Assembly: GCA_007279945.1 (NCBI GenBank)
Contig: QYPG01000038.1
Location: forward strand, 1 to 52,918
Reading direction: 5' to 3'
Source: Streptomycetaceae bacterium
GTDB lineage: Bacteria > Actinomycetota > Actinomycetes > Nanopelagicales > Nanopelagicaceae
Length of the DNA: 52,918 nt
Below, one piece after another: positions 1-52,918 of the stretch. Positions within the stretch are counted from its first letter, which is position 1. Each line of letters opens with the position of its first letter. The position numbers and the translations under genes were made by a program. Under the pieces are notes generated by a model. The model saw nothing but the letters and a program-made list of their open reading frames with translations. It made no database searches and was not told the origin of the DNA.

Positions 1-266
1 CCCTGGAATTTGGCAGTAGTAACCATTCCAAGTGGATCTTCGCCAACTGGAAAATAGAGAGTGGCGCTATCAGCAAGATCTACATGCCGGAGTTCTAAAT
101 CTCCAATAGCTAACTGATGGCCAACAGACACATCATGGGTAACCACCCAATAGTCACTTCCTCGATTTGAAAAGCTCGCTAAAAAGAAAGCTGAAAGAAA
201 TGATGCACCAATAAGTGAAATTGCTAAAGTAATTCGAGATCGAGACGTTTCTTTTTTATTTACCAT
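1..266 (-). CDS. SAF-domain (CpaB/FlgA-like) protein, 5' part only
   Basis: Reading leftward from ATG at 264-266 gives 88 codons open to the window edge, so the 3' end is missing. A short basic N-terminus (MVNKKETSRSR) is followed by one hydrophobic segment (about residues 12-30, ITLAISLIGASFLSAFFLA). Then comes a segment typical of SAF domains: VTHDVSVGHQLAIGDLELR, followed by a GEDPLGMVTT turn. SAF domains occur in CpaB/RcpC pilus-assembly and FlgA-like proteins and sit outside the membrane behind a single anchor. The role here is inferred: envelope or pilus-associated. The upstream 122 bp separates it from a divergent gene. No strong ribosome binding site is visible before the ATG. Confidence 0.7.
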   Translation of the reverse strand, partial: MVNKKETSRSRITLAISLIGASFLSAFFLASFSNRGSDYWVVTHDVSVGHQLAIGDLELRHVDLADSATLYFPVGEDPLGMVTTAKFQ

Positions 267-388
267 GCGCTAACTAAAGTTGGGGTTGAGCTCTGACAAG
301 CACTTTATCCACAATCATACTTTTGGCGGAGAAACTCCCAATAATTTAGCTGAGGCATCACGCTACTTTTCAGGCAAATCTAACTGAC
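267..388. promoter_or_regulatory. divergent intergenic region, SAF protein / Rv3235-family gene
   Basis: This 122-bp gap lies between two divergent starts. On the minus strand I see a plausible sigma70-like pair, TTGGGA, 16 nt, TATGAT, about 60 nt before the SAF-protein ATG. On the plus strand the best -10-like hexamer is TACTTT about 20 nt before the ATG at 389. Both are weak assignments by eye. Confidence 0.3.
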
Positions 389-916
389 ATGACTACTAAT
401 CCGATCTATGGCGAGCTCCCTAGTTTCACTTCGATTAACTTGACACCCACTTCTAGCGATGAAAATGAAGACTGGCTCCATCCAATATTGGAGATTTTTC
501 GACCACGAGGAAAAGTAGCAGTAGAAAACAAGCCCAAACTTTACTTAGTTCCTAGCAGTTTTAATGATGAATTTGATCCTGACTTTGCTCCAGAACCAAC
601 ATCAGCGAAAGATTTACCAGATTTAAATGAGTGGAATCTTAATTTTTCTCGAAATGTTCTGGAGATATTTGCAGGTCGCAGACAGCCATCCCAACTTGCC
701 CGGCAATGTCATCACCATATTTATTCAGAACTTCTTACTAAATCTGGCAGTCAGAAAGAAGTTGGAAGAATTAGAAAAATCCATATCAGCGAACCACTAG
801 ATGGGGTATGTGAAACCACCGTTACCGTCAGATTTGGAGCGCGCTTGAGATGTCTAATCCTTAGATTTGAAGGCGTCGATAATCGATGGCTCTGTACTGC
901 ACTTACATTACTTTAG
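389..916 (+). CDS. Rv3235-family protein (DUF6459)
   Basis: A 175-residue protein with a low-complexity acidic N-terminal half and a conserved C-terminal half. The signature pieces are a helix ending in [16 protein letters not shown] (about residues 91-106) and a terminal beta-rich stretch, [18 protein letters not shown] then [10 protein letters not shown]. This is the pattern of the actinobacterial Rv3235 family, which has no firmly assigned function and is commonly found near secA. It lacks a signal peptide or membrane segment, so it is probably cytoplasmic. The gene runs tail to tail into secA; the two stop codons interlock over 4 bp (913-916), leaving no room for a terminator. Confidence 0.75.
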
Positions 917-3585
917 GCAGCACCATGACAGCGTTTGAATTTCTTCCCAGATCCGCACGGACATGGTGCATTTCTTGAAACTTCACCGGTTTTCTTTACG
1001 CCACTTTCGTCGGCAGCGGTGTACTGCAAGCCGGTTGTTGGCAGCGGCTTAGCTTCTAAACCTGCACCGCTGACCTCATTGTTGGAGCTTTCAACAGTGA
1101 CTTCAATATTAAATAAGAATCCTGCGATCTCCTCTTTAATTCCATCCATCATCGCAGCAAAGAGGTCGTAGCCTTCACGTTGATATTCAACTAATGGATC
1201 GCGCTGAGCCATTGCTCGTAGTCCGATTCCCTCTTGTAAATAATCCATCTCATACAGGTGTTCGCGCCATTTACGATCTAGTACTGAGAGCAGAACTTTT
1301 CTCTCAAGCTCACGCATGACTTCTTCGCCTAATGATTCTTCGCGGTGCGCATAGGCTTTCTGGCAATCCTCGACAATGCGAGCCTTAATGTAATCGGCAT
1401 CTAGCGCACTTCGTGAACCCACCTGTGTAATCAACTCTTCAACAGTAAAAGAGATTGGATATATAGTCTTAATTGCACTCCAGAGTGTTTCAAAATCCCA
1501 CTCTTCGGCATAGCCATCTGAAGTAGCCGCTGCAACATAGGCTTCTAGAGTTTCACGAACAAATACAGATATTTGCTCCTTAATATCTTCACCCTCCAGC
1601 ACCATACGACGCTCGCCATAGACAACTTGACGTTGCCTATTCATAACATCGTCATATTTCAATACATTTTTACGCATTTCAAAATTCTGTGCTTCAACTT
1701 GGGTCTGAGCAGAACGAATTGCGTTGCTGACCATCTTTGATTCGATAGGTGCATCCTCTGGAATTCCTGCAGCAGTAAGGAAGCGCTCCACCATTCCAGA
1801 GTTAAAGCGACGCATCAAATCATCTTGTAGTGAAAGATAGAAACGAGATTCACCAGGATCGCCTTGCCGACCTGATCGACCGCGCAGCTGATTATCAATA
1901 CGGCGAGACTCATGTCGCTCGGTTCCAAGTACGTACAAACCACCAAGAGCTACAACTTCTTCATGTCCCTTTGCAACTGCAGCTTTTTGGCGCGCGATTT
2001 CATCAGGCCATCCAGCCTCATACTCCTGCGCATTATCTACTGGAGAAATTCCACGACGCTGAAGCTCAAAGTCGGCCATGAACTCTGGGTTACCACCCAA
2101 CATGATGTCCGTACCGCGGCCGGCCATATTTGTAGCAACGGTTACTGCACCTTTTACACCAGCACGGGCGATAATTGCCGCTTCACGTTCGTGATGCTTT
2201 GCATTCAAGACTTCATGCGCAACACCAGATTTTCTTAAGAATGCTGAAAGCTCTTCAGATTTCTCAACACTCACAGTGCCGACTAAAACCGGTTGGCCCT
2301 TGCGATGCTTCTCAACAATGTCCTGAGTAACCGCAGCAAACTTTCCGACCTCTGTCTTATAAACCAAGTCTGCACCGTCTATACGCACCATTTCGCGGTT
2401 GGTTGGGATTGGTACAACGCCAAGTTTGTAAATCTGGTGAAATTCCGAGGCCTCAGTCATGGCCGTACCAGTCATGCCAGATAGCTTGTTATAGAGACGG
2501 AAATAGTTCTGCAATGTGATGGTTGCAAGAGTTTGATTTTCATCCTTAATTTCAATGCGTTCTTTCGCTTCTAGCGCTTGGTGTAAACCTTCGCTATATC
2601 GCCGTCCAGCTAACATTCGACCGGTGTGTTCGTCAACAATTAGTAGCTCGCCATTCATGACAACATAATCTTTATCGCGCTTAAAAAGCTCTTTAGCGCG
2701 GACTGCATTGTTAAGATAACCGATCATTGGTGTATTTGCAGCTTCGTAGAGATTCTCAATACGCAAAAGCTCTTCGACCTTTGTCACGCCTTCTTCAAGA
2801 ATTCCGACTGTCTTCTTTTTTTCATCTACTTCATAGTGAACATCACGTTGTAATTTTCCAACATGGTTAGCAAATTCTACGTACCATTTTGTTGCCTTAT
2901 CGGCAGGTCCACTGATAATTAATGGTGTTCGTGCTTCATCGATTAAAATAGAGTCAACTTCATCTACTACTGCGAAAAAGTGATCGCGCTGAACACACTC
3001 TTCAAGTGACCAGGCCATGTTGTCACGCAAATAATCAAATCCAAATTCATTATTTGTGCCATATGTAATATCTGCGGCATAAGCTTCACGTCGCTCTGCC
3101 GGGGTCATATTTGCAAGAATCACGCCAACCTTTAAACCTAAGAAACGATGAATGCGACCCATCCATTCGCTGTCGCGCTCTGCTAAATAATCATTTGTTG
3201 TAACAACGTGTACTCCGCGTTGAGCTAAGGCATTTAAATATGATGGCAGCGTTGCAACTAAAGTTTTACCTTCACCGGTGCGCATTTCTGCAATATTTCC
3301 ACGATGCAAGGCTGCACCGCCCATAATTTGAACGTCATAGTGACGCTGACCAAGTGTGCGCTTTGCTGCTTCTCGGACCACGGCATAGGCCTCTGGCAGA
3401 ATCGAATCGAGGGACTCGCCATCGGCAGCGCGCCTCTGAAATGCACTGGTCTGATCGCGCAGTTCGGCATCGGAGAGCGCGCTTATGCGGGCCTCTTGGG
3501 CATTAACAGCATCAACGACCTTGCCCAGCTCGCGAAGGAGTCGTCCTTCACCGGCACGCATGATCTTGTCTAAAAACGCTGACAT
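913..3585 (-). CDS. secA: preprotein translocase ATPase SecA
   Basis: The 890-residue motor of the general secretion pathway, which drives preproteins through SecYEG using ATP. Walker A is MRTGEGKT (residues 101-108), preceded by the [11 protein letters not shown] loop. Walker B lies in [19 protein letters not shown] (about 206-224), and the second nucleotide domain carries [15 protein letters not shown] and [13 protein letters not shown]. The C-terminus has the zinc-binding SEC-C motif [13 protein letters not shown]. Length fits SecA1 rather than the shorter accessory SecA2. It is the last gene of the long minus block and follows comF by 38 nt. In many actinobacteria an hpf gene lies between these two, but none fits here. 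An AAAGG sits 9 nt before the ATG, and a six-codon upstream frame precedes it. Confidence 0.97.
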
Positions 3586-3588
3586 GGC

Positions 3589-3609
3589 CTAAAACCTTTC
3601 GAGAAGCAT
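3589..3609 (-). other. possible six-codon upstream ORF before secA
   Basis: ATG at 3607-3609 opens a six-codon frame (MLLERF, stop TAG) that ends 3 nt before the secA ATG. AGGAGG lies at 3620-3625, 10 nt upstream of its ATG. A -10-like TACGAT at 3626-3631 overlaps the comF stop. If that -10 is used, transcription would start near 3619 and the AGGAGG would not be in the transcript, so translation of this frame is uncertain. Confidence 0.25.
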
Positions 3610-3623
3610 CGAGCTTGCGCCTC

Positions 3624-4259
3624 CTATCGTAGAGGTTGGGCCACGCAAGCGGTAACTGAGCCAACCACGTGACATCCCGCTGCGGTGAGGGCTCGAGCGG
3701 CCTCACGCAGGGTCGCCCCCGTAGTCACGACATCATCGATTAAGACAAGGTCAGCCCTGGGAATCACACCAGCACGTAAGCGCATCGCCCCATTCATATT
3801 TTTTGCTCTCTGTGCACTATGCAGACCCGACTGATCTCTGACAGGTCGTGCTAATTCGAGGGCATTAATGACGGGCAGCGAAGTTTGTTGAGCGATCTGA
3901 CCAACAATGTCAATGATGAAACCCCGCCCCCTGCGTCGTTTAGATAAAAGCGAGGATGGAATTGGAACCAATGCAATATCTAAGTCAGAGAAATCTGCTT
4001 GTGATAAAACGTGAATAATCGATTCCACAATCAGGACATCTGCGCCTTTAATTCCATTCTCTTTCGCTGCTAAAAGTATTTTACTTGCAGTGGGTGAATA
4101 GATGATTGCTGAATGAACTTTAAGCGAAGATATGTGTCTTATATAATAATGCGGGTGCCACTCTCTGCGACAGGTAGAGCAAATTGATAAACCAATTTTA
4201 TTACAGCCAAAACAACGAATAGGAAAGATTAGTTGACCTAGTTCATGAATCACATGCAT
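3624..4259 (-). CDS. comF: ComF-family phosphoribosyltransferase-like protein
   Basis: A 211-residue ComF/GntX-type protein. The N-terminus has a four-cysteine zinc-knuckle pattern, CFGCNKIGLSICSTCRREW (about residues 17-35). The C-terminal half holds the PRPP-binding loop VLIDDVVTTGATL (about 172-184). In naturally competent bacteria ComF assists uptake of single-stranded DNA; in other bacteria the role is unclear. No other competence gene is in the window. The start is supported by a TATCGT box 6 nt upstream, suggesting a leaderless transcript separate from mtrB. The stop overlaps a candidate promoter for secA. The usual actinobacterial neighbour lpqB is absent between this gene and mtrB. 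Confidence 0.88.
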   Translation of the reverse strand: MHVIHELGQLIFPIRCFGCNKIGLSICSTCRREWHPHYYIRHISSLKVHSAIIYSPTASKILLAAKENGIKGADVLIVESIIHVLSQADFSDLDIALVPIPSSLLSKRRRGRGFIIDIVGQIAQQTSLPVINALELARPVRDQSGLHSAQRAKNMNGAMRLRAGVIPRADLVLIDDVVTTGATLREAARALTAAGCHVVGSVTACVAQPLR

Positions 4260-4265
4260 CTAGAT

Positions 4266-4271
4266 ACGATA
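4266..4271 (-). promoter_or_regulatory. -10 box (TATCGT) for leaderless comF transcript
   Basis: TATCGT on the minus strand is followed by 6 nt (ATCTAG) and then the comF ATG. This matches the TAnnnT-6/7-start pattern seen repeatedly in the window. Confidence 0.45.
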
Positions 4272-4308
4272 TGCCTAGAGGTGCTCCAACTATTTGAGGT
4301 TGTGGAAA

Positions 4309-5859
4309 CTATTCACGAAAATCATCGGGTATAAGTTTAATTAGTCTGGCATCAATTCCACTGCCAATGTGGCGAGGTATAGTCAATACAAAGTGAGCAC
4401 CTTTTCCTGGGCGACCCCATGCTTCTAGTTCACCGTTGTGAAGTCGAGCATCTTCTAGTGCAATTGAAAGTCCTAATCCAGTACCACCTCTTGTTCGAGC
4501 ACGCGAAGGATCAGCGCGCCAAAAACGATCGAACACACGGGGAAGAGCACTCTCGTCAAGTCCAATCCCGTAGTCACGAATACCAATCGCTACATCTTTC
4601 TCACTTCCCACGATTGTGATTGCAATTGGTTTTTCTTCTGCGTGATCAATTGCATTTGTGAGCAAATTGCGCAATATACGCTCCACACGGCGAATATCTG
4701 CCGACAATGTGATGTTTTCAGAAATGCTATATATACGCAGATCGGTTGAGTGTCTCTTAGCAACCCAGTCAAGGTCTTCAGCACATCGCTTGACCAAGGC
4801 AACCATGTCAAACTCAACTGACTCAAGCTCGGCGACTTCGGCATCAAAACGACTAATTTCAAGTAAGTCTTCAAGTAAACGTTCAAAACGATCTAATTGG
4901 GCAACCATGAGCTCACTACTCCTGGCAAGTATGGGATCAAAACTTTCCCCAAATGAATTAATTACCTCTGAAGCCATTCTTAATGTAGTTAAAGGTGTTC
5001 TAAGTTCATGCGAAACGTCAGAAACAAAGCGCTGCTGTACTCGTGACAAGTTTTCAAGGCGTGTAATCTGCTTTTCGAGAGACTCTGCCATTTCATTAAA
5101 TGCATTTCCTAACGTCGAAATTTCATCTTGTGATCGAACATTCATTCTTTGTCTAAAATCACCAGCCGTAAAATCAGTTGCAATTCGTGCTGCTTCTCTA
5201 ACTGGTCTTACTACCTGGCGTACTACCAGCCAGGTGATTAAAAGAATCAATAAGACCAAAAATAATCCGGTGAGATACAAGTAATTTTGAATTAATACCA
5301 AAGTCGCATTCTGATTTGTTAAGGAAAATAGCATGTACATTTCATATGAACCTGCATGTGGAATAAAAACTTTTTGCCCAATAGCTAAGCCAGGTATATT
5401 TTCGCCACCAATATAATTAACGCGTATATATTTCCACTCTAAATTTTCACTTTTGCGCACACTTTTACGTAAGGCATTTGGAATTGATTGTAAGTCAACC
5501 GAGTTGGAGGAACGTTCGTAATCGGCTTTATAGGTATTTCCTGGACTTCGAAGAAGAATAACTTCCCGCGCATTTTCATTTGTGGTTAACGTGGTGGCCG
5601 AACTGATCACACCATCGACAACTTTCTTGATTGCAGCATCGCTTTGGTACTGAGCTATTACAAAGCGGTACTGTGCACTAAATATGGTCGACCGAGCTTC
5701 GATGAGAGCAGAATCGATATTTACCTTTTTAATTCCACTAGATAACTGCGAATTGAGCGCTGAACCTGCTATGTAGATGACTGTAAGGGAAAGCACGAGA
5801 GTCGAAATAATGACTTTAAACGCAAGCGAATTCCTAACTGTTGCAAGCACTCGGTTCAT
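4309..5859 (-). CDS. mtrB: MtrB-type sensor histidine kinase
   Basis: A 516-residue membrane kinase that pairs with MtrA. The order is a first membrane segment (about 13-32), an extracytoplasmic domain of roughly 160 residues, a second membrane segment (about 194-213), and HAMP (about 214-266). The H-box follows as SDVSHELRTPLTTLR with phospho-acceptor His284. The ATPase core has NLLTNAIDHAE (N-box), RDYGIGLD (G1) and GGTGLGLSIA (G2). In actinobacteria MtrAB controls cell-wall and division genes. The gene starts 2 nt after mtrA ends, so the pair is surely co-transcribed. The lipoprotein gene lpqB, normally next and thought to modulate MtrB, is missing. Confidence 0.93.
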   Translation of the reverse strand: MNRVLATVRNSLAFKVIISTLVLSLTVIYIAGSALNSQLSSGIKKVNIDSALIEARSTIFSAQYRFVIAQYQSDAAIKKVVDGVISSATTLTTNENAREVILLRSPGNTYKADYERSSNSVDLQSIPNALRKSVRKSENLEWKYIRVNYIGGENIPGLAIGQKVFIPHAGSYEMYMLFSLTNQNATLVLIQNYLYLTGLFLVLLILLITWLVVRQVVRPVREAARIATDFTAGDFRQRMNVRSQDEISTLGNAFNEMAESLEKQITRLENLSRVQQRFVSDVSHELRTPLTTLRMASEVINSFGESFDPILARSSELMVAQLDRFERLLEDLLEISRFDAEVAELESVEFDMVALVKRCAEDLDWVAKRHSTDLRIYSISENITLSADIRRVERILRNLLTNAIDHAEEKPIAITIVGSEKDVAIGIRDYGIGLDESALPRVFDRFWRADPSRARTRGGTGLGLSIALEDARLHNGELEAWGRPGKGAHFVLTIPRHIGSGIDARLIKLIPDDFRE

Positions 5860-5861
5860 AT

Positions 5862-6547
5862 TTAGGAGCCGCCCATAACTCCAGCTTTGTATCCAACACC
5901 TCGTACCGTCACCACAATCTCTGGCCGCTCAGCATCGTGTTCAATCTTGCTACGTAGCCGTTGTACGTGCACGTTAACTAACCGCGTATCGGTTGAGTGT
6001 CGGTATCCCCATACTTCACTCAGCAGAGCATCACGAGTAAATACTCGACCTGGCTCTTTCGCCAATGCAACTAATAAATCAAACTCTAGGCGTGTGAGGA
6101 AAATCTGCTTGCCAGCGCGTAATACTTGGTGGGCTTGAACATCAATTGCTAAATCTCCAATAGTTATGAGACCTGAGATATCGGCATTAGTTCGTCGTAA
6201 TCGAGTGCGAATTCGGGCAACAAGTTCAGATGGGTGCCTAAAAGGCTTTACCATGTAATCATCAGCACCAGCCTCTAGTCCTTTTACAACATCGTGAGTA
6301 TCGCCTTTTGCACTCAGCATGATTATTGGGACCATAGATTCAGCACGAATTAATCTGCACACTTCAATTCCATCTAAACCTGGAAGCATGACATCTAGCA
6401 GTACCAAATCTGGTGGATTATTTCTAAAAACCTCAAGAACTTCATCTCCACGACTTACTAAATCTACGTCAATACCTGCCCCGGTTAAAACGATGCCAAG
6501 CATTTCGCTAAGGTCTTGATCGTCGTCGACGACCATAACCAAAGTCA

Positions 6548-6548
<1 letters not shown>
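5862..6548 (-). CDS. mtrA: MtrA-type response regulator (OmpR family)
   Basis: A 228-residue two-domain regulator. The receiver has the acidic cluster VVDDDQ (residues 6-11), phospho-acceptor Asp52 in LLDVMLPGLDG, and the conserved Lys in YMVKPF near 101. The C-terminal OmpR-type winged helix contains LTRLEFDLLVAL, VFTRDALLSEVWGY and DTRLVNVHVQRLRSKIE. Phosphorylated by MtrB, it would bind DNA to set cell-wall and division genes. Its ATG overlaps the ahcY stop by one base (TAATG), so translation is probably coupled to ahcY, which is the same neighbour as in Mycobacterium and Streptomyces. Confidence 0.95.
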
Positions 6549-9272
<2,724 letters not shown>

Positions 9273-9280
9273 GCGTGATC

Positions 9281-9652
9281 TTAAGAAGGAACGGCACGAA
9301 GATGGCCGCGTCGACCGATCTGTGATTGTGGTGTCTCATTAAGCGTTGTCACATCATCTTGTGTATCTGGTAATACAACTTCCCGAACCGCATCTGCGAT
9401 TGCCATTAAATCATCCTCGGATGGTCCACGAGTTTCAGACGATAGTTCTTGTTTGATAACACTCCAGCCATGTGGAACTTTCAGTCGCTCTCCATGCATA
9501 ACACAGAGGTCGTAAGCATGCGGTTCGCTAAATGTTGCTAATGGGCCCACTACGGCAGTTGACTCTGCATAGATATATGTCAACGTCATTGTTGCGTTAG
9601 ATCGGCAGCCAACTCGAGAACAGCCGCGTCCTAACTTTGCCTGAGAGCTCAT
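9281..9652 (-). CDS. DUF3499 family protein
   Basis: A 123-residue actinobacterial protein of unknown function, located beside manB and whiB2 as in mycobacteria. The N-terminus has CSRVGC (about residues 10-15), followed by TLTYIYAESTAVVGPL and then DLCVMHGERLKVPHGW. The spaced Cys/His residues suggest a small zinc-binding fold. The C-terminal 50 residues are poorly conserved. A TAATCT box 7 nt upstream of the ATG points to a leaderless start, although the gene also lies within the long minus block. Confidence 0.85.
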   Translation of the reverse strand: MSSQAKLGRGCSRVGCRSNATMTLTYIYAESTAVVGPLATFSEPHAYDLCVMHGERLKVPHGWSVIKQELSSETRGPSEDDLMAIADAVREVVLPDTQDDVTTLNETPQSQIGRRGHLRAVPS

Positions 9653-9659
9653 ACAAAGA

Positions 9660-9665
9660 AGATTA
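9660..9665 (-). promoter_or_regulatory. -10 box (TAATCT) for leaderless DUF3499 transcript
   Basis: TAATCT lies 7 nt before the DUF3499 ATG. Its first base is also the last base of the adjoining GC-rich hairpin arm. Confidence 0.45.
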
Positions 9666-9681
9666 GTGGGCAGGGCCCACT
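9665..9681. terminator. GC-rich hairpin between DUF5719 and DUF3499
   Basis: A perfect 7-bp stem, AGTGGGC and GCCCACT, with a 3-nt loop lies in the 42-bp gap. On the minus strand, in the direction of transcription, it is followed by AATCTTCTTT, a poor U-tract; TTTT follows only on the plus strand. It may attenuate read-through from DUF5719 or act as a processing site. Confidence 0.35.
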
Positions 9682-9694
9682 TTTCTGGGGATTC

Positions 9695-11005
9695 TCAGGG
9701 ATTTAATACACGAATGTTTGAATGTGGAATCTCAACTTTAGTTAGCGTGCTCCCTGGAGTAATAGGGAAATATCCATAACCGTTGTCTGAAGCTACTAAG
9801 GCGCTCGCGAAACTATCTTTGCTCGCCTGCATGATAGTTAGCGAACGAGCCAACTGTGGGGCACGCCAGATGGCAATGTCACTTCCTCTAATTGTGGAGC
9901 GGACGGTCTTTCCATTTATTAGGGTGACTTCGATTTTGACTGCAATTGCATCACCAGCAAAGACGATGACTGGCATTAGGCCCGTAATCGCAATCTTCAT
10001 CGGCCCTAGGGCTTGGACCGGGGTGCTCCAAACAAAATCCTTATGTGTTTTGGTATTCACCGTAGATGAAACGGAGGCAACGATTGGTTGGTCGCTAGTT
10101 ATGCGAAGTGCAAATACACTCGCTGCAATCTTTGGAGCTAGCGAGAGTTCCATCACTTTGCCCGCCGAAAGCTGATGTGAACTAAAACCAACTGGCACAA
10201 AACGCCCATCAGAAGAGAGGACTTCAGCGGTAAAACTTGCCCCACTCTCAGATGTGGTCATAATTCTTAATGTGTGGGTACTAACAGATTTATTTTTGCC
10301 TTTAGTGATTTGATTTGGAATTGCTGGAATCATCAATACCTTACTTGCGTTGATGATGGGATTTACTAAATCGCCTCCGAGAGCCTTTAAGCCAGAGCCT
10401 TGCTCATCAATCATAAACGCATTAATCCGCCCAGATCGTGGAGCGACATGAACAACTAAATCTCTATCTCCGGTTGCTAAAGTATCAAGTGAAAGAGATA
10501 AATAACTCTTAGATTTTATGTTGAGTGATTTTATTGGCTGCTTTCCATTTTCTGAAAAAGCTTGAATATCCACAATTGCATTACTCAAGCCGCTATTCAC
10601 CACAATCAATCGTCCCCGTGAGGTTATATCTGATCGTCCACCAACAAACCACTGTGATGTGGCTGGCCCTGAACAAATTACTCCACCTGCCCAACTTCCT
10701 GAACGACTCTGCCAATCAACTGATGTGGCACTACCAGAAGTGATAACTAACGGGTCTCTTATTACTGGGAATCGTAAAACTTTGAAGGCCACTGTATGGC
10801 TACTTCTATTTGATAAAAGTTGATATGTAGTTTTCTTCGATGATAGCGAGATCGCAGATGAAAGCCCGGGCAAGGTTGGCGGACATACAACTGCAGGATA
10901 AGTCTCGGAGTAGCCCTTTGTAGTGATCGAAGAAGTAAAGGTTGTTGCGATAGCAAAAGACAGAGTTAGGATTCCTAAACTTATAAGTGAGTTTTTGAAT
11001 TTCAT
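9695..11005 (-). CDS. DUF5719 family secreted/anchored protein
   Basis: A 436-residue protein beginning with an uncleaved or cleavable signal segment (about residues 8-25, SLISLGILTLSFAIATTF). The rest is rich in Ser, Thr and small residues and predicted beta-strands, without catalytic motifs that I recognise. The family accompanies the large GT2 membrane glycosyltransferase in many actinobacteria, and here the two overlap by ATGA (11002-11005), so translation is coupled. I infer an extracytoplasmic partner of that glycosyltransferase in envelope glycan synthesis; the function is not established. Confidence 0.75.
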   Translation of the reverse strand: MKFKNSLISLGILTLSFAIATTFTSSITTKGYSETYPAVVCPPTLPGLSSAISLSSKKTTYQLLSNRSSHTVAFKVLRFPVIRDPLVITSGSATSVDWQSRSGSWAGGVICSGPATSQWFVGGRSDITSRGRLIVVNSGLSNAIVDIQAFSENGKQPIKSLNIKSKSYLSLSLDTLATGDRDLVVHVAPRSGRINAFMIDEQGSGLKALGGDLVNPIINASKVLMIPAIPNQITKGKNKSVSTHTLRIMTTSESGASFTAEVLSSDGRFVPVGFSSHQLSAGKVMELSLAPKIAASVFALRITSDQPIVASVSSTVNTKTHKDFVWSTPVQALGPMKIAITGLMPVIVFAGDAIAVKIEVTLINGKTVRSTIRGSDIAIWRAPQLARSLTIMQASKDSFASALVASDNGYGYFPITPGSTLTKVEIPHSNIRVLNP

Positions 11006-14000
11006 GCTAATTCCTTTTCGGAAATCTCACGTTTACGGCGCCCGGCAGGAAGCGCAAGAATAATTACAACTACCCAGATGATTACTCCAAGAGATAACCA
11101 AGCTCGGCGTATGGTGCCATCGTGAATTAAGGAGATCTCGCCAGCTTCAGTCGCAGAAAATATGGGCAAGCCAAGTTCGTTTTCTGTACGCGAAAGCCGA
11201 TACCCATTCTCTAAAATCTGCCACGAACGATCATATGCTTCAGTAACTGTGACTGTGCCTTCAGATGGAACAGTAGTCCGAGCTCCAACTTCACCGGCTT
11301 CCAAGATTTGTTGAGCTCCATCCGGAGAAGTGAATATCAGACGACCAATTACACCACTCACTTTCCATACGACTCCTGCTGAGGTAGCTGATGCGCGAGC
11401 AAAACCACCAAGGCCGTCAATGGTCTGAATAACATTTGGATCAAATGGAGTCTTTACAAAAACATATTTAATTCCATATTGCGCTAATACTTTGCTACTT
11501 GTGATTCCAGTTCCATCAAGTAGCGATTGAGCTGCATTAACCAGAGCCGGTAATTGACGAGGTGCAATATCTGGCTCACCTAACTCTATATCGGCTCCAC
11601 GTGAAATGTAATACTGCACGGCTTTCGAGCCCTCACTACGGACTTCTCGTAGAACTAAAATCTTAGTACCGTGTTCAGCGCTTAAGAAAGCTGGCATGAC
11701 TGTTGGGCTATTGCTTTGTACCGGAGAGTTTGCGCCAGCGCTTATTGACCAACCTAAAGTTAAAATCGAATACATCGCAGTTGTTAATAATAAAAGTGCG
11801 GCTAAAATATGCCTAAAATGGATATTGCTAGTAAGAAGAATAGCGCGCAGTCGATCAAGAATAACTACCCCAGCAGTTGCTGCAGAGATAGTTGCTCCAA
11901 CAAGAAAACTTCCCACCCAAACGCGCGAAGTTGCGGAGTTTCCATGTGCAGAAATTGTAAATGCAGAGAAGAAAACGGATGCGGATAGAAAGCCAATTCC
12001 GTATTGAGAGATTAATCGAGCAGAGCTCGATGAAAAGAGCGAAACGATAAGAATGAGAAGTATCGGGCTTATTATCCACCAAGGCATCGCGCCTCCTCCG
12101 CCAGGATTGGCTAAGAGCACGAGATTGGTGTGACCTCCAGCCGCACTTATTCCAGGCTCGGTTAGGAATCGAGAGGGATAGATAAAGGCTTCAAAAGAAT
12201 AGGGGGCAGTTAAGAGCAGTGGCAGAAAAACTAAAGTTAAACGTTTATAGAGGCGCTCTAAGAAAAGTTTCTTGTTTGGTTCGACTCTAAAACTTTGATA
12301 ATCAAAGAGAATTGCAGTTGCCGCACTCCAAAAAGCGATGATAAAACTTACTAATGTGAAGGCGTAAAGGAGCGCAAAGAGAGCAGATATACCGAACACC
12401 CGTCGCCAACTATGCAACTCAATTAATTTCCAGTCCCAGAGAAGGAGGGGAATCTGTGGTCCAATGATGAGAACTGCCACAGTGCCCAAACGCCCTGAGT
12501 TAATCGCTGCAATTGCGACCGGAGAAATCGCATACAAAAAACTGGCGGGAGTACTGATCCAGTTATTAGATGTGAAGCGCTTAAAAAGCCTCGAGACCGA
12601 CCACATCATTATTACTGGGGCGCTCAGAAAAATGAAGGTAATTAGCAAGCTAGCTTTACCAAGAAACAGGGTTGCGCCGATTGCTAATAAAGCAATCCAT
12701 GGAGGCGAAGCGTTAGAGCTTCCCATTCCGACTTGATGCCAAGACTCAAAATATGCACCCCATAAATCTCGGGCGCCACTAGGGGAAGCGGGCAGCGCTC
12801 CACCAATTAATGATCCCAATCTATTCCGAGAAGATAGCAGTGTGAATATTCCTAAGACCACGAAACCCAGAACTTGCGGTTTACGAAAAACCCCAAACCA
12901 CTGATGCGATTTACTGGGCACTAAAAGATCATCATCTTCATGTGGATCCAGATTTGGTTTTGAAGCTTCATCACTACTTGGTAGTAAGAAAATTCTAACT
13001 TTATCAACTAGACGAGAAGCTCCTAAGCGAAGTTGTGACCAGCGCGGTGGAATAAAAGCAGAGATAATTCGAGCCGATACAAAACGTTTTGCTTTTCTGG
13101 CCTTGCGCGCCTTAAAAATCAGACTTGGTCGAATTATCAAATAAGCAATAGCTAGTAATTCATCACTGGCATAACCTGGAAGTTTTGCTAATAAATAGCC
13201 AATAGAACGCAGTAAGGCTGCACTTAATAGCTGAACAGTTAGCCAAGGAATCATCCACCAGGAAGAGTTTGCAAGTAATACATATGCAGCATTGCGGCGA
13301 TCTAGCAATAACGGGCGATGCAAGAATGCTCCTGCCACATCCACAATGCGCCTTTCGGTGGCCGATGCTTGCGCATGAAACGCAACGGCTTTTGTGGTGA
13401 CCAGAACAGAGTGGCCCGCAACTCTTGCCCGCCAGCCGAAATCAACATCGTCACGAAAAAGCGATAGGTTTACATCGAATCCACCGATTTCCTCAAAAAT
13501 ATCACGACGAATTAATGCGCCCGCTGTGCTTACTGCAAGTACTTCGTGAATTCCATCGTGCTGGCCTTGGTCGTACTCAAGTGGTTCTAACCCTGTCCAA
13601 CGCGCACCATTGCCAGCAATACTTATTCCTGCTTCAAGTAGATGTGTGCGGTCATGCCAACCAAGAAGTTTTGGCCCCACCATTGCAACTTGTGGGCGGT
13701 CTTGAATGGACTCCAATAAATATTCCAGCGCAGTCGACGCCGGTGCGCAGTCATCGTGAATGATCCAAATCAATTCACTTTTTTCATCTGCACGATGCTT
13801 CATCGAATCGACTGCTAACGTCACTGCTTCGCCAAATCCACAATCGCGCTCAGCATTAATTACAGGAATATGTGCAGATTTTAAAAGTTGCCTCGATGCA
13901 TCGATAGATGAAGTATCGACCGCAATCACATGATCGATAGGGCGTGTTTGTGAAGATAACGCGGCAACAGTTTCGGGCAACCACAATTCACCATCATGTG

Positions 14001-14052
14001 TAACGATGATCGCGGTAACGCGATATGAATCTAATGCCGCTTGTGCAGCCAT
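11002..14052 (-). CDS. large membrane glycosyltransferase, GT2 domain plus multi-span C-terminus
   Basis: A 1016-residue protein. Residues 12-240 form a GT-A fold: VTAIIVTHDGELWLPETVAAL, a DD motif in WIIHDDCAP, and GGFDVNLSLFRDDVDFGWRARVAG. A membrane helix pair follows near 265-300, then a basic/acidic linker (about 320-385). About ten or more hydrophobic helices run from 390 to 750. A large extracytoplasmic C-terminal region precedes a last helix (LGVIIWVVVIILALPAG) and a basic tail. It probably extends a lipid-linked glycan or decorates an envelope polymer. It lies between whiB2 (27 nt away) and DUF5719 (ATGA overlap). The donor sugar cannot be read from the sequence; GDP-mannose is a guess from the neighbours. 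Confidence 0.85.
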   Translation of the reverse strand: MAAQAALDSYRVTAIIVTHDGELWLPETVAALSSQTRPIDHVIAVDTSSIDASRQLLKSAHIPVINAERDCGFGEAVTLAVDSMKHRADEKSELIWIIHDDCAPASTALEYLLESIQDRPQVAMVGPKLLGWHDRTHLLEAGISIAGNGARWTGLEPLEYDQGQHDGIHEVLAVSTAGALIRRDIFEEIGGFDVNLSLFRDDVDFGWRARVAGHSVLVTTKAVAFHAQASATERRIVDVAGAFLHRPLLLDRRNAAYVLLANSSWWMIPWLTVQLLSAALLRSIGYLLAKLPGYASDELLAIAYLIIRPSLIFKARKARKAKRFVSARIISAFIPPRWSQLRLGASRLVDKVRIFLLPSSDEASKPNLDPHEDDDLLVPSKSHQWFGVFRKPQVLGFVVLGIFTLLSSRNRLGSLIGGALPASPSGARDLWGAYFESWHQVGMGSSNASPPWIALLAIGATLFLGKASLLITFIFLSAPVIMMWSVSRLFKRFTSNNWISTPASFLYAISPVAIAAINSGRLGTVAVLIIGPQIPLLLWDWKLIELHSWRRVFGISALFALLYAFTLVSFIIAFWSAATAILFDYQSFRVEPNKKLFLERLYKRLTLVFLPLLLTAPYSFEAFIYPSRFLTEPGISAAGGHTNLVLLANPGGGGAMPWWIISPILLILIVSLFSSSSARLISQYGIGFLSASVFFSAFTISAHGNSATSRVWVGSFLVGATISAATAGVVILDRLRAILLTSNIHFRHILAALLLLTTAMYSILTLGWSISAGANSPVQSNSPTVMPAFLSAEHGTKILVLREVRSEGSKAVQYYISRGADIELGEPDIAPRQLPALVNAAQSLLDGTGITSSKVLAQYGIKYVFVKTPFDPNVIQTIDGLGGFARASATSAGVVWKVSGVIGRLIFTSPDGAQQILEAGEVGARTTVPSEGTVTVTEAYDRSWQILENGYRLSRTENELGLPIFSATEAGEISLIHDGTIRRAWLSLGVIIWVVVIILALPAGRRKREISEKELA

Positions 14053-14079
14053 AGTTCTAACCCGCTTAAGGTTGCAGTA

Positions 14080-14379
14080 TTAGGCGGTGCGTCGCTTAAG
14101 GCGACGGCGTTCGCGCTCTGATAATCCGCCCCAAATTCCAAAACGTTCGTCGTGTGCAAGAGCGTATTCCAAACACTCAGCGCGAACATCGCATGAAAGG
14201 CAGACGCGCTTTGCTTCGCGAGTTGAACCGCCTTTTTCTGGGAAAAATGCTTCTGGGTCGGTTTGAGCACATAAGGAGCGCTCTTGCCACGAGAGCTCTA
14301 CGTTCTCTCCATTAGTTAATGTAATTTTAGGGCCAGTCGCGGGGATCGGGGAGTTCGTGGCTTCAGGTCGGATCGGCAT
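14080..14379 (-). CDS. whiB2: WhiB2/WhmD-type transcriptional regulator
   Basis: A 99-residue Wbl protein. Four cluster-ligand cysteines are present: C37, C60, C63 and C69 in the C-x22-C-x2-C-x5-C pattern. The core AQTDPEAFFPEKGGSTREAK and the turn GIWGGLSERERRRLKRR match the WhiB2 subfamily, which is linked to septation and cell division and binds a 4Fe-4S cluster. The start is secured by AAGGAG 7 nt before the ATG. A strong promoter with an overlapping perfect palindrome lies about 60 nt upstream, so this gene appears to have its own regulated promoter within the block. Confidence 0.95.
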   Translation of the reverse strand: MPIRPEATNSPIPATGPKITLTNGENVELSWQERSLCAQTDPEAFFPEKGGSTREAKRVCLSCDVRAECLEYALAHDERFGIWGGLSERERRRLKRRTA

Positions 14380-14440
14380 TCCGATTCTCCTTAGGAGCTT
14401 TGTGTCTCGTCCCTCGTGGAAAAGACTTACTTAAGAGTGA

Positions 14441-14469
14441 ATTACACGCGTGTAAGTCCCATATGTCAA
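14441..14469 (-). promoter_or_regulatory. whiB2 promoter, TTGACA-17-TGTAAT
   Basis: On the minus strand TTGACA (14464-14469) is separated by exactly 17 nt from TGTAAT (14441-14446), a near-consensus sigma70-type promoter. Transcription would start near 14434, giving a leader of about 55 nt that carries the AAGGAG site. This is the best -35/-10 pair that I found in the window. Confidence 0.65.
14442..14455. promoter_or_regulatory. 14-bp perfect palindrome overlapping the whiB2 -10
   Basis: TTACACGCGTGTAA is its own reverse complement. It covers the last nine bases of the promoter spacer and five bases of the -10 box. A dimeric factor bound here would block or reshape polymerase binding. A second, longer inverted pair, GACTTAC (14424-14430) and GTAAGTC (14452-14458), flanks it. 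Confidence 0.5.
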
Positions 14470-14508
14470 GTTAAATCAGTACCGATATAGGACTAATTGT
14501 GAGAAAAA

Positions 14509-15516
14509 CTAGCCTGGAATCGAGAGAATCTCATCCTTTGTCACAAATGAGGCGATTATTGTTGAATTTTCTGAAATACCTGCACCTGTTGTAACAAAAG
14601 AATCACTCACAATGGCACCAGCCCCTATGTGCGCACCATCTTCAACTATGGAGCCTGAGACATGCGCCCCGGCACCCACGAATGCTTTCGCGCCGATACA
14701 AGAGCCTTGGTCAATTATCGCAGTGGCATCCACTGAGGCTGTACTCATAATCAGTTTCTCTATCGTATGTGATGCAACATCGGCCTGGAGTAGCGCCCTG
14801 GAATCTGCATAGCCCTTGACTAGATCAGTCGAGCCTTTTAGCAATGCCTTTGGAGTACCTATATCTAACCAATAGGAGTCATCGATAAATCCAAATAATC
14901 TTCCGTGATTAGAAATCAACTGTGGAAAAACTTCACGCTCAACACTGATAACAGTTTCTCGTGGAATAGATTTAATTATCTCTGGGCTAAAAACATAGCA
15001 GCCTGCATTAATTGTATGCGTGATTGGATTCTCCATTTTTTCTAAAAAGGCAGTTATGCGGCCATCTGCATCTGTCGGAACGCAGCCATATCCACGTGCA
15101 TCCTCAACTGATGTTAAGTGCAGAGTTATATCTGCTCTATTCTCCTCATGCTGGCGAATCTGTTCACTTAAATTATGTGAACTTAAAACATCACCATTGA
15201 AGACAACAATTGGTTCACTGGAATCTAAAAACTGAGCCGCATTGGCGATTGCTCCACCTGTACCAAGAGGTACTTTTTCAACGGCGTATATTAAATTCAT
15301 CCCCCATTTAGAACCATCGCCAAAATATGGAGTGAAAAGTTCGGAGAGATAAGAGGTTGCAAGGACAACAGTCGTAATTCCCGCATTTCGTGCCATAGCC
15401 AGTTGATGTTCAGTAACTGGCAATCCGGCAACGGTGAGCATTGGCTTTGGCGTGTTTTTTGTGAGTGGCATTAAGCGAGTTCCGAACCCACCAACGAGAA
15501 GAATTCCAACGGCCAT
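14509..15516 (-). CDS. manC: sugar-1-phosphate nucleotidyltransferase with left-handed beta-helix (GDP-mannose pyrophosphorylase type)
   Basis: A 335-residue enzyme that activates a sugar 1-phosphate with a nucleotide. The N-terminal pyrophosphorylase signature is AVGILLVGGFGTRLMPLT, followed by KPMLTVAGLPV, VFNGDVLSS and YWLDIGTPKALL. The C-terminal quarter has hexapeptide repeats (IDQGSCIGAKAFVGAGAHVS, VEDGAHIGAGAIVSDS) forming a left-handed beta-helix. I chose the ATG at 15514-15516 because the motif starts two residues later; a longer frame to 15651 runs into dapC. It starts 2 nt after the dapC stop. GDP-mannose specificity is inferred from the proximity of manB and whiB2; dTDP-glucose or another donor is possible. 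Confidence 0.85.
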   Translation of the reverse strand: MAVGILLVGGFGTRLMPLTKNTPKPMLTVAGLPVTEHQLAMARNAGITTVVLATSYLSELFTPYFGDGSKWGMNLIYAVEKVPLGTGGAIANAAQFLDSSEPIVVFNGDVLSSHNLSEQIRQHEENRADITLHLTSVEDARGYGCVPTDADGRITAFLEKMENPITHTINAGCYVFSPEIIKSIPRETVISVEREVFPQLISNHGRLFGFIDDSYWLDIGTPKALLKGSTDLVKGYADSRALLQADVASHTIEKLIMSTASVDATAIIDQGSCIGAKAFVGAGAHVSGSIVEDGAHIGAGAIVSDSFVTTGAGISENSTIIASFVTKDEILSIPG

Positions 15517-15518
15517 TC

Positions 15519-16583
15519 TTAAGCCTCTAAGCGTAAAACTGCATCTTTTATGTGGGCATCGGTTGCAGTTAATGCAATACGAATATAGTTCTCGCCTTTT
15601 TCTCCATAAAAACTTCCGGGTGTTGCAAGAATTCCTTTGTGGGCTAACCACTCAACACTTGCCCAACCATCTTCATCTCGAGTACACCAGATATAAAGTC
15701 CTGAATTACTAAATTCGATTTTGAAACCAACCGCCTCAAGTGCAGGGCGCAATAAATCTCGTCGTGCGTTGTATCTTGCACGTTGCGCAGCTACGTGCTC
15801 ATCATCGGCTAGCGCTATTGTCATCGCCTTTTGAACTGGAAGCGGGACGATCATTCCAGCGTGTTTTCTAAACTCACGAATTCGTGCAATCAATTTCGAA
15901 TCACCAATTATAAATGCTGCTCGATAGCCCGCCAATGATGAACGTTTTGAGAGAGAATGCACAGCTAATATGTTTGTGTTATCTCCACCAGTTTGTGACA
16001 AAACAGAAATTGATTTGGCGGTGTGATCAAACTCTAAATAGCACTCATCAGAAACTAGAGTTGCTCCAGAATTGCGCGACCAACTAATACAAGCATTAAT
16101 TTCATCAACACTATGCACTCGACCAGTTGGATTTGATGGTGAGTTTAACCAGGCCACATCTGCAATCGGCCAAAGTGATGGATCGATACCAACTGGAATT
16201 GATTGTGCCTGTCCAATCAAAGCCCCTACGTGATAGGTCGGATAGGCTATCTCTGGAATCAAAACTTTTTTAGCTTCTAGAATTGTAGGAAGCCAAGCAA
16301 CTAGTTCTTTTGAACCGATAACCGGTAAAACATCAAAATCTCCAGTAGCGCTAAGTCGCTCACGTGCCCATAATGAAATCGCTGCACGCAGCTCTGGTGT
16401 GCCTGCCGTCAACGGATAACTGGGCGAATTTGATGCATCCCTAAAAGCCGCCTGAATAAAATCAGGCGTTGGATCAACTGGAGTACCTTGAGATAAATCA
16501 ATAATCCCGCCAGGGTGCGAGCGCGCAATCTCGCCAAATGGGGCCAATGCATCCCACGGAAAATCAGGGAGCGGCGAGCGCAA
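15519..16583 (-). CDS. dapC: succinyldiaminopimelate aminotransferase (DapC-type)
   Basis: A 354-residue class I PLP aminotransferase. It begins LPDFPWDALAPF and IIDLSQGTPVDPTP, typical of actinobacterial DapC, and follows fdxA as in Mycobacterium. The PLP lysine lies in AVHSLSKRSSLAGYR, with the SPSNPTGRVH and SDECYLEF motifs before it. It converts N-succinyl-2-amino-6-ketopimelate to N-succinyl-LL-DAP for lysine and peptidoglycan. The previous step, DapD, is encoded at 32150-33067. The start appears to be TTG at 16581-16583, since no ATG or GTG fits the conserved N-terminus; it is 6 nt after the fdxA stop. Confidence 0.9.
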   Translation of the reverse strand: MRSPLPDFPWDALAPFGEIARSHPGGIIDLSQGTPVDPTPDFIQAAFRDASNSPSYPLTAGTPELRAAISLWARERLSATGDFDVLPVIGSKELVAWLPTILEAKKVLIPEIAYPTYHVGALIGQAQSIPVGIDPSLWPIADVAWLNSPSNPTGRVHSVDEINACISWSRNSGATLVSDECYLEFDHTAKSISVLSQTGGDNTNILAVHSLSKRSSLAGYRAAFIIGDSKLIARIREFRKHAGMIVPLPVQKAMTIALADDEHVAAQRARYNARRDLLRPALEAVGFKIEFSNSGLYIWCTRDEDGWASVEWLAHKGILATPGSFYGEKGENYIRIALTATDAHIKDAVLRLEA

Positions 16584-16589
16584 GGGGTA

Positions 16590-16910
16590 TTACTCGCTCT
16601 TTGGAGGCATAGCGCTAATAAAAGTATGGTCCGTAGTGGTAGGACCCATTTTGGCAGCTCCCCCTGGTGAGCCGATTTCAACAAAGAACTCTGTGTTGAC
16701 TTTGCCGAACTCAACCCACTGTGGTGGAACATCATCCTCATAGTAAATAGCTTCTACAGGACATACTGGCTCACATGCGCCACAGTCGACGCACTCATCA
16801 GGCTGGATATACAACATGCGCCCGCCTTCATATATGCAGTCCACGGGACACTCAGCGATGCATGACTTGTCCTTAACATCGATACATGGCTCTGCAATTA
16901 TGTACGTCAC
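16590..16910 (-). CDS. fdxA: ferredoxin, 3Fe-4S/4Fe-4S (FdxA/FdxC type)
   Basis: A 106-residue seven-iron-type ferredoxin. The first cluster region is [20 protein letters not shown]; the second is [20 protein letters not shown]. It transfers electrons in the cytoplasm; the partner is unknown. The start is GTG 16908-16910, giving the family's usual [10 protein letters not shown]-terminus, with GGAGG 7 nt upstream; a longer ATG frame to 16955 has no family support. It heads the long minus-strand block. The 90-bp gap to the divergent microprotein gene holds AT-rich hexamers (TAGAAT, TATAAG) but no convincing -35. Confidence 0.93.
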
Positions 16911-16988
16911 TGGGGCGCCTCCACACTTATAGGAATAGGTTGATTCTAATCGCATAGCGCCATTGCGCGCGATATTAGAGCCAAGGTT

Positions 16989-16994
16989 TATCGT
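16989..16994 (+). promoter_or_regulatory. -10 box (TATCGT) for leaderless microprotein transcript
   Basis: TATCGT followed by TGAGCC (6 nt) and the ATG at 17001. Confidence 0.45.
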
Positions 16995-17000
16995 TGAGCC

Positions 17001-17201
17001 ATGTCACAGGATCTTGCTAACCAGTTGGAAGCCTTGATCGGCACGCGTGTGACAATTCGCTTGCATGATGCAGGTGGTGGATTTCGCGACATCGTGGGGG
17101 TTCTTGAGAGCGGGACTTCCTTGAGAAATCGACATGGTCAGTTAATTGAGTTCTCACACAGTGAGATTTTTATCTGGCGCCAAGTTATTGCTAAAGCATA
17201 A
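17001..17201 (+). CDS. stand-alone SH3-like/LSm-like domain microprotein
   Basis: A 66-residue protein: [20 protein letters not shown], then [17 protein letters not shown] and [19 protein letters not shown]. The strand pattern resembles the small beta-barrel domain found at the N-terminus of actinobacterial GNAT acetyltransferases and related regulators (LIGRRVVVR, DVxGEL, VRTRxGEV, AKxVP). Here the acetyltransferase half is absent and the frame stops cleanly. It is a one-gene transcription unit: divergent from fdxA and convergent with the membrane protein at 17213, with an 11-bp gap. A TATCGT box 6 nt before the ATG supports the start. The function is unknown; nucleic-acid or peptide binding is a guess. 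Confidence 0.7.
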
Positions 17202-17212
17202 GTGGAGATAAT

Positions 17213-17524
17213 TTAAGCTGGAAGTAGAACCGCTAGGAGAAGGCAAAGGACGCCTAAGTTTATAAGTGAGATTCCTATGGGTGTGCCCTCAATTAAGAAC
17301 TCCTGACCAAATCCTGGAAATCCTGCACGCACTGTGACAACCAACCATGCAATTGCGGCAACTGATTTGTATGCTCGGCCTCCCCAAGTTCGCCCAATAC
17401 TCCAAATGCCAGCAACCGTGGAAACCAAACTAAGTGCTAATCCATAAGGTGCTAGAGATGAATGGATAAAGACAGATGCAAGCGCCAGTGCAGCGCCAAT
17501 GATGAATGAGTATATGTATCTCAT
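17213..17524 (-). CDS. small four-helix membrane protein (DUF6113-like)
   Basis: A 103-residue hydrophobic protein with about four membrane segments (about residues 3-21, 25-46, 55-68 and 85-101). Its place directly after mshB, with the two genes abutting, and the pattern of helices fit the DUF6113 family that follows mshB in Streptomyces. No catalytic motif is visible. The role in the membrane is unknown; a link to mycothiol is only positional. Confidence 0.65.
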   Translation of the reverse strand: MRYIYSFIIGAALALASVFIHSSLAPYGLALSLVSTVAGIWSIGRTWGGRAYKSVAAIAWLVVTVRAGFPGFGQEFLIEGTPIGISLINLGVLCLLLAVLLPA

Positions 17525-18379
17525 TTACACAACGATCCCTGCAGTTAAATCTCTCTCCCGACCTTGATCATCAAATGGTGCACACTTGTCGCCTCTAACA
17601 AGTGTGTAGTACTCATGTCCCCAGACTTGAAGACCTAAATTATTTGAGAGGGCAAAAAATGGGCCATCTAACGCAATCTGAGTTTCATGTGCCTTCATCG
17701 CTAAGATTTTCTTATCAACATAATCATTTCCATCAATTAAAGTTGTAACAGATGAATCATCTTTAGCAAATGGAACATCTTCAATATTGTCAGAACCAAA
17801 GAAATCTGAACCGACCTCTTTCATGGCAGCCATTCCCGCGGCAATTACCGACTTGGGTATCGTGTTCCAATAGATTTTTTGAATCTTCCAAGTTGAAAGC
17901 TCGCTAGCTCTCATTGCAACACGATGCGCTTGGATATGGTCAGGGTGCCCATAGCCACCGATTTCATCATAGGTAATCAAAATATGTGGTTTCACTTCAT
18001 CGATTATGTCAACTAGCTGCCCCGCTGCACTGTCGATATCAACCTGCCAAAATACATCCGGTCGCTCATTTTGTGGTGCACCCATCATGCCGCTATCTCG
18101 GTAATTGGCTAAGAACCTATGGTCACTAACGCCAAGTGCTTTCATAGCTTCCTTAAGTTCGATCTCGCGGTGAGCGCCAAGTTGATCTTCATTGGAGCTG
18201 GCTAAGTGCAACAAACCAGGAACTAGAATTTCTCCCTCTTCGCCACGAGTACATGTGATTAATGTGACTTGTGCTCCCCGATCGGCATAAAGCGCCATCG
18301 TTGCCCCGTTATTAATTGTCTCATCATCTGGGTGTGCATGTACAAGAAGGATTCGATAACCTGCATATGAACTTTGCAT
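17525..18379 (-). CDS. mshB: MshB, GlcNAc-Ins deacetylase (mycothiol biosynthesis)
   Basis: A 284-residue zinc-dependent LmbE-family deacetylase. The metal-binding motif is HAHPDDE (about residues 14-20), and a third ligand lies in GHPDHIQAH. The [13 protein letters not shown] loop and GGYGHPD are typical of MshB, which removes acetate from GlcNAc-inositol to give GlcN-Ins, the precursor of mycothiol, the actinobacterial thiol buffer. A mycothiol conjugate amidase (Mca) is the alternative, but length and neighbours favour MshB. The start overlaps the moeZ stop by one base (TAATG). Confidence 0.88.
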
Positions 18380-19530
18380 TAGTACACCTCTAATTCTGGT
18401 TCGATATTTTCAACCCACGCTAGTACTCCGCCGCTCACATGACTTGCTTTCTTGTGACCTGCTGATTTAAGAATATTTAAAGCAGTTGCCGAGCGTATTC
18501 CAACTTTGCAGTAAAGAATAATGTTTTTATCCATTGGCAGAGATGCCATTGCGCTTCCATCAAAAAATTTAGCTAAAGGAATTAAAATGGAACCTGGAAT
18601 TCGAACTATTTCGAACTCGTGTGCTTCTCGAACATCTACAAGTAAGAAATTCCCACCTTGATCAATGCGATCTTTGAGGTCAAAAACTGAGATTTCGTCA
18701 CTACTCGGACTGGCACAGAATGCTTCGTAGTCGTCTAATAATTGGAGTTGGCGTGCGTTTTGACTACATAAGTCACACTTGGGATCTTTTTTGAATTCAA
18801 TCTTCTCGAAACTCATTTCTAAAGCGTTGTACATTATTAAATTTCCAATGAGGGCAGTCCCAATTCCCGTAATAATTTTTATCGCCTCTGTTGCTTGAAT
18901 TGCTCCAATCGTTGCACACAGCACGCCAAGAACTCCTGCCTCTGCGCAGCTTGCAACATCAATAGCAGGCTGCGGGTGTAGACACCTGTAGCAAGGGCCA
19001 TGCTCGGCCCAAAAAACAGTGGCTTGACCGTCAAAGCGATAAATAGAGCCCCACACATATGGTTTACCCAAAAGCACTGCCGCATCATTTATCAAATATC
19101 TTGTTGCAAAATTATCCGTGCCATCGATAATCAAGTCGTACTGCCCCAGAATTTCTAAGGCGTTGATCCTGCTCAATTCAACATCATGCACAACAACTTT
19201 GATCAATGAATTAATCTTAAGAATCGTCTCGCGCGCACTTACTGCTTTGCTTATACCAACATCACTTTCGCCATGAAGAATCTGCCGCTGAAGATTGGTT
19301 TCATCTACAACATCAAAATCAACAACACCTAGCGTGCCGACTCCTGCTGCAGCTAAATACATCAATACGGGCGAGCCCAAGCCGCCGGCACCAACACATA
19401 AGATTTTGGATTTTTTAAGCCGTTCTTGGCCAATTGTTGAAATATCCGGCAGCGCTAAGTGGCGGCTATAGCGACGTGATTCTTCGGTGCTCAGCACGCT
19501 GCCTTGTTTAACAAGTGGCGGAATTTCCAT
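18379..19530 (-). CDS. moeZ: MoeZ/MoeB-type adenylyltransferase with C-terminal rhodanese
   Basis: A 383-residue E1-like enzyme. The ThiF domain carries the nucleotide loop [19 protein letters not shown] (about residues 45-63), the [14 protein letters not shown] motif, and paired CxxC zinc ligands (CYRC and CDLC). The rhodanese domain covers the last 105 residues, with active-site Cys in [11 protein letters not shown]. It activates and thiolates C-terminal glycines of small sulfur carriers for molybdopterin, thiamine or cysteine synthesis; no such carrier is in the window. It is divergent from the TetR gene with 31 bp between, as in the conserved actinobacterial moeZ/TetR/DUF3107 locus. Confidence 0.9.
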
Positions 19531-19548
19531 AGAAGAGTGATTCTGCCG

Positions 19549-19554
19549 TACGAT
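19549..19554 (+). promoter_or_regulatory. -10 box (TACGAT) for leaderless TetR transcript
   Basis: TACGAT followed by 7 nt (TCACCTA) and the ATG at 19562, within the 31-bp gap to moeZ. Confidence 0.45.
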
Positions 19555-19561
19555 TCACCTA

Positions 19562-20173
19562 ATGACTACCGCAGACACTTCAAATAAGCCTCGTCTACCT
19601 CGTGATGAGCGTCGAGCCTTACTTCTATCGGCTGCCTTAGAAGTCTTTACTGTTGCGGGATACCACTCGGCGGCCATGGATGAAATCGCTGATCGCGCAA
19701 ATGTAAGTAAGCCAGTTCTTTATCAACATTTTCCTTCAAAACTCGATCTCTATTTAGCGGTTTTAGATTTACACATTGATTCACTGGTCTTTGAGATCCA
19801 AAAAGCAATTGCATCCACGCCAGATAATGCAAATCGTGTTCATGCAACCGTAGATGCATATTTTACTTTTATTGAAAAAGAAGGTGAAGCGTTCAGGCTC
19901 CTCTTTGAGAGTGACATGAGTGTGGAACCGTCAGTCCGTGAGCGATTGAATCGTATGACTTATGACTGTGCAGCTGCAGCAAGTGCCGTCATTTCCATTG
20001 ATACAGGACTTCCAAAAGAGGCTTCGATGCTCCTGGGTGTAGGAATGATTGGATATGCGCAAGTTACAGCACGTCACTGGCTAGATCGAGATAGCACCTT
20101 GACCCGCGAGCAAGCAGTAGAGCTCGTCAACAACCTCATGTGGAGAGGTATTTCAGGTTTCCCACGCAATTAA
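19562..20173 (+). CDS. TetR/AcrR family regulator (Rv3208-like)
   Basis: A 203-residue regulator. The helix-turn-helix domain occupies about residues 14-62, with AALEVFTVAGYHSAAMDEIA followed by ANVSKPVLYQHFPSKLDLY. The C-terminal ligand-binding half is all-helical, as in the Rv3208 subfamily, which lies upstream of DUF3107 and a DEAD-box helicase in mycobacteria; the same order is seen here. The inducer and target genes are unknown. It may control its own 31-bp divergent region. Confidence 0.85.
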   Translation: MTTADTSNKPRLPRDERRALLLSAALEVFTVAGYHSAAMDEIADRANVSKPVLYQHFPSKLDLYLAVLDLHIDSLVFEIQKAIASTPDNANRVHATVDAYFTFIEKEGEAFRLLFESDMSVEPSVRERLNRMTYDCAAAASAVISIDTGLPKEASMLLGVGMIGYAQVTARHWLDRDSTLTREQAVELVNNLMWRGISGFPRN

Positions 20174-20180
20174 AGGCCGA

Positions 20181-20186
20181 TAGGAT
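20181..20186 (+). promoter_or_regulatory. -10 box (TAGGAT) for leaderless DUF3107 transcript
   Basis: TAGGAT, 7 nt (TAGTTCT), then the ATG at 20194; just after the TetR stop. Confidence 0.45.
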
Positions 20187-20193
20187 TAGTTCT

Positions 20194-20451
20194 ATGAGTA
20201 CAAAGAAAATCGACTCCGCTGTAAAATCAGAGGTCAGAATCGCTGTAGCACGTGTTGCCTCAGATCTATTTTTCGAGAGCGCCCAAACTGCAGCGGAAAT
20301 CAAGAGCGCAGTTGCCGATGCACTTGCATCTGGTAAGCCATTGACGTTAACCGATATTCGTGGCCACGAGATCATTGTTCCAGCAGACAAAATCGGCTAT
20401 GTCGAGGTCGGCGAAGCCGCATCTCGTCGCGTCGGTTTCGGCGCTGCATAA
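20194..20451 (+). CDS. DUF3107 family protein (TB9.4/Rv3208A-like)
   Basis: An 85-residue protein. The family core VRIAVARVASDLFFESAQTA is followed by EIKSAVADALASGKPLTLTD and a strand ending IIVPADKIGYVEVG. The C-terminal RRVGFG is characteristic. Most members are about 70-95 residues. The N-terminal 13 residues (MSTKKIDSAVKSE) are slightly longer than usual. I chose the ATG at 20194 over an upstream in-frame ATG within the TetR gene because of the TAGGAT box 7 nt before it. The molecular function is unknown. Confidence 0.88.
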   Translation: MSTKKIDSAVKSEVRIAVARVASDLFFESAQTAAEIKSAVADALASGKPLTLTDIRGHEIIVPADKIGYVEVGEAASRRVGFGAA

Positions 20452-20452
20452 C

Positions 20453-21793
20453 GTGGCAAATACTTTCGCCGATCTTCCTCTTCGTCCCGAAACGATTGAA
20501 GCTCTTCATGCGCACGGTTTCATTGCACCCTTTGCGATTCAAGAAATGGTGCTACCAATTGCTCTCAGTGATGGTGATGTCATTGGCCAAGCAAAGACTG
20601 GTACTGGAAAAACTTTAGCTTTTGGAATTCCAGTTATAGAGCGCGTAATTGCGCCGAATGATGCAGAGTGGGCAGATTTTTCAAACAAGGGAATGCCGCA
20701 AGTGTTAATCGTTGTTCCAACGCGCGAACTGTGTACGCAAGTCACACGCGATATTGAAGAGTTAGCTGCCAGTCGTGGAATCAGAACGTTAGCTGTTTAT
20801 GGGGGCCGTGCCTTCGAGCCTCAAATTGAAGCTCTGCACGCTGGTGTGGAGATCGTTGTTGGAACGCCTGGGCGTCTTTTAGATTTATCTCGGCAAGGTC
20901 AGCTAAAGCTTAAAGAGGTTTCTCGCTTAGTGCTAGATGAGGCCGATGAGATGTTGGATCTTGGATTCTTACCCGATGTTGAAAAGATTTTAGCTAATAC
21001 TCCTAACAGAGCTCAGACGATGCTCTTTTCGGCCACAATGCCGGGCGACATCATCGCGCTTGCGCGCCGCTTTATGAATCAACCCACACATATTCGTACT
21101 CAAGATAGCGAAGACGAAGGCGCAGTTGTCACTCGTATTAAGCAGCACGTCTTGCGGGCGCATGCCATGGATAAAATTGAAATGTTGGCCCGAATTTTGC
21201 AAGCCGATGGTCGTGGACCAACTATTGTTTTTTGTCGCACTAAGCGCACATGTCAAAAAACTGCCGACGATCTAATTGAGCGTGGCTTTCGCGCCGCCAC
21301 AATTCATGGTGATTTAGGTCAAGGTGCACGCGAAAAGGCTTTAGGTGACTTCAAGGGTGGAAAATCTGATGTACTTGTAGCAACCGATGTTGCCGCACGC
21401 GGAATTGATATCGAAGGAATTACACACGTCATTAACTATCAATGTCCTGAAGATGAGAAGACTTATGTTCACCGTATTGGTCGTACTGCACGTGCAGGAG
21501 CCGATGGTATTGCAGTGACTTTTGTCGACTGGGACGAACTTGCACGATGGAAGATGATTAATCAAACTTTAGATCTGGGTTTAACTGAACCTGAAGAGAC
21601 TTATTCTTCATCTCCACATCTCTATGAAGTTCTTGATATTCCGACTGGTTCTACTGGACGAATGACTAAATCTAAACCTGTTGTAAGAGTTGAAAGTAAA
21701 GCACCCGTAAAACGTGCACTAGCTAAGGCAACATCCCCAAAAGAAAAAATAGAGCGCACTAGGACGAGAACCAAAAAGTTTAAAGAAAGCTAA
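20453..21793 (+). CDS. rhlE: DEAD-box ATP-dependent RNA helicase
   Basis: A 446-residue RNA helicase. The motifs read in order: FAIQEMVLPI (Q motif), AKTGTGKT (I), PTRELC (Ia), TPGRLL (Ib), DEAD (II), SAT (III), IVFCRTKRTCQK (IV), ATDVAARGIDI (V) and HRIGRTARAG (VI). The C-terminal 60 residues are Lys/Arg/Thr-rich, likely RNA-binding. It probably unwinds structured RNA during ribosome assembly or cold adaptation. I place the start at GTG 20453-20455, one base after the DUF3107 stop, because the family core begins just after (FADLPL); the upstream frame overlaps DUF3107. There is no good ribosome binding site, so reinitiation from DUF3107 is likely. Confidence 0.92.
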   Translation: MANTFADLPLRPETIEALHAHGFIAPFAIQEMVLPIALSDGDVIGQAKTGTGKTLAFGIPVIERVIAPNDAEWADFSNKGMPQVLIVVPTRELCTQVTRDIEELAASRGIRTLAVYGGRAFEPQIEALHAGVEIVVGTPGRLLDLSRQGQLKLKEVSRLVLDEADEMLDLGFLPDVEKILANTPNRAQTMLFSATMPGDIIALARRFMNQPTHIRTQDSEDEGAVVTRIKQHVLRAHAMDKIEMLARILQADGRGPTIVFCRTKRTCQKTADDLIERGFRAATIHGDLGQGAREKALGDFKGGKSDVLVATDVAARGIDIEGITHVINYQCPEDEKTYVHRIGRTARAGADGIAVTFVDWDELARWKMINQTLDLGLTEPEETYSSSPHLYEVLDIPTGSTGRMTKSKPVVRVESKAPVKRALAKATSPKEKIERTRTRTKKFKES

Positions 21794-22410
21794 GCCACAA
21801 CAAAAATTCGAATTGCATCAACGAGCATCTGTACAGCGATGGCAGCAAGTAATAATCCAGCGATACGAGCAACTAGAGTCACGCCGGACTCTTTAATAAC
21901 TTTCAAGATTGATGTAGAAGCCATCAGGGCACCAGCAATTGCTAAGTGGACCGCAACAATGGCGCCGATTAAACCGGCAACCATAGAAGCGTTGTCGGCC
22001 TGCTGAACAAAGATCATCGTTGCAACAATTGCTCCTGGACCAGCAAGCAGTGGAGTTCCAAGTGGGACAAGTGCAATATTTGAATCCTCGTTCGAATTTC
22101 TATTACCGCCTTTGCCGCCGGTTAAAAGATCCAGTGAAATAAGCAGAAGCAAGAGTGCGCCGGCAGCTTGAAGGGCTGCCATGGAAACATTTAAGTAACT
22201 CAAGATGAATCGGCCAAATAAGGCAAAGAGAGTGATGACAAAAAATGAAACTGATGCGGCCTTTAAAGCAAGCTTACGTCGCTCTTGTGCCGGCTTATGA
22301 GCAACCAGGGCCAAGAAAATCGGTGTTGCACCGGGTGGATCCATAATTACAAAGAGAGTTACGAAGGATTGAATTGCAAATGTGAGCGCACTTATCTGAG
22401 CTACTTTCAT
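21790..22410 (-). CDS. MarC/UPF0056 family integral membrane protein
   Basis: A 206-residue protein with six membrane segments. The MarC signature is visible as FVIMDPPGATPIFLAL near the N-terminus and VPLGTPLLAGPGAI in the middle, in a pseudo-repeat arrangement. The family is conserved but its transport function is not established. It is the last gene of a three-gene minus operon with ATGA overlaps (DMT-PHP-MarC) and interlocks stops with the helicase gene (21790-21793). Confidence 0.88.
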   Translation of the reverse strand: MKVAQISALTFAIQSFVTLFVIMDPPGATPIFLALVAHKPAQERRKLALKAASVSFFVITLFALFGRFILSYLNVSMAALQAAGALLLLLISLDLLTGGKGGNRNSNEDSNIALVPLGTPLLAGPGAIVATMIFVQQADNASMVAGLIGAIVAVHLAIAGALMASTSILKVIKESGVTLVARIAGLLLAAIAVQMLVDAIRIFVVA

Positions 22411-23252
22411 GCCCTCACTACCCTTCGACTATTTGATTGAGCTTCAAGTCTTTCCCACTGATCTGGACTAGTCCCATACTCACCTAACGAATTAAGTTTA
22501 CCGCTTCCGTGATAGTCGCTGGCCCCGGTTATTACTAAATCAAGATCTAGGGCAATCTCACGTAACATTGCTCTCTCATCAGGGTTTTGATCGCGGTGAT
22601 CAACTTCAATTCCATTTAAACCAGCATCTACTAAGCTCTTAAAATCTGAAGTTTGTAGAATTTTTCCTCTAAGTGAAGCGAATGGATGGGCGATTACTGC
22701 AACTCCCCCAGCGCTTCGAATTATTCCAATCGCAACCTCGGGAGTTGGCGCTGCATGAGAGACATAAAACTGAGAATCATTGTTGAGCATTCCTTGAAAT
22801 GCCTCATCGCGAGATTTAATTATTCCTTTATTGACAAGGGCATCTGCAAGATGTGGGCGGCCTAAGGTTGCACCTTCCGGAAGTGCCTCATAAACATCCT
22901 CCATTGCAATATCTATACCAGTCTGCCGCATTTTTTCAATCATTTTTCGCATTCTGGGCAGTCGACCATCACGTGTTTCTTCAAGCATGATTTGCATCTC
23001 TGTGTGCCCACCATCAAAGAGCAACCCAAGCATATGAACGCTAATGCCATCTTCAGTTAAACAAGAAATCTCACTACCTAAAGCTAAACCAAGTGTTCCT
23101 CTTAAGCTTTCGGTCGCCTCTGCCCATCCTGAAGTCGTATCGTGATCAGTAACTCCAATAACACTCATCCCCAATGAAATAGCCTTATTAATGAGCTCTC
23201 TTGGAGAATCAGTGCCATCACTTCTATTAGTGTGAGTATGTAAATCGATCAT
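22407..23252 (-). CDS. PHP-domain phosphoesterase (TrpH/RNase AM-like)
   Basis: A 281-residue metal-dependent phosphoesterase. PHP motif I is MIDLHTHTNRSDGT, motif II VTDHDTTSGW, then EISC; later come IAHPFAS and GIEVDHRD, and GASDYHGSG at the end. Relatives act on nucleoside 3',5'-bisphosphates or trim RNA 5' ends. I chose the ATG at 23250-23252, since motif I follows directly; a longer frame to 23366 lies inside the transporter gene. ATGA overlaps join it to both neighbours, so all three are co-translated. Confidence 0.9.
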   Translation of the reverse strand: MIDLHTHTNRSDGTDSPRELINKAISLGMSVIGVTDHDTTSGWAEATESLRGTLGLALGSEISCLTEDGISVHMLGLLFDGGHTEMQIMLEETRDGRLPRMRKMIEKMRQTGIDIAMEDVYEALPEGATLGRPHLADALVNKGIIKSRDEAFQGMLNNDSQFYVSHAAPTPEVAIGIIRSAGGVAVIAHPFASLRGKILQTSDFKSLVDAGLNGIEVDHRDQNPDERAMLREIALDLDLVITGASDYHGSGKLNSLGEYGTSPDQWERLEAQSNSRRVVRA

Positions 23253-24172
23253 GGTGTTATTTCGTTTTGATTTACTCGACTGCGGGTTACCACTAATACG
23301 CACCCAGTCAATATAAGTGCAATCCCCGGAAGAATTCCAAGCGGTGGTTTCTGTCCAATCCACCAAATCGCAAGAATTGAGCTCACTGGAACTTCAAAAA
23401 ATATAATCAAAGAAACGATTGCGGGTGATACACGTTTCAACGCTGAATTAAACATTGTATGACCAAGAATCTGAGCACCTAAAATAAGTCCGAGAAGAAT
23501 CCACCACTCACGTGCAGTGAATTGAAATAGAGGTACACCTGAAATAATAACTATTGGGAGCACTGTCACTGCGCAAATAAAATAACAAATGGTTGTGTAA
23601 GTTGTAGTCTCTAAAGTTCGCTGTGCTCTTGAACCAGCCATCATGTATAAGGCAGCTAAAGCCGCAGAGAGCAATGCAGCAATGTCACCAAGAAAAGATT
23701 TAAATGAAATATTAAGGTCTACACCAGAGATGAGTAAGACGCCAGAAAAGCTGACAATCATTCCTAGCCAAACCGATGATGGAATCTGACCCCCACTCAA
23801 TTTTACAAAGAGTGCCGCAAAGATGGGTTGCAGTGCGACAAGGGCAGTCCCCGCGGCAACGGTTGTCCAGCGCATAGCAAGGAAGAAGCCAATAAAGTGA
23901 ACGGCTAGAACAACACCTGCAGTAATGGCCCACGTGACTCCTTCACGGTGGGCTCGGTGCCGCAACGCAAAGGGCAGGGTTAATATCGCTCCCCCTAAAT
24001 TTCTCCAAAAAATTAAAGTTGTGATTGGCATAGTGCTCATTGCAATGAGTGGGCCAGATGTACCTATTCCGATGATTCCAAGACCTAGTCGGATCAAGTC
24101 CGGTCGAGCCGGGATAGCGGTGTGACTGTCGCGATTGTGATGCCCGTTCTGCAATTGTTCTCCTGCATCCAT
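23249..24172 (-). CDS. EamA/DMT-superfamily transporter
   Basis: A 307-residue, ten-helix drug/metabolite transporter with two EamA repeats. The first repeat includes PITTLIFWRNLGGAILTLPF and AGTALVALQPIFAALF; the second includes AQILGHTMFNSALKRVSPAI and SLIIFFEVPVSSILAIWWIG. The substrate is unknown. The ATG at 24170-24172 is supported by a TACCTT box 6 nt upstream; an in-frame TTG seven codons later with AGGAG before it is the alternative. It is divergent from the MgtE-like gene with only 22 bp between the two start codons. Confidence 0.85.
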   Translation of the reverse strand: MDAGEQLQNGHHNRDSHTAIPARPDLIRLGLGIIGIGTSGPLIAMSTMPITTLIFWRNLGGAILTLPFALRHRAHREGVTWAITAGVVLAVHFIGFFLAMRWTTVAAGTALVALQPIFAALFVKLSGGQIPSSVWLGMIVSFSGVLLISGVDLNISFKSFLGDIAALLSAALAALYMMAGSRAQRTLETTTYTTICYFICAVTVLPIVIISGVPLFQFTAREWWILLGLILGAQILGHTMFNSALKRVSPAIVSLIIFFEVPVSSILAIWWIGQKPPLGILPGIALILTGCVLVVTRSRVNQNEITP

Positions 24173-24178
24173 TAGGTA

Positions 24179-24188
24179 AAGGTACCCT
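24179..24188. promoter_or_regulatory. overlapping divergent -10 boxes, DMT transporter / MgtE-like gene
   Basis: Minus-strand TACCTT (24179-24184) is 6 nt from the transporter ATG; plus-strand TACCCT (24183-24188) is 6 nt from the ATG at 24195. The two hexamers share the TA at 24183-24184, so only one polymerase can bind at a time. Both transcripts would lack a leader. Confidence 0.5.
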
Positions 24189-24194
24189 TAACCC

Positions 24195-25466
24195 ATGAGC
24201 GGCAATCTCCTAAACCGAGTATTTCTCGCCCGTCTTGCAGGCACCGCGGTTTTTGACCCAAATGGTGATCCAGTAGGAAAGGTGCGAGATGCTGTGGCAA
24301 CCCTTCGTACTAATAACTTACCTCCACGTGTTCTTGGCTTAGTTGTAGAAGTTCCACTCCGCCGTCGAGTCTTTGTTCCAATAACTCGAGTCACATCGAT
24401 TGAAAGTGGTGCAGTTGTAATTACTGGATTACTAAATATGCGCCGGTATGAAACACGCCCTGGCGAAGTTTTAATTCTGGGTGACATGCTCGATCGCTCA
24501 ATTACCCATGTTGCATCGGGTGAACGTGTGATAGTTGAAGACATGGGCATGGAACAAAATCGCACAGGTGACTGGCTCATTAATCGGGTTCACATCATGC
24601 GTCCTGGCCGTGGACTTCGTCGTAAAGGAGCAACCTCAACTGTTGCTTGGGAAGAAGTTATTGGCTTTGCCCATACTGAACAAAATCAAGGTGTAACAAA
24701 TCTTCTTTCAACTCTTGCAAATTTGCGTGCAGCAGATCTTGCTACTGTCCTGCAAGATTTGCCGGCTAAGCGTCGTGTAGAAATTGCTGGAGCTTTAGAC
24801 GACGAGCGCCTTGCAGATGTTTTAGAGGAGATGGATGAAGACGATCGCGTTGCACTTCTTGAAGCCCTTGAAGGCGAGCGAGCTGCAGATGTGCTTGGTG
24901 AAATGGATCCAGATGATGCCGCCGACTTGCTGCGAGAAATGGGACAAGAGCGCGCCGAAGCACTTTTAGAGTTGATGGAGCCCGAAGATGCTGAAGATGT
25001 CTTGCGTCTGATGAACTATGAAGATTATTCAGCGGGCGGAATGATGACTACTGAGCCAATTGTTATGAGTGCCGATTATTCTGTTGCCGATGCTTTAGCT
25101 GCCGTTCGACAAAAAGAAATTTCACCCGCCTTAGCCTCGCAAATTTATATCTGCCGCCAGCCACTTGAAACTCCTACTGGACGTTTTATCGGTACGGTTC
25201 ATTACCAACGTTTATTGCGCGAACCGCCGTCAATTTTACTTGGTTCAATTGTTGATACTGACTCTAAAGGTGTGAAGCCAGATGCAACTCTGCATGAGGT
25301 TTCTTCACATTTAGCTAGTTACAACATGCTCTCACTTCCGGTGATTGATGCCAACGAACGTTTATTGGGTGCAATTACTGTCGATGACGTGCTGGACCAC
25401 TTGCTGCCAGATAACTGGCGTCATGATCACCGCGAGAAATCGCCTGTCGCATATAAGGAGGTCTAA
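24195..25466 (+). CDS. MgtE N-domain/CBS protein without the channel (Rv1232c-like)
   Basis: A 423-residue soluble protein. The first part (about 1-140) is PRC-barrel-like (FLARLAGTAVFDPNGDPVGK). The MgtE intracellular N-domain follows (about 160-280), with superhelical repeats LADVLEEMDEDDRVALLEAL and ADVLGEMDPDDAADLL. Two CBS motifs run from about 285 to the end (MMTTEPIVMSADYSVADAL; NMLSLPVIDANERLLGAITV). The transmembrane Mg2+ channel domain of true MgtE is absent, as usual for this actinobacterial type. It probably senses Mg2+ or nucleotides. The DUF1003 gene follows 2 nt later, making a two-gene operon. Confidence 0.85.
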   Translation: MSGNLLNRVFLARLAGTAVFDPNGDPVGKVRDAVATLRTNNLPPRVLGLVVEVPLRRRVFVPITRVTSIESGAVVITGLLNMRRYETRPGEVLILGDMLDRSITHVASGERVIVEDMGMEQNRTGDWLINRVHIMRPGRGLRRKGATSTVAWEEVIGFAHTEQNQGVTNLLSTLANLRAADLATVLQDLPAKRRVEIAGALDDERLADVLEEMDEDDRVALLEALEGERAADVLGEMDPDDAADLLREMGQERAEALLELMEPEDAEDVLRLMNYEDYSAGGMMTTEPIVMSADYSVADALAAVRQKEISPALASQIYICRQPLETPTGRFIGTVHYQRLLREPPSILLGSIVDTDSKGVKPDATLHEVSSHLASYNMLSLPVIDANERLLGAITVDDVLDHLLPDNWRHDHREKSPVAYKEV

Positions 25467-25468
25467 GA

Positions 25469-25966
25469 ATGGCACGTGCATTTGGTTTAGATACTCCACG
25501 CGAAACTCGCCGTTCACTTCGACCTAACTTTGATCCAGAGACCTTTGGTCGCATGTCTGAGCGATTTGCGCGCTTCTTAGGCACTGCACGATTCTTGGTT
25601 TACATGACGGTTTTTGTACTTTCGTGGGTTGCTTGGAACGCATTAGCTCCAAGGGACATGCGCTTTGATGACTATCCTTTTATTTTCTTGACGCTGATTC
25701 TTTCACTTCAAGCTTCTTACGCTGCACCTTTGATTTTGCTTGCGCAAAATCGTCAAGCAGATAGAGATCGAATTCAGCTCAATGAAGACCGTGCGCGAAA
25801 TGAGCGCAGTATTGCCGATGCCGAATACTTAACTCGGGAAATAGCATCACTGCGAATCTCATTGGGTGACGTTGCAACTCGGGATTTTGTTCGAAGTGAG
25901 CTTTCAGATATAGCTAAAGAAGTAGTTGCTGAGTTACGTAGCGATTCCCAAGCGGACTCCAAGTAA
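25469..25966 (+). CDS. DUF1003 family membrane protein
   Basis: A 165-residue protein with two membrane helices (about residues 43-61 and 69-90): FLVYMTVFVLSWVAWNAL, then FIFLTLILSLQASYAAPLIL. The family motif QNRQADRDR follows. The C-terminal half is a charged helical or coiled-coil region. AAGGAGG lies 7 nt upstream of the ATG and inside the end of the preceding gene. Its 3' end overlaps the 3' end of mrp by 33 bp. Function is unknown; its pairing with the MgtE-N protein is conserved in actinobacteria. Confidence 0.87.
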   Translation: MARAFGLDTPRETRRSLRPNFDPETFGRMSERFARFLGTARFLVYMTVFVLSWVAWNALAPRDMRFDDYPFIFLTLILSLQASYAAPLILLAQNRQADRDRIQLNEDRARNERSIADAEYLTREIASLRISLGDVATRDFVRSELSDIAKEVVAELRSDSQADSK

Positions 25967-27055
25967 AGACTTACTGCGCCTGATTAGTTTTTCTGCAATA
26001 GCAGTTAGTGCTAGTGCGCTTGCTGATTCTGGATCGGCGATAACTACGGGTATGCCTTGATCGCCACCCATACGAAGATCGATGCTAAATGGAATCTTTC
26101 CAAGAAGTGGTACTTCGCTGCCAACCAGTGTTGAAAGTCGTTTGGAAGTTTCTTCGCCTCCACCATTTCCAAAGAGTGAAACCGTTTGACCCGTTGCGGC
26201 ATCGGTGTATTCAGACATATTCTCAACGACACCAATCACCTGCTGATGAATCTGATGCGCAATTCGGCCTGCGCGTTCGGCTACTTCAGCGGCGGCGATC
26301 TGAGGGGTCGTCACAACTAAGATTTCAGATGTTGGAATCAACTGACCTAACGATATTGCGAGATCTCCGGTCCCTGGTGGCAAATCGATGAGTAGCAAGT
26401 CTAAATCGCCCCAATAAGCATCAGATAAGAGCTGCTCAAGTACGCGATGCAAAAGTGGACCGCGGTATGCCACCGCATCGCTGCGCTCAGGCTTAAACAT
26501 CTCCATCGATACCGTCTTTACCCCATAAGACTCAAGGGGAATAAACATCTGATCAATGGCCGTTGGCCGTTGGCCCATCAAACCCATCAAACGTGGAATT
26601 GAATGTCCATAAACATCGGCATCCAAGATTCCTACACGTAGACCTTTACTTGCTGCTGCAACTGCAAGATTGACCGTAACTGAAGATTTTCCAACGCCGC
26701 CTTTTCCAGAAGCGATTCCAATTACTCGAGTCAATGAATCTGGTTGAGCAAATGGAATAAATTTTTCACGGCCATTGCGCATAATTTTCTTAACGTTATC
26801 TCGCTGATCTTGATTCATCACACCAAAATCAAGCTGTACAGATTTCACTCCAGCTATTTTTGTTAGCGCATTTGTAACATCACCGCGTAGGCGATCTTGC
26901 ATTGGGCAACCTGAAATGGTGAGAAGAATTCGAATTGAAACTTCTCCATCAATCTCAGAAAGATCCTCAACCATTCCAAGTTCGGTAATAGAACGATGAA
27001 GCTCGGGATCCTGAACAGTTGTTAACGCCTCGGCTAACTCGTCGATTAAACTCAT
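25934..27055 (-). CDS. mrp: Mrp/ApbC family Fe-S carrier ATPase
   Basis: A 373-residue P-loop ATPase with an N-terminal MIP18/DUF59 domain (about 1-95; VQDPELHRSITELGMV). The deviant Walker A is IASGKGGVGKSSVTVNLA (about 113-130), followed by DADVYGHSIPRLMG and LLIDLPPGTGD. It carries Fe-S clusters to target proteins. The classic CxxC of the C-terminal domain is not visible, a feature that varies in actinobacterial Mrp. Its ATG overlaps the tatB stop (ATGA), so the two are coupled. Confidence 0.92.
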   Translation of the reverse strand: MSLIDELAEALTTVQDPELHRSITELGMVEDLSEIDGEVSIRILLTISGCPMQDRLRGDVTNALTKIAGVKSVQLDFGVMNQDQRDNVKKIMRNGREKFIPFAQPDSLTRVIGIASGKGGVGKSSVTVNLAVAAASKGLRVGILDADVYGHSIPRLMGLMGQRPTAIDQMFIPLESYGVKTVSMEMFKPERSDAVAYRGPLLHRVLEQLLSDAYWGDLDLLLIDLPPGTGDLAISLGQLIPTSEILVVTTPQIAAAEVAERAGRIAHQIHQQVIGVVENMSEYTDAATGQTVSLFGNGGGEETSKRLSTLVGSEVPLLGKIPFSIDLRMGGDQGIPVVIADPESASALALTAIAEKLIRRSKSLLGVRLGIAT

Positions 27056-27357
27056 ATTAAATCAGGATCGATTCGCGCTTCAGGACGCTTAGGTTTTGAG
27101 ACTGGTTGCTCCTCCATGAGGTCAGCTAATTGCTTCTTAACAAAAGTTTTTGGGTGCAAGTCCTTTGGTTGTAAGTTTTCAAAACCTGGCCCTAAATTCT
27201 CTTTCAACTCAGCAGTGGCAACTTGTGACAAATCTCGAATCTTTTTTACCCATTTAGCAGCTTCAACGGCAACTTTAGGTAGACGCTCTGGTCCAACTAA
27301 AAGCATTGCCAATAGCGCAAGTCCCAATAGTTCACCAGCGCCGATGTCAAAGAACAT
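27052..27357 (-). CDS. tatB: Sec-independent translocase subunit TatB
   Basis: A 101-residue TatB-type protein: one N-terminal membrane helix with the conserved Glu (FFDIGAGELLGLALLAMLLV), hinge GPERLPK, then an amphipathic helix (AVEAAKWVKKIRDLSQVA). The charged tail is shorter than in many TatB proteins. It would recognise folded Tat substrates with TatC; tatC is not in this window. A TAGGCT box 6 nt upstream of the ATG suggests a leaderless transcript for tatB-mrp, separate from htrA. Confidence 0.9.
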   Translation of the reverse strand: MFFDIGAGELLGLALLAMLLVGPERLPKVAVEAAKWVKKIRDLSQVATAELKENLGPGFENLQPKDLHPKTFVKKQLADLMEEQPVSKPKRPEARIDPDLI

Positions 27358-27363
27358 TAGGTA

Positions 27364-27369
27364 AGCCTA
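27364..27369 (-). promoter_or_regulatory. -10 box (TAGGCT) for leaderless tatB-mrp transcript
   Basis: TAGGCT, 6 nt (TACCTA), then the tatB ATG. It lies in the 26-bp gap after htrA. Confidence 0.45.
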
Positions 27370-27383
27370 CCTGCCACAGCTCT

Positions 27384-28505
27384 TTAATTTTTCGCAGCGA
27401 TTAAGTTCAAGGTGGCGCTAAATTCCTTACCATTGCGCAGATATATAACCTTTACCCGGTCACCGACGCTTTGTGCACGAACTGCAACAATTAACTCTTC
27501 CGCCGTAGTTATTTCGCGATTCTCAAACTTAACAATGACATCACCTGGCTTTAACCCTGCCTTTTGGGCTGGTCCACCAGACATGATCGCCGAACTAGTC
27601 GCAGCAATATGAGCTCCGACACGGGTGTAGTTCATGTCCAAAGCCACTCCTAATACTGGATATGTAGCCTTGCCAGATTTGATCAGTTGATCTGCAGTCT
27701 TCCTTGCTTGATTTATTGGAATTGCAAAACCAAGACCGATAGAACCTGTTTGTGAAGATGTACCAAGTGAGGCAATTGCTGAATTGACACCAATGACTGC
27801 GCCTGTTGAATCTACTAGCGGACCACCTGAGTTTCCAGGATTAATTGCGGCATCAGTTTGTAGTGCATTAATAAATGAATTATCAGTTGCTGAGTTTCCC
27901 GCAGTCACTGGGCGATCTTTAGCACTGATGATTCCTAAGGTAACCGTTCCCGACAAACCAAGCGGCGAGCCAATTGCTATGACTGGATCACCAACAGCGA
28001 TTTTGTCGCTATCTCCTAATTGTAAAGCTGGAAGATTTGTTGCACTAATTTTAATCACAGATAAGTCATACGAGGCATCGCGGCCAATAATTGTTCCATC
28101 ATAAACATCTCCATTATTGAGAGATACTCGAATGGTTCCACCATTTTCAGCTACTGCGGCGATAACATGATTATTAGTTAAAATATATCCTTTACTATCA
28201 ATAACAAATCCCGAACCAGTACCGCTGCCACTAGAAGATCTTGTTGTTATTGAGACAACTGATGGAAGAACTCTTTGAGCGATGCCAGCAACTGAATCCG
28301 GTGCACGTTCAATCGTGCTAGAAGACGAGACTAAATTGGCACTATGAAATAATGGTGTACCCGTTGAATTAACTCCCAGAAATCCACCGACTGTTCCGGC
28401 AAGGAGAGCCACTAGAACGATAGTGCCCCTGGAGTTTTTTCGTGCATTATTAATTTCCCACCAGGCCGGCGCAATCTGTGACTTCTTAACTCTCGGAAAA
28501 ATCAT
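27384..28505 (-). CDS. htrA: HtrA/DegP-type membrane-anchored serine protease
   Basis: A 373-residue envelope quality-control protease. A cytoplasmic stretch of about 26 residues precedes one membrane helix (about 27-46). The trypsin-like domain follows with catalytic triad His113 (TNNHVIA), Asp147 (SYDLSVI) and Ser226 (GNSGGP). A single PDZ domain covers the last 95 residues (AGLKPGDVIVKFENREI). In M. tuberculosis htrA lies beside sigE-rseA, tatB and an O-methyltransferase; here those neighbours are kept but sigE and rseA are gone. Confidence 0.94.
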   Translation of the reverse strand: MIFPRVKKSQIAPAWWEINNARKNSRGTIVLVALLAGTVGGFLGVNSTGTPLFHSANLVSSSSTIERAPDSVAGIAQRVLPSVVSITTRSSSGSGTGSGFVIDSKGYILTNNHVIAAVAENGGTIRVSLNNGDVYDGTIIGRDASYDLSVIKISATNLPALQLGDSDKIAVGDPVIAIGSPLGLSGTVTLGIISAKDRPVTAGNSATDNSFINALQTDAAINPGNSGGPLVDSTGAVIGVNSAIASLGTSSQTGSIGLGFAIPINQARKTADQLIKSGKATYPVLGVALDMNYTRVGAHIAATSSAIMSGGPAQKAGLKPGDVIVKFENREITTAEELIVAVRAQSVGDRVKVIYLRNGKEFSATLNLIAAKN

Positions 28506-28517
28506 ACTTTCATTCTG

Positions 28518-29144
28518 CTACAACTTAGTAGCAACTAACAAACCATCACCCGATGAAATCAAGGCACTCACCCAATGCTCTGTGTCATTTTTAATGATTT
28601 TCCCAGCATCTCGCAGCGCAACCGTCTTGGGATCGCGCTGGGCTGGATCATTGACCTTTGAGCCCCCAAAGTAATTATCTATAACGAGGGCACCACCACT
28701 TCTCAAAATGCGGTGTGCTTCACTAATGACAAAAGCTAAATCCTCTGGATTATGGCGTAAAACAACTAGATCGTAAGCACGATCTGTTAGTTTTGAGATC
28801 ACATCTAGAACCGAGTTTGTAATCAAACGATAACGAGTCTGCGCAATGTCAGCGTCTGCGAAAGCTATTTTGGCAATTTGTGTATGTTCCATCTCATCAT
28901 CGATTGAAGTCAATGTGCCGCTAGAGAGCATGCCATCGAGTAGCCACAAACTACCGACACCCGAGCCGGTTCCGACCTCAACAACAGCTTGCGCCGAAAG
29001 CGTAAATGCTAAATGACGCAAGTAAGCACCGGCCCCCGGAGTCACATCTACTGCTCCAACTTCAACTCCACGTGCGCGCGCCTGTGACTTAAAGTGGTCT
29101 TCAGGTATAAAATTTTCAGCGAATGCATGTGGATCTATTTTCAT
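28518..29144 (-). CDS. O-methyltransferase (Rv1220c-like)
   Basis: A 208-residue class I SAM-dependent methyltransferase of the caffeoyl-CoA/catechol O-methyltransferase family. The SAM-binding loop is VVEVGTGSGVGSLWLLDGM; then SGTLTSIDDEMEH and the YDLVVLRHNPED strand. The metal-ligand Asp is in ALVIDNYFGGSKV. The substrate is unknown. I prefer the ATG at 29142-29144, which overlaps the pepA stop as ATGA; an in-frame GTG six codons upstream (29162) is the alternative. It is downstream of pepA and upstream of htrA. Confidence 0.87.
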   Translation of the reverse strand: MKIDPHAFAENFIPEDHFKSQARARGVEVGAVDVTPGAGAYLRHLAFTLSAQAVVEVGTGSGVGSLWLLDGMLSSGTLTSIDDEMEHTQIAKIAFADADIAQTRYRLITNSVLDVISKLTDRAYDLVVLRHNPEDLAFVISEAHRILRSGGALVIDNYFGGSKVNDPAQRDPKTVALRDAGKIIKNDTEHWVSALISSGDGLLVATKL

Positions 29145-30631
29145 GTGAGATTCATGATCCACTCAGTTAGCAAGCGAACACCAAAACCAGTTCCGCCTTT
29201 TGGATTTTCACCAGCATCAACTTCGCTACGCCCTGTGCCGGCGATATCTAAGTGCACCCAGCGGCGATTACCTGCAAAGTGTTCTAAGAACAGAGCGGCA
29301 GTTACTGACCCAGCAGAGAAGGCTCCCTTTTTGGCATTGTGATTGAAATCTGCGATATCACTTGCAAGCGCAGTTTTATAATCATCGATGAGTGGCATAT
29401 GCCAGACACGGTCACCAGATTCTGCACCAGCCTTCGACAGTTGCTTAGCAAGTTTGTCATCGCGCGTGTACATCGCTGCATACTGTCGTCCCAAACCAAC
29501 GGTTGCCGACCCAGTCAATGTTGCAATATCTACTAAATAATCAGGATCCAAATTAATATCGGCATAAGCAAGACCATCGGCGAGGACTAATCGACCCTCA
29601 GCATCGGTGTCGATAACTTCTACTGTGGTGCCACCATAGTGAGAAATAACATCGCTAGGACGTTGGGCGGTGCCAGACATAGCGTTTTCTGCACACATCA
29701 TGAGCGCTGTGACCCGAACATTAGGCTGTAACTCTTCTAAAGCGGTCAGCGTCGCAAGAATTGCTGCAGCACCTGCCATATCTGACTTCATTGGAATCAT
29801 GAGTTCGTAAGGACGTTTTAGATTGATTCCACCCGTATCAAAAGTGATTCCTTTACCGACCAAAACAACGTGTGGAAGGGCGCCATGCGAAGCTTTTTTA
29901 GCTTTGGGCGAATAAGAAACTTCGATAAAGCGTGGACCTGGATTGGGAGATGAATTTCCTACTGCGCGTAGACCACCAAAATCTTTTAGTTCTCTTCCGG
30001 CGAGCACAGTAATTTTTAAATCGGTTCCTTTGGCGAACTCTTTGGCTTGTGAAGCCATCCACGCAGGAGTTTTAATATTAGAAGGCGTATGAGCCAAATT
30101 GCGAGCGCGCGCAACCGCCTTCGAAATAGTGATAGCAGCATTTACCGTCTCCTTATCATCTGTTGCAACATAAAATATTGGAACATCGGCAGGTTTGCCA
30201 CTTTTTAAGCTCCATAAATATGCACCCATAGTTAGTGCGATGGCATGCTCGCGGATATCATGTTTTTTGATTGCACATGCTGAATAAACTGTTGCTTTTT
30301 TCCCGCGTACTTTTCGAGCGATAGTAGTTGCAGCGATTCTCAATGCCGGAGTTGAGGCATCTCCAAGTGAAGTTAAATATAAACGATCTGTTGTGGCATC
30401 TTTTGCGCTGACAGGAATTTCAAATATCTCACCACTTTTTCCAGTTGGCTTAAAGAACGAGAGTTCATCAACTAAATTAACTTCGAAGTGTTTTTCGATT
30501 TCAGCGATAAGATTCCCTGGGCCTTGAAAAGAAAACTCGTCGGAATCTTTCTTAATAAAACCTACGGCGATCGAATCGGCTTTAATGGCTTCGGTCAGAT
30601 TTACTGAGGCGCCGTAAAGAGTGGATGACAT
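29141..30631 (-). CDS. pepA: leucyl aminopeptidase (M17, PepA)
   Basis: A 496-residue two-metal aminopeptidase that removes N-terminal residues from peptides in the cytoplasm. The catalytic domain shows VGKGITFDTGGINLK, MKSDMAGAAAILATL, the M17 signature NTDAEGRL in variant form (VIDTDAEGRLVLADGLAYA), and LDIAGTG near the C-terminus. The N-terminal macro-like domain covers about residues 1-160. A TAGCCT box 7 nt before the ATG suggests its own leaderless transcript, separate from DUF3117 upstream. Confidence 0.95.
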   Translation of the reverse strand: MSSTLYGASVNLTEAIKADSIAVGFIKKDSDEFSFQGPGNLIAEIEKHFEVNLVDELSFFKPTGKSGEIFEIPVSAKDATTDRLYLTSLGDASTPALRIAATTIARKVRGKKATVYSACAIKKHDIREHAIALTMGAYLWSLKSGKPADVPIFYVATDDKETVNAAITISKAVARARNLAHTPSNIKTPAWMASQAKEFAKGTDLKITVLAGRELKDFGGLRAVGNSSPNPGPRFIEVSYSPKAKKASHGALPHVVLVGKGITFDTGGINLKRPYELMIPMKSDMAGAAAILATLTALEELQPNVRVTALMMCAENAMSGTAQRPSDVISHYGGTTVEVIDTDAEGRLVLADGLAYADINLDPDYLVDIATLTGSATVGLGRQYAAMYTRDDKLAKQLSKAGAESGDRVWHMPLIDDYKTALASDIADFNHNAKKGAFSAGSVTAALFLEHFAGNRRWVHLDIAGTGRSEVDAGENPKGGTGFGVRLLTEWIMNLT

Positions 30632-30638
30632 GCGTTGA

Positions 30639-30644
30639 AGGCTA
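30639..30644 (-). promoter_or_regulatory. -10 box (TAGCCT) for leaderless pepA transcript
   Basis: TAGCCT, 7 nt (TCAACGC), then the pepA ATG. Confidence 0.45.
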
Positions 30645-30658
30645 TCGCCCTGACTGCT

Positions 30659-30838
30659 TTACTTCTTAACTAAAGCGACCGCGGCATGAAGTGCGGCGCT
30701 GAGATTATTGGCTTCCTCTGCATTGAGCTCTACGACCAAGCGGCCACCACCCTCAAGTGGGATTCGCATGACAAGGGAGCGAGCCTCTTTTGTGACCTCC
30801 ATAGGACCATCACCTGTTCGGGGTTTCATGGCTGCCAT
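30659..30838 (-). CDS. DUF3117 family small protein
   Basis: I translated this 59-residue frame by hand. It begins MAAMKPRTGDGPMEVTKEAR, continues with SLVMRIPLEGGGRLVVEL, and ends with a helix of alanines and KK. This is a near-exact match to the DUF3117 family, which is highly conserved across actinobacteria and of unknown function. AGGAG lies 7 nt before the ATG, so this is a leadered gene. The 87-bp upstream gap includes an inverted pair TGCGAG (30854-30859) / CTCGCA (30885-30890) with a 25-nt pyrimidine-rich loop on the transcribed strand; no clear promoter is visible. Confidence 0.93.
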   Translation of the reverse strand: MAAMKPRTGDGPMEVTKEARSLVMRIPLEGGGRLVVELNAEEANNLSAALHAAVALVKK

Positions 30839-30925
30839 GGGAAGACTCCTTTATGCGAGGTGTGAGGGGTAAGAGGAGAAGTATCTCGCAAAGTGCACGT
30901 GCGTGGGAAATCGGCTTTACTGCTT

Positions 30926-31117
30926 CTACAGCCCCAAAACCTGGCTCAGCCGCGCCTTTCCCGAGCTAATCACACTCATAACCGCCTGCTCTGGCACGGT
31001 AAGTAGCTGAGCAATCTGCTCTGGCGACATCTGCCGCAGGTAGTGCATAGTCAGGATAAAGCGCTCCTCATCTGGCAACGAGGCTAAGACCTCGGCCAAT
31101 GTTGCAGGTTCGCTCAT
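30926..31117 (-). CDS. sigma70 region-4-like microprotein
   Basis: A 63-residue protein that consists almost only of a sigma region 4 / LuxR-like helix-turn-helix: LAEVLASLPDEERFILTMHY, LRQMSPEQIAQLLTVPEQ, then AVMSVISSGKARL. It lacks region 2, so it cannot act as a complete sigma factor. The start is supported by a TAACCT box 6 nt upstream. It lies in the cluster where sigE would be expected from mycobacterial synteny. It may be a remnant, an anti-sigma competitor or a small DNA-binding regulator. The frame is intact and within a conserved block, which argues against simple decay. Confidence 0.7.
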   Translation of the reverse strand: MSEPATLAEVLASLPDEERFILTMHYLRQMSPEQIAQLLTVPEQAVMSVISSGKARLSQVLGL

Positions 31118-31123
31118 ACCCCA

Positions 31124-31129
31124 AGGTTA
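31124..31129 (-). promoter_or_regulatory. -10 box (TAACCT) for leaderless sigma4-like transcript
   Basis: TAACCT, 6 nt (TGGGGT), then the ATG at 31115-31117. Confidence 0.45.
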
Positions 31130-31163
31130 CTGGCATTGCCTTCACCTTCGGCTCACCTCTGAT

Positions 31164-31589
31164 TTAGCGGAATGTTCGAGCAAAGCTAAAAAGAGAGATA
31201 CGCACACCGGAATAAATCCCGGGCCATAAAGCTAAGAACACTGCGCGTGGAGCGATTATCTCTTCCGACCAGTTAAAGCGCGTGCGGCTTGCACTCATTG
31301 ATATCAATTCAAATCGTCCTGTCCCCTTGATGAGCGATCCAGTATGTAAAACATCGGCGCTAAAGGGTGGATTCCATGAAGTTACCTGCATTTTATCTAA
31401 GATTCCCACCTTACCAATACCTGTATGGGCTTCAATCTGGGTTCCAACTCCAACTCTGATGTCAGAGGTAACCCAGATTTTTGTTGCCAGCATCCATTCA
31501 CCTTGCTGCTCCCAATCGACAAGGGCATCCCATACTTTCTGGATAGGCCCATCAATCACAATTGATAGTGCAATGTGGTTACTTCTCAT
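31164..31589 (-). CDS. SRPBCC-fold (polyketide cyclase/START-like) protein
   Basis: A 141-residue lipid/ligand-binding fold. The first strand-helix reads IALSIVIDGPIQKVWDALVDWEQQGEW, typical of SRPBCC proteins, and the middle has beta-strands (VGVGTQIEAHTGIGKVG; TRFNWSEEII). The ligand is unknown. The start overlaps the end of the LOG gene by ATGA, so the two genes are coupled. Confidence 0.82.
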   Translation of the reverse strand: MRSNHIALSIVIDGPIQKVWDALVDWEQQGEWMLATKIWVTSDIRVGVGTQIEAHTGIGKVGILDKMQVTSWNPPFSADVLHTGSLIKGTGRFELISMSASRTRFNWSEEIIAPRAVFLALWPGIYSGVRISLFSFARTFR

Positions 31590-32119
31590 TTTTTACAAGC
31601 TGCCAGTGCGTCGTCAACATTTGTGGTCCATGTGATCAGCTCACGCATTCCTGGTTTAATAAAATTTTCACTTTCAAGATGTATAAATAGTTCATGTAAC
31701 GGATTATAAATTCCAAATGGATCAAGAATAACAACAGGTTTATTATGAAACTTCAAATATCGTCCAACCCAGATTTCAAAAAACTCTTCTAGAGTTCCGG
31801 CACCACCTGGCAAAGTTATAAAGGCATCTGAAATATCTGTGATCATCGCTTTACGCTCGCCCATTGTTTCGACAATATGTAACTCTTCATTGTCGTGATC
31901 GGCAAACTCAATATCAACTAGCGCTTGTGGGATAACACCCACTGTTCGGCCACCAACTGCTCGCGCACCGCGAGATATAGCGCCCATCATTGAAATATGG
32001 CCGCCACCAGTTATGAGCTCCCAGGATTTAAGACCGATTCCCTCACCAAGTTGGTAGGCGAGTTCTACATATTTGGGGTCGATAGTCGCAGATGAGGAGC
32101 AAAAAACACCGATACGCAT
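31586..32119 (-). CDS. LOG family protein (TIGR00730; nucleoside 5'-monophosphate phosphoribohydrolase-like)
   Basis: A 177-residue Rossmann-fold protein with LITGGGHISMMGAISRGA and the diagnostic LPGGAGTLEEFFE. LOG enzymes cleave the ribosyl bond of cytokinin or purine 5'-monophosphates. I chose the ATG at 32117-32119, which starts MRIGVFCSSSATIDP, because a TATCCT box lies 7 nt upstream; an earlier in-frame start would overlap dapD's promoter and coding region. It is divergent from dapD with 30 bp between starts. Confidence 0.88.
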   Translation of the reverse strand: MRIGVFCSSSATIDPKYVELAYQLGEGIGLKSWELITGGGHISMMGAISRGARAVGGRTVGVIPQALVDIEFADHDNEELHIVETMGERKAMITDISDAFITLPGGAGTLEEFFEIWVGRYLKFHNKPVVILDPFGIYNPLHELFIHLESENFIKPGMRELITWTTNVDDALAACKK

Positions 32120-32126
32120 GCCTGCA

Positions 32127-32132
32127 AGGATA
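32127..32132 (-). promoter_or_regulatory. -10 box (TATCCT) for leaderless LOG transcript
   Basis: TATCCT, 7 nt (TGCAGGC), then the ATG at 32117-32119. Confidence 0.45.
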
Positions 32133-32137
32133 GGGGT

Positions 32138-32143
32138 TAGGCT
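32138..32143 (+). promoter_or_regulatory. -10 box (TAGGCT) for leaderless dapD transcript
   Basis: TAGGCT, 6 nt (TAGCCC), then the dapD ATG at 32150. It lies 5 bp from the opposing LOG -10 box. Confidence 0.45.
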
Positions 32144-32149
32144 TAGCCC

Positions 32150-33067
32150 ATGACGACAATCGCTTCCGGCCACGCAATTGCAACGTATGCAGATGGAAAG
32201 CTTCTAGATGCCTGGTTCCCGAATCCTATTCTGGGTGCACTTGTTAGCGATGTTCCAGCGGGCTTAGCTGAACTTGTCGGTGTTGATTCTGCGCGGGGTG
32301 TTAGCCGTGAATTGGTCAGCATAGAGATTGAACTATTAAAAGCTCCAACTTCAGCACTCGATGCTTATCTTCGCCTGCATCTACTTTCGCACCGCTTGAT
32401 TAAGCCCCATGGTGCATCACTCGATGGTGTTTTTGGTTTGCTAAGTAACGTTGTATGGACTTCGGTGGGACCTTGTGCGCTAGAAAATTTCGAACTCACA
32501 CGTGTTCGGCTGAAAGCAGTCCACGGCCATGTGACAGTTTTTTCTGTAGATAAGTTCCCTCGGATGGTTGATTATGTTGTTCCGAGCGGAGTTCGAATTG
32601 CCGATGCCGATCGAGTTCGCTTGGGTGCGCATCTTGCTTCTGGAACTACTGTCATGCACGAAGGTTTTGTTAACTTTAATGCCGGGACTCTTGGTGCTTC
32701 TATGGTTGAAGGCCGCATCTCTGCAGGAGTCGTTGTTGGCGATGGCACCGATGTTGGTGGCGGTGCATCAATTATGGGAACTTTAAGTGGTGGTGGAAAA
32801 GAAGTTATTTCAATCGGTGAAAAGTCACTTCTTGGAGCTAACTCTGGTTGCGGTATCTCGCTTGGAAATAACTGCGTTATTGAAGCTGGAACTTATATAA
32901 CTGCTGCATCAAAAATTCGTCTTCCTGACGGTGAGATTGTTAAAGCATCAACATTGTCAGGCGCTAGTGATGTTTTGTTTCGACGAAACTCACTTGATGG
33001 AGCACTCGAGGTAGTTAGTCGTACTGGACCATGGGGCGGACTTAATTCAATTTTGCACGCTAACTAA
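32150..33067 (+). CDS. dapD: tetrahydrodipicolinate N-succinyltransferase (DapD)
   Basis: A 305-residue enzyme of the succinylase DAP/lysine pathway, of the long actinobacterial type. The centre and C-terminal half form a left-handed beta-helix: RVRLGAHLASGTTVMHEGFV, NFNAGTLGASMVEGRISAG and GDGTDVGGGASIMGTLSGGG, with conserved SLLGANSGCGISLGNNCVIE. It makes N-succinyl-2-amino-6-ketopimelate, the substrate of DapC at 15519-16583. The 3' end overlaps the SpoIID-like gene by 21 bp. Confidence 0.94.
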   Translation: MTTIASGHAIATYADGKLLDAWFPNPILGALVSDVPAGLAELVGVDSARGVSRELVSIEIELLKAPTSALDAYLRLHLLSHRLIKPHGASLDGVFGLLSNVVWTSVGPCALENFELTRVRLKAVHGHVTVFSVDKFPRMVDYVVPSGVRIADADRVRLGAHLASGTTVMHEGFVNFNAGTLGASMVEGRISAGVVVGDGTDVGGGASIMGTLSGGGKEVISIGEKSLLGANSGCGISLGNNCVIEAGTYITAASKIRLPDGEIVKASTLSGASDVLFRRNSLDGALEVVSRTGPWGGLNSILHAN

Positions 33068-34279
33068 AGTAAACCAGGCTGAAGGAATCTTTGTTCGACT
33101 TCTAAATGTTTCACCACGCAGTAGCTTCTGAACACCCAAACTTGACGTAGCGCGTATTTGAGCAACCGTTTGATTCTCATTGCGGCTAAGGATCTCTAAA
33201 GTAACTACATCTGGAAGTTCAAAAGCTTGCGCCACGAGCTCTTGTGGCACGGTTCGATCCCACGAGACATAACGTGGATTTAATACTTGATCAAGACTGC
33301 CCGGATCATCAACAATCTGGGTGTAAGCCTTAACGCTGCCCCATGCATTGATTGCAGACTCTGTTTTACCACCAGAAGACGAGAAGAAATAGGCGGTAAT
33401 TGGCTTGCCTTTTTGAGTGAGTACTAAACCCGCTGTGCGATTTACTGTATCTTTCCAGATTGGACCATACTTCTTTTCAATTTCTTTTGGGTATCCTAAA
33501 AATGTTTGATCTGTCGTATCACCATATAGATCACAGTCACAAAGGCTTTTGAATGCGCCGGCTCTACTCAAAGCATACGAACGCGAAGCAATCACTTGGG
33601 CTTCAAGGGCTGCTATTGGCCAGTATGAAGGCATCTCACTAATACCCCATAAATACTCATCCCCAAGGCGTACTGAGTTAGTCATCTCGAGTCGATAACC
33701 ATTTGGAGTTTTTACGGCCTTGACTTGAATCTGCCCATATCGATATTTATGCGTTGTGCCTGAGAGATTTACTGAAACTACAGTGTCTGGGCCTTCTAAA
33801 TATCTTGTTCCGCTCCAGCGAATTGTGAAGATTTTACTTCCTTTTAACGTCTGGTTTGATTTTCCAAACGTGATGCGAGGAATCACCGTAGTTCCAACAA
33901 CTGTAAATGATATGGAATCAGCTTTGGAATATGTAGATACCGAGCTTTGATCACCAAGATCACCTTCAAATATTTGTAATGGTGCTTCTTTTAAAGTGCT
34001 TGACATTTTTCCAATAGATAATAGATGACCAATATTTACTCGTAAGATTCTTGAATCATCTAACTGTTCAAGTGCAACATCTTTATAATAATACTTAAGG
34101 ATCTGCTCTGAAGTTTGACCATTGAGAGCCATTGATCTAGCGCCCATCTGGCTAAGACCAACACCATGCCCATAGCCCGAACCATGAAAAGAAAACTCTA
34201 AAGGTTTATCTGCCGAAGCACTCGGCATTAAAGTAGTGCTTAAAAGCATAGAAAGGAAAAGAGCTCTAAACATCCTCAT
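33047..34279 (-). CDS. SpoIID/LytB-domain secreted protein
   Basis: A 410-residue protein starting with a signal peptide (about residues 1-23, MRMFRALFLSMLLSTTLMPS). The segment FHGSGYGHGVGLSQMGARSM lies near the mature N-terminus. The SpoIID core includes YLWGISEMPSYWPIAALEAQ, with the likely catalytic Glu in SEMP, and then YALSRAGAF and SSSGGKTES. SpoIID enzymes cleave denuded peptidoglycan in spore formers; here, in a presumed non-spore-former, the role may be wall trimming for polymer attachment. I start at ATG 34277-34279 (34273 is also possible); the next gene upstream ends 13 nt inside. It is coupled to the ABC exporter genes. Confidence 0.83.
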   Translation of the reverse strand: MRMFRALFLSMLLSTTLMPSASADKPLEFSFHGSGYGHGVGLSQMGARSMALNGQTSEQILKYYYKDVALEQLDDSRILRVNIGHLLSIGKMSSTLKEAPLQIFEGDLGDQSSVSTYSKADSISFTVVGTTVIPRITFGKSNQTLKGSKIFTIRWSGTRYLEGPDTVVSVNLSGTTHKYRYGQIQVKAVKTPNGYRLEMTNSVRLGDEYLWGISEMPSYWPIAALEAQVIASRSYALSRAGAFKSLCDCDLYGDTTDQTFLGYPKEIEKKYGPIWKDTVNRTAGLVLTQKGKPITAYFFSSSGGKTESAINAWGSVKAYTQIVDDPGSLDQVLNPRYVSWDRTVPQELVAQAFELPDVVTLEILSRNENQTVAQIRATSSLGVQKLLRGETFRSRTKIPSAWFTLVSVQN

Positions 34280-35069
34280 CGATGGCTGCGCTCTTCCCGA
34301 CCTGTAAAAACTCTTGATAAGCATCGATTACTAAATTCGGTTCACCACGCTGAATAACTTTACCTTTGTGAATCCATGCAACATCATTACACACGTCACG
34401 TAAAGTTGCCATCGCATGACTAACTAAAATAAGTGCTCGATCATCACTTCTTAACTCCTTAATGCGGTTAAGTGATTTCTCTTTAAATTTTGCATCGCCT
34501 GTACTTAAAGCTTCATCGACGATCAAAATATCTGGACGTACGGTCGCGGCCACAGAAAATGCTAGGCGGGCAAACATTCCCGATGAATAAGTGCGCATCG
34601 GAGCCTCAATGGCATCTCCAAGCTCAGAAAACGCAGCAATCTCAGCAAAGTTTTTCTCTATTTCTTCCCGGCTCATACCAGCAGCTAAACCGCCGAGAAA
34701 GACGTTATCCCGACCGGACATATTTGGATTAAATCCAACACCTAAAGCGAGCAAAGTACTAACGCTTCCATACACTTCCACTCGACCCTGTGAAGGTGGA
34801 AGAATTCCAGCAATGACGCGCATGAGCGTTGATTTACCCGCCCCATTACTTCCAATAACACCAAGCACTTGTCCATATTCAACATCAAGGTCAACATTAT
34901 CAAGAGCACGAACGACGCGAGTTTGTTTTCCGCCTCGACCCAAAGATTTCACTCTTGCTTTTAAAGTCGGACGTCGGTCGATTGAGGTCGTATAAGTGAG
35001 TCCAAGGCCACGCACTGAAACGGCGATCTCATTGGTCTTATGTATATTAAAGGCGGACGGCAAATTCAC
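34266..35069 (-). CDS. polysaccharide ABC exporter, ATPase (Wzt/TagH type)
   Basis: A 267-residue ATPase: Walker A GVIGSNGAGKSTLMRVIAG, signature MRTYSSGMFARLAFSVA, Walker B DILIVDEAL and H-loop LILVSHAM. The sequence SLGRGGKQTRVVRALDNVD before the core is typical of O-antigen/teichoic-acid exporters. The start is GTG at 35067-35069, inside the permease gene (23-bp overlap). With the permease it would flip a lipid-linked polymer across the membrane. No C-terminal carbohydrate-binding domain is present. Confidence 0.9.
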   Translation of the reverse strand: MNLPSAFNIHKTNEIAVSVRGLGLTYTTSIDRRPTLKARVKSLGRGGKQTRVVRALDNVDLDVEYGQVLGVIGSNGAGKSTLMRVIAGILPPSQGRVEVYGSVSTLLALGVGFNPNMSGRDNVFLGGLAAGMSREEIEKNFAEIAAFSELGDAIEAPMRTYSSGMFARLAFSVAATVRPDILIVDEALSTGDAKFKEKSLNRIKELRSDDRALILVSHAMATLRDVCNDVAWIHKGKVIQRGEPNLVIDAYQEFLQVGKSAAIDEDV

Positions 35070-35874
35070 GCTCCCTTGATAAGAAAAAATAAGTTCCGAT
35101 TATAAATATTCCAATTGCCCATGCTAAAGCTTGCAATAAACTTCCAGTGGGTGGAGTTTGACCATGGACTACTGCGCGTGACCAACTATCAAGAATTGGG
35201 AAAAGTGGATTGAAAACTTCCAGAGCTCGAATATTGGGTTTTAGTGCTGAAGCCTCATAAAGAATTGGTGATAAATACAGTGTTGTTCGGGTCAAATACG
35301 GCAAGAAACTTGAGATGTCACGGAAGTACACATTTACACAGGAAATTGTTATCGCCAGTCCTAACGCTAAGAGAATTGCAATCCCCAATACTGGAATGGC
35401 CCACAGCATCTGCCACGTAAATGGAAGACCCACAATAACTCGGATAAGGAGAAAGACCACAAGCGTTGGAAGAAATTTAAAGACTGCGATCACCACTGCA
35501 GATAATGGCAACATAATTCTAGGGAAGGCAGTGTTTAAGATTAAGCGTTGTCCGGCTGTAATTGACTTAACTCCACCAGTGAGTGAGTTAGCAATTAAAT
35601 AAAATAAGAATAATGCCGACGTTAAATGGACATAACGCGTGCTATCTGATGTTCCGCCGATAATTATAATCAGCAAGTAATACACCCCTGAAAGCAGTAG
35701 CGGGTTGAGAATCAGCCACAATTGACCAAACAGTGAATCAAAGTGTTGTTCGCGCAGTTCTGATCTTGAGAACTCTGCAATGAAAGTGCGTCGAGACCAC
35801 AATGATCTCCAGTAGCGACGAAGAGGCGGCAAACCGGCCTTAAATGGCTCGTATATCTGAAGCGGTGCACTCAC
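35047..35874 (-). CDS. polysaccharide ABC exporter, permease (Wzm/TagG type)
   Basis: A 275-residue ABC-2 type permease with six membrane helices. Its N-terminal cytoplasmic part reads RSELREQHFDSLFGQLWLIL, typical of the family. The middle has YFRDISSFLPYLTRTTLYLS. The start is GTG, overlapping the upstream GT2 stop (GTGA). The cargo cannot be deduced but neighbouring GT2, LCP and UDP-glucose dehydrogenase suggest an acidic surface polymer. Confidence 0.9.
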   Translation of the reverse strand: MSAPLQIYEPFKAGLPPLRRYWRSLWSRRTFIAEFSRSELREQHFDSLFGQLWLILNPLLLSGVYYLLIIIIGGTSDSTRYVHLTSALFLFYLIANSLTGGVKSITAGQRLILNTAFPRIMLPLSAVVIAVFKFLPTLVVFLLIRVIVGLPFTWQMLWAIPVLGIAILLALGLAITISCVNVYFRDISSFLPYLTRTTLYLSPILYEASALKPNIRALEVFNPLFPILDSWSRAVVHGQTPPTGSLLQALAWAIGIFIIGTYFFLSREREFAVRL

Positions 35875-36881
35875 GGGCTTAAGGCTACCTCAGGAACAAG
35901 TGACTTCGGTGACGTTAGAAAGCCAGTCCCCCACATAAAATGCATCGTTAGAAGAATAAGCGGCATGGCCAGAAGTTCACCTACTGATTTCGAGATTTTA
36001 ATAGAAGCTACAAAAATAAAAAGGCCATAAATAAGGGCAGGTATGAGAAAAATCGTACCGAAATTTAACCCAATAACCAGTGATGTCAGTGTGGCAAGTA
36101 CCGTAAATGGAGGAGCTAAATATCTGTAGTTAATAGTTCCTTCATGTCGACGAGAAACCACGCGACGCCAACGACCGTATTCAAAATATTGTTTAGCTAA
36201 GGCTTTGATAGTTGATCGTGGGCGATAGGTCACAATTAAACGTGGATCAAAATAGACAACACCACCTGCAGCTCGCAAGCGAAAGTTAAGTTCCCAATCC
36301 TGAGCACGAGTAAAACGTTCATCAAATCCACCTGCGGCAATCAATGCTTCTCTCCTAAATACACCTAAATAAACCGTATCGACCGCTCCCGCTGATCCGC
36401 CTGTGTGAAAACGTGAAGTACCTACACCGAATGGACTCCGCATTGCACCTGCTACAGCTCGCTCAAAAATACTGTGGCCAACCGCTGCCATAACTCCGCC
36501 AACATTAACAGCTCCAGTTTTTTCTAGAGTTTCAAATGCGAGTGACAAATAATTATTAGGAATTTGAGAATGGCCATCTACTCGCAAAATAATCGAAAAG
36601 TGTGCGGCCGCAACGGCAATGTTTAATCCAGCTGCAGTTCGACCAGTTGGATTAGCGACGATCACAATACGTGAATCACTGCTGGCAAGTTTTTTAGCGA
36701 TATCTTCAGTTCCATCCTGTGACGGGCCAATCGCCAGAATCACTTCAAGCTCGCCATCAAAATCAGAGGCTACAATTGCATTCACAGCCGACTCTAAATA
36801 CTTGGCCTCATTGAGGACCGGCAAAATAACCGAGATTTCTCGCTTCGGTGAGCCAAATAACTCATTTGCTGATGTCGTCAT
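35871..36881 (-). CDS. family 2 glycosyltransferase with C-terminal membrane helices
   Basis: A 336-residue protein. The GT-A domain has ISVILPVLNEAKYLESAVNA, VILAIGPSQDGTED, ILRVDGHSQIP (DxD-like DGH) and FTRAQDWELNFRLRAAGG (ED-like acceptor region). Two to three membrane helices follow (about 255-320). It resembles exopolysaccharide GTs of the succinoglycan/ExoA type. It leads the operon GT2-permease-ATPase-SpoIID and is divergent from LCP by 36 bp. A TACGGT box sits 9 nt upstream of the ATG. Confidence 0.88.
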   Translation of the reverse strand: MTTSANELFGSPKREISVILPVLNEAKYLESAVNAIVASDFDGELEVILAIGPSQDGTEDIAKKLASSDSRIVIVANPTGRTAAGLNIAVAAAHFSIILRVDGHSQIPNNYLSLAFETLEKTGAVNVGGVMAAVGHSIFERAVAGAMRSPFGVGTSRFHTGGSAGAVDTVYLGVFRREALIAAGGFDERFTRAQDWELNFRLRAAGGVVYFDPRLIVTYRPRSTIKALAKQYFEYGRWRRVVSRRHEGTINYRYLAPPFTVLATLTSLVIGLNFGTIFLIPALIYGLFIFVASIKISKSVGELLAMPLILLTMHFMWGTGFLTSPKSLVPEVALSP

Positions 36882-36905
36882 AACCCCACCACCGTATCGC
36901 TGAAG

Positions 36906-36911
36906 TAGTCT
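36906..36911 (+). promoter_or_regulatory. -10 box (TAGTCT) for leaderless LCP transcript
   Basis: TAGTCT, 6 nt (TCGCCT), then the GTG start at 36918. Confidence 0.45.
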
Positions 36912-36917
36912 TCGCCT

Positions 36918-38033
36918 GTGAAAGCGACGCGACCTATACGGATTATTACATCACTCTCTATCGCTGTCGTCGTAATTTCAGCGATTTCATGGCTAGGGCT
37001 CGGCCAAGTCAGCGGAGCAATTAATCGAATTGATGTTTTTGGTTCATTATCAAAGCGACCTGATAAGCCAAATACTGCCCTGAACTATCTGCTTGTTGGC
37101 TCAGATACTCGGGCCGGGTTAACTAAAGAACAATCAAAACTTTTGCGTGTTGGTACAACCAAAAGTGCTGCAGGTGCACGCTCTGACACGATGCTACTAA
37201 TCCATATTAGTAAGGCTCGCGATAAAGCAACGATTATTTCTATTCCTCGTGATTCACTCGTCACAATTCCTGCTCACCAATCCACAATTCATAAAGATCG
37301 AACCGTTGCAGCTGCTCAAGGAAAAATTAATTCAGCTTATGCTTGGGGCGGCGCACCTTTACTTATTCAAACTGTTGAAGAAGCAACCGGCATTCGCATA
37401 GATCACTATGTTGAAATAGGTTTCGCCGGTTTTGCTGGAATGGTCGATGCTCTGGGTGGAATTCAGGTTTGTACAAAGAAAAATATTAATGATCCAAACA
37501 GTCACTTAATCCTAAGTGCAGGTATTCATACGCTCGATGGCATTGAAGCGCTCAAATATGTACGTACACGTGATTTCGATGGAATGGGCGATATTGGGCG
37601 TATGCAGCGTCAACAACAATTTATGAGTGCAGTTTTACGGAAAGTTACAAGTACCGGTGTTCTGCTTAATCCAATTAAATTATTAAATTTTTTCAATGCT
37701 GCGATTGCAACAGTTCAAACTGATACTCAGCTCAATCAAAGTGACTTAATCACTCTAGCAAAACAGTTGAAAAACCTTTCTGCCAGTAAAGTTCGAACTT
37801 TGACAATTCCACTGGGCAATTCAAACGCACGTGTGCCAGGACTTGGATCTGTTGTGATTTGGGATAAAGTTTTAGCTCCGGATCTTTTTGCGCGTTTGCG
37901 AGCGGATTTACCCTTAGTTAATGAAGCCACACCATCACCGTCGGCATCATCTACTGCATCGGCCACGCCAACTGTGATTGATAAGTTCAGGACTCGTACC
38001 GCCGATGAAAACCCATGTGGGGCGCTGAAGTAA
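36918..38033 (+). CDS. LytR-CpsA-Psr (LCP) family cell-wall polymer ligase
   Basis: A 371-residue protein starting at GTG. An N-terminal membrane anchor (about residues 9-27) is followed by the LCP catalytic domain: NYLLVGSDTR, ARSDTMLLIHI, ATIISIPRDSLV, GGIQVCTKKN and LKYVRTRDFDGMGDIGRMQR. Conserved Arg and Asp residues for pyrophosphate/lipid binding are present. LCP proteins transfer polymers from lipid carriers to peptidoglycan. The tail after about residue 335 is Ser/Thr/Pro-rich. Located next to ugd and the exporter, it likely anchors the polymer made here. Confidence 0.92.
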   Translation: MKATRPIRIITSLSIAVVVISAISWLGLGQVSGAINRIDVFGSLSKRPDKPNTALNYLLVGSDTRAGLTKEQSKLLRVGTTKSAAGARSDTMLLIHISKARDKATIISIPRDSLVTIPAHQSTIHKDRTVAAAQGKINSAYAWGGAPLLIQTVEEATGIRIDHYVEIGFAGFAGMVDALGGIQVCTKKNINDPNSHLILSAGIHTLDGIEALKYVRTRDFDGMGDIGRMQRQQQFMSAVLRKVTSTGVLLNPIKLLNFFNAAIATVQTDTQLNQSDLITLAKQLKNLSASKVRTLTIPLGNSNARVPGLGSVVIWDKVLAPDLFARLRADLPLVNEATPSPSASSTASATPTVIDKFRTRTADENPCGALK

Positions 38034-38036
38034 ACT
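38031..38036 (+). promoter_or_regulatory. -10 box (TAAACT) for leaderless ugd transcript, overlapping the LCP stop
   Basis: TAAACT, whose first three bases are the LCP stop codon TAA, is followed by 7 nt (GCCTCCT) and the ugd ATG. Confidence 0.4.
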
Positions 38037-38043
38037 GCCTCCT

Positions 38044-39354
38044 ATGGATTTAACTCTCTCGGTGATCGGCTGCGGCTATCTTGGCGTAACACATGCCGCA
38101 TGTATGTCTTCCCTGGGCTTCACGGTCATTGGTGTTGATACAGATCCTGACAAAGTAGCAATGCTCACAAGAGGTGAACTTCCTTTTTATGAACCGGGTT
38201 TAGATAGCTTATTAGCCCAAGAGGTGAAGGCTGGTCGACTCTCATTTACAACAGATTTTTCAGCCATAGCTAATACCGATGTGCACTTTGTGTGCGTAGG
38301 TACCCCACAAAGTAAAGATGGATTAGCAGCTGATCTTACTTACGTAAAAGCTGCAGTAGCAGCAATTGCACCATATTTAAAGGAAGGGGCATTAGTAGTC
38401 GGTAAGTCAACCGTTCCCGTTGGAACTGCACAGTCACTTCGAAGTGAACTTACACTAACTGCACCTCAAGCAGATTTGGCATGGAATCCAGAGTTTCTTC
38501 GAGAAGGGTTCGCAGTTGAAGATACTTTAAAACCTAACCGACTTGTTGTTGGTGTGGTAAATGATCGCGCAGAAGAGATTCTTAAGGAAGTCTACGAACC
38601 GATTATCGCTCTGGGCACTCCTTGGATTCGCGCAGATCTTCCGACTGCAGAACTTGTCAAAGTTGCAGCTAACTCATTTCTTGCAACAAAAATCTCTTTC
38701 ATTAATGCGATGGCTGAAGTGTGCGAAGCCGCCGGAGGCGATGTAACAGTTCTTGCGAAAGCAATCGGTTATGACCCACGCATTGGTAGTCGTTTTTTGC
38801 AGGCAGGAATTGGTTTCGGTGGCGGCTGCTTACCTAAAGATATCCGTGCATTTATGGCACGCGCTGAAGAGCTTGGCGCAATGCAAGCTCTTGAATTCCT
38901 ACGTGAGATCGATGCAATTAATCTGCGCGCACGTCAACGCGTAATCGATGTAGTTCGCAGTAAGCTTTCTGAAGATCTGACGCAATATAAAATTGCAATA
39001 CTTGGAGCAACTTTTAAACCAGATAGTGATGATGTTCGTGACTCCCCGGCGCTAGATATCTCTGCACAGTTGCAGGCGGCAGGAGCCAGCGTTGTAGTCC
39101 ATGATCCCAAAGGGATTGAGCCTGCCCGCAAGCGTTTTCCAAACCTGCAGTACTCGTCCAACGTTCTAGAATGCGTGAAAGACGCCGATTTGATTCTGCA
39201 CTTAACTGAGTGGCGCGAATACCGTGAACTAAACCCATCAGTTGTAGGCACTCTGGTTAAAAGTAAAATTATTATTGATGGGCGCAATGTTTTGGATCGT
39301 GATTTATGGCGCAACGCTGGTTGGAGATTTCACGCATTAGGGCGCTCCGATTAA
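38044..39354 (+). CDS. ugd: UDP-glucose 6-dehydrogenase
   Basis: A 436-residue NAD-dependent dehydrogenase oxidising UDP-glucose to UDP-glucuronate. The Rossmann motif is SVIGCGYLGVTHAACMSSLG. Other motifs are NPEFLREGFAVED, KVAANSFLATKISFINAMAE and the catalytic cysteine in GFGGGCLPKD (about residue 260). C-terminal UDP-binding region: ILGATFKPDSDDVRDSPAL. It would supply acidic sugar for the polymer exported by the ABC system. GDP-mannose dehydrogenase is a less likely alternative. Confidence 0.92.
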   Translation: MDLTLSVIGCGYLGVTHAACMSSLGFTVIGVDTDPDKVAMLTRGELPFYEPGLDSLLAQEVKAGRLSFTTDFSAIANTDVHFVCVGTPQSKDGLAADLTYVKAAVAAIAPYLKEGALVVGKSTVPVGTAQSLRSELTLTAPQADLAWNPEFLREGFAVEDTLKPNRLVVGVVNDRAEEILKEVYEPIIALGTPWIRADLPTAELVKVAANSFLATKISFINAMAEVCEAAGGDVTVLAKAIGYDPRIGSRFLQAGIGFGGGCLPKDIRAFMARAEELGAMQALEFLREIDAINLRARQRVIDVVRSKLSEDLTQYKIAILGATFKPDSDDVRDSPALDISAQLQAAGASVVVHDPKGIEPARKRFPNLQYSSNVLECVKDADLILHLTEWREYRELNPSVVGTLVKSKIIIDGRNVLDRDLWRNAGWRFHALGRSD

Positions 39355-39748
39355 CGAACAAGAGATTATTGATGCAGTTCTGGGAATGAAAACCTGGGCT
39401 GTAGTCGGTCTTGGAAATAATCCAGAACGTGCAGCGTTCGGAGTAGCTAAGTTATTGCAAGATAAAGGCCATGAAATAATTCCGGTTTATCCCAGAGCAG
39501 AAGTTGTGCATGGACAGATTGGCTATAAAAATCTGGGAGATATTCCCACACCTGTCGATGTTGTAGATTGTTTTGTAAACTCATCCCTTGTAGGAAAAGT
39601 AGTTGACCAAGCAATTGCTATTGGAGCTAAAGCGGTATGGCTACAGTTAGATGTGATCGATGAAAATGCAATTGCGCGAGCACATGACGCTGGTTTACTC
39701 ACTGTTATGGATCGTTGCCCTGCAATTGAATATAAAAATAGGAGCTAG
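39350..39748 (+). CDS. CoA-binding domain protein (YccU type), probable AUU start
   Basis: The Rossmann-type CoA-binding core is [20 protein letters not shown], with [20 protein letters not shown] and the diagnostic MDRCPAIEY end. The first ATG (39386) would give 120 residues and start too late, cutting off the N-terminal helix that relatives have. The in-frame codons before it encode [12 protein letters not shown], which lines up in length and character with the start of E. coli YccU (as I recall it, with the initiating Met falling at the ATT, 39350-39352). An in-frame stop lies at 39338-39340, so ATT is the plausible start, giving 132 residues and overlapping the ugd stop. AGGG lies about 7 nt upstream. 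Stop codon interlocks with purE. Confidence 0.8.
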
Positions 39749-40251
39749 AAGCCCGTCTTTTGATTTCTGCGGGACGCTAAATTTGCACCCTTTGCTTTTG
39801 CAACTGAATTCATCTCTTTCAAAGCATCACTAACTTTTCCGCTTATCTTTGAATCAGATACACCTAATATACGGGCGGCAAGCAACGCAGCATTTTTAGC
39901 ATTACCAACACCTACAGTTGCAACTGGAATTCCTGCTGGCATTTGCACAATTGATAACAACGAATCCATGCCATCAAGATTCTTGAGTGCGATAGGTACA
40001 CCAATGACTGGAAGTGTGGTGAGTGATGCCACCATTCCTGGCAAGTGTGCTGCGCCCCCAGCTCCAGCAATAATTACTTTGTAACCCTTTGATTGTGCAG
40101 TTTGTGCAAACTCCACCATTTCAAGGGGCATGCGATGGGCTGAAACAACATCTGTATCAAAAGAAATTCCTAATTCATCCAAAACCTTGGCGGCATCTTC
40201 CATGATGGGCCAATCTGAATCTGACCCCATGATGATTGCAACATCACTCAT
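39745..40251 (-). CDS. purE: 5-(carboxyamino)imidazole ribonucleotide mutase (PurE)
   Basis: A 168-residue class I PurE. It opens with [14 protein letters not shown], followed by [30 protein letters not shown] and [30 protein letters not shown]. It converts N5-CAIR to CAIR in purine synthesis, taking the product of PurK. Its start overlaps the purK stop by 8 bp. Residues after about 155 ([13 protein letters not shown]) form a short basic tail. Confidence 0.95.
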
Positions 40252-41356
40252 TGACTTCTCCGCTCATGTAATCAAGGGCATGTTGAACTTCTTGGGTTAA
40301 TTCTACGATGTCATCGCCTAGCAAATTTACGTGGCCAATTTTGCGACCTTTCAGCGCCTCTTTCTTGTAGTGGTGAAACTTGAGGCGGGGATTACGAGCC
40401 ATTAAATGTAGATATGGCCGATACATGTCGGATTTATCCTGCCCCAATATATTTCCCATCACGGCGTGTGGGGCGCTCATTGATGGATCACCCAATGGAA
40501 GATCTAAGACTGCCCGTAAATGTTGTTCAAATTGACTCGTCTTCGAACCTTCAATTGTCCAGTGACCTGAGTTATGAGGTCGCATTGCGAGTTCATTAAC
40601 AAAGAGTTGTGAACCTTTAACAAAAAGCTCTACTGCCATTACACCAACAACACCTATTTCTTGCGCAATATCTATCGCCAACCTCTGAGCTATTTCACTT
40701 AACTCTGCCGATAGCGCTGGAGCTGGAGTGATAGTCATCGTGCAGATACCATCTTTTTGAATTGTCTGCGTTGGAGCCCATGTTGTGGCTTGTCCATGTG
40801 GTGAGCGTGCAACCATTACGGCGATCTCATAATCGAATTCAACTAAATCTTCGATTAACACACGTCCTAATTGCGCGATAATTTCCTTTAGCTCGTGTTC
40901 AGAGTTAACTTTCCATACTCCACGGCCGTCATATCCCCCAGAAATCGCCTTCGCTATTAGTGGATACTCTGTAATGCCGTCGGCACTTGTGACAACTTGT
41001 GATTTCGGTGCTAAAAAATTAGCTAATCTATTTCGCATCTCGGATTTATCTTGCGAGTAAATAAAAGCTTGAGAACTCGGCCTAACAACTATTCCTTCAG
41101 CTTCTAGGGCTTTGATAATACTTAAAGGTACCAGTTCATGTTCAAAAGTTACGACATCACATTTCTTTGCAAAGTTTAAAACAGTTTCAAGATCTCTAAA
41201 ATCTCCGACTACGTGTTTAGTAATTTGAGCCGCTGAGTCATCTGAACTATTTGCTAGCAATAAAAGGTTGATTCCTAACGCTTCAGCTGGCGCAATACTC
41301 ATTCGCGCTAATTGGCCAGCACCAATTATTCCTACTGTTGGAAAGGAATCGCTCAC
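40244..41356 (-). CDS. purK: 5-(carboxyamino)imidazole ribonucleotide synthase (PurK)
   Basis: A 370-residue ATP-grasp enzyme that carboxylates AIR to N5-CAIR. Motifs: [12 protein letters not shown] at the start, [49 protein letters not shown] and [18 protein letters not shown] set the start at GTG 41354-41356, since the Rossmann motif begins seven residues later and a TACGAT box lies 6 nt before it; longer frames overlap birA. The promoter is therefore inside the end of birA. Confidence 0.93.
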
Positions 41357-41360
41357 TGGG

Positions 41361-42119
41361 TTATCGTAGATGAATAATGTCTGCGGCAAGAACATGAACT
41401 CCATCGGCCAAGACCAACTCGCCGCTGGCAGATACAGATACGGCAGTGCCACCTTCGACTCTCCCATCGGGATAATGCACTTCTACACTTTGCCCGAGCG
41501 TTGCGCTCATACCCTGATAAACAGGCCAGATTTCATCACTTCCTTGATCCCATTTACTAAAGTTATTTTCGAAAGTTGCAAGTAGATTGGCAAGGAGTTC
41601 ATTCCGCGAAATATTAAGAACGCCCTCAATTGCAAGTGAAGTTGCTTGAGGTACTGGTATTTCACTTACTTGCATCCCGACATTTATTCCAATGCCAATA
41701 ACTATTCCATCATTAACTACTTGCGCAATTAAACCCGAAATCTTTTTTTCATTTATCAAAATATCATTTGGCCATTTAACGCGCGCTTTAACTCCGGATA
41801 AAGATTGTGCAACGCTGACACCTGCCATTAATGGAATCCATCCCCAATCACTTCTAGCTCGAGACGGTTTAATATAAAAAGAAAACAACAAAGCAGAGCC
41901 AGGCGGAGCTTCAAAACTGCGAGTAAGCCGACCGCGACCGGAACTTTGATAATCTGCAACTATTACATCACCGGCTTGGGCACGACCTTGCGTAACTAAT
42001 TCAATAAGATCGCTTTGTGTTGAAGCCGTGAGTTCGACCACGCTTACTCGCCAGTACTGCGTCAAATTGGCATTGATGGCTTGACTATCTAGCGGCGCTC
42101 TTAGCATTTCTATGTCCAC
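41361..42119 (-). CDS. birA: biotin-[acetyl-CoA-carboxylase] ligase (BirA, no repressor domain)
   Basis: A 252-residue biotin protein ligase without an N-terminal helix-turn-helix, so it only modifies proteins. Motifs: VVELTASTQSDLIELV, QSSGRGRLTRSFEAPPGSAL (biotinyl-AMP loop), VKWPNDILINEKKISGLIAQ, GIGINVG. It would attach biotin to the carrier domain encoded at 44492-46210. The start is GTG 42117-42119, supported by a TACGGT box 7 nt upstream; the longer ORF to 42329 lies over the pccB gene. It is divergent from pccB by 18 bp. Confidence 0.92.
   Translation of the reverse strand: MDIEMLRAPLDSQAINANLTQYWRVSVVELTASTQSDLIELVTQGRAQAGDVIVADYQSSGRGRLTRSFEAPPGSALLFSFYIKPSRARSDWGWIPLMAGVSVAQSLSGVKARVKWPNDILINEKKISGLIAQVVNDGIVIGIGINVGMQVSEIPVPQATSLAIEGVLNISRNELLANLLATFENNFSKWDQGSDEIWPVYQGMSATLGQSVEVHYPDGRVEGGTAVSVSASGELVLADGVHVLAADIIHLR
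41363..41368 (-). promoter_or_regulatory. -10 box (TACGAT) for leaderless purK-purE transcript, inside birA
   Basis: TACGAT, 6 nt (AACCCA), then the purK GTG. It covers the last codons and stop of birA. Confidence 0.4.
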
Positions 42120-42125
42120 GCCTAG

Positions 42126-42132
42126 TACCGTA
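42126..42132. promoter_or_regulatory. symmetric bidirectional -10 element, birA / pccB
   Basis: The heptamer TACCGTA reads as TACCGT on the plus strand (6 nt before the pccB ATG) and TACGGT on the minus strand (7 nt before the birA GTG). The whole gap between the two start codons is 18 bp. Confidence 0.55.
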
Positions 42133-42137
42133 GGGGT

Positions 42138-43709
42138 ATGAGCCGTGATCTGCATACAACTGCCGGAAAAATCGAAGATCTGCGCGCCCGTGTTGAAGAG
42201 GCAGTCCATGCCGGTTCGGCCCGCGCCGTTGAGAAGCAACATGCTAAAGGTAAGCACACCGCCCGAGAGCGCATAGAAATGCTCGTCGATGAAGAATCTT
42301 TCACTGAGATAGATGAGTTTGCCAGACACCGATCAACTCAGTTCGGTATGGAAAAAAATCGTCCCTATGGAGATGGTGTAGTTATCGGAACTGCCACTGT
42401 TGACGGCCGACCTATCGCTTTGTACTCACAGGATTTCACGATTATGGGTGGCTCCCTCGGTGAAGTTCATGCTGAAAAAATTGTAAAGATTGCCGAGTTC
42501 GCACTTAAGAGTGGAATTCCACTGATCGGCATTAATGATTCTGGTGGCGCACGGATTCAAGAAGGTGTGGCCTCGTTATCTGGTTACGGAAAAATTTTTC
42601 GCCTTAATACCCGTTCTTCTGGTGTGATTCCCCAGATCTCATTGATTCTCGGTCCATGCGCTGGTGGCTCGGCTTACTCACCTGCGCTGACCGATTTTAC
42701 GGTTATGGTCAATGAAACATCACACATGTTTATTACCGGTCCTGATGTTATTAAAACAGTAACGGGTGAAGAAGTTGGGATGGAAGAGCTCGGTGGTGCG
42801 CGCACTCACAATACTCGAACTGGAAACTCTCACTACTTAGCTGAAAGTGAAGCCGATGCGATTGATTACGTAAAAGCGCTACTTTCATACTTGCCATCAA
42901 ATAATATGGATAGCTCGCCTCATCTTCCACCCACTGAGTCCTTAGAAAAAAAGGCAAGTGACTTAGCTCTAGATTCACTGATCCCAGACTCCCCCAACCA
43001 GCCATATGATATGAAAGTATTGATTCAAGCACTGGTCGATGAAGGTGAATTTCTTGAAGTGCATGCGCTATACGCCCCAAATATTGTCGTTGGCTTTGCA
43101 CGCATCGAAGGTGAATCAATTGGAATTATCGCTAACCAGCCTTCGCAACTTGCGGGTACTTTAGATATTAATTCAAGTGAAAAAGCCGCACGTTTCTTGC
43201 GTTTTTGCGATGCTTTTAATATTCCAATTTTAACTTTGGTAGATGTACCTGGCTTCTTGCCTGGTACCGAGCAAGAATGGGATGGAATCATTCGCCGCGG
43301 CGCAAAGCTGCTGTATGCCTATGCAGAAGCATCTGTGCCACTAGTTACTTTGATAACACGAAAAGCATATGGAGGAGCATTTATCGTGATGGGTTCAAAG
43401 TATCTTGGAAGCGATATTAACTTTGCATGGCCCAGCGCTGAGATTGCAGTCATGGGTGCCCAAGGTGCAGTCAATATTCTCTACCGTAAAGAGTTAAGTG
43501 CGGCTAAAGATCCTGTTGGCAAAAGAGCTGAACTTGTCAATGAGTACAACGAGTCGCTGGCTAATCCATATCTTGCCGCTGAACGGGGAACAATTGACAC
43601 GGTAATTGAGCCAAATCAATCTCGCGCATACATTACAAAAGCCTTTAGAACTTTGCGGACCAAGCGAGATACTTTGCCTGCTCGCAAACATGGAAATATT
43701 CCGTTGTAA
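42138..43709 (+). CDS. accD5: acyl-CoA (propionyl-/acetyl-CoA) carboxylase beta subunit
   Basis: A 523-residue carboxyltransferase. The N-terminal half has [52 protein letters not shown] and [13 protein letters not shown]. The C-terminal half has [40 protein letters not shown] and [19 protein letters not shown]. It transfers carboxyl from biotin to acyl-CoA, giving methylmalonyl- or malonyl-CoA. Upstream of accE, maf and accA, as in the AccD5-AccE5-Maf-AccA3 locus of mycobacteria. The acyl specificity is inferred, not read. Confidence 0.94.
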
Positions 43710-43885
43710 TGAACTATCAAATCGTCAGCGGCACGCCAACAGCCGATGAACTAGCAGCAATCGAGGTTGCGATGTCATTGCACAAACGGAAAGTGCTGGA
43801 ACCAACTATAAGTAAGGCTGGATTTGGGCGGCCACAGCTTAGAAAGCCAATGAACATCCACTTCCGCTTTGGACGCACGAAGTAA
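43709..43885 (+). CDS. accE5: acyl-CoA carboxylase epsilon subunit
   Basis: A 58-residue protein translated by hand. It begins [20 protein letters not shown] and ends with IHFRFGRTK. The IVxGxPTxxELAAI pattern followed by a basic, tryptophan-poor tail is the signature of the small actinobacterial epsilon subunit that binds and stimulates the beta subunit. Its ATG overlaps the accD5 stop (TAATG). It is at the short end of the family. Confidence 0.9.
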   Translation: MNYQIVSGTPTADELAAIEVAMSLHKRKVLEPTISKAGFGRPQLRKPMNIHFRFGRTK

Positions 43886-43892
43886 TTTATTA

Positions 43893-44495
43893 ATGCCAAG
43901 AATTATCCTTGCTTCTGCATCGTCATCGCGTCGCCGATTACTTGAGTCTGCGGGCTTGTCTATTTCAGTAATGGTGAGCCATGTCGATGAAGAGACGGAT
44001 TTTTTTAATGCACTTTCGCCAGCAGATATGGTCATTGCGCTGGCAATCACTAAAGCTCATACAGTTCGTGAGCAAATAGATTTTCCAGCCATAATAATTG
44101 GGTGTGACTCGACATTTGAATTTGAGGGCCAATCACTTGGAAAGCCCGGAACTCCAGAGATTGCAGCAGAAAGGGCTAAACGCGTGCAAGGAAACTCTGG
44201 GTTGCTACATACAGGCCACTGTGTAATAGATACTGCAAAAGATCGCGAGATTTCAAGTATTGTCACCACAAAAGTTAGTTTTGATCTGATGAGCGATGAT
44301 GAAATCAATGATTATGTAGCTAGCGGTGAACCCCTTCATGTTGCAGGCGGTTTCACTCTCGATGGTTATAGCTCACCATTTATCCCAAACATTGAAGGTG
44401 ACTATACAAATGTTGTGGGCATTTCAATGCCATTTATTCGTAAAGCTCTGGCACAACTTGGTTATTCGTGGCCAGAGGTAAAGGTGATGCAATGA
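43893..44495 (+). CDS. maf: Maf-like nucleotide pyrophosphatase
   Basis: A 200-residue Maf/HAM1-like house-cleaning enzyme that hydrolyses modified or non-canonical NTPs. The start [20 protein letters not shown] is typical; [20 protein letters not shown] and the C-terminal [26 protein letters not shown] (split here) also match. Start ATG 43893 is 7 nt after the accE stop; a TTG eight codons upstream is an alternative. The position between accE and accA is conserved in mycobacteria. Confidence 0.9.
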
Positions 44496-46210
44496 AGCGC
44501 GTACTCATAGCTAATCGAGGCGAAATCGCCGTACGAGTTATGCGTGCGTGTAAAGATCATGGCTTGGAATCTGTTGCGGTTTATTCAGACGAAGACCGCG
44601 ATGCTATTCATACCAAGATGGCGGATTCTGCCTTCTCGCTGCATGGCACTACAGCCACGCAAACATATTTGAATATTGAGAAATTGATTTCAGCAGCACT
44701 TCAAGCTGGAGCAGATGCGGTTCATCCTGGGTATGGTTTCTTATCTGAAAATGCTAACTTCGCTCAAGCGGTCATCGACGCTGGTTTAACGTGGATTGGC
44801 CCCCCACCAGCTGCAATCCGTGCATTGGGAGATAAAGTTTCAGCTAGAAAAATCGCCTCTAAGGCAGGTGCGCCTCTGGTTGCTGGAACTAAAGATCCAG
44901 TTGCCGGTCATGCCGAAGTCACTGCCTTTGCTAAAGAGCATGGCCTACCAGTTGCGATTAAGGCCGCACATGGTGGTGGTGGGCGTGGGTTAAAAGTTGC
45001 GCGGACAATGGAAGAGATCCCCGAACTCTTTGACTCTGCAGTGCGCGAAGCGATTTCAGGCTTTGGTCGCGGTGAGTGTTTTGTCGAGCGCTACTTAGAC
45101 AAACCCCGACATGTTGAAACTCAAGTACTTGTCGATATGCATGGACACGCAGTTGTAGTAAGTACTCGTGACTGTTCCTTGCAGCGCCGCCACCAAAAAT
45201 TAGTTGAAGAAGCTCCAGCGCCATTTTTAACTGATGCTCAAAATGAAGAGCTCTATCGTTCGAGTAAAGCGATAATGAAAGAGGCTGGCTATATCGGCGC
45301 CGGAACTTGTGAATTTCTTGTGGGGGCAGATGGAACTATCTCATTCCTAGAAGTTAACACTCGTTTGCAAGTAGAACACCCAGTGAGTGAAGAAGTAACT
45401 GGAATAGATCTAGTTCGCGAACAGTTTCGTATCGCAATGGGTGAAGCCCTCGGTTTTGATGATCCAGTTATTCGTGGCCATTCAATTGAGTTTCGAATTA
45501 ATGGCGAAGATCCAGGTAGGTCTTTTCTTCCCGCACCGGGACGTATAACCGAATGGCTTATTCCAACAGGTCCTGGAGTTCGCGTAGATGCTGGCTTTAA
45601 AAATGGTGACGTCATTGGTGGCAACTTTGATTCGCTTCTTGCAAAGTTAATTATTACTGGGGCAACTCGCGAACAGGCTATTGAACGTGCACGGCGCGCA
45701 TTGGCGGAGTTCACAGTTGGTGGCCTTGCAACTGCCCTACCTTTTCACCGCGCAATTGTTGAAGATCCTGCTTACACGCAGAATTTTAAAGTTTATACAA
45801 GCTACATTGAAAATGAATTCGTGAATGAAATACCGGCCTTTATGGCTGCTGCGGAACAATTGCAATCACATTTGCCAGCAGAACATTTAATTACCGAAGT
45901 CAACGGCAAGCGTTTTGAGATTTTGGTACATGCGCTAAAACCAGTGGTTAAGCGCCATCGCGCCAAAGCAGGAATGACAGGCGCCTCTAACTCTGCTGGT
46001 TTAACAAGCCCAATGCAAGGAACCGTAGTAAAGATTGCAGTTGAAGAAGGTGCACAGGTTGAAGTTGGAGATCTAGTTATTGTTCTTGAAGCGATGAAAA
46101 TGGAGCAGCCATTAATGGCTCATAAGTCAGGAATCGTCACTAATCTCACTGCAGTCATTGGAACCACAGTTTCAAGTGGAACCAAACTGTGTGACATTAT
46201 TGACGCATGA
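44492..46210 (+). CDS. accA3: acyl-CoA carboxylase alpha subunit (biotin carboxylase + BCCP)
   Basis: A 572-residue fusion. The biotin carboxylase part (about 1-445) has [70 protein letters not shown] and [18 protein letters not shown]. The biotin carrier domain covers the last 75 residues, with the acceptor lysine in [11 protein letters not shown]. The ATG overlaps the maf stop (ATGA), with AAAGGTG before it. With AccD5 and AccE it forms the complete enzyme, and BirA across the divergent promoter would load the biotin. Confidence 0.96.
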
Positions 46211-47031
46211 GCGAACTCCTTTATACAGATCCATTAGCTGCTGCTGAATTAGCTGCTGCCGAAATTGCCGATCGCACAGGGGTTGCCTCCCACGACGTTG
46301 CACTTGTCATGGGCTCTGGTTGGGTAAGTGCAGTTGACGCACTTGGTTCGCCTGCATATGAATGCAACGCAGAAGAGCTCACTGGATTCTTACCACCGAC
46401 CGTTGTTGGACACTCTGGAAAAGTTCGCTCATATCTGATCGAAAGCAATGGCAAAAAGTTGCGCGCGCTTGTCTTTCTTGGTCGCACCCATCTTTACGAA
46501 GGTAAAGGTGTTGAGCCAGTAGTGCATAGCGTTCGAGTTGCAGTCAAGGCGGGTGCCAAGGTTGTAATCCTTACAAATGCATGCGGTGGAATAAATACCG
46601 CATACAAAGTTGGACAGCCAGTCTTGATCCGTGATCATATTTCTCTCACCGCAGTATCACCATTATCAGGTGCTACCTTTGTTGATTTAACTGATCTTTA
46701 CAGCAAACGAATTCGCGCAATTGTTAAAAAGGAAGATGCCTCCCTTGAAGAAGGTGTCTACGTTCATTGGCGCGGGCCAACGTATGAAACTCCCGCAGAG
46801 ATTTTGATGATGCGAACAATGGGTGCTGACTTAGTGGGAATGTCCACAGTCCCTGAAGCAATTGCCGCACATGCACTTGGTGCAGAAGTTTTAGGAATCT
46901 CTTTAGTAACTAATGCTGCCGCAGGTGTAACCGGTGAAAAACTCAACCATGAAGAGGTTATCGCCGCTGGAAAAGCTGCAGCAGATCGTATGGGCGCTCT
47001 TCTCAAAGCAGTCATTCCAAAGTTATTCTAA
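46207..47031 (+). CDS. punA: purine nucleoside phosphorylase (trimeric type)
   Basis: A 274-residue PNP that splits purine (deoxy)ribonucleosides with phosphate into base and (deoxy)ribose 1-phosphate. Motifs: [79 protein letters not shown] and LVTNAAAGV, whose Asn fits preference for 6-oxopurines (inosine, guanosine). The start overlaps the accA stop by ATGA. It is the first gene of the nucleoside-degradation part of the operon. Confidence 0.94.
47024..47029 (+). promoter_or_regulatory. -10 box (TATTCT) for leaderless pentomutase transcript, inside punA
   Basis: TATTCT, 6 nt (AAGTAC), then the ATG at 47036. The box lies in the last codons of punA. Confidence 0.4.
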
Positions 47032-47035
47032 GTAC

Positions 47036-48646
47036 ATGGATCTACGTACCGAAGCAGAAGCATGGATTGCTGATGATCCAGATCCAAAAACTGCAGCCCA
47101 AGTACAAGCTTGGTTAGATACCAATAACGAAGTTGAACTTAAGCGCTCATTCGCTGGCTTTTTGCAGTTTGGTACCGCTGGCCTGCGTGGGCCAGTGCGC
47201 CCAGGACCATCCGGAATGAACCGCGCCGTCGTTGGCAGAACTGCAGCGGGAATAGTTGCCTACATGCGAGAGCGCAATTTAAGCTCGGTAGTTATTGGTC
47301 GCGACGCCAGATATGGCTCTGAAGATTTCACCTTTGAAACCGCTGAAATTATGAGTGGTGCAGGAATGAAAGTCTTTATTTTACCGCGGCCACTTCCAAC
47401 ACCCGTTTTAGCATTTGCAACAAATGAATTGAAATGCGACGTTGGCATAATGGTTACAGCTAGCCATAATCCCCCACAAGATAATGGATATAAAGTTTAT
47501 TTAGGTGGCACTGCTGATGGGATTAATTATCGTGGTTCACAAATTATTTCACCAACCGATGAATCTATTGCAGCCAAGATTGCAGCAGTAACATCTCTGG
47601 CGGCCCAACCTCGTGCCAAAAAATGGACCGTACTTAATGAAGATATTATTGACAAGTACATAAACATTACGGCGGCAATTGCAACAAAACCAGGAAACTT
47701 AAAGATTGTTTATACCGCGATGCATGGGGTTGGTACTGAAACACTGCTGCGCGTCTTTCACAAGGCTGGCTTTCAATCGCCGATCCTGGTTGATGCCCAA
47801 GCACAGCCCGATCCCGATTTTCCTACAGTTGCATTTCCAAATCCAGAAGAGCCTGGGGCAATAGATTTAGCGTTGGAAACCGCCAGAAACTTTGGAGCTG
47901 ATTTAGTTATTGCTAATGATCCCGATGCGGATCGTTGTGCGGCTGCACTCAAAGATCCGATCACTGGTTGGCGCATGCTAAGAGGAGATGAACTTGGAGT
48001 TATTCTTGGTGAATCGATTGCACGAACAAACTCACATGGCATTTTTGCTAACTCCATTGTTTCTTCATCGGTTTTAAGTAAGATCGCGCAACACTATAAG
48101 TTGGAGTTTAAAGAGACTCTGACTGGTTTTAAATGGCTAGCGAAAATTCACGGGCTTACTTTTGGCTACGAAGAAGCTCTCGGCTACTGTGTAGATTCAC
48201 AGACGGTCAACGATAAAGATGGAATATCGGCAGCGATAAAGTTGGCGCAGATTGCAAGTGATTTAGCTGCACAGGGAAAGACTCTTCAAGACTTACTCGA
48301 TGAAGTGTGGAAACGCCATGGCTTCCACGCCACTGACCAGATCTCTATTCGACTAACCGATCTCTCTAAAGTTGGAGTAATTCTGGGCTCACTGCGTACA
48401 AATTCGCCAACATCTATCGCGGGGCGCAATGTAGTATCAATCGATGATCTGGCACAGCCAACGGATGGATTACCGCCAACGGATGGGATCCGCTTGTGGC
48501 TTGAAGGAGATGTTCGAATTATTATTCGTCCAAGTGGCACTGAGGCAAAGATGAAGTGCTACATCGAAGTAGTTGAAAAAGATTCATCGACTGCACAAGG
48601 TGTACTAGATCAACTGCGTGCTCCTTTAATGGAGTTGTTATCGTGA
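47036..48646 (+). CDS. pmmB: phosphohexomutase-family phosphopentomutase/phosphoglucomutase (PmmB-like)
   Basis: A 536-residue alpha-D-phosphohexomutase. It shows FLQFGTAGLRGPVRPGPSGM, the phosphoserine loop VTASHNPPQDNGYKVYLGG, the metal loop NDPDADRCAAAL, FGYEEALGYC and the phosphate loop RPSGTEAKMKCYIEV. In mycobacteria pmmB follows the PNP gene, and its place between punA and deoC argues for moving phosphate from C1 to C5 of (deoxy)ribose, replacing DeoB. Phosphoglucomutase activity remains possible. Start ATG 47036, 4 nt after the punA stop, with a TATTCT box 6 nt before it. Confidence 0.88.
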   Translation: MDLRTEAEAWIADDPDPKTAAQVQAWLDTNNEVELKRSFAGFLQFGTAGLRGPVRPGPSGMNRAVVGRTAAGIVAYMRERNLSSVVIGRDARYGSEDFTFETAEIMSGAGMKVFILPRPLPTPVLAFATNELKCDVGIMVTASHNPPQDNGYKVYLGGTADGINYRGSQIISPTDESIAAKIAAVTSLAAQPRAKKWTVLNEDIIDKYINITAAIATKPGNLKIVYTAMHGVGTETLLRVFHKAGFQSPILVDAQAQPDPDFPTVAFPNPEEPGAIDLALETARNFGADLVIANDPDADRCAAALKDPITGWRMLRGDELGVILGESIARTNSHGIFANSIVSSSVLSKIAQHYKLEFKETLTGFKWLAKIHGLTFGYEEALGYCVDSQTVNDKDGISAAIKLAQIASDLAAQGKTLQDLLDEVWKRHGFHATDQISIRLTDLSKVGVILGSLRTNSPTSIAGRNVVSIDDLAQPTDGLPPTDGIRLWLEGDVRIIIRPSGTEAKMKCYIEVVEKDSSTAQGVLDQLRAPLMELLS

Positions 48647-49590
48647 GTTTCTATGGATTAGTAGATGGCACTGATACATCTTTGAAGAATTACTTAGGAT
48701 CACTCTCAGGCGTAGACCAGGTTGGCGCCGACGCACGTGCTGCAATGTTGGCAACGCGCAGTATCAAAACTACGTCAAAGCGTTGGGCAATTGATATGGC
48801 AATTTCGATGGTTGATTTAACTACCCTCGAAGGCGCTGATACCGTCGGAAAAGTGCAGGCGCTATGTACAAAGGCGGTTCGCCCAGATCCAACAGATCTA
48901 ACTGTTCCAAGTGTTGGTGCAGTCTGCGTTTATAACGACATGGTTGCAACTGCCCGCAAGCATTTAGATTTAGTGGGAGGTCAACACGTTGGTGTTGCGG
49001 CAGTATCCACTGCCTTTCCCTCTGGCCGCGCATCGATGCCGGTTAAGTTACGTGATACCAGAGATGCACTCGATGCTGGAGCATCTGAAATTGATATGGT
49101 GATCGACCGCGGAGCTTTTTTAAGTGGTCACTACATCGATGTCTTTAATGAGATTGTTGCAATTAAAGAGTTGTGTGGAACCCGTGCGCATTTAAAAGTA
49201 ATCTTTGAAACTGGCGAACTAGTCACGTATGACAATGTTCGTAAAGCATCTTTCTTGGCCATGGCCGCAGGCGCAGATTTTATAAAGACGTCGACCGGTA
49301 AGATTGCACCAGCTGCCACCGCTCCTGTGGTCTTAGTAATGCTTGAAGCGGTACGCGATTTTTACTCTATGACCCAACAGCGAATCGGAGTAAAACCTGC
49401 AGGTGGGATCAGAAATACTAAGGATGCCATCAAGCAGTTGGTCCTAGTCAATGAGACGGCCGGCCCGGAATGGCTCACACCATCGCTATTTCGCATTGGT
49501 GCTAGCGCTTTACTCAATGATTTACTCATGCAGCGTATGAAAATGGATACTGGCTACTACGCTAGTCCTGCCTACGTAACGATCGATTAA
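48643..49590 (+). CDS. deoC: deoxyribose-phosphate aldolase
   Basis: A 315-residue class I aldolase splitting deoxyribose 5-phosphate into acetaldehyde and glyceraldehyde 3-phosphate. The Schiff-base lysine is in DFIKTSTGKIAPAATAP; EIDMVIDRGAFLSG, LKVIFETGEL and GVKPAGGIRNTKDA also match. It is longer than E. coli DeoC because of an N-terminal extension of about 60 residues. The start is GTG overlapping the pmmB stop (GTGA). Confidence 0.94.
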   Translation: MSFYGLVDGTDTSLKNYLGSLSGVDQVGADARAAMLATRSIKTTSKRWAIDMAISMVDLTTLEGADTVGKVQALCTKAVRPDPTDLTVPSVGAVCVYNDMVATARKHLDLVGGQHVGVAAVSTAFPSGRASMPVKLRDTRDALDAGASEIDMVIDRGAFLSGHYIDVFNEIVAIKELCGTRAHLKVIFETGELVTYDNVRKASFLAMAAGADFIKTSTGKIAPAATAPVVLVMLEAVRDFYSMTQQRIGVKPAGGIRNTKDAIKQLVLVNETAGPEWLTPSLFRIGASALLNDLLMQRMKMDTGYYASPAYVTID

Positions 49591-51041
49591 TGGAGACTCC
49601 AGTGAGCTTTGATTATGCATCTGCCCCCGAATCGCGGGCGATCGTTTCGATTAAACCTAAGTACGGCCACTTTATTGCCGGCAAGTTCGTCGCAGGCAGC
49701 AAGCATTTCCCCACCATTAACCCTGCGACCGAAGAGGTCTTAAGCCACATCGCCTTAGCGGGTAAGGCTGAAGTCGATGCCGCCGTAAAAGCTGCACGCA
49801 AGGCTTACACAACTACGTGGTCAAAAATGAGCGGTAAAGAGCGTGGAAAATACTTATTTCGCATAGCGCGAATCATGCAAGAGCGCGCACGAGAGTTTGC
49901 AGTACTAGAGACTTTAGATAATGGAAAACCAATCCGTGAATCACGCGATGTCGATATTCCATTAGCTGCTGCACATTTTTTCTATCATGCAGGGTGGGCC
50001 GATAAACTTGAGTTTGCAGGTCTTGGAACTTCAACAAAGCCACATGGCGTAGCAGGTCAGATTATTCCTTGGAACTTTCCACTACTCATGTTGGCATGGA
50101 AAGTTGCGCCTGCACTTGCCACTGGTAATACCGTTGTATTAAAACCTGCCGAAAGCACATCACTGACCGCACTGCTATTTGCCGAAGTGTGTCAACAGGC
50201 TGAACTTCCTGCAGGTGTTGTCAATATTGTTACTGGCGATGGTTCAACAGGCGCATTAATAGTTAACCATCCTGGAATTGATAAGATCGCATTTACTGGC
50301 TCTACTGAAGTTGGCAAGATAATTGCTCGGGCAGTTGCTTCAACTCCTAAGAGTGTGACTTTGGAGCTTGGCGGCAAAGCGGCCAACATCATCTTTGACG
50401 ATGCGGCTATCGATGAAGCTGTAGAAGGCATTGTTAATGGAATCTTTTTCAATCAAGGCCATGTGTGTTGTGCGGGCTCTCGATTGATTCTGCAAGAAAA
50501 CGTCGCCGATGAAGTTTTAGAGAAGTTAAAAGTAAGAATGGCAAAGATACGCATCGGTGATCCAATGGATAAAAATACCGATGTGGGTGCGATTAACTCT
50601 AAAGAACAACTTGCCAAGATAATTGAACTTACAGCTGCAGGTGATGCCGAAGGTGCCCAGCGCTGGAGTGCACCATGTGAACTGCCAAGCAAAGGTTTCT
50701 GGTTTGCACCAACTATTTTCACTGGTGTTACTCAAGCCCACCGCATAGCTCGCGAAGAGATCTTTGGTCCGGTGCTCTCAGTTCTGACTTTCAGAACCCC
50801 TCAAGAGGGGATAGATAAGGCAAATAACACGCCTTTTGGCTTATCAGCCGGTGTGTGGAGCGAGAAGGGCTCACGAATTCTCTGGGCAACACAACAGTTG
50901 CGCGCCGGAGTTGTCTGGGCAAATACATTTAATAAGTTTGATCCAACATCACCATTTGGCGGTTATAAAGAGTCTGGCTGGGGTCGAGAAGGTGGACGAC
51001 ACGGATTAAGCGCTTATTTGAAGGGAGTCGGACATGAGTAA
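49590..51041 (+). CDS. aldehyde dehydrogenase (NAD(P)-dependent)
   Basis: A 483-residue enzyme with a full set of catalytic residues: IIPWNFPLLMLAWKVAPALA (Asn), IAFTGSTEVGKIIA (cofactor loop), TLELGGKAANIIFDD (Glu), NQGHVCCAGSRLIL (nucleophile Cys), EEIFGPVLSVLTF and NTFNKFDPTSPFGGYKESGW. Its place right after deoC (TAATG overlap) suggests oxidation of the acetaldehyde released by DeoC to acetate. The following gene encodes a half-length relative. Confidence 0.92.
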   Translation: METPVSFDYASAPESRAIVSIKPKYGHFIAGKFVAGSKHFPTINPATEEVLSHIALAGKAEVDAAVKAARKAYTTTWSKMSGKERGKYLFRIARIMQERAREFAVLETLDNGKPIRESRDVDIPLAAAHFFYHAGWADKLEFAGLGTSTKPHGVAGQIIPWNFPLLMLAWKVAPALATGNTVVLKPAESTSLTALLFAEVCQQAELPAGVVNIVTGDGSTGALIVNHPGIDKIAFTGSTEVGKIIARAVASTPKSVTLELGGKAANIIFDDAAIDEAVEGIVNGIFFNQGHVCCAGSRLILQENVADEVLEKLKVRMAKIRIGDPMDKNTDVGAINSKEQLAKIIELTAAGDAEGAQRWSAPCELPSKGFWFAPTIFTGVTQAHRIAREEIFGPVLSVLTFRTPQEGIDKANNTPFGLSAGVWSEKGSRILWATQQLRAGVVWANTFNKFDPTSPFGGYKESGWGREGGRHGLSAYLKGVGHE

Positions 51042-51876
51042 TCGAATCGACGTCAAAAAGACTTATAAGTTATTTATTAATGGAGTATTCCCCCGCACTG
51101 AGTCGGGACGTACATATGAAGTTAAAAGTGCAAAAGGTTCATTCATAGCTAACCCATGTTTAGCTTCGCGCAAAGATTTAAAAGATGCCGTTGTAGCCGC
51201 ACGTGCAGCACATCATGGATGGAATAAAGCCACTGCCTACAACAAGGGACAGATTCTCTACCGACTTGCTGAAATGCTAGAAGGTCGGCGCGCGCAGTTT
51301 GTTGACGAGATTATCGCGGTAACTGGTGCCACAAAAGCTAAGGCCGAAAAAGAAGTGAGCGAATCTGTAGATCGCTTAGTCTGGTACGCCGGTTGGTCTG
51401 ACAAGATTTCATCCCTTTCTGGCGCCCTTAATCCAGTTGCTGGCCCTTATTACAACTTTACAATTCCTGAAAGTATGGGGGTCGTTGCAGCCATTGCACC
51501 TGAAACTCCATCACTATTGGGATTGATCGATGTCATAGCGCCAATTATTGTTTCCGGAAATACGCTCGTTGTTTTGGCAAGTTCTAAAGCCCCGCTCTCG
51601 GCTATGAGTTTTGCTGAAGTGATTGCAACCAGCGATGTGCCGGCAGGTGTCATTAATATTTTGACTGGAATGAAAGATGAAATTGCGCCATGGATGGCAT
51701 CTCATATGGACATTGATGGATTTGATATCACTGGGCTAGCTACAAAGAAGCACGCTGAGATTCGTGCGTCAGGGGCGGAAAATTTGAAGCGTATCTTCGC
51801 CTTCAAATCCCACGATCCAGCTCGTATTCTTGCCTTTATGGAAGCCAAGACTGTCTGGCACCCAATAGGGCTCTAA
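51034..51876 (+). CDS. half-length aldehyde dehydrogenase homologue (no catalytic domain)
   Basis: A 280-residue protein matching the N-terminal cofactor-binding half of aldehyde dehydrogenase (KLFINGVFPRTESGRTYEV; AVVAARAAHHGWNKATAYNK; ESMGVVAAIAPETPSLLGLI). The usual FTGSTxxG loop is replaced by FDITGLATKKHAEI, the ELGGK element is gone, and the chain ends before the Cys-containing catalytic domain with KTVWHPIGL. It overlaps the full enzyme by 8 bp and so is co-translated. I infer a non-catalytic partner or regulatory subunit. Paired long/short ALDH genes after deoC are, as I recall, known in other actinobacteria. Confidence 0.82.
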   Translation: MSNRIDVKKTYKLFINGVFPRTESGRTYEVKSAKGSFIANPCLASRKDLKDAVVAARAAHHGWNKATAYNKGQILYRLAEMLEGRRAQFVDEIIAVTGATKAKAEKEVSESVDRLVWYAGWSDKISSLSGALNPVAGPYYNFTIPESMGVVAAIAPETPSLLGLIDVIAPIIVSGNTLVVLASSKAPLSAMSFAEVIATSDVPAGVINILTGMKDEIAPWMASHMDIDGFDITGLATKKHAEIRASGAENLKRIFAFKSHDPARILAFMEAKTVWHPIGL

Positions 51877-52826
51877 GACCAGCCTTTATCAATGGTTCTT
51901 AGCCATAATTGACGGACAGCTTCGACATCTAGATCCATGACTACTCGCACCTTAGCTGAATCTTCTAAGTCCAAAGGCTCTAACTCTTTAAGAAATGAAT
52001 CTCTGCGATCACAGATTGTTTGTCCTCGTGCCGGACCAGATGAAGTATCAACCACGACATCAAACATCTCGGTAGTAAAGAACTCAGGATGAATTGCAGT
52101 TGCAACGGCGCCATAATCTCCCAAAGTTATTGGCGATACGCCCAACCGTTCGATAAATGCGTGAATGAGTGAACCCCCAAATTGAGCAGAAGGTTCGGTG
52201 GATCGCTTAAGGCTTTCAGCTTCTTCGCGAGTGACACCTGGCCGCATAAAAACATCTAAGCCGTACATGGTAATTGGAACACCGCTTTGGAAGACGATTG
52301 CAGCTGCTTCTGGGTCGTGCCAAATATTGAACTCTGCCGCAGCTGTAGCATTACCTGCCGAAGTAGAACCACCCATTAAAATAATGCGATGTAGCTTCTT
52401 AGCTGTCTCAGGAAATGCTCGTAAGAAAAGTGCAACGTTCGTTAGAGGTGCAAGCGGAACAAGAGTAACCGGCTCACTTGAACTCTCTATCAAATCTCGC
52501 ATGAGCTCTACTGCCGACCGCTTGTCTATCACCCGCTTTGATGGTGGGATTCCTAGATCTCCCATTCCATCTGCGCCATGAACATATTCGGCATATTTTG
52601 ACTCACCTAACAGGGGGCGAACAGCTCCACGAGCCACAGGAATATCCACAGCCCCTGCTGCATCTAAAACTTTCAATGTATTAGCCACAACTTGATCCAC
52701 ATTGGTATTGCCGTCGACACATGTGACTCCCAAGAGAGATATTGCCGGATGCATAGCGGCAAAAAGCACGGCAAATGCATCATCGACGCCAGTATCGACA
52801 TCTAGAATCATTGAAGTTTTATTCAT
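51873..52826 (-). CDS. iunH: inosine-uridine preferring nucleoside hydrolase
   Basis: A 317-residue Ca2+-dependent N-ribohydrolase. The DVDTGVDDAFAVLFA cluster near the N-terminus (Asp-rich) binds calcium. Other features are GVTCVDGNTNVDQVV, VHGADGMGDLGIP and AEFNIWHDPEAAAIVF near the active site. It splits nucleosides into base and ribose. The stop interlocks with the half-ALDH stop over 4 bp. It is divergent from the sugar kinase, which could phosphorylate the ribose. Confidence 0.92.
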   Translation of the reverse strand: MNKTSMILDVDTGVDDAFAVLFAAMHPAISLLGVTCVDGNTNVDQVVANTLKVLDAAGAVDIPVARGAVRPLLGESKYAEYVHGADGMGDLGIPPSKRVIDKRSAVELMRDLIESSSEPVTLVPLAPLTNVALFLRAFPETAKKLHRIILMGGSTSAGNATAAAEFNIWHDPEAAAIVFQSGVPITMYGLDVFMRPGVTREEAESLKRSTEPSAQFGGSLIHAFIERLGVSPITLGDYGAVATAIHPEFFTTEMFDVVVDTSSGPARGQTICDRRDSFLKELEPLDLEDSAKVRVVMDLDVEAVRQLWLRTIDKGWS

Positions 52827-52832
52827 ACCCGA

Positions 52833-52839
52833 TAGCCTA
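52833..52839. promoter_or_regulatory. symmetric bidirectional -10 element, iunH / PfkB kinase
   Basis: The heptamer TAGCCTA reads TAGCCT on the plus strand (6 nt before the kinase ATG) and TAGGCT on the minus strand (7 nt before the iunH ATG). The gap between the start codons is 18 bp. Confidence 0.55.
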
Positions 52840-52844
52840 TCGCC

Positions 52845-52918
52845 ATGAGTAAATCAGTTATAGCTGTCGTTGGAAGCGCCATGATGGATCTCACGGCCTA
52901 TGCCGATACTCTTCCCGA
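52845..52918 (+). CDS. PfkB-family sugar (ribo)kinase, 5' end only
   Basis: Only 24 codons are present before the window ends: MSKSVIAVVGSAMMDLTAYA and on. The VVGSxxMD start is the N-terminal strand and substrate-binding motif of ribokinase-like PfkB enzymes. Beside a nucleoside hydrolase it most likely phosphorylates ribose, but the active site is outside the window. Confidence 0.75.
   Translation, partial: MSKSVIAVVGSAMMDLTAYADTLP

Follow-up and report, generated by a model that had tools for sequence, protein, structure and literature searches.

A putative doubly leaderless bidirectional promoter in the 18-bp gap between nucleoside hydrolase and PfkB kinase genes of a Nanopelagicaceae genome

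Two divergent genes separated by 18 bp

How can two divergent genes be transcribed when only 18 bp lie between them? This question is raised by a nucleoside hydrolase gene and a carbohydrate kinase gene found at the end of the window analyzed here, i.e., the whole stretch of 52,918 nt from contig QYPG01000038.1 (GCA_007279945.1, Nanopelagicaceae). Our best answer, which we consider very probable, is that the 18-bp intergenic region (ACCCGATAGCCTATCGCC, 52827..52844) is in its entirety a single bidirectional promoter of the sigma-70 type (housekeeping), with a shared -10 element and with two predicted leaderless transcripts.

The minus-strand gene (51873..52826, ATG at 52824-52826) encodes an inosine-uridine preferring nucleoside hydrolase of 317 aa (Pfam PF01156, E = 3.1e-85), and the plus-strand gene, with its ATG at 52845, encodes a PfkB-family carbohydrate kinase (PF00294, E = 1.6e-65). 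Only the 5′ end of the kinase ORF (52845..52918) falls within the window; it continues on contig C42 (L003:68-964) to a full length of 298 aa. The window and C42 share 141 identical bases, at the end of the former (52778-52918) and the beginning of the latter, which is most likely an assembly-graph overlap and less likely a genomic repeat. Downstream of the kinase, C42 carries genes that, from a reading of their sequences, look like those of an adenosine deaminase, a pyrimidine nucleoside phosphorylase, a cytidine deaminase, and ABC permeases. Since these neighbors read as nucleoside-use genes, a role of the hydrolase/kinase locus in nucleoside use is likely, and the gene functions together with this neighborhood make co-regulation of nucleoside and ribose use plausible.

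Within the gap lies the 7-mer TAGCCTA (52833..52839), which can be read as a -10 hexamer on either strand: TAGCCT (52833-52838) on the plus strand and TAGGCT (52839-52834) on the minus strand, with an overlap of five bases, as in a shared -10 element. The former stops 6 nt short of the kinase ATG, the latter 7 nt short of the hydrolase ATG, so that the first T of the hexamer stands 12 bp from the start codon on the plus strand and 13 bp on the minus strand. When the sequence was re-read, the coordinates, core, spacings, and gap length that an earlier note had given for this site all proved exact.

Mechanistically, we propose that a TAnnnTA 7-mer provides each strand with a -10 hexamer, and that RNA polymerase would bind this shared core in either orientation. 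With hexamer ends 6 and 7 nt away from the start codons, each transcript is predicted to begin at or next to its own ATG and to be a leaderless mRNA; if both begin at the A of the ATG, the two start sites would lie 19 bp from each other. With both messages leaderless, the promoter would coincide with the whole intergenic region. In the kinase direction, the polymerase would also use a -35 element, TTGAAG, placed in the early codons of the hydrolase gene. By analogy with Escherichia coli, polymerase binding in the two directions would be mutually exclusive and not cooperative.

Leaderless signal and shared cores across the genome

The genome was taken in stretches that covered 1.325 of its 1.327 Mb, in which 1204 genes were called with a simple dicodon procedure that takes no account of upstream signals. 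Among 1180 predicted starts, TAnnnT ended 6 nt before the start in 159 cases and 7 nt before it in 69, compared to about 12 at most other spacings, and the commonest hexamers at these two spacings included TAGGCT, TAGACT, and TAGCCT. The hydrolase/kinase gap thus shows the mark of TANNNT-type leaderless genes, a hexamer roughly 10-12 bp ahead of the start (here 12 and 13 bp) of a kind that is enriched genome-wide. For pair counting, two contigs were joined over their overlap, which gave 138 divergent pairs, and a leaderless-type hexamer was present on both sides in 30 of them. Four pairs were in the TAnnnTA register, where the minus hexamer is shifted by one (the hydrolase/kinase pair, a biotin ligase pair, and one pair each on contigs C24 and C29); one more pair was shifted by two, and two pairs showed the register AnnnTAnnnT.

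Centered TAnnnTA cores at short divergent gaps are far from chance. The earlier note had proposed that such cores be scored at divergent start codons 16-24 bp apart against a shuffled control; among the 23 start-codon combinations of this kind at divergent pairs, a centered TAnnnTA (6 or 7 nt on both sides) was found in four, compared to a mean of 0.057 after shuffling, and 2000 shuffles of the gap sequences never gave more than two. Under a uniform-register null, the four pairs had a probability of P ~0.002, and none of six control hexamers produced a pair in the TAnnnTA register. Raw pattern scans of 101 genomes of the genus, made without gene context, gave no excess, and an ATnnnAT control matched more often than TAnnnTA, probably because of coding periodicity. 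Given the more numerous control hits, raw counts are uninformative, and only gene-aware counting works.

We also analyzed a second genome, from another genus (G111; 800 kb, 758 starts, 80 divergent pairs). The leaderless peak was present there (TAnnnT at 6 nt in 125 of the 758 starts), and its divergent pairs included one AnnnTAnnnT pair and zero TAnnnTA pairs. The suggestion that the layout is a recurring architecture in this genome therefore holds to a modest degree, for four of 138 divergent pairs (plus the two AnnnTAnnnT pairs), and does not extend to the 800 kb of the other genus. With four pairs here and none of 80 there, the design recurs but is rare, and the shared 18-bp core is not a general architecture.

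A companion lies in the same window, where an 18-bp divergent gap (GCCTAGTACCGTAGGGGT, 42120..42137) separates the biotin ligase gene from a carboxyl transferase gene and has the core TACCGTA (42126-42132). The ligase start is GTG in this genome; in relatives it is GTG in 25 and ATG in 5 of 30 loci, always at the same position, and both the 18-bp gap and TAnnnTA were kept in 30/30. That the two gaps share the same -10 geometry is well supported by exact cores and spacings and by conservation, and the view of them as a repeated design, not a duplication, agrees with our data: the gene pairs are unrelated, the flanks differ, and each core is conserved separately in relatives. One detail needs correction: of the three inner bases, two and not all three differ between the cores (GCC vs. 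CCG).

Two further pairs share this register. On C29 (L114:10308-11708), divergent genes for a CRP-like regulator and endonuclease III share TACTTTA in the 18-bp geometry. On C24 (G000:C24:24242-24265), an 18-bp gap separates genes for a MobA-like transferase and a metallophosphoesterase; a near-identical pattern with TATCCTA occurs in many genomes of the genus and looks like another conserved case. The sequence CATAGCATATATGCTA followed by ATG was recurrent in relatives (e.g., G052:C6:8590-8613, G037:C24:45273-45296, and G027:C64:3877-3900, among others), with the same spacing and a longer palindrome (AGCATATATGCT), which may be an operator superimposed on the shared core. A further match to the shared-core pattern (C38:83934) was dropped, as its minus frame stops after three codons.

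Conservation among relatives and alternative readings

A scan of species genomes recovered 78 related loci, and whole-genome searches added further ones; the related records are freshwater Nanopelagicales, several of them labelled Candidatus Planktophila. The conservation set consisted of 43 non-redundant orthologous compact pairs, whose hydrolases group together on their tree as a single supported clade. The complete genome of strain IMCC19121 has this 18-bp pair as well (L034). The gap measures 18 bp in all 43, and TAnnnTA is present in all 43 (TAGCCTA in 40 and TACCCTA in 3), including the direction-specific bases at 52833 and 52839, which are invariant. A parsimony count over a tree of 41 rows gave 1 change for the whole seven-base core and 41 for the eleven gap bases outside it; across 80 fourfold-degenerate sites in the hydrolase gene, the median was 14 changes per site. 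The putative shared promoter is thus kept nearly unchanged in more than 40 related species.

A conserved symmetric gap might alternatively be the operator of a dimeric regulator, with the palindrome CGATAGCCTATCG as its binding site and the promoters located elsewhere or overlapping it, and in this genome the sequence is indeed a perfect 13-bp dyad (CGATAG-C-CTATCG). However, the arms outside the invariant TAnnnTA are not kept symmetric among relatives (52840 is T in 8/43 and 52832 is A in 25/43), the companion pairs have the TA..TA geometry with different flanks, and the spacing to both ATGs matches that of the genome-wide leaderless -10. As conserved symmetry was lacking among the 43 pairs, we rejected the operator, which we regard as very unlikely.

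Besides the core, the bidirectional promoter appears to extend into the hydrolase gene. The proposed -35 element of the kinase promoter, TTGAAG (52811..52816, plus strand), lies inside hydrolase codons 4-6, 16 nt from TAGCCT. It is kept in 42/43 compact pairs and was not found in sister lineages with other gap lengths. Across the compact pairs, hydrolase codons 3-7 (AAA ACT TCA ATH ATT) lie in the window of lowest synonymous variation (rank 1 of 298), with 0 changes at the fourfold site of codon 4 and 1 at that of codon 5. As TTGAAG stands opposite the most synonymously constrained window of the hydrolase gene, it is probably the -35 element of the kinase promoter, placed inside the neighboring gene. 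A partial alternative is that early-codon conservation could come in part from selection on leaderless translation, because the early codons of the kinase gene have a weaker minimum of synonymous variation too, and in the companion pair the variation is low at the early codons of both genes. There, the carboxyl transferase gene has its window of lowest synonymous variation (rank 1 of 515) at its initial codons (42138-42164), opposite the ligase promoter, and no clear -35 element was recognized at these positions. A search by eye of the kinase codons for a -35 element in the hydrolase direction likewise found none recognizable. This result, like the lack of TAnnnTA pairs in the 800 kb of the other genus, tells against our best reading.

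The core might also be a -10 element for one direction only, in which case the other gene would use a promoter inside its neighbor and a longer leader, and the symmetry would be incidental. This would agree with the presence of a recognizable conserved -35-like element in the kinase direction only, and the dropped match on C38 is an instance of a one-sided pattern. Against it, none of the 43 pairs varies at 52833 or 52839, and lineages with a relocated kinase promoter still have the hydrolase hexamer in place at 6-7 nt, so we hold a one-directional core to be highly improbable. In four sister loci (L051, L224, L225, and L228), the gap is 23 bp long with the core AGCCTATTAT in the AnnnTAnnnT register; the hydrolase retains TAGGCT, the kinase has TATTAT 7 nt before its start, and the geometry predicts start sites 24 bp apart. 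In others (L049/L226, L052, L053, and L056), the kinase ATG lies far from the hydrolase gene and has its own TAGAAT or TAGACT 8-9 nt upstream. Two of these, L053 (AAGTCTA) and L056 (GAGTCTA), have lost the first core base, which is needed only by the predicted plus-strand (kinase) promoter, and have kept the three on which the minus promoter would depend. In two sister species groups, L049/L226 and L052, TAGCCTA is intact even though the kinase has a separate -10, which counts against our best reading. As the differences between the compact clade and its sister lineages rest on few independent events, they are support and not proof.

Finally, misassigned start codons, with the TAnnnTA alignment as a by-product of genome compaction and chance, would fit the ab initio calls that put the minus-strand start elsewhere in 2/4 pairs and the commonness of TA-rich 7-mers, without excess in raw counts, but are hardly credible, as orthologous starts align exactly 18 bp apart even where ATG and GTG swap, four pairs were observed against the 0.057 expected, and conservation, at a substitution rate far below that of fourfold sites, already contradicts them.

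Meaning and comparison with known promoters

Because leaderless transcription would fix the distance from promoter to start codon, a shared -10 element can be recognized from sequence alone by a gap of constant length around a symmetric core. Bidirectional promoters, for which mapping of start sites is otherwise required, may thus become findable in unmapped genomes and traceable through evolution, and the core bases, some specific to one direction and others shared, yield clean mutational predictions. For streamlined genomes, the locus bears on how far intergenic regulation can be compressed, with promoter parts apparently written in the codons of the neighbor. We further speculate that selection has favored doubly leaderless bidirectional promoters as a means of compaction in streamlined freshwater actinobacteria, where 18 bp plus partner codons would make up the whole regulatory region, and that polymerase competition for the shared -10 sets the ratio of hydrolase to kinase, the latter being proposed to use the released ribose; this combined proposal is possible but rather doubtful.

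A limited literature search found no work on leaderless transcripts in Nanopelagicales. In Actinobacteria, leaderless genes are marked by a TANNNT some 12 bp ahead of the start codon (PMC3160421), and the distances here, 12 bp on the plus strand and 13 bp on the minus strand, agree with it. The classic description concerns single genes, whereas here two genes predicted to be leaderless would depend on one overlapping pair of hexamers. Another divergent actinobacterial pair, lysG-lysE of Mycobacterium tuberculosis, is described in the part of the source drawn on here (PMC5648196) as having overlapping promoters, one of them reported leaderless, in a 108-bp intergenic region with a dedicated regulator and an inverted repeat; unlike the present locus, that part makes no mention of a shared -10 core.

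The nearest known parallel is found in E. coli. Bidirectional promoters with a shared -10 have been described in prokaryotes, E. coli among them (Warman et al. 2021, cited in PMC12825309). In E. coli, the most frequent distance between their start sites is 18 bp, distances of 10 and 23 bp are common too, and opposed polymerases are unable to bind at once; the basal activity of the five promoters tested was too low for competition to have an effect (PMC12825309). As here, a short pseudo-symmetric sequence contains overlapping -10 elements, one for each strand, and the 19 bp predicted for our locus adjoins the commonest distance of 18 bp, while the AnnnTAnnnT register of the sister lineages comes close to the 23-bp class. 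Our evidence differs in being comparative, and one -35 element probably lies in the reading frame of the partner gene. Shared -10 bidirectional promoters are therefore known; what would be new, on our best reading, is a compact version in which both transcripts are predicted to be leaderless and the promoter is itself the intergenic region.
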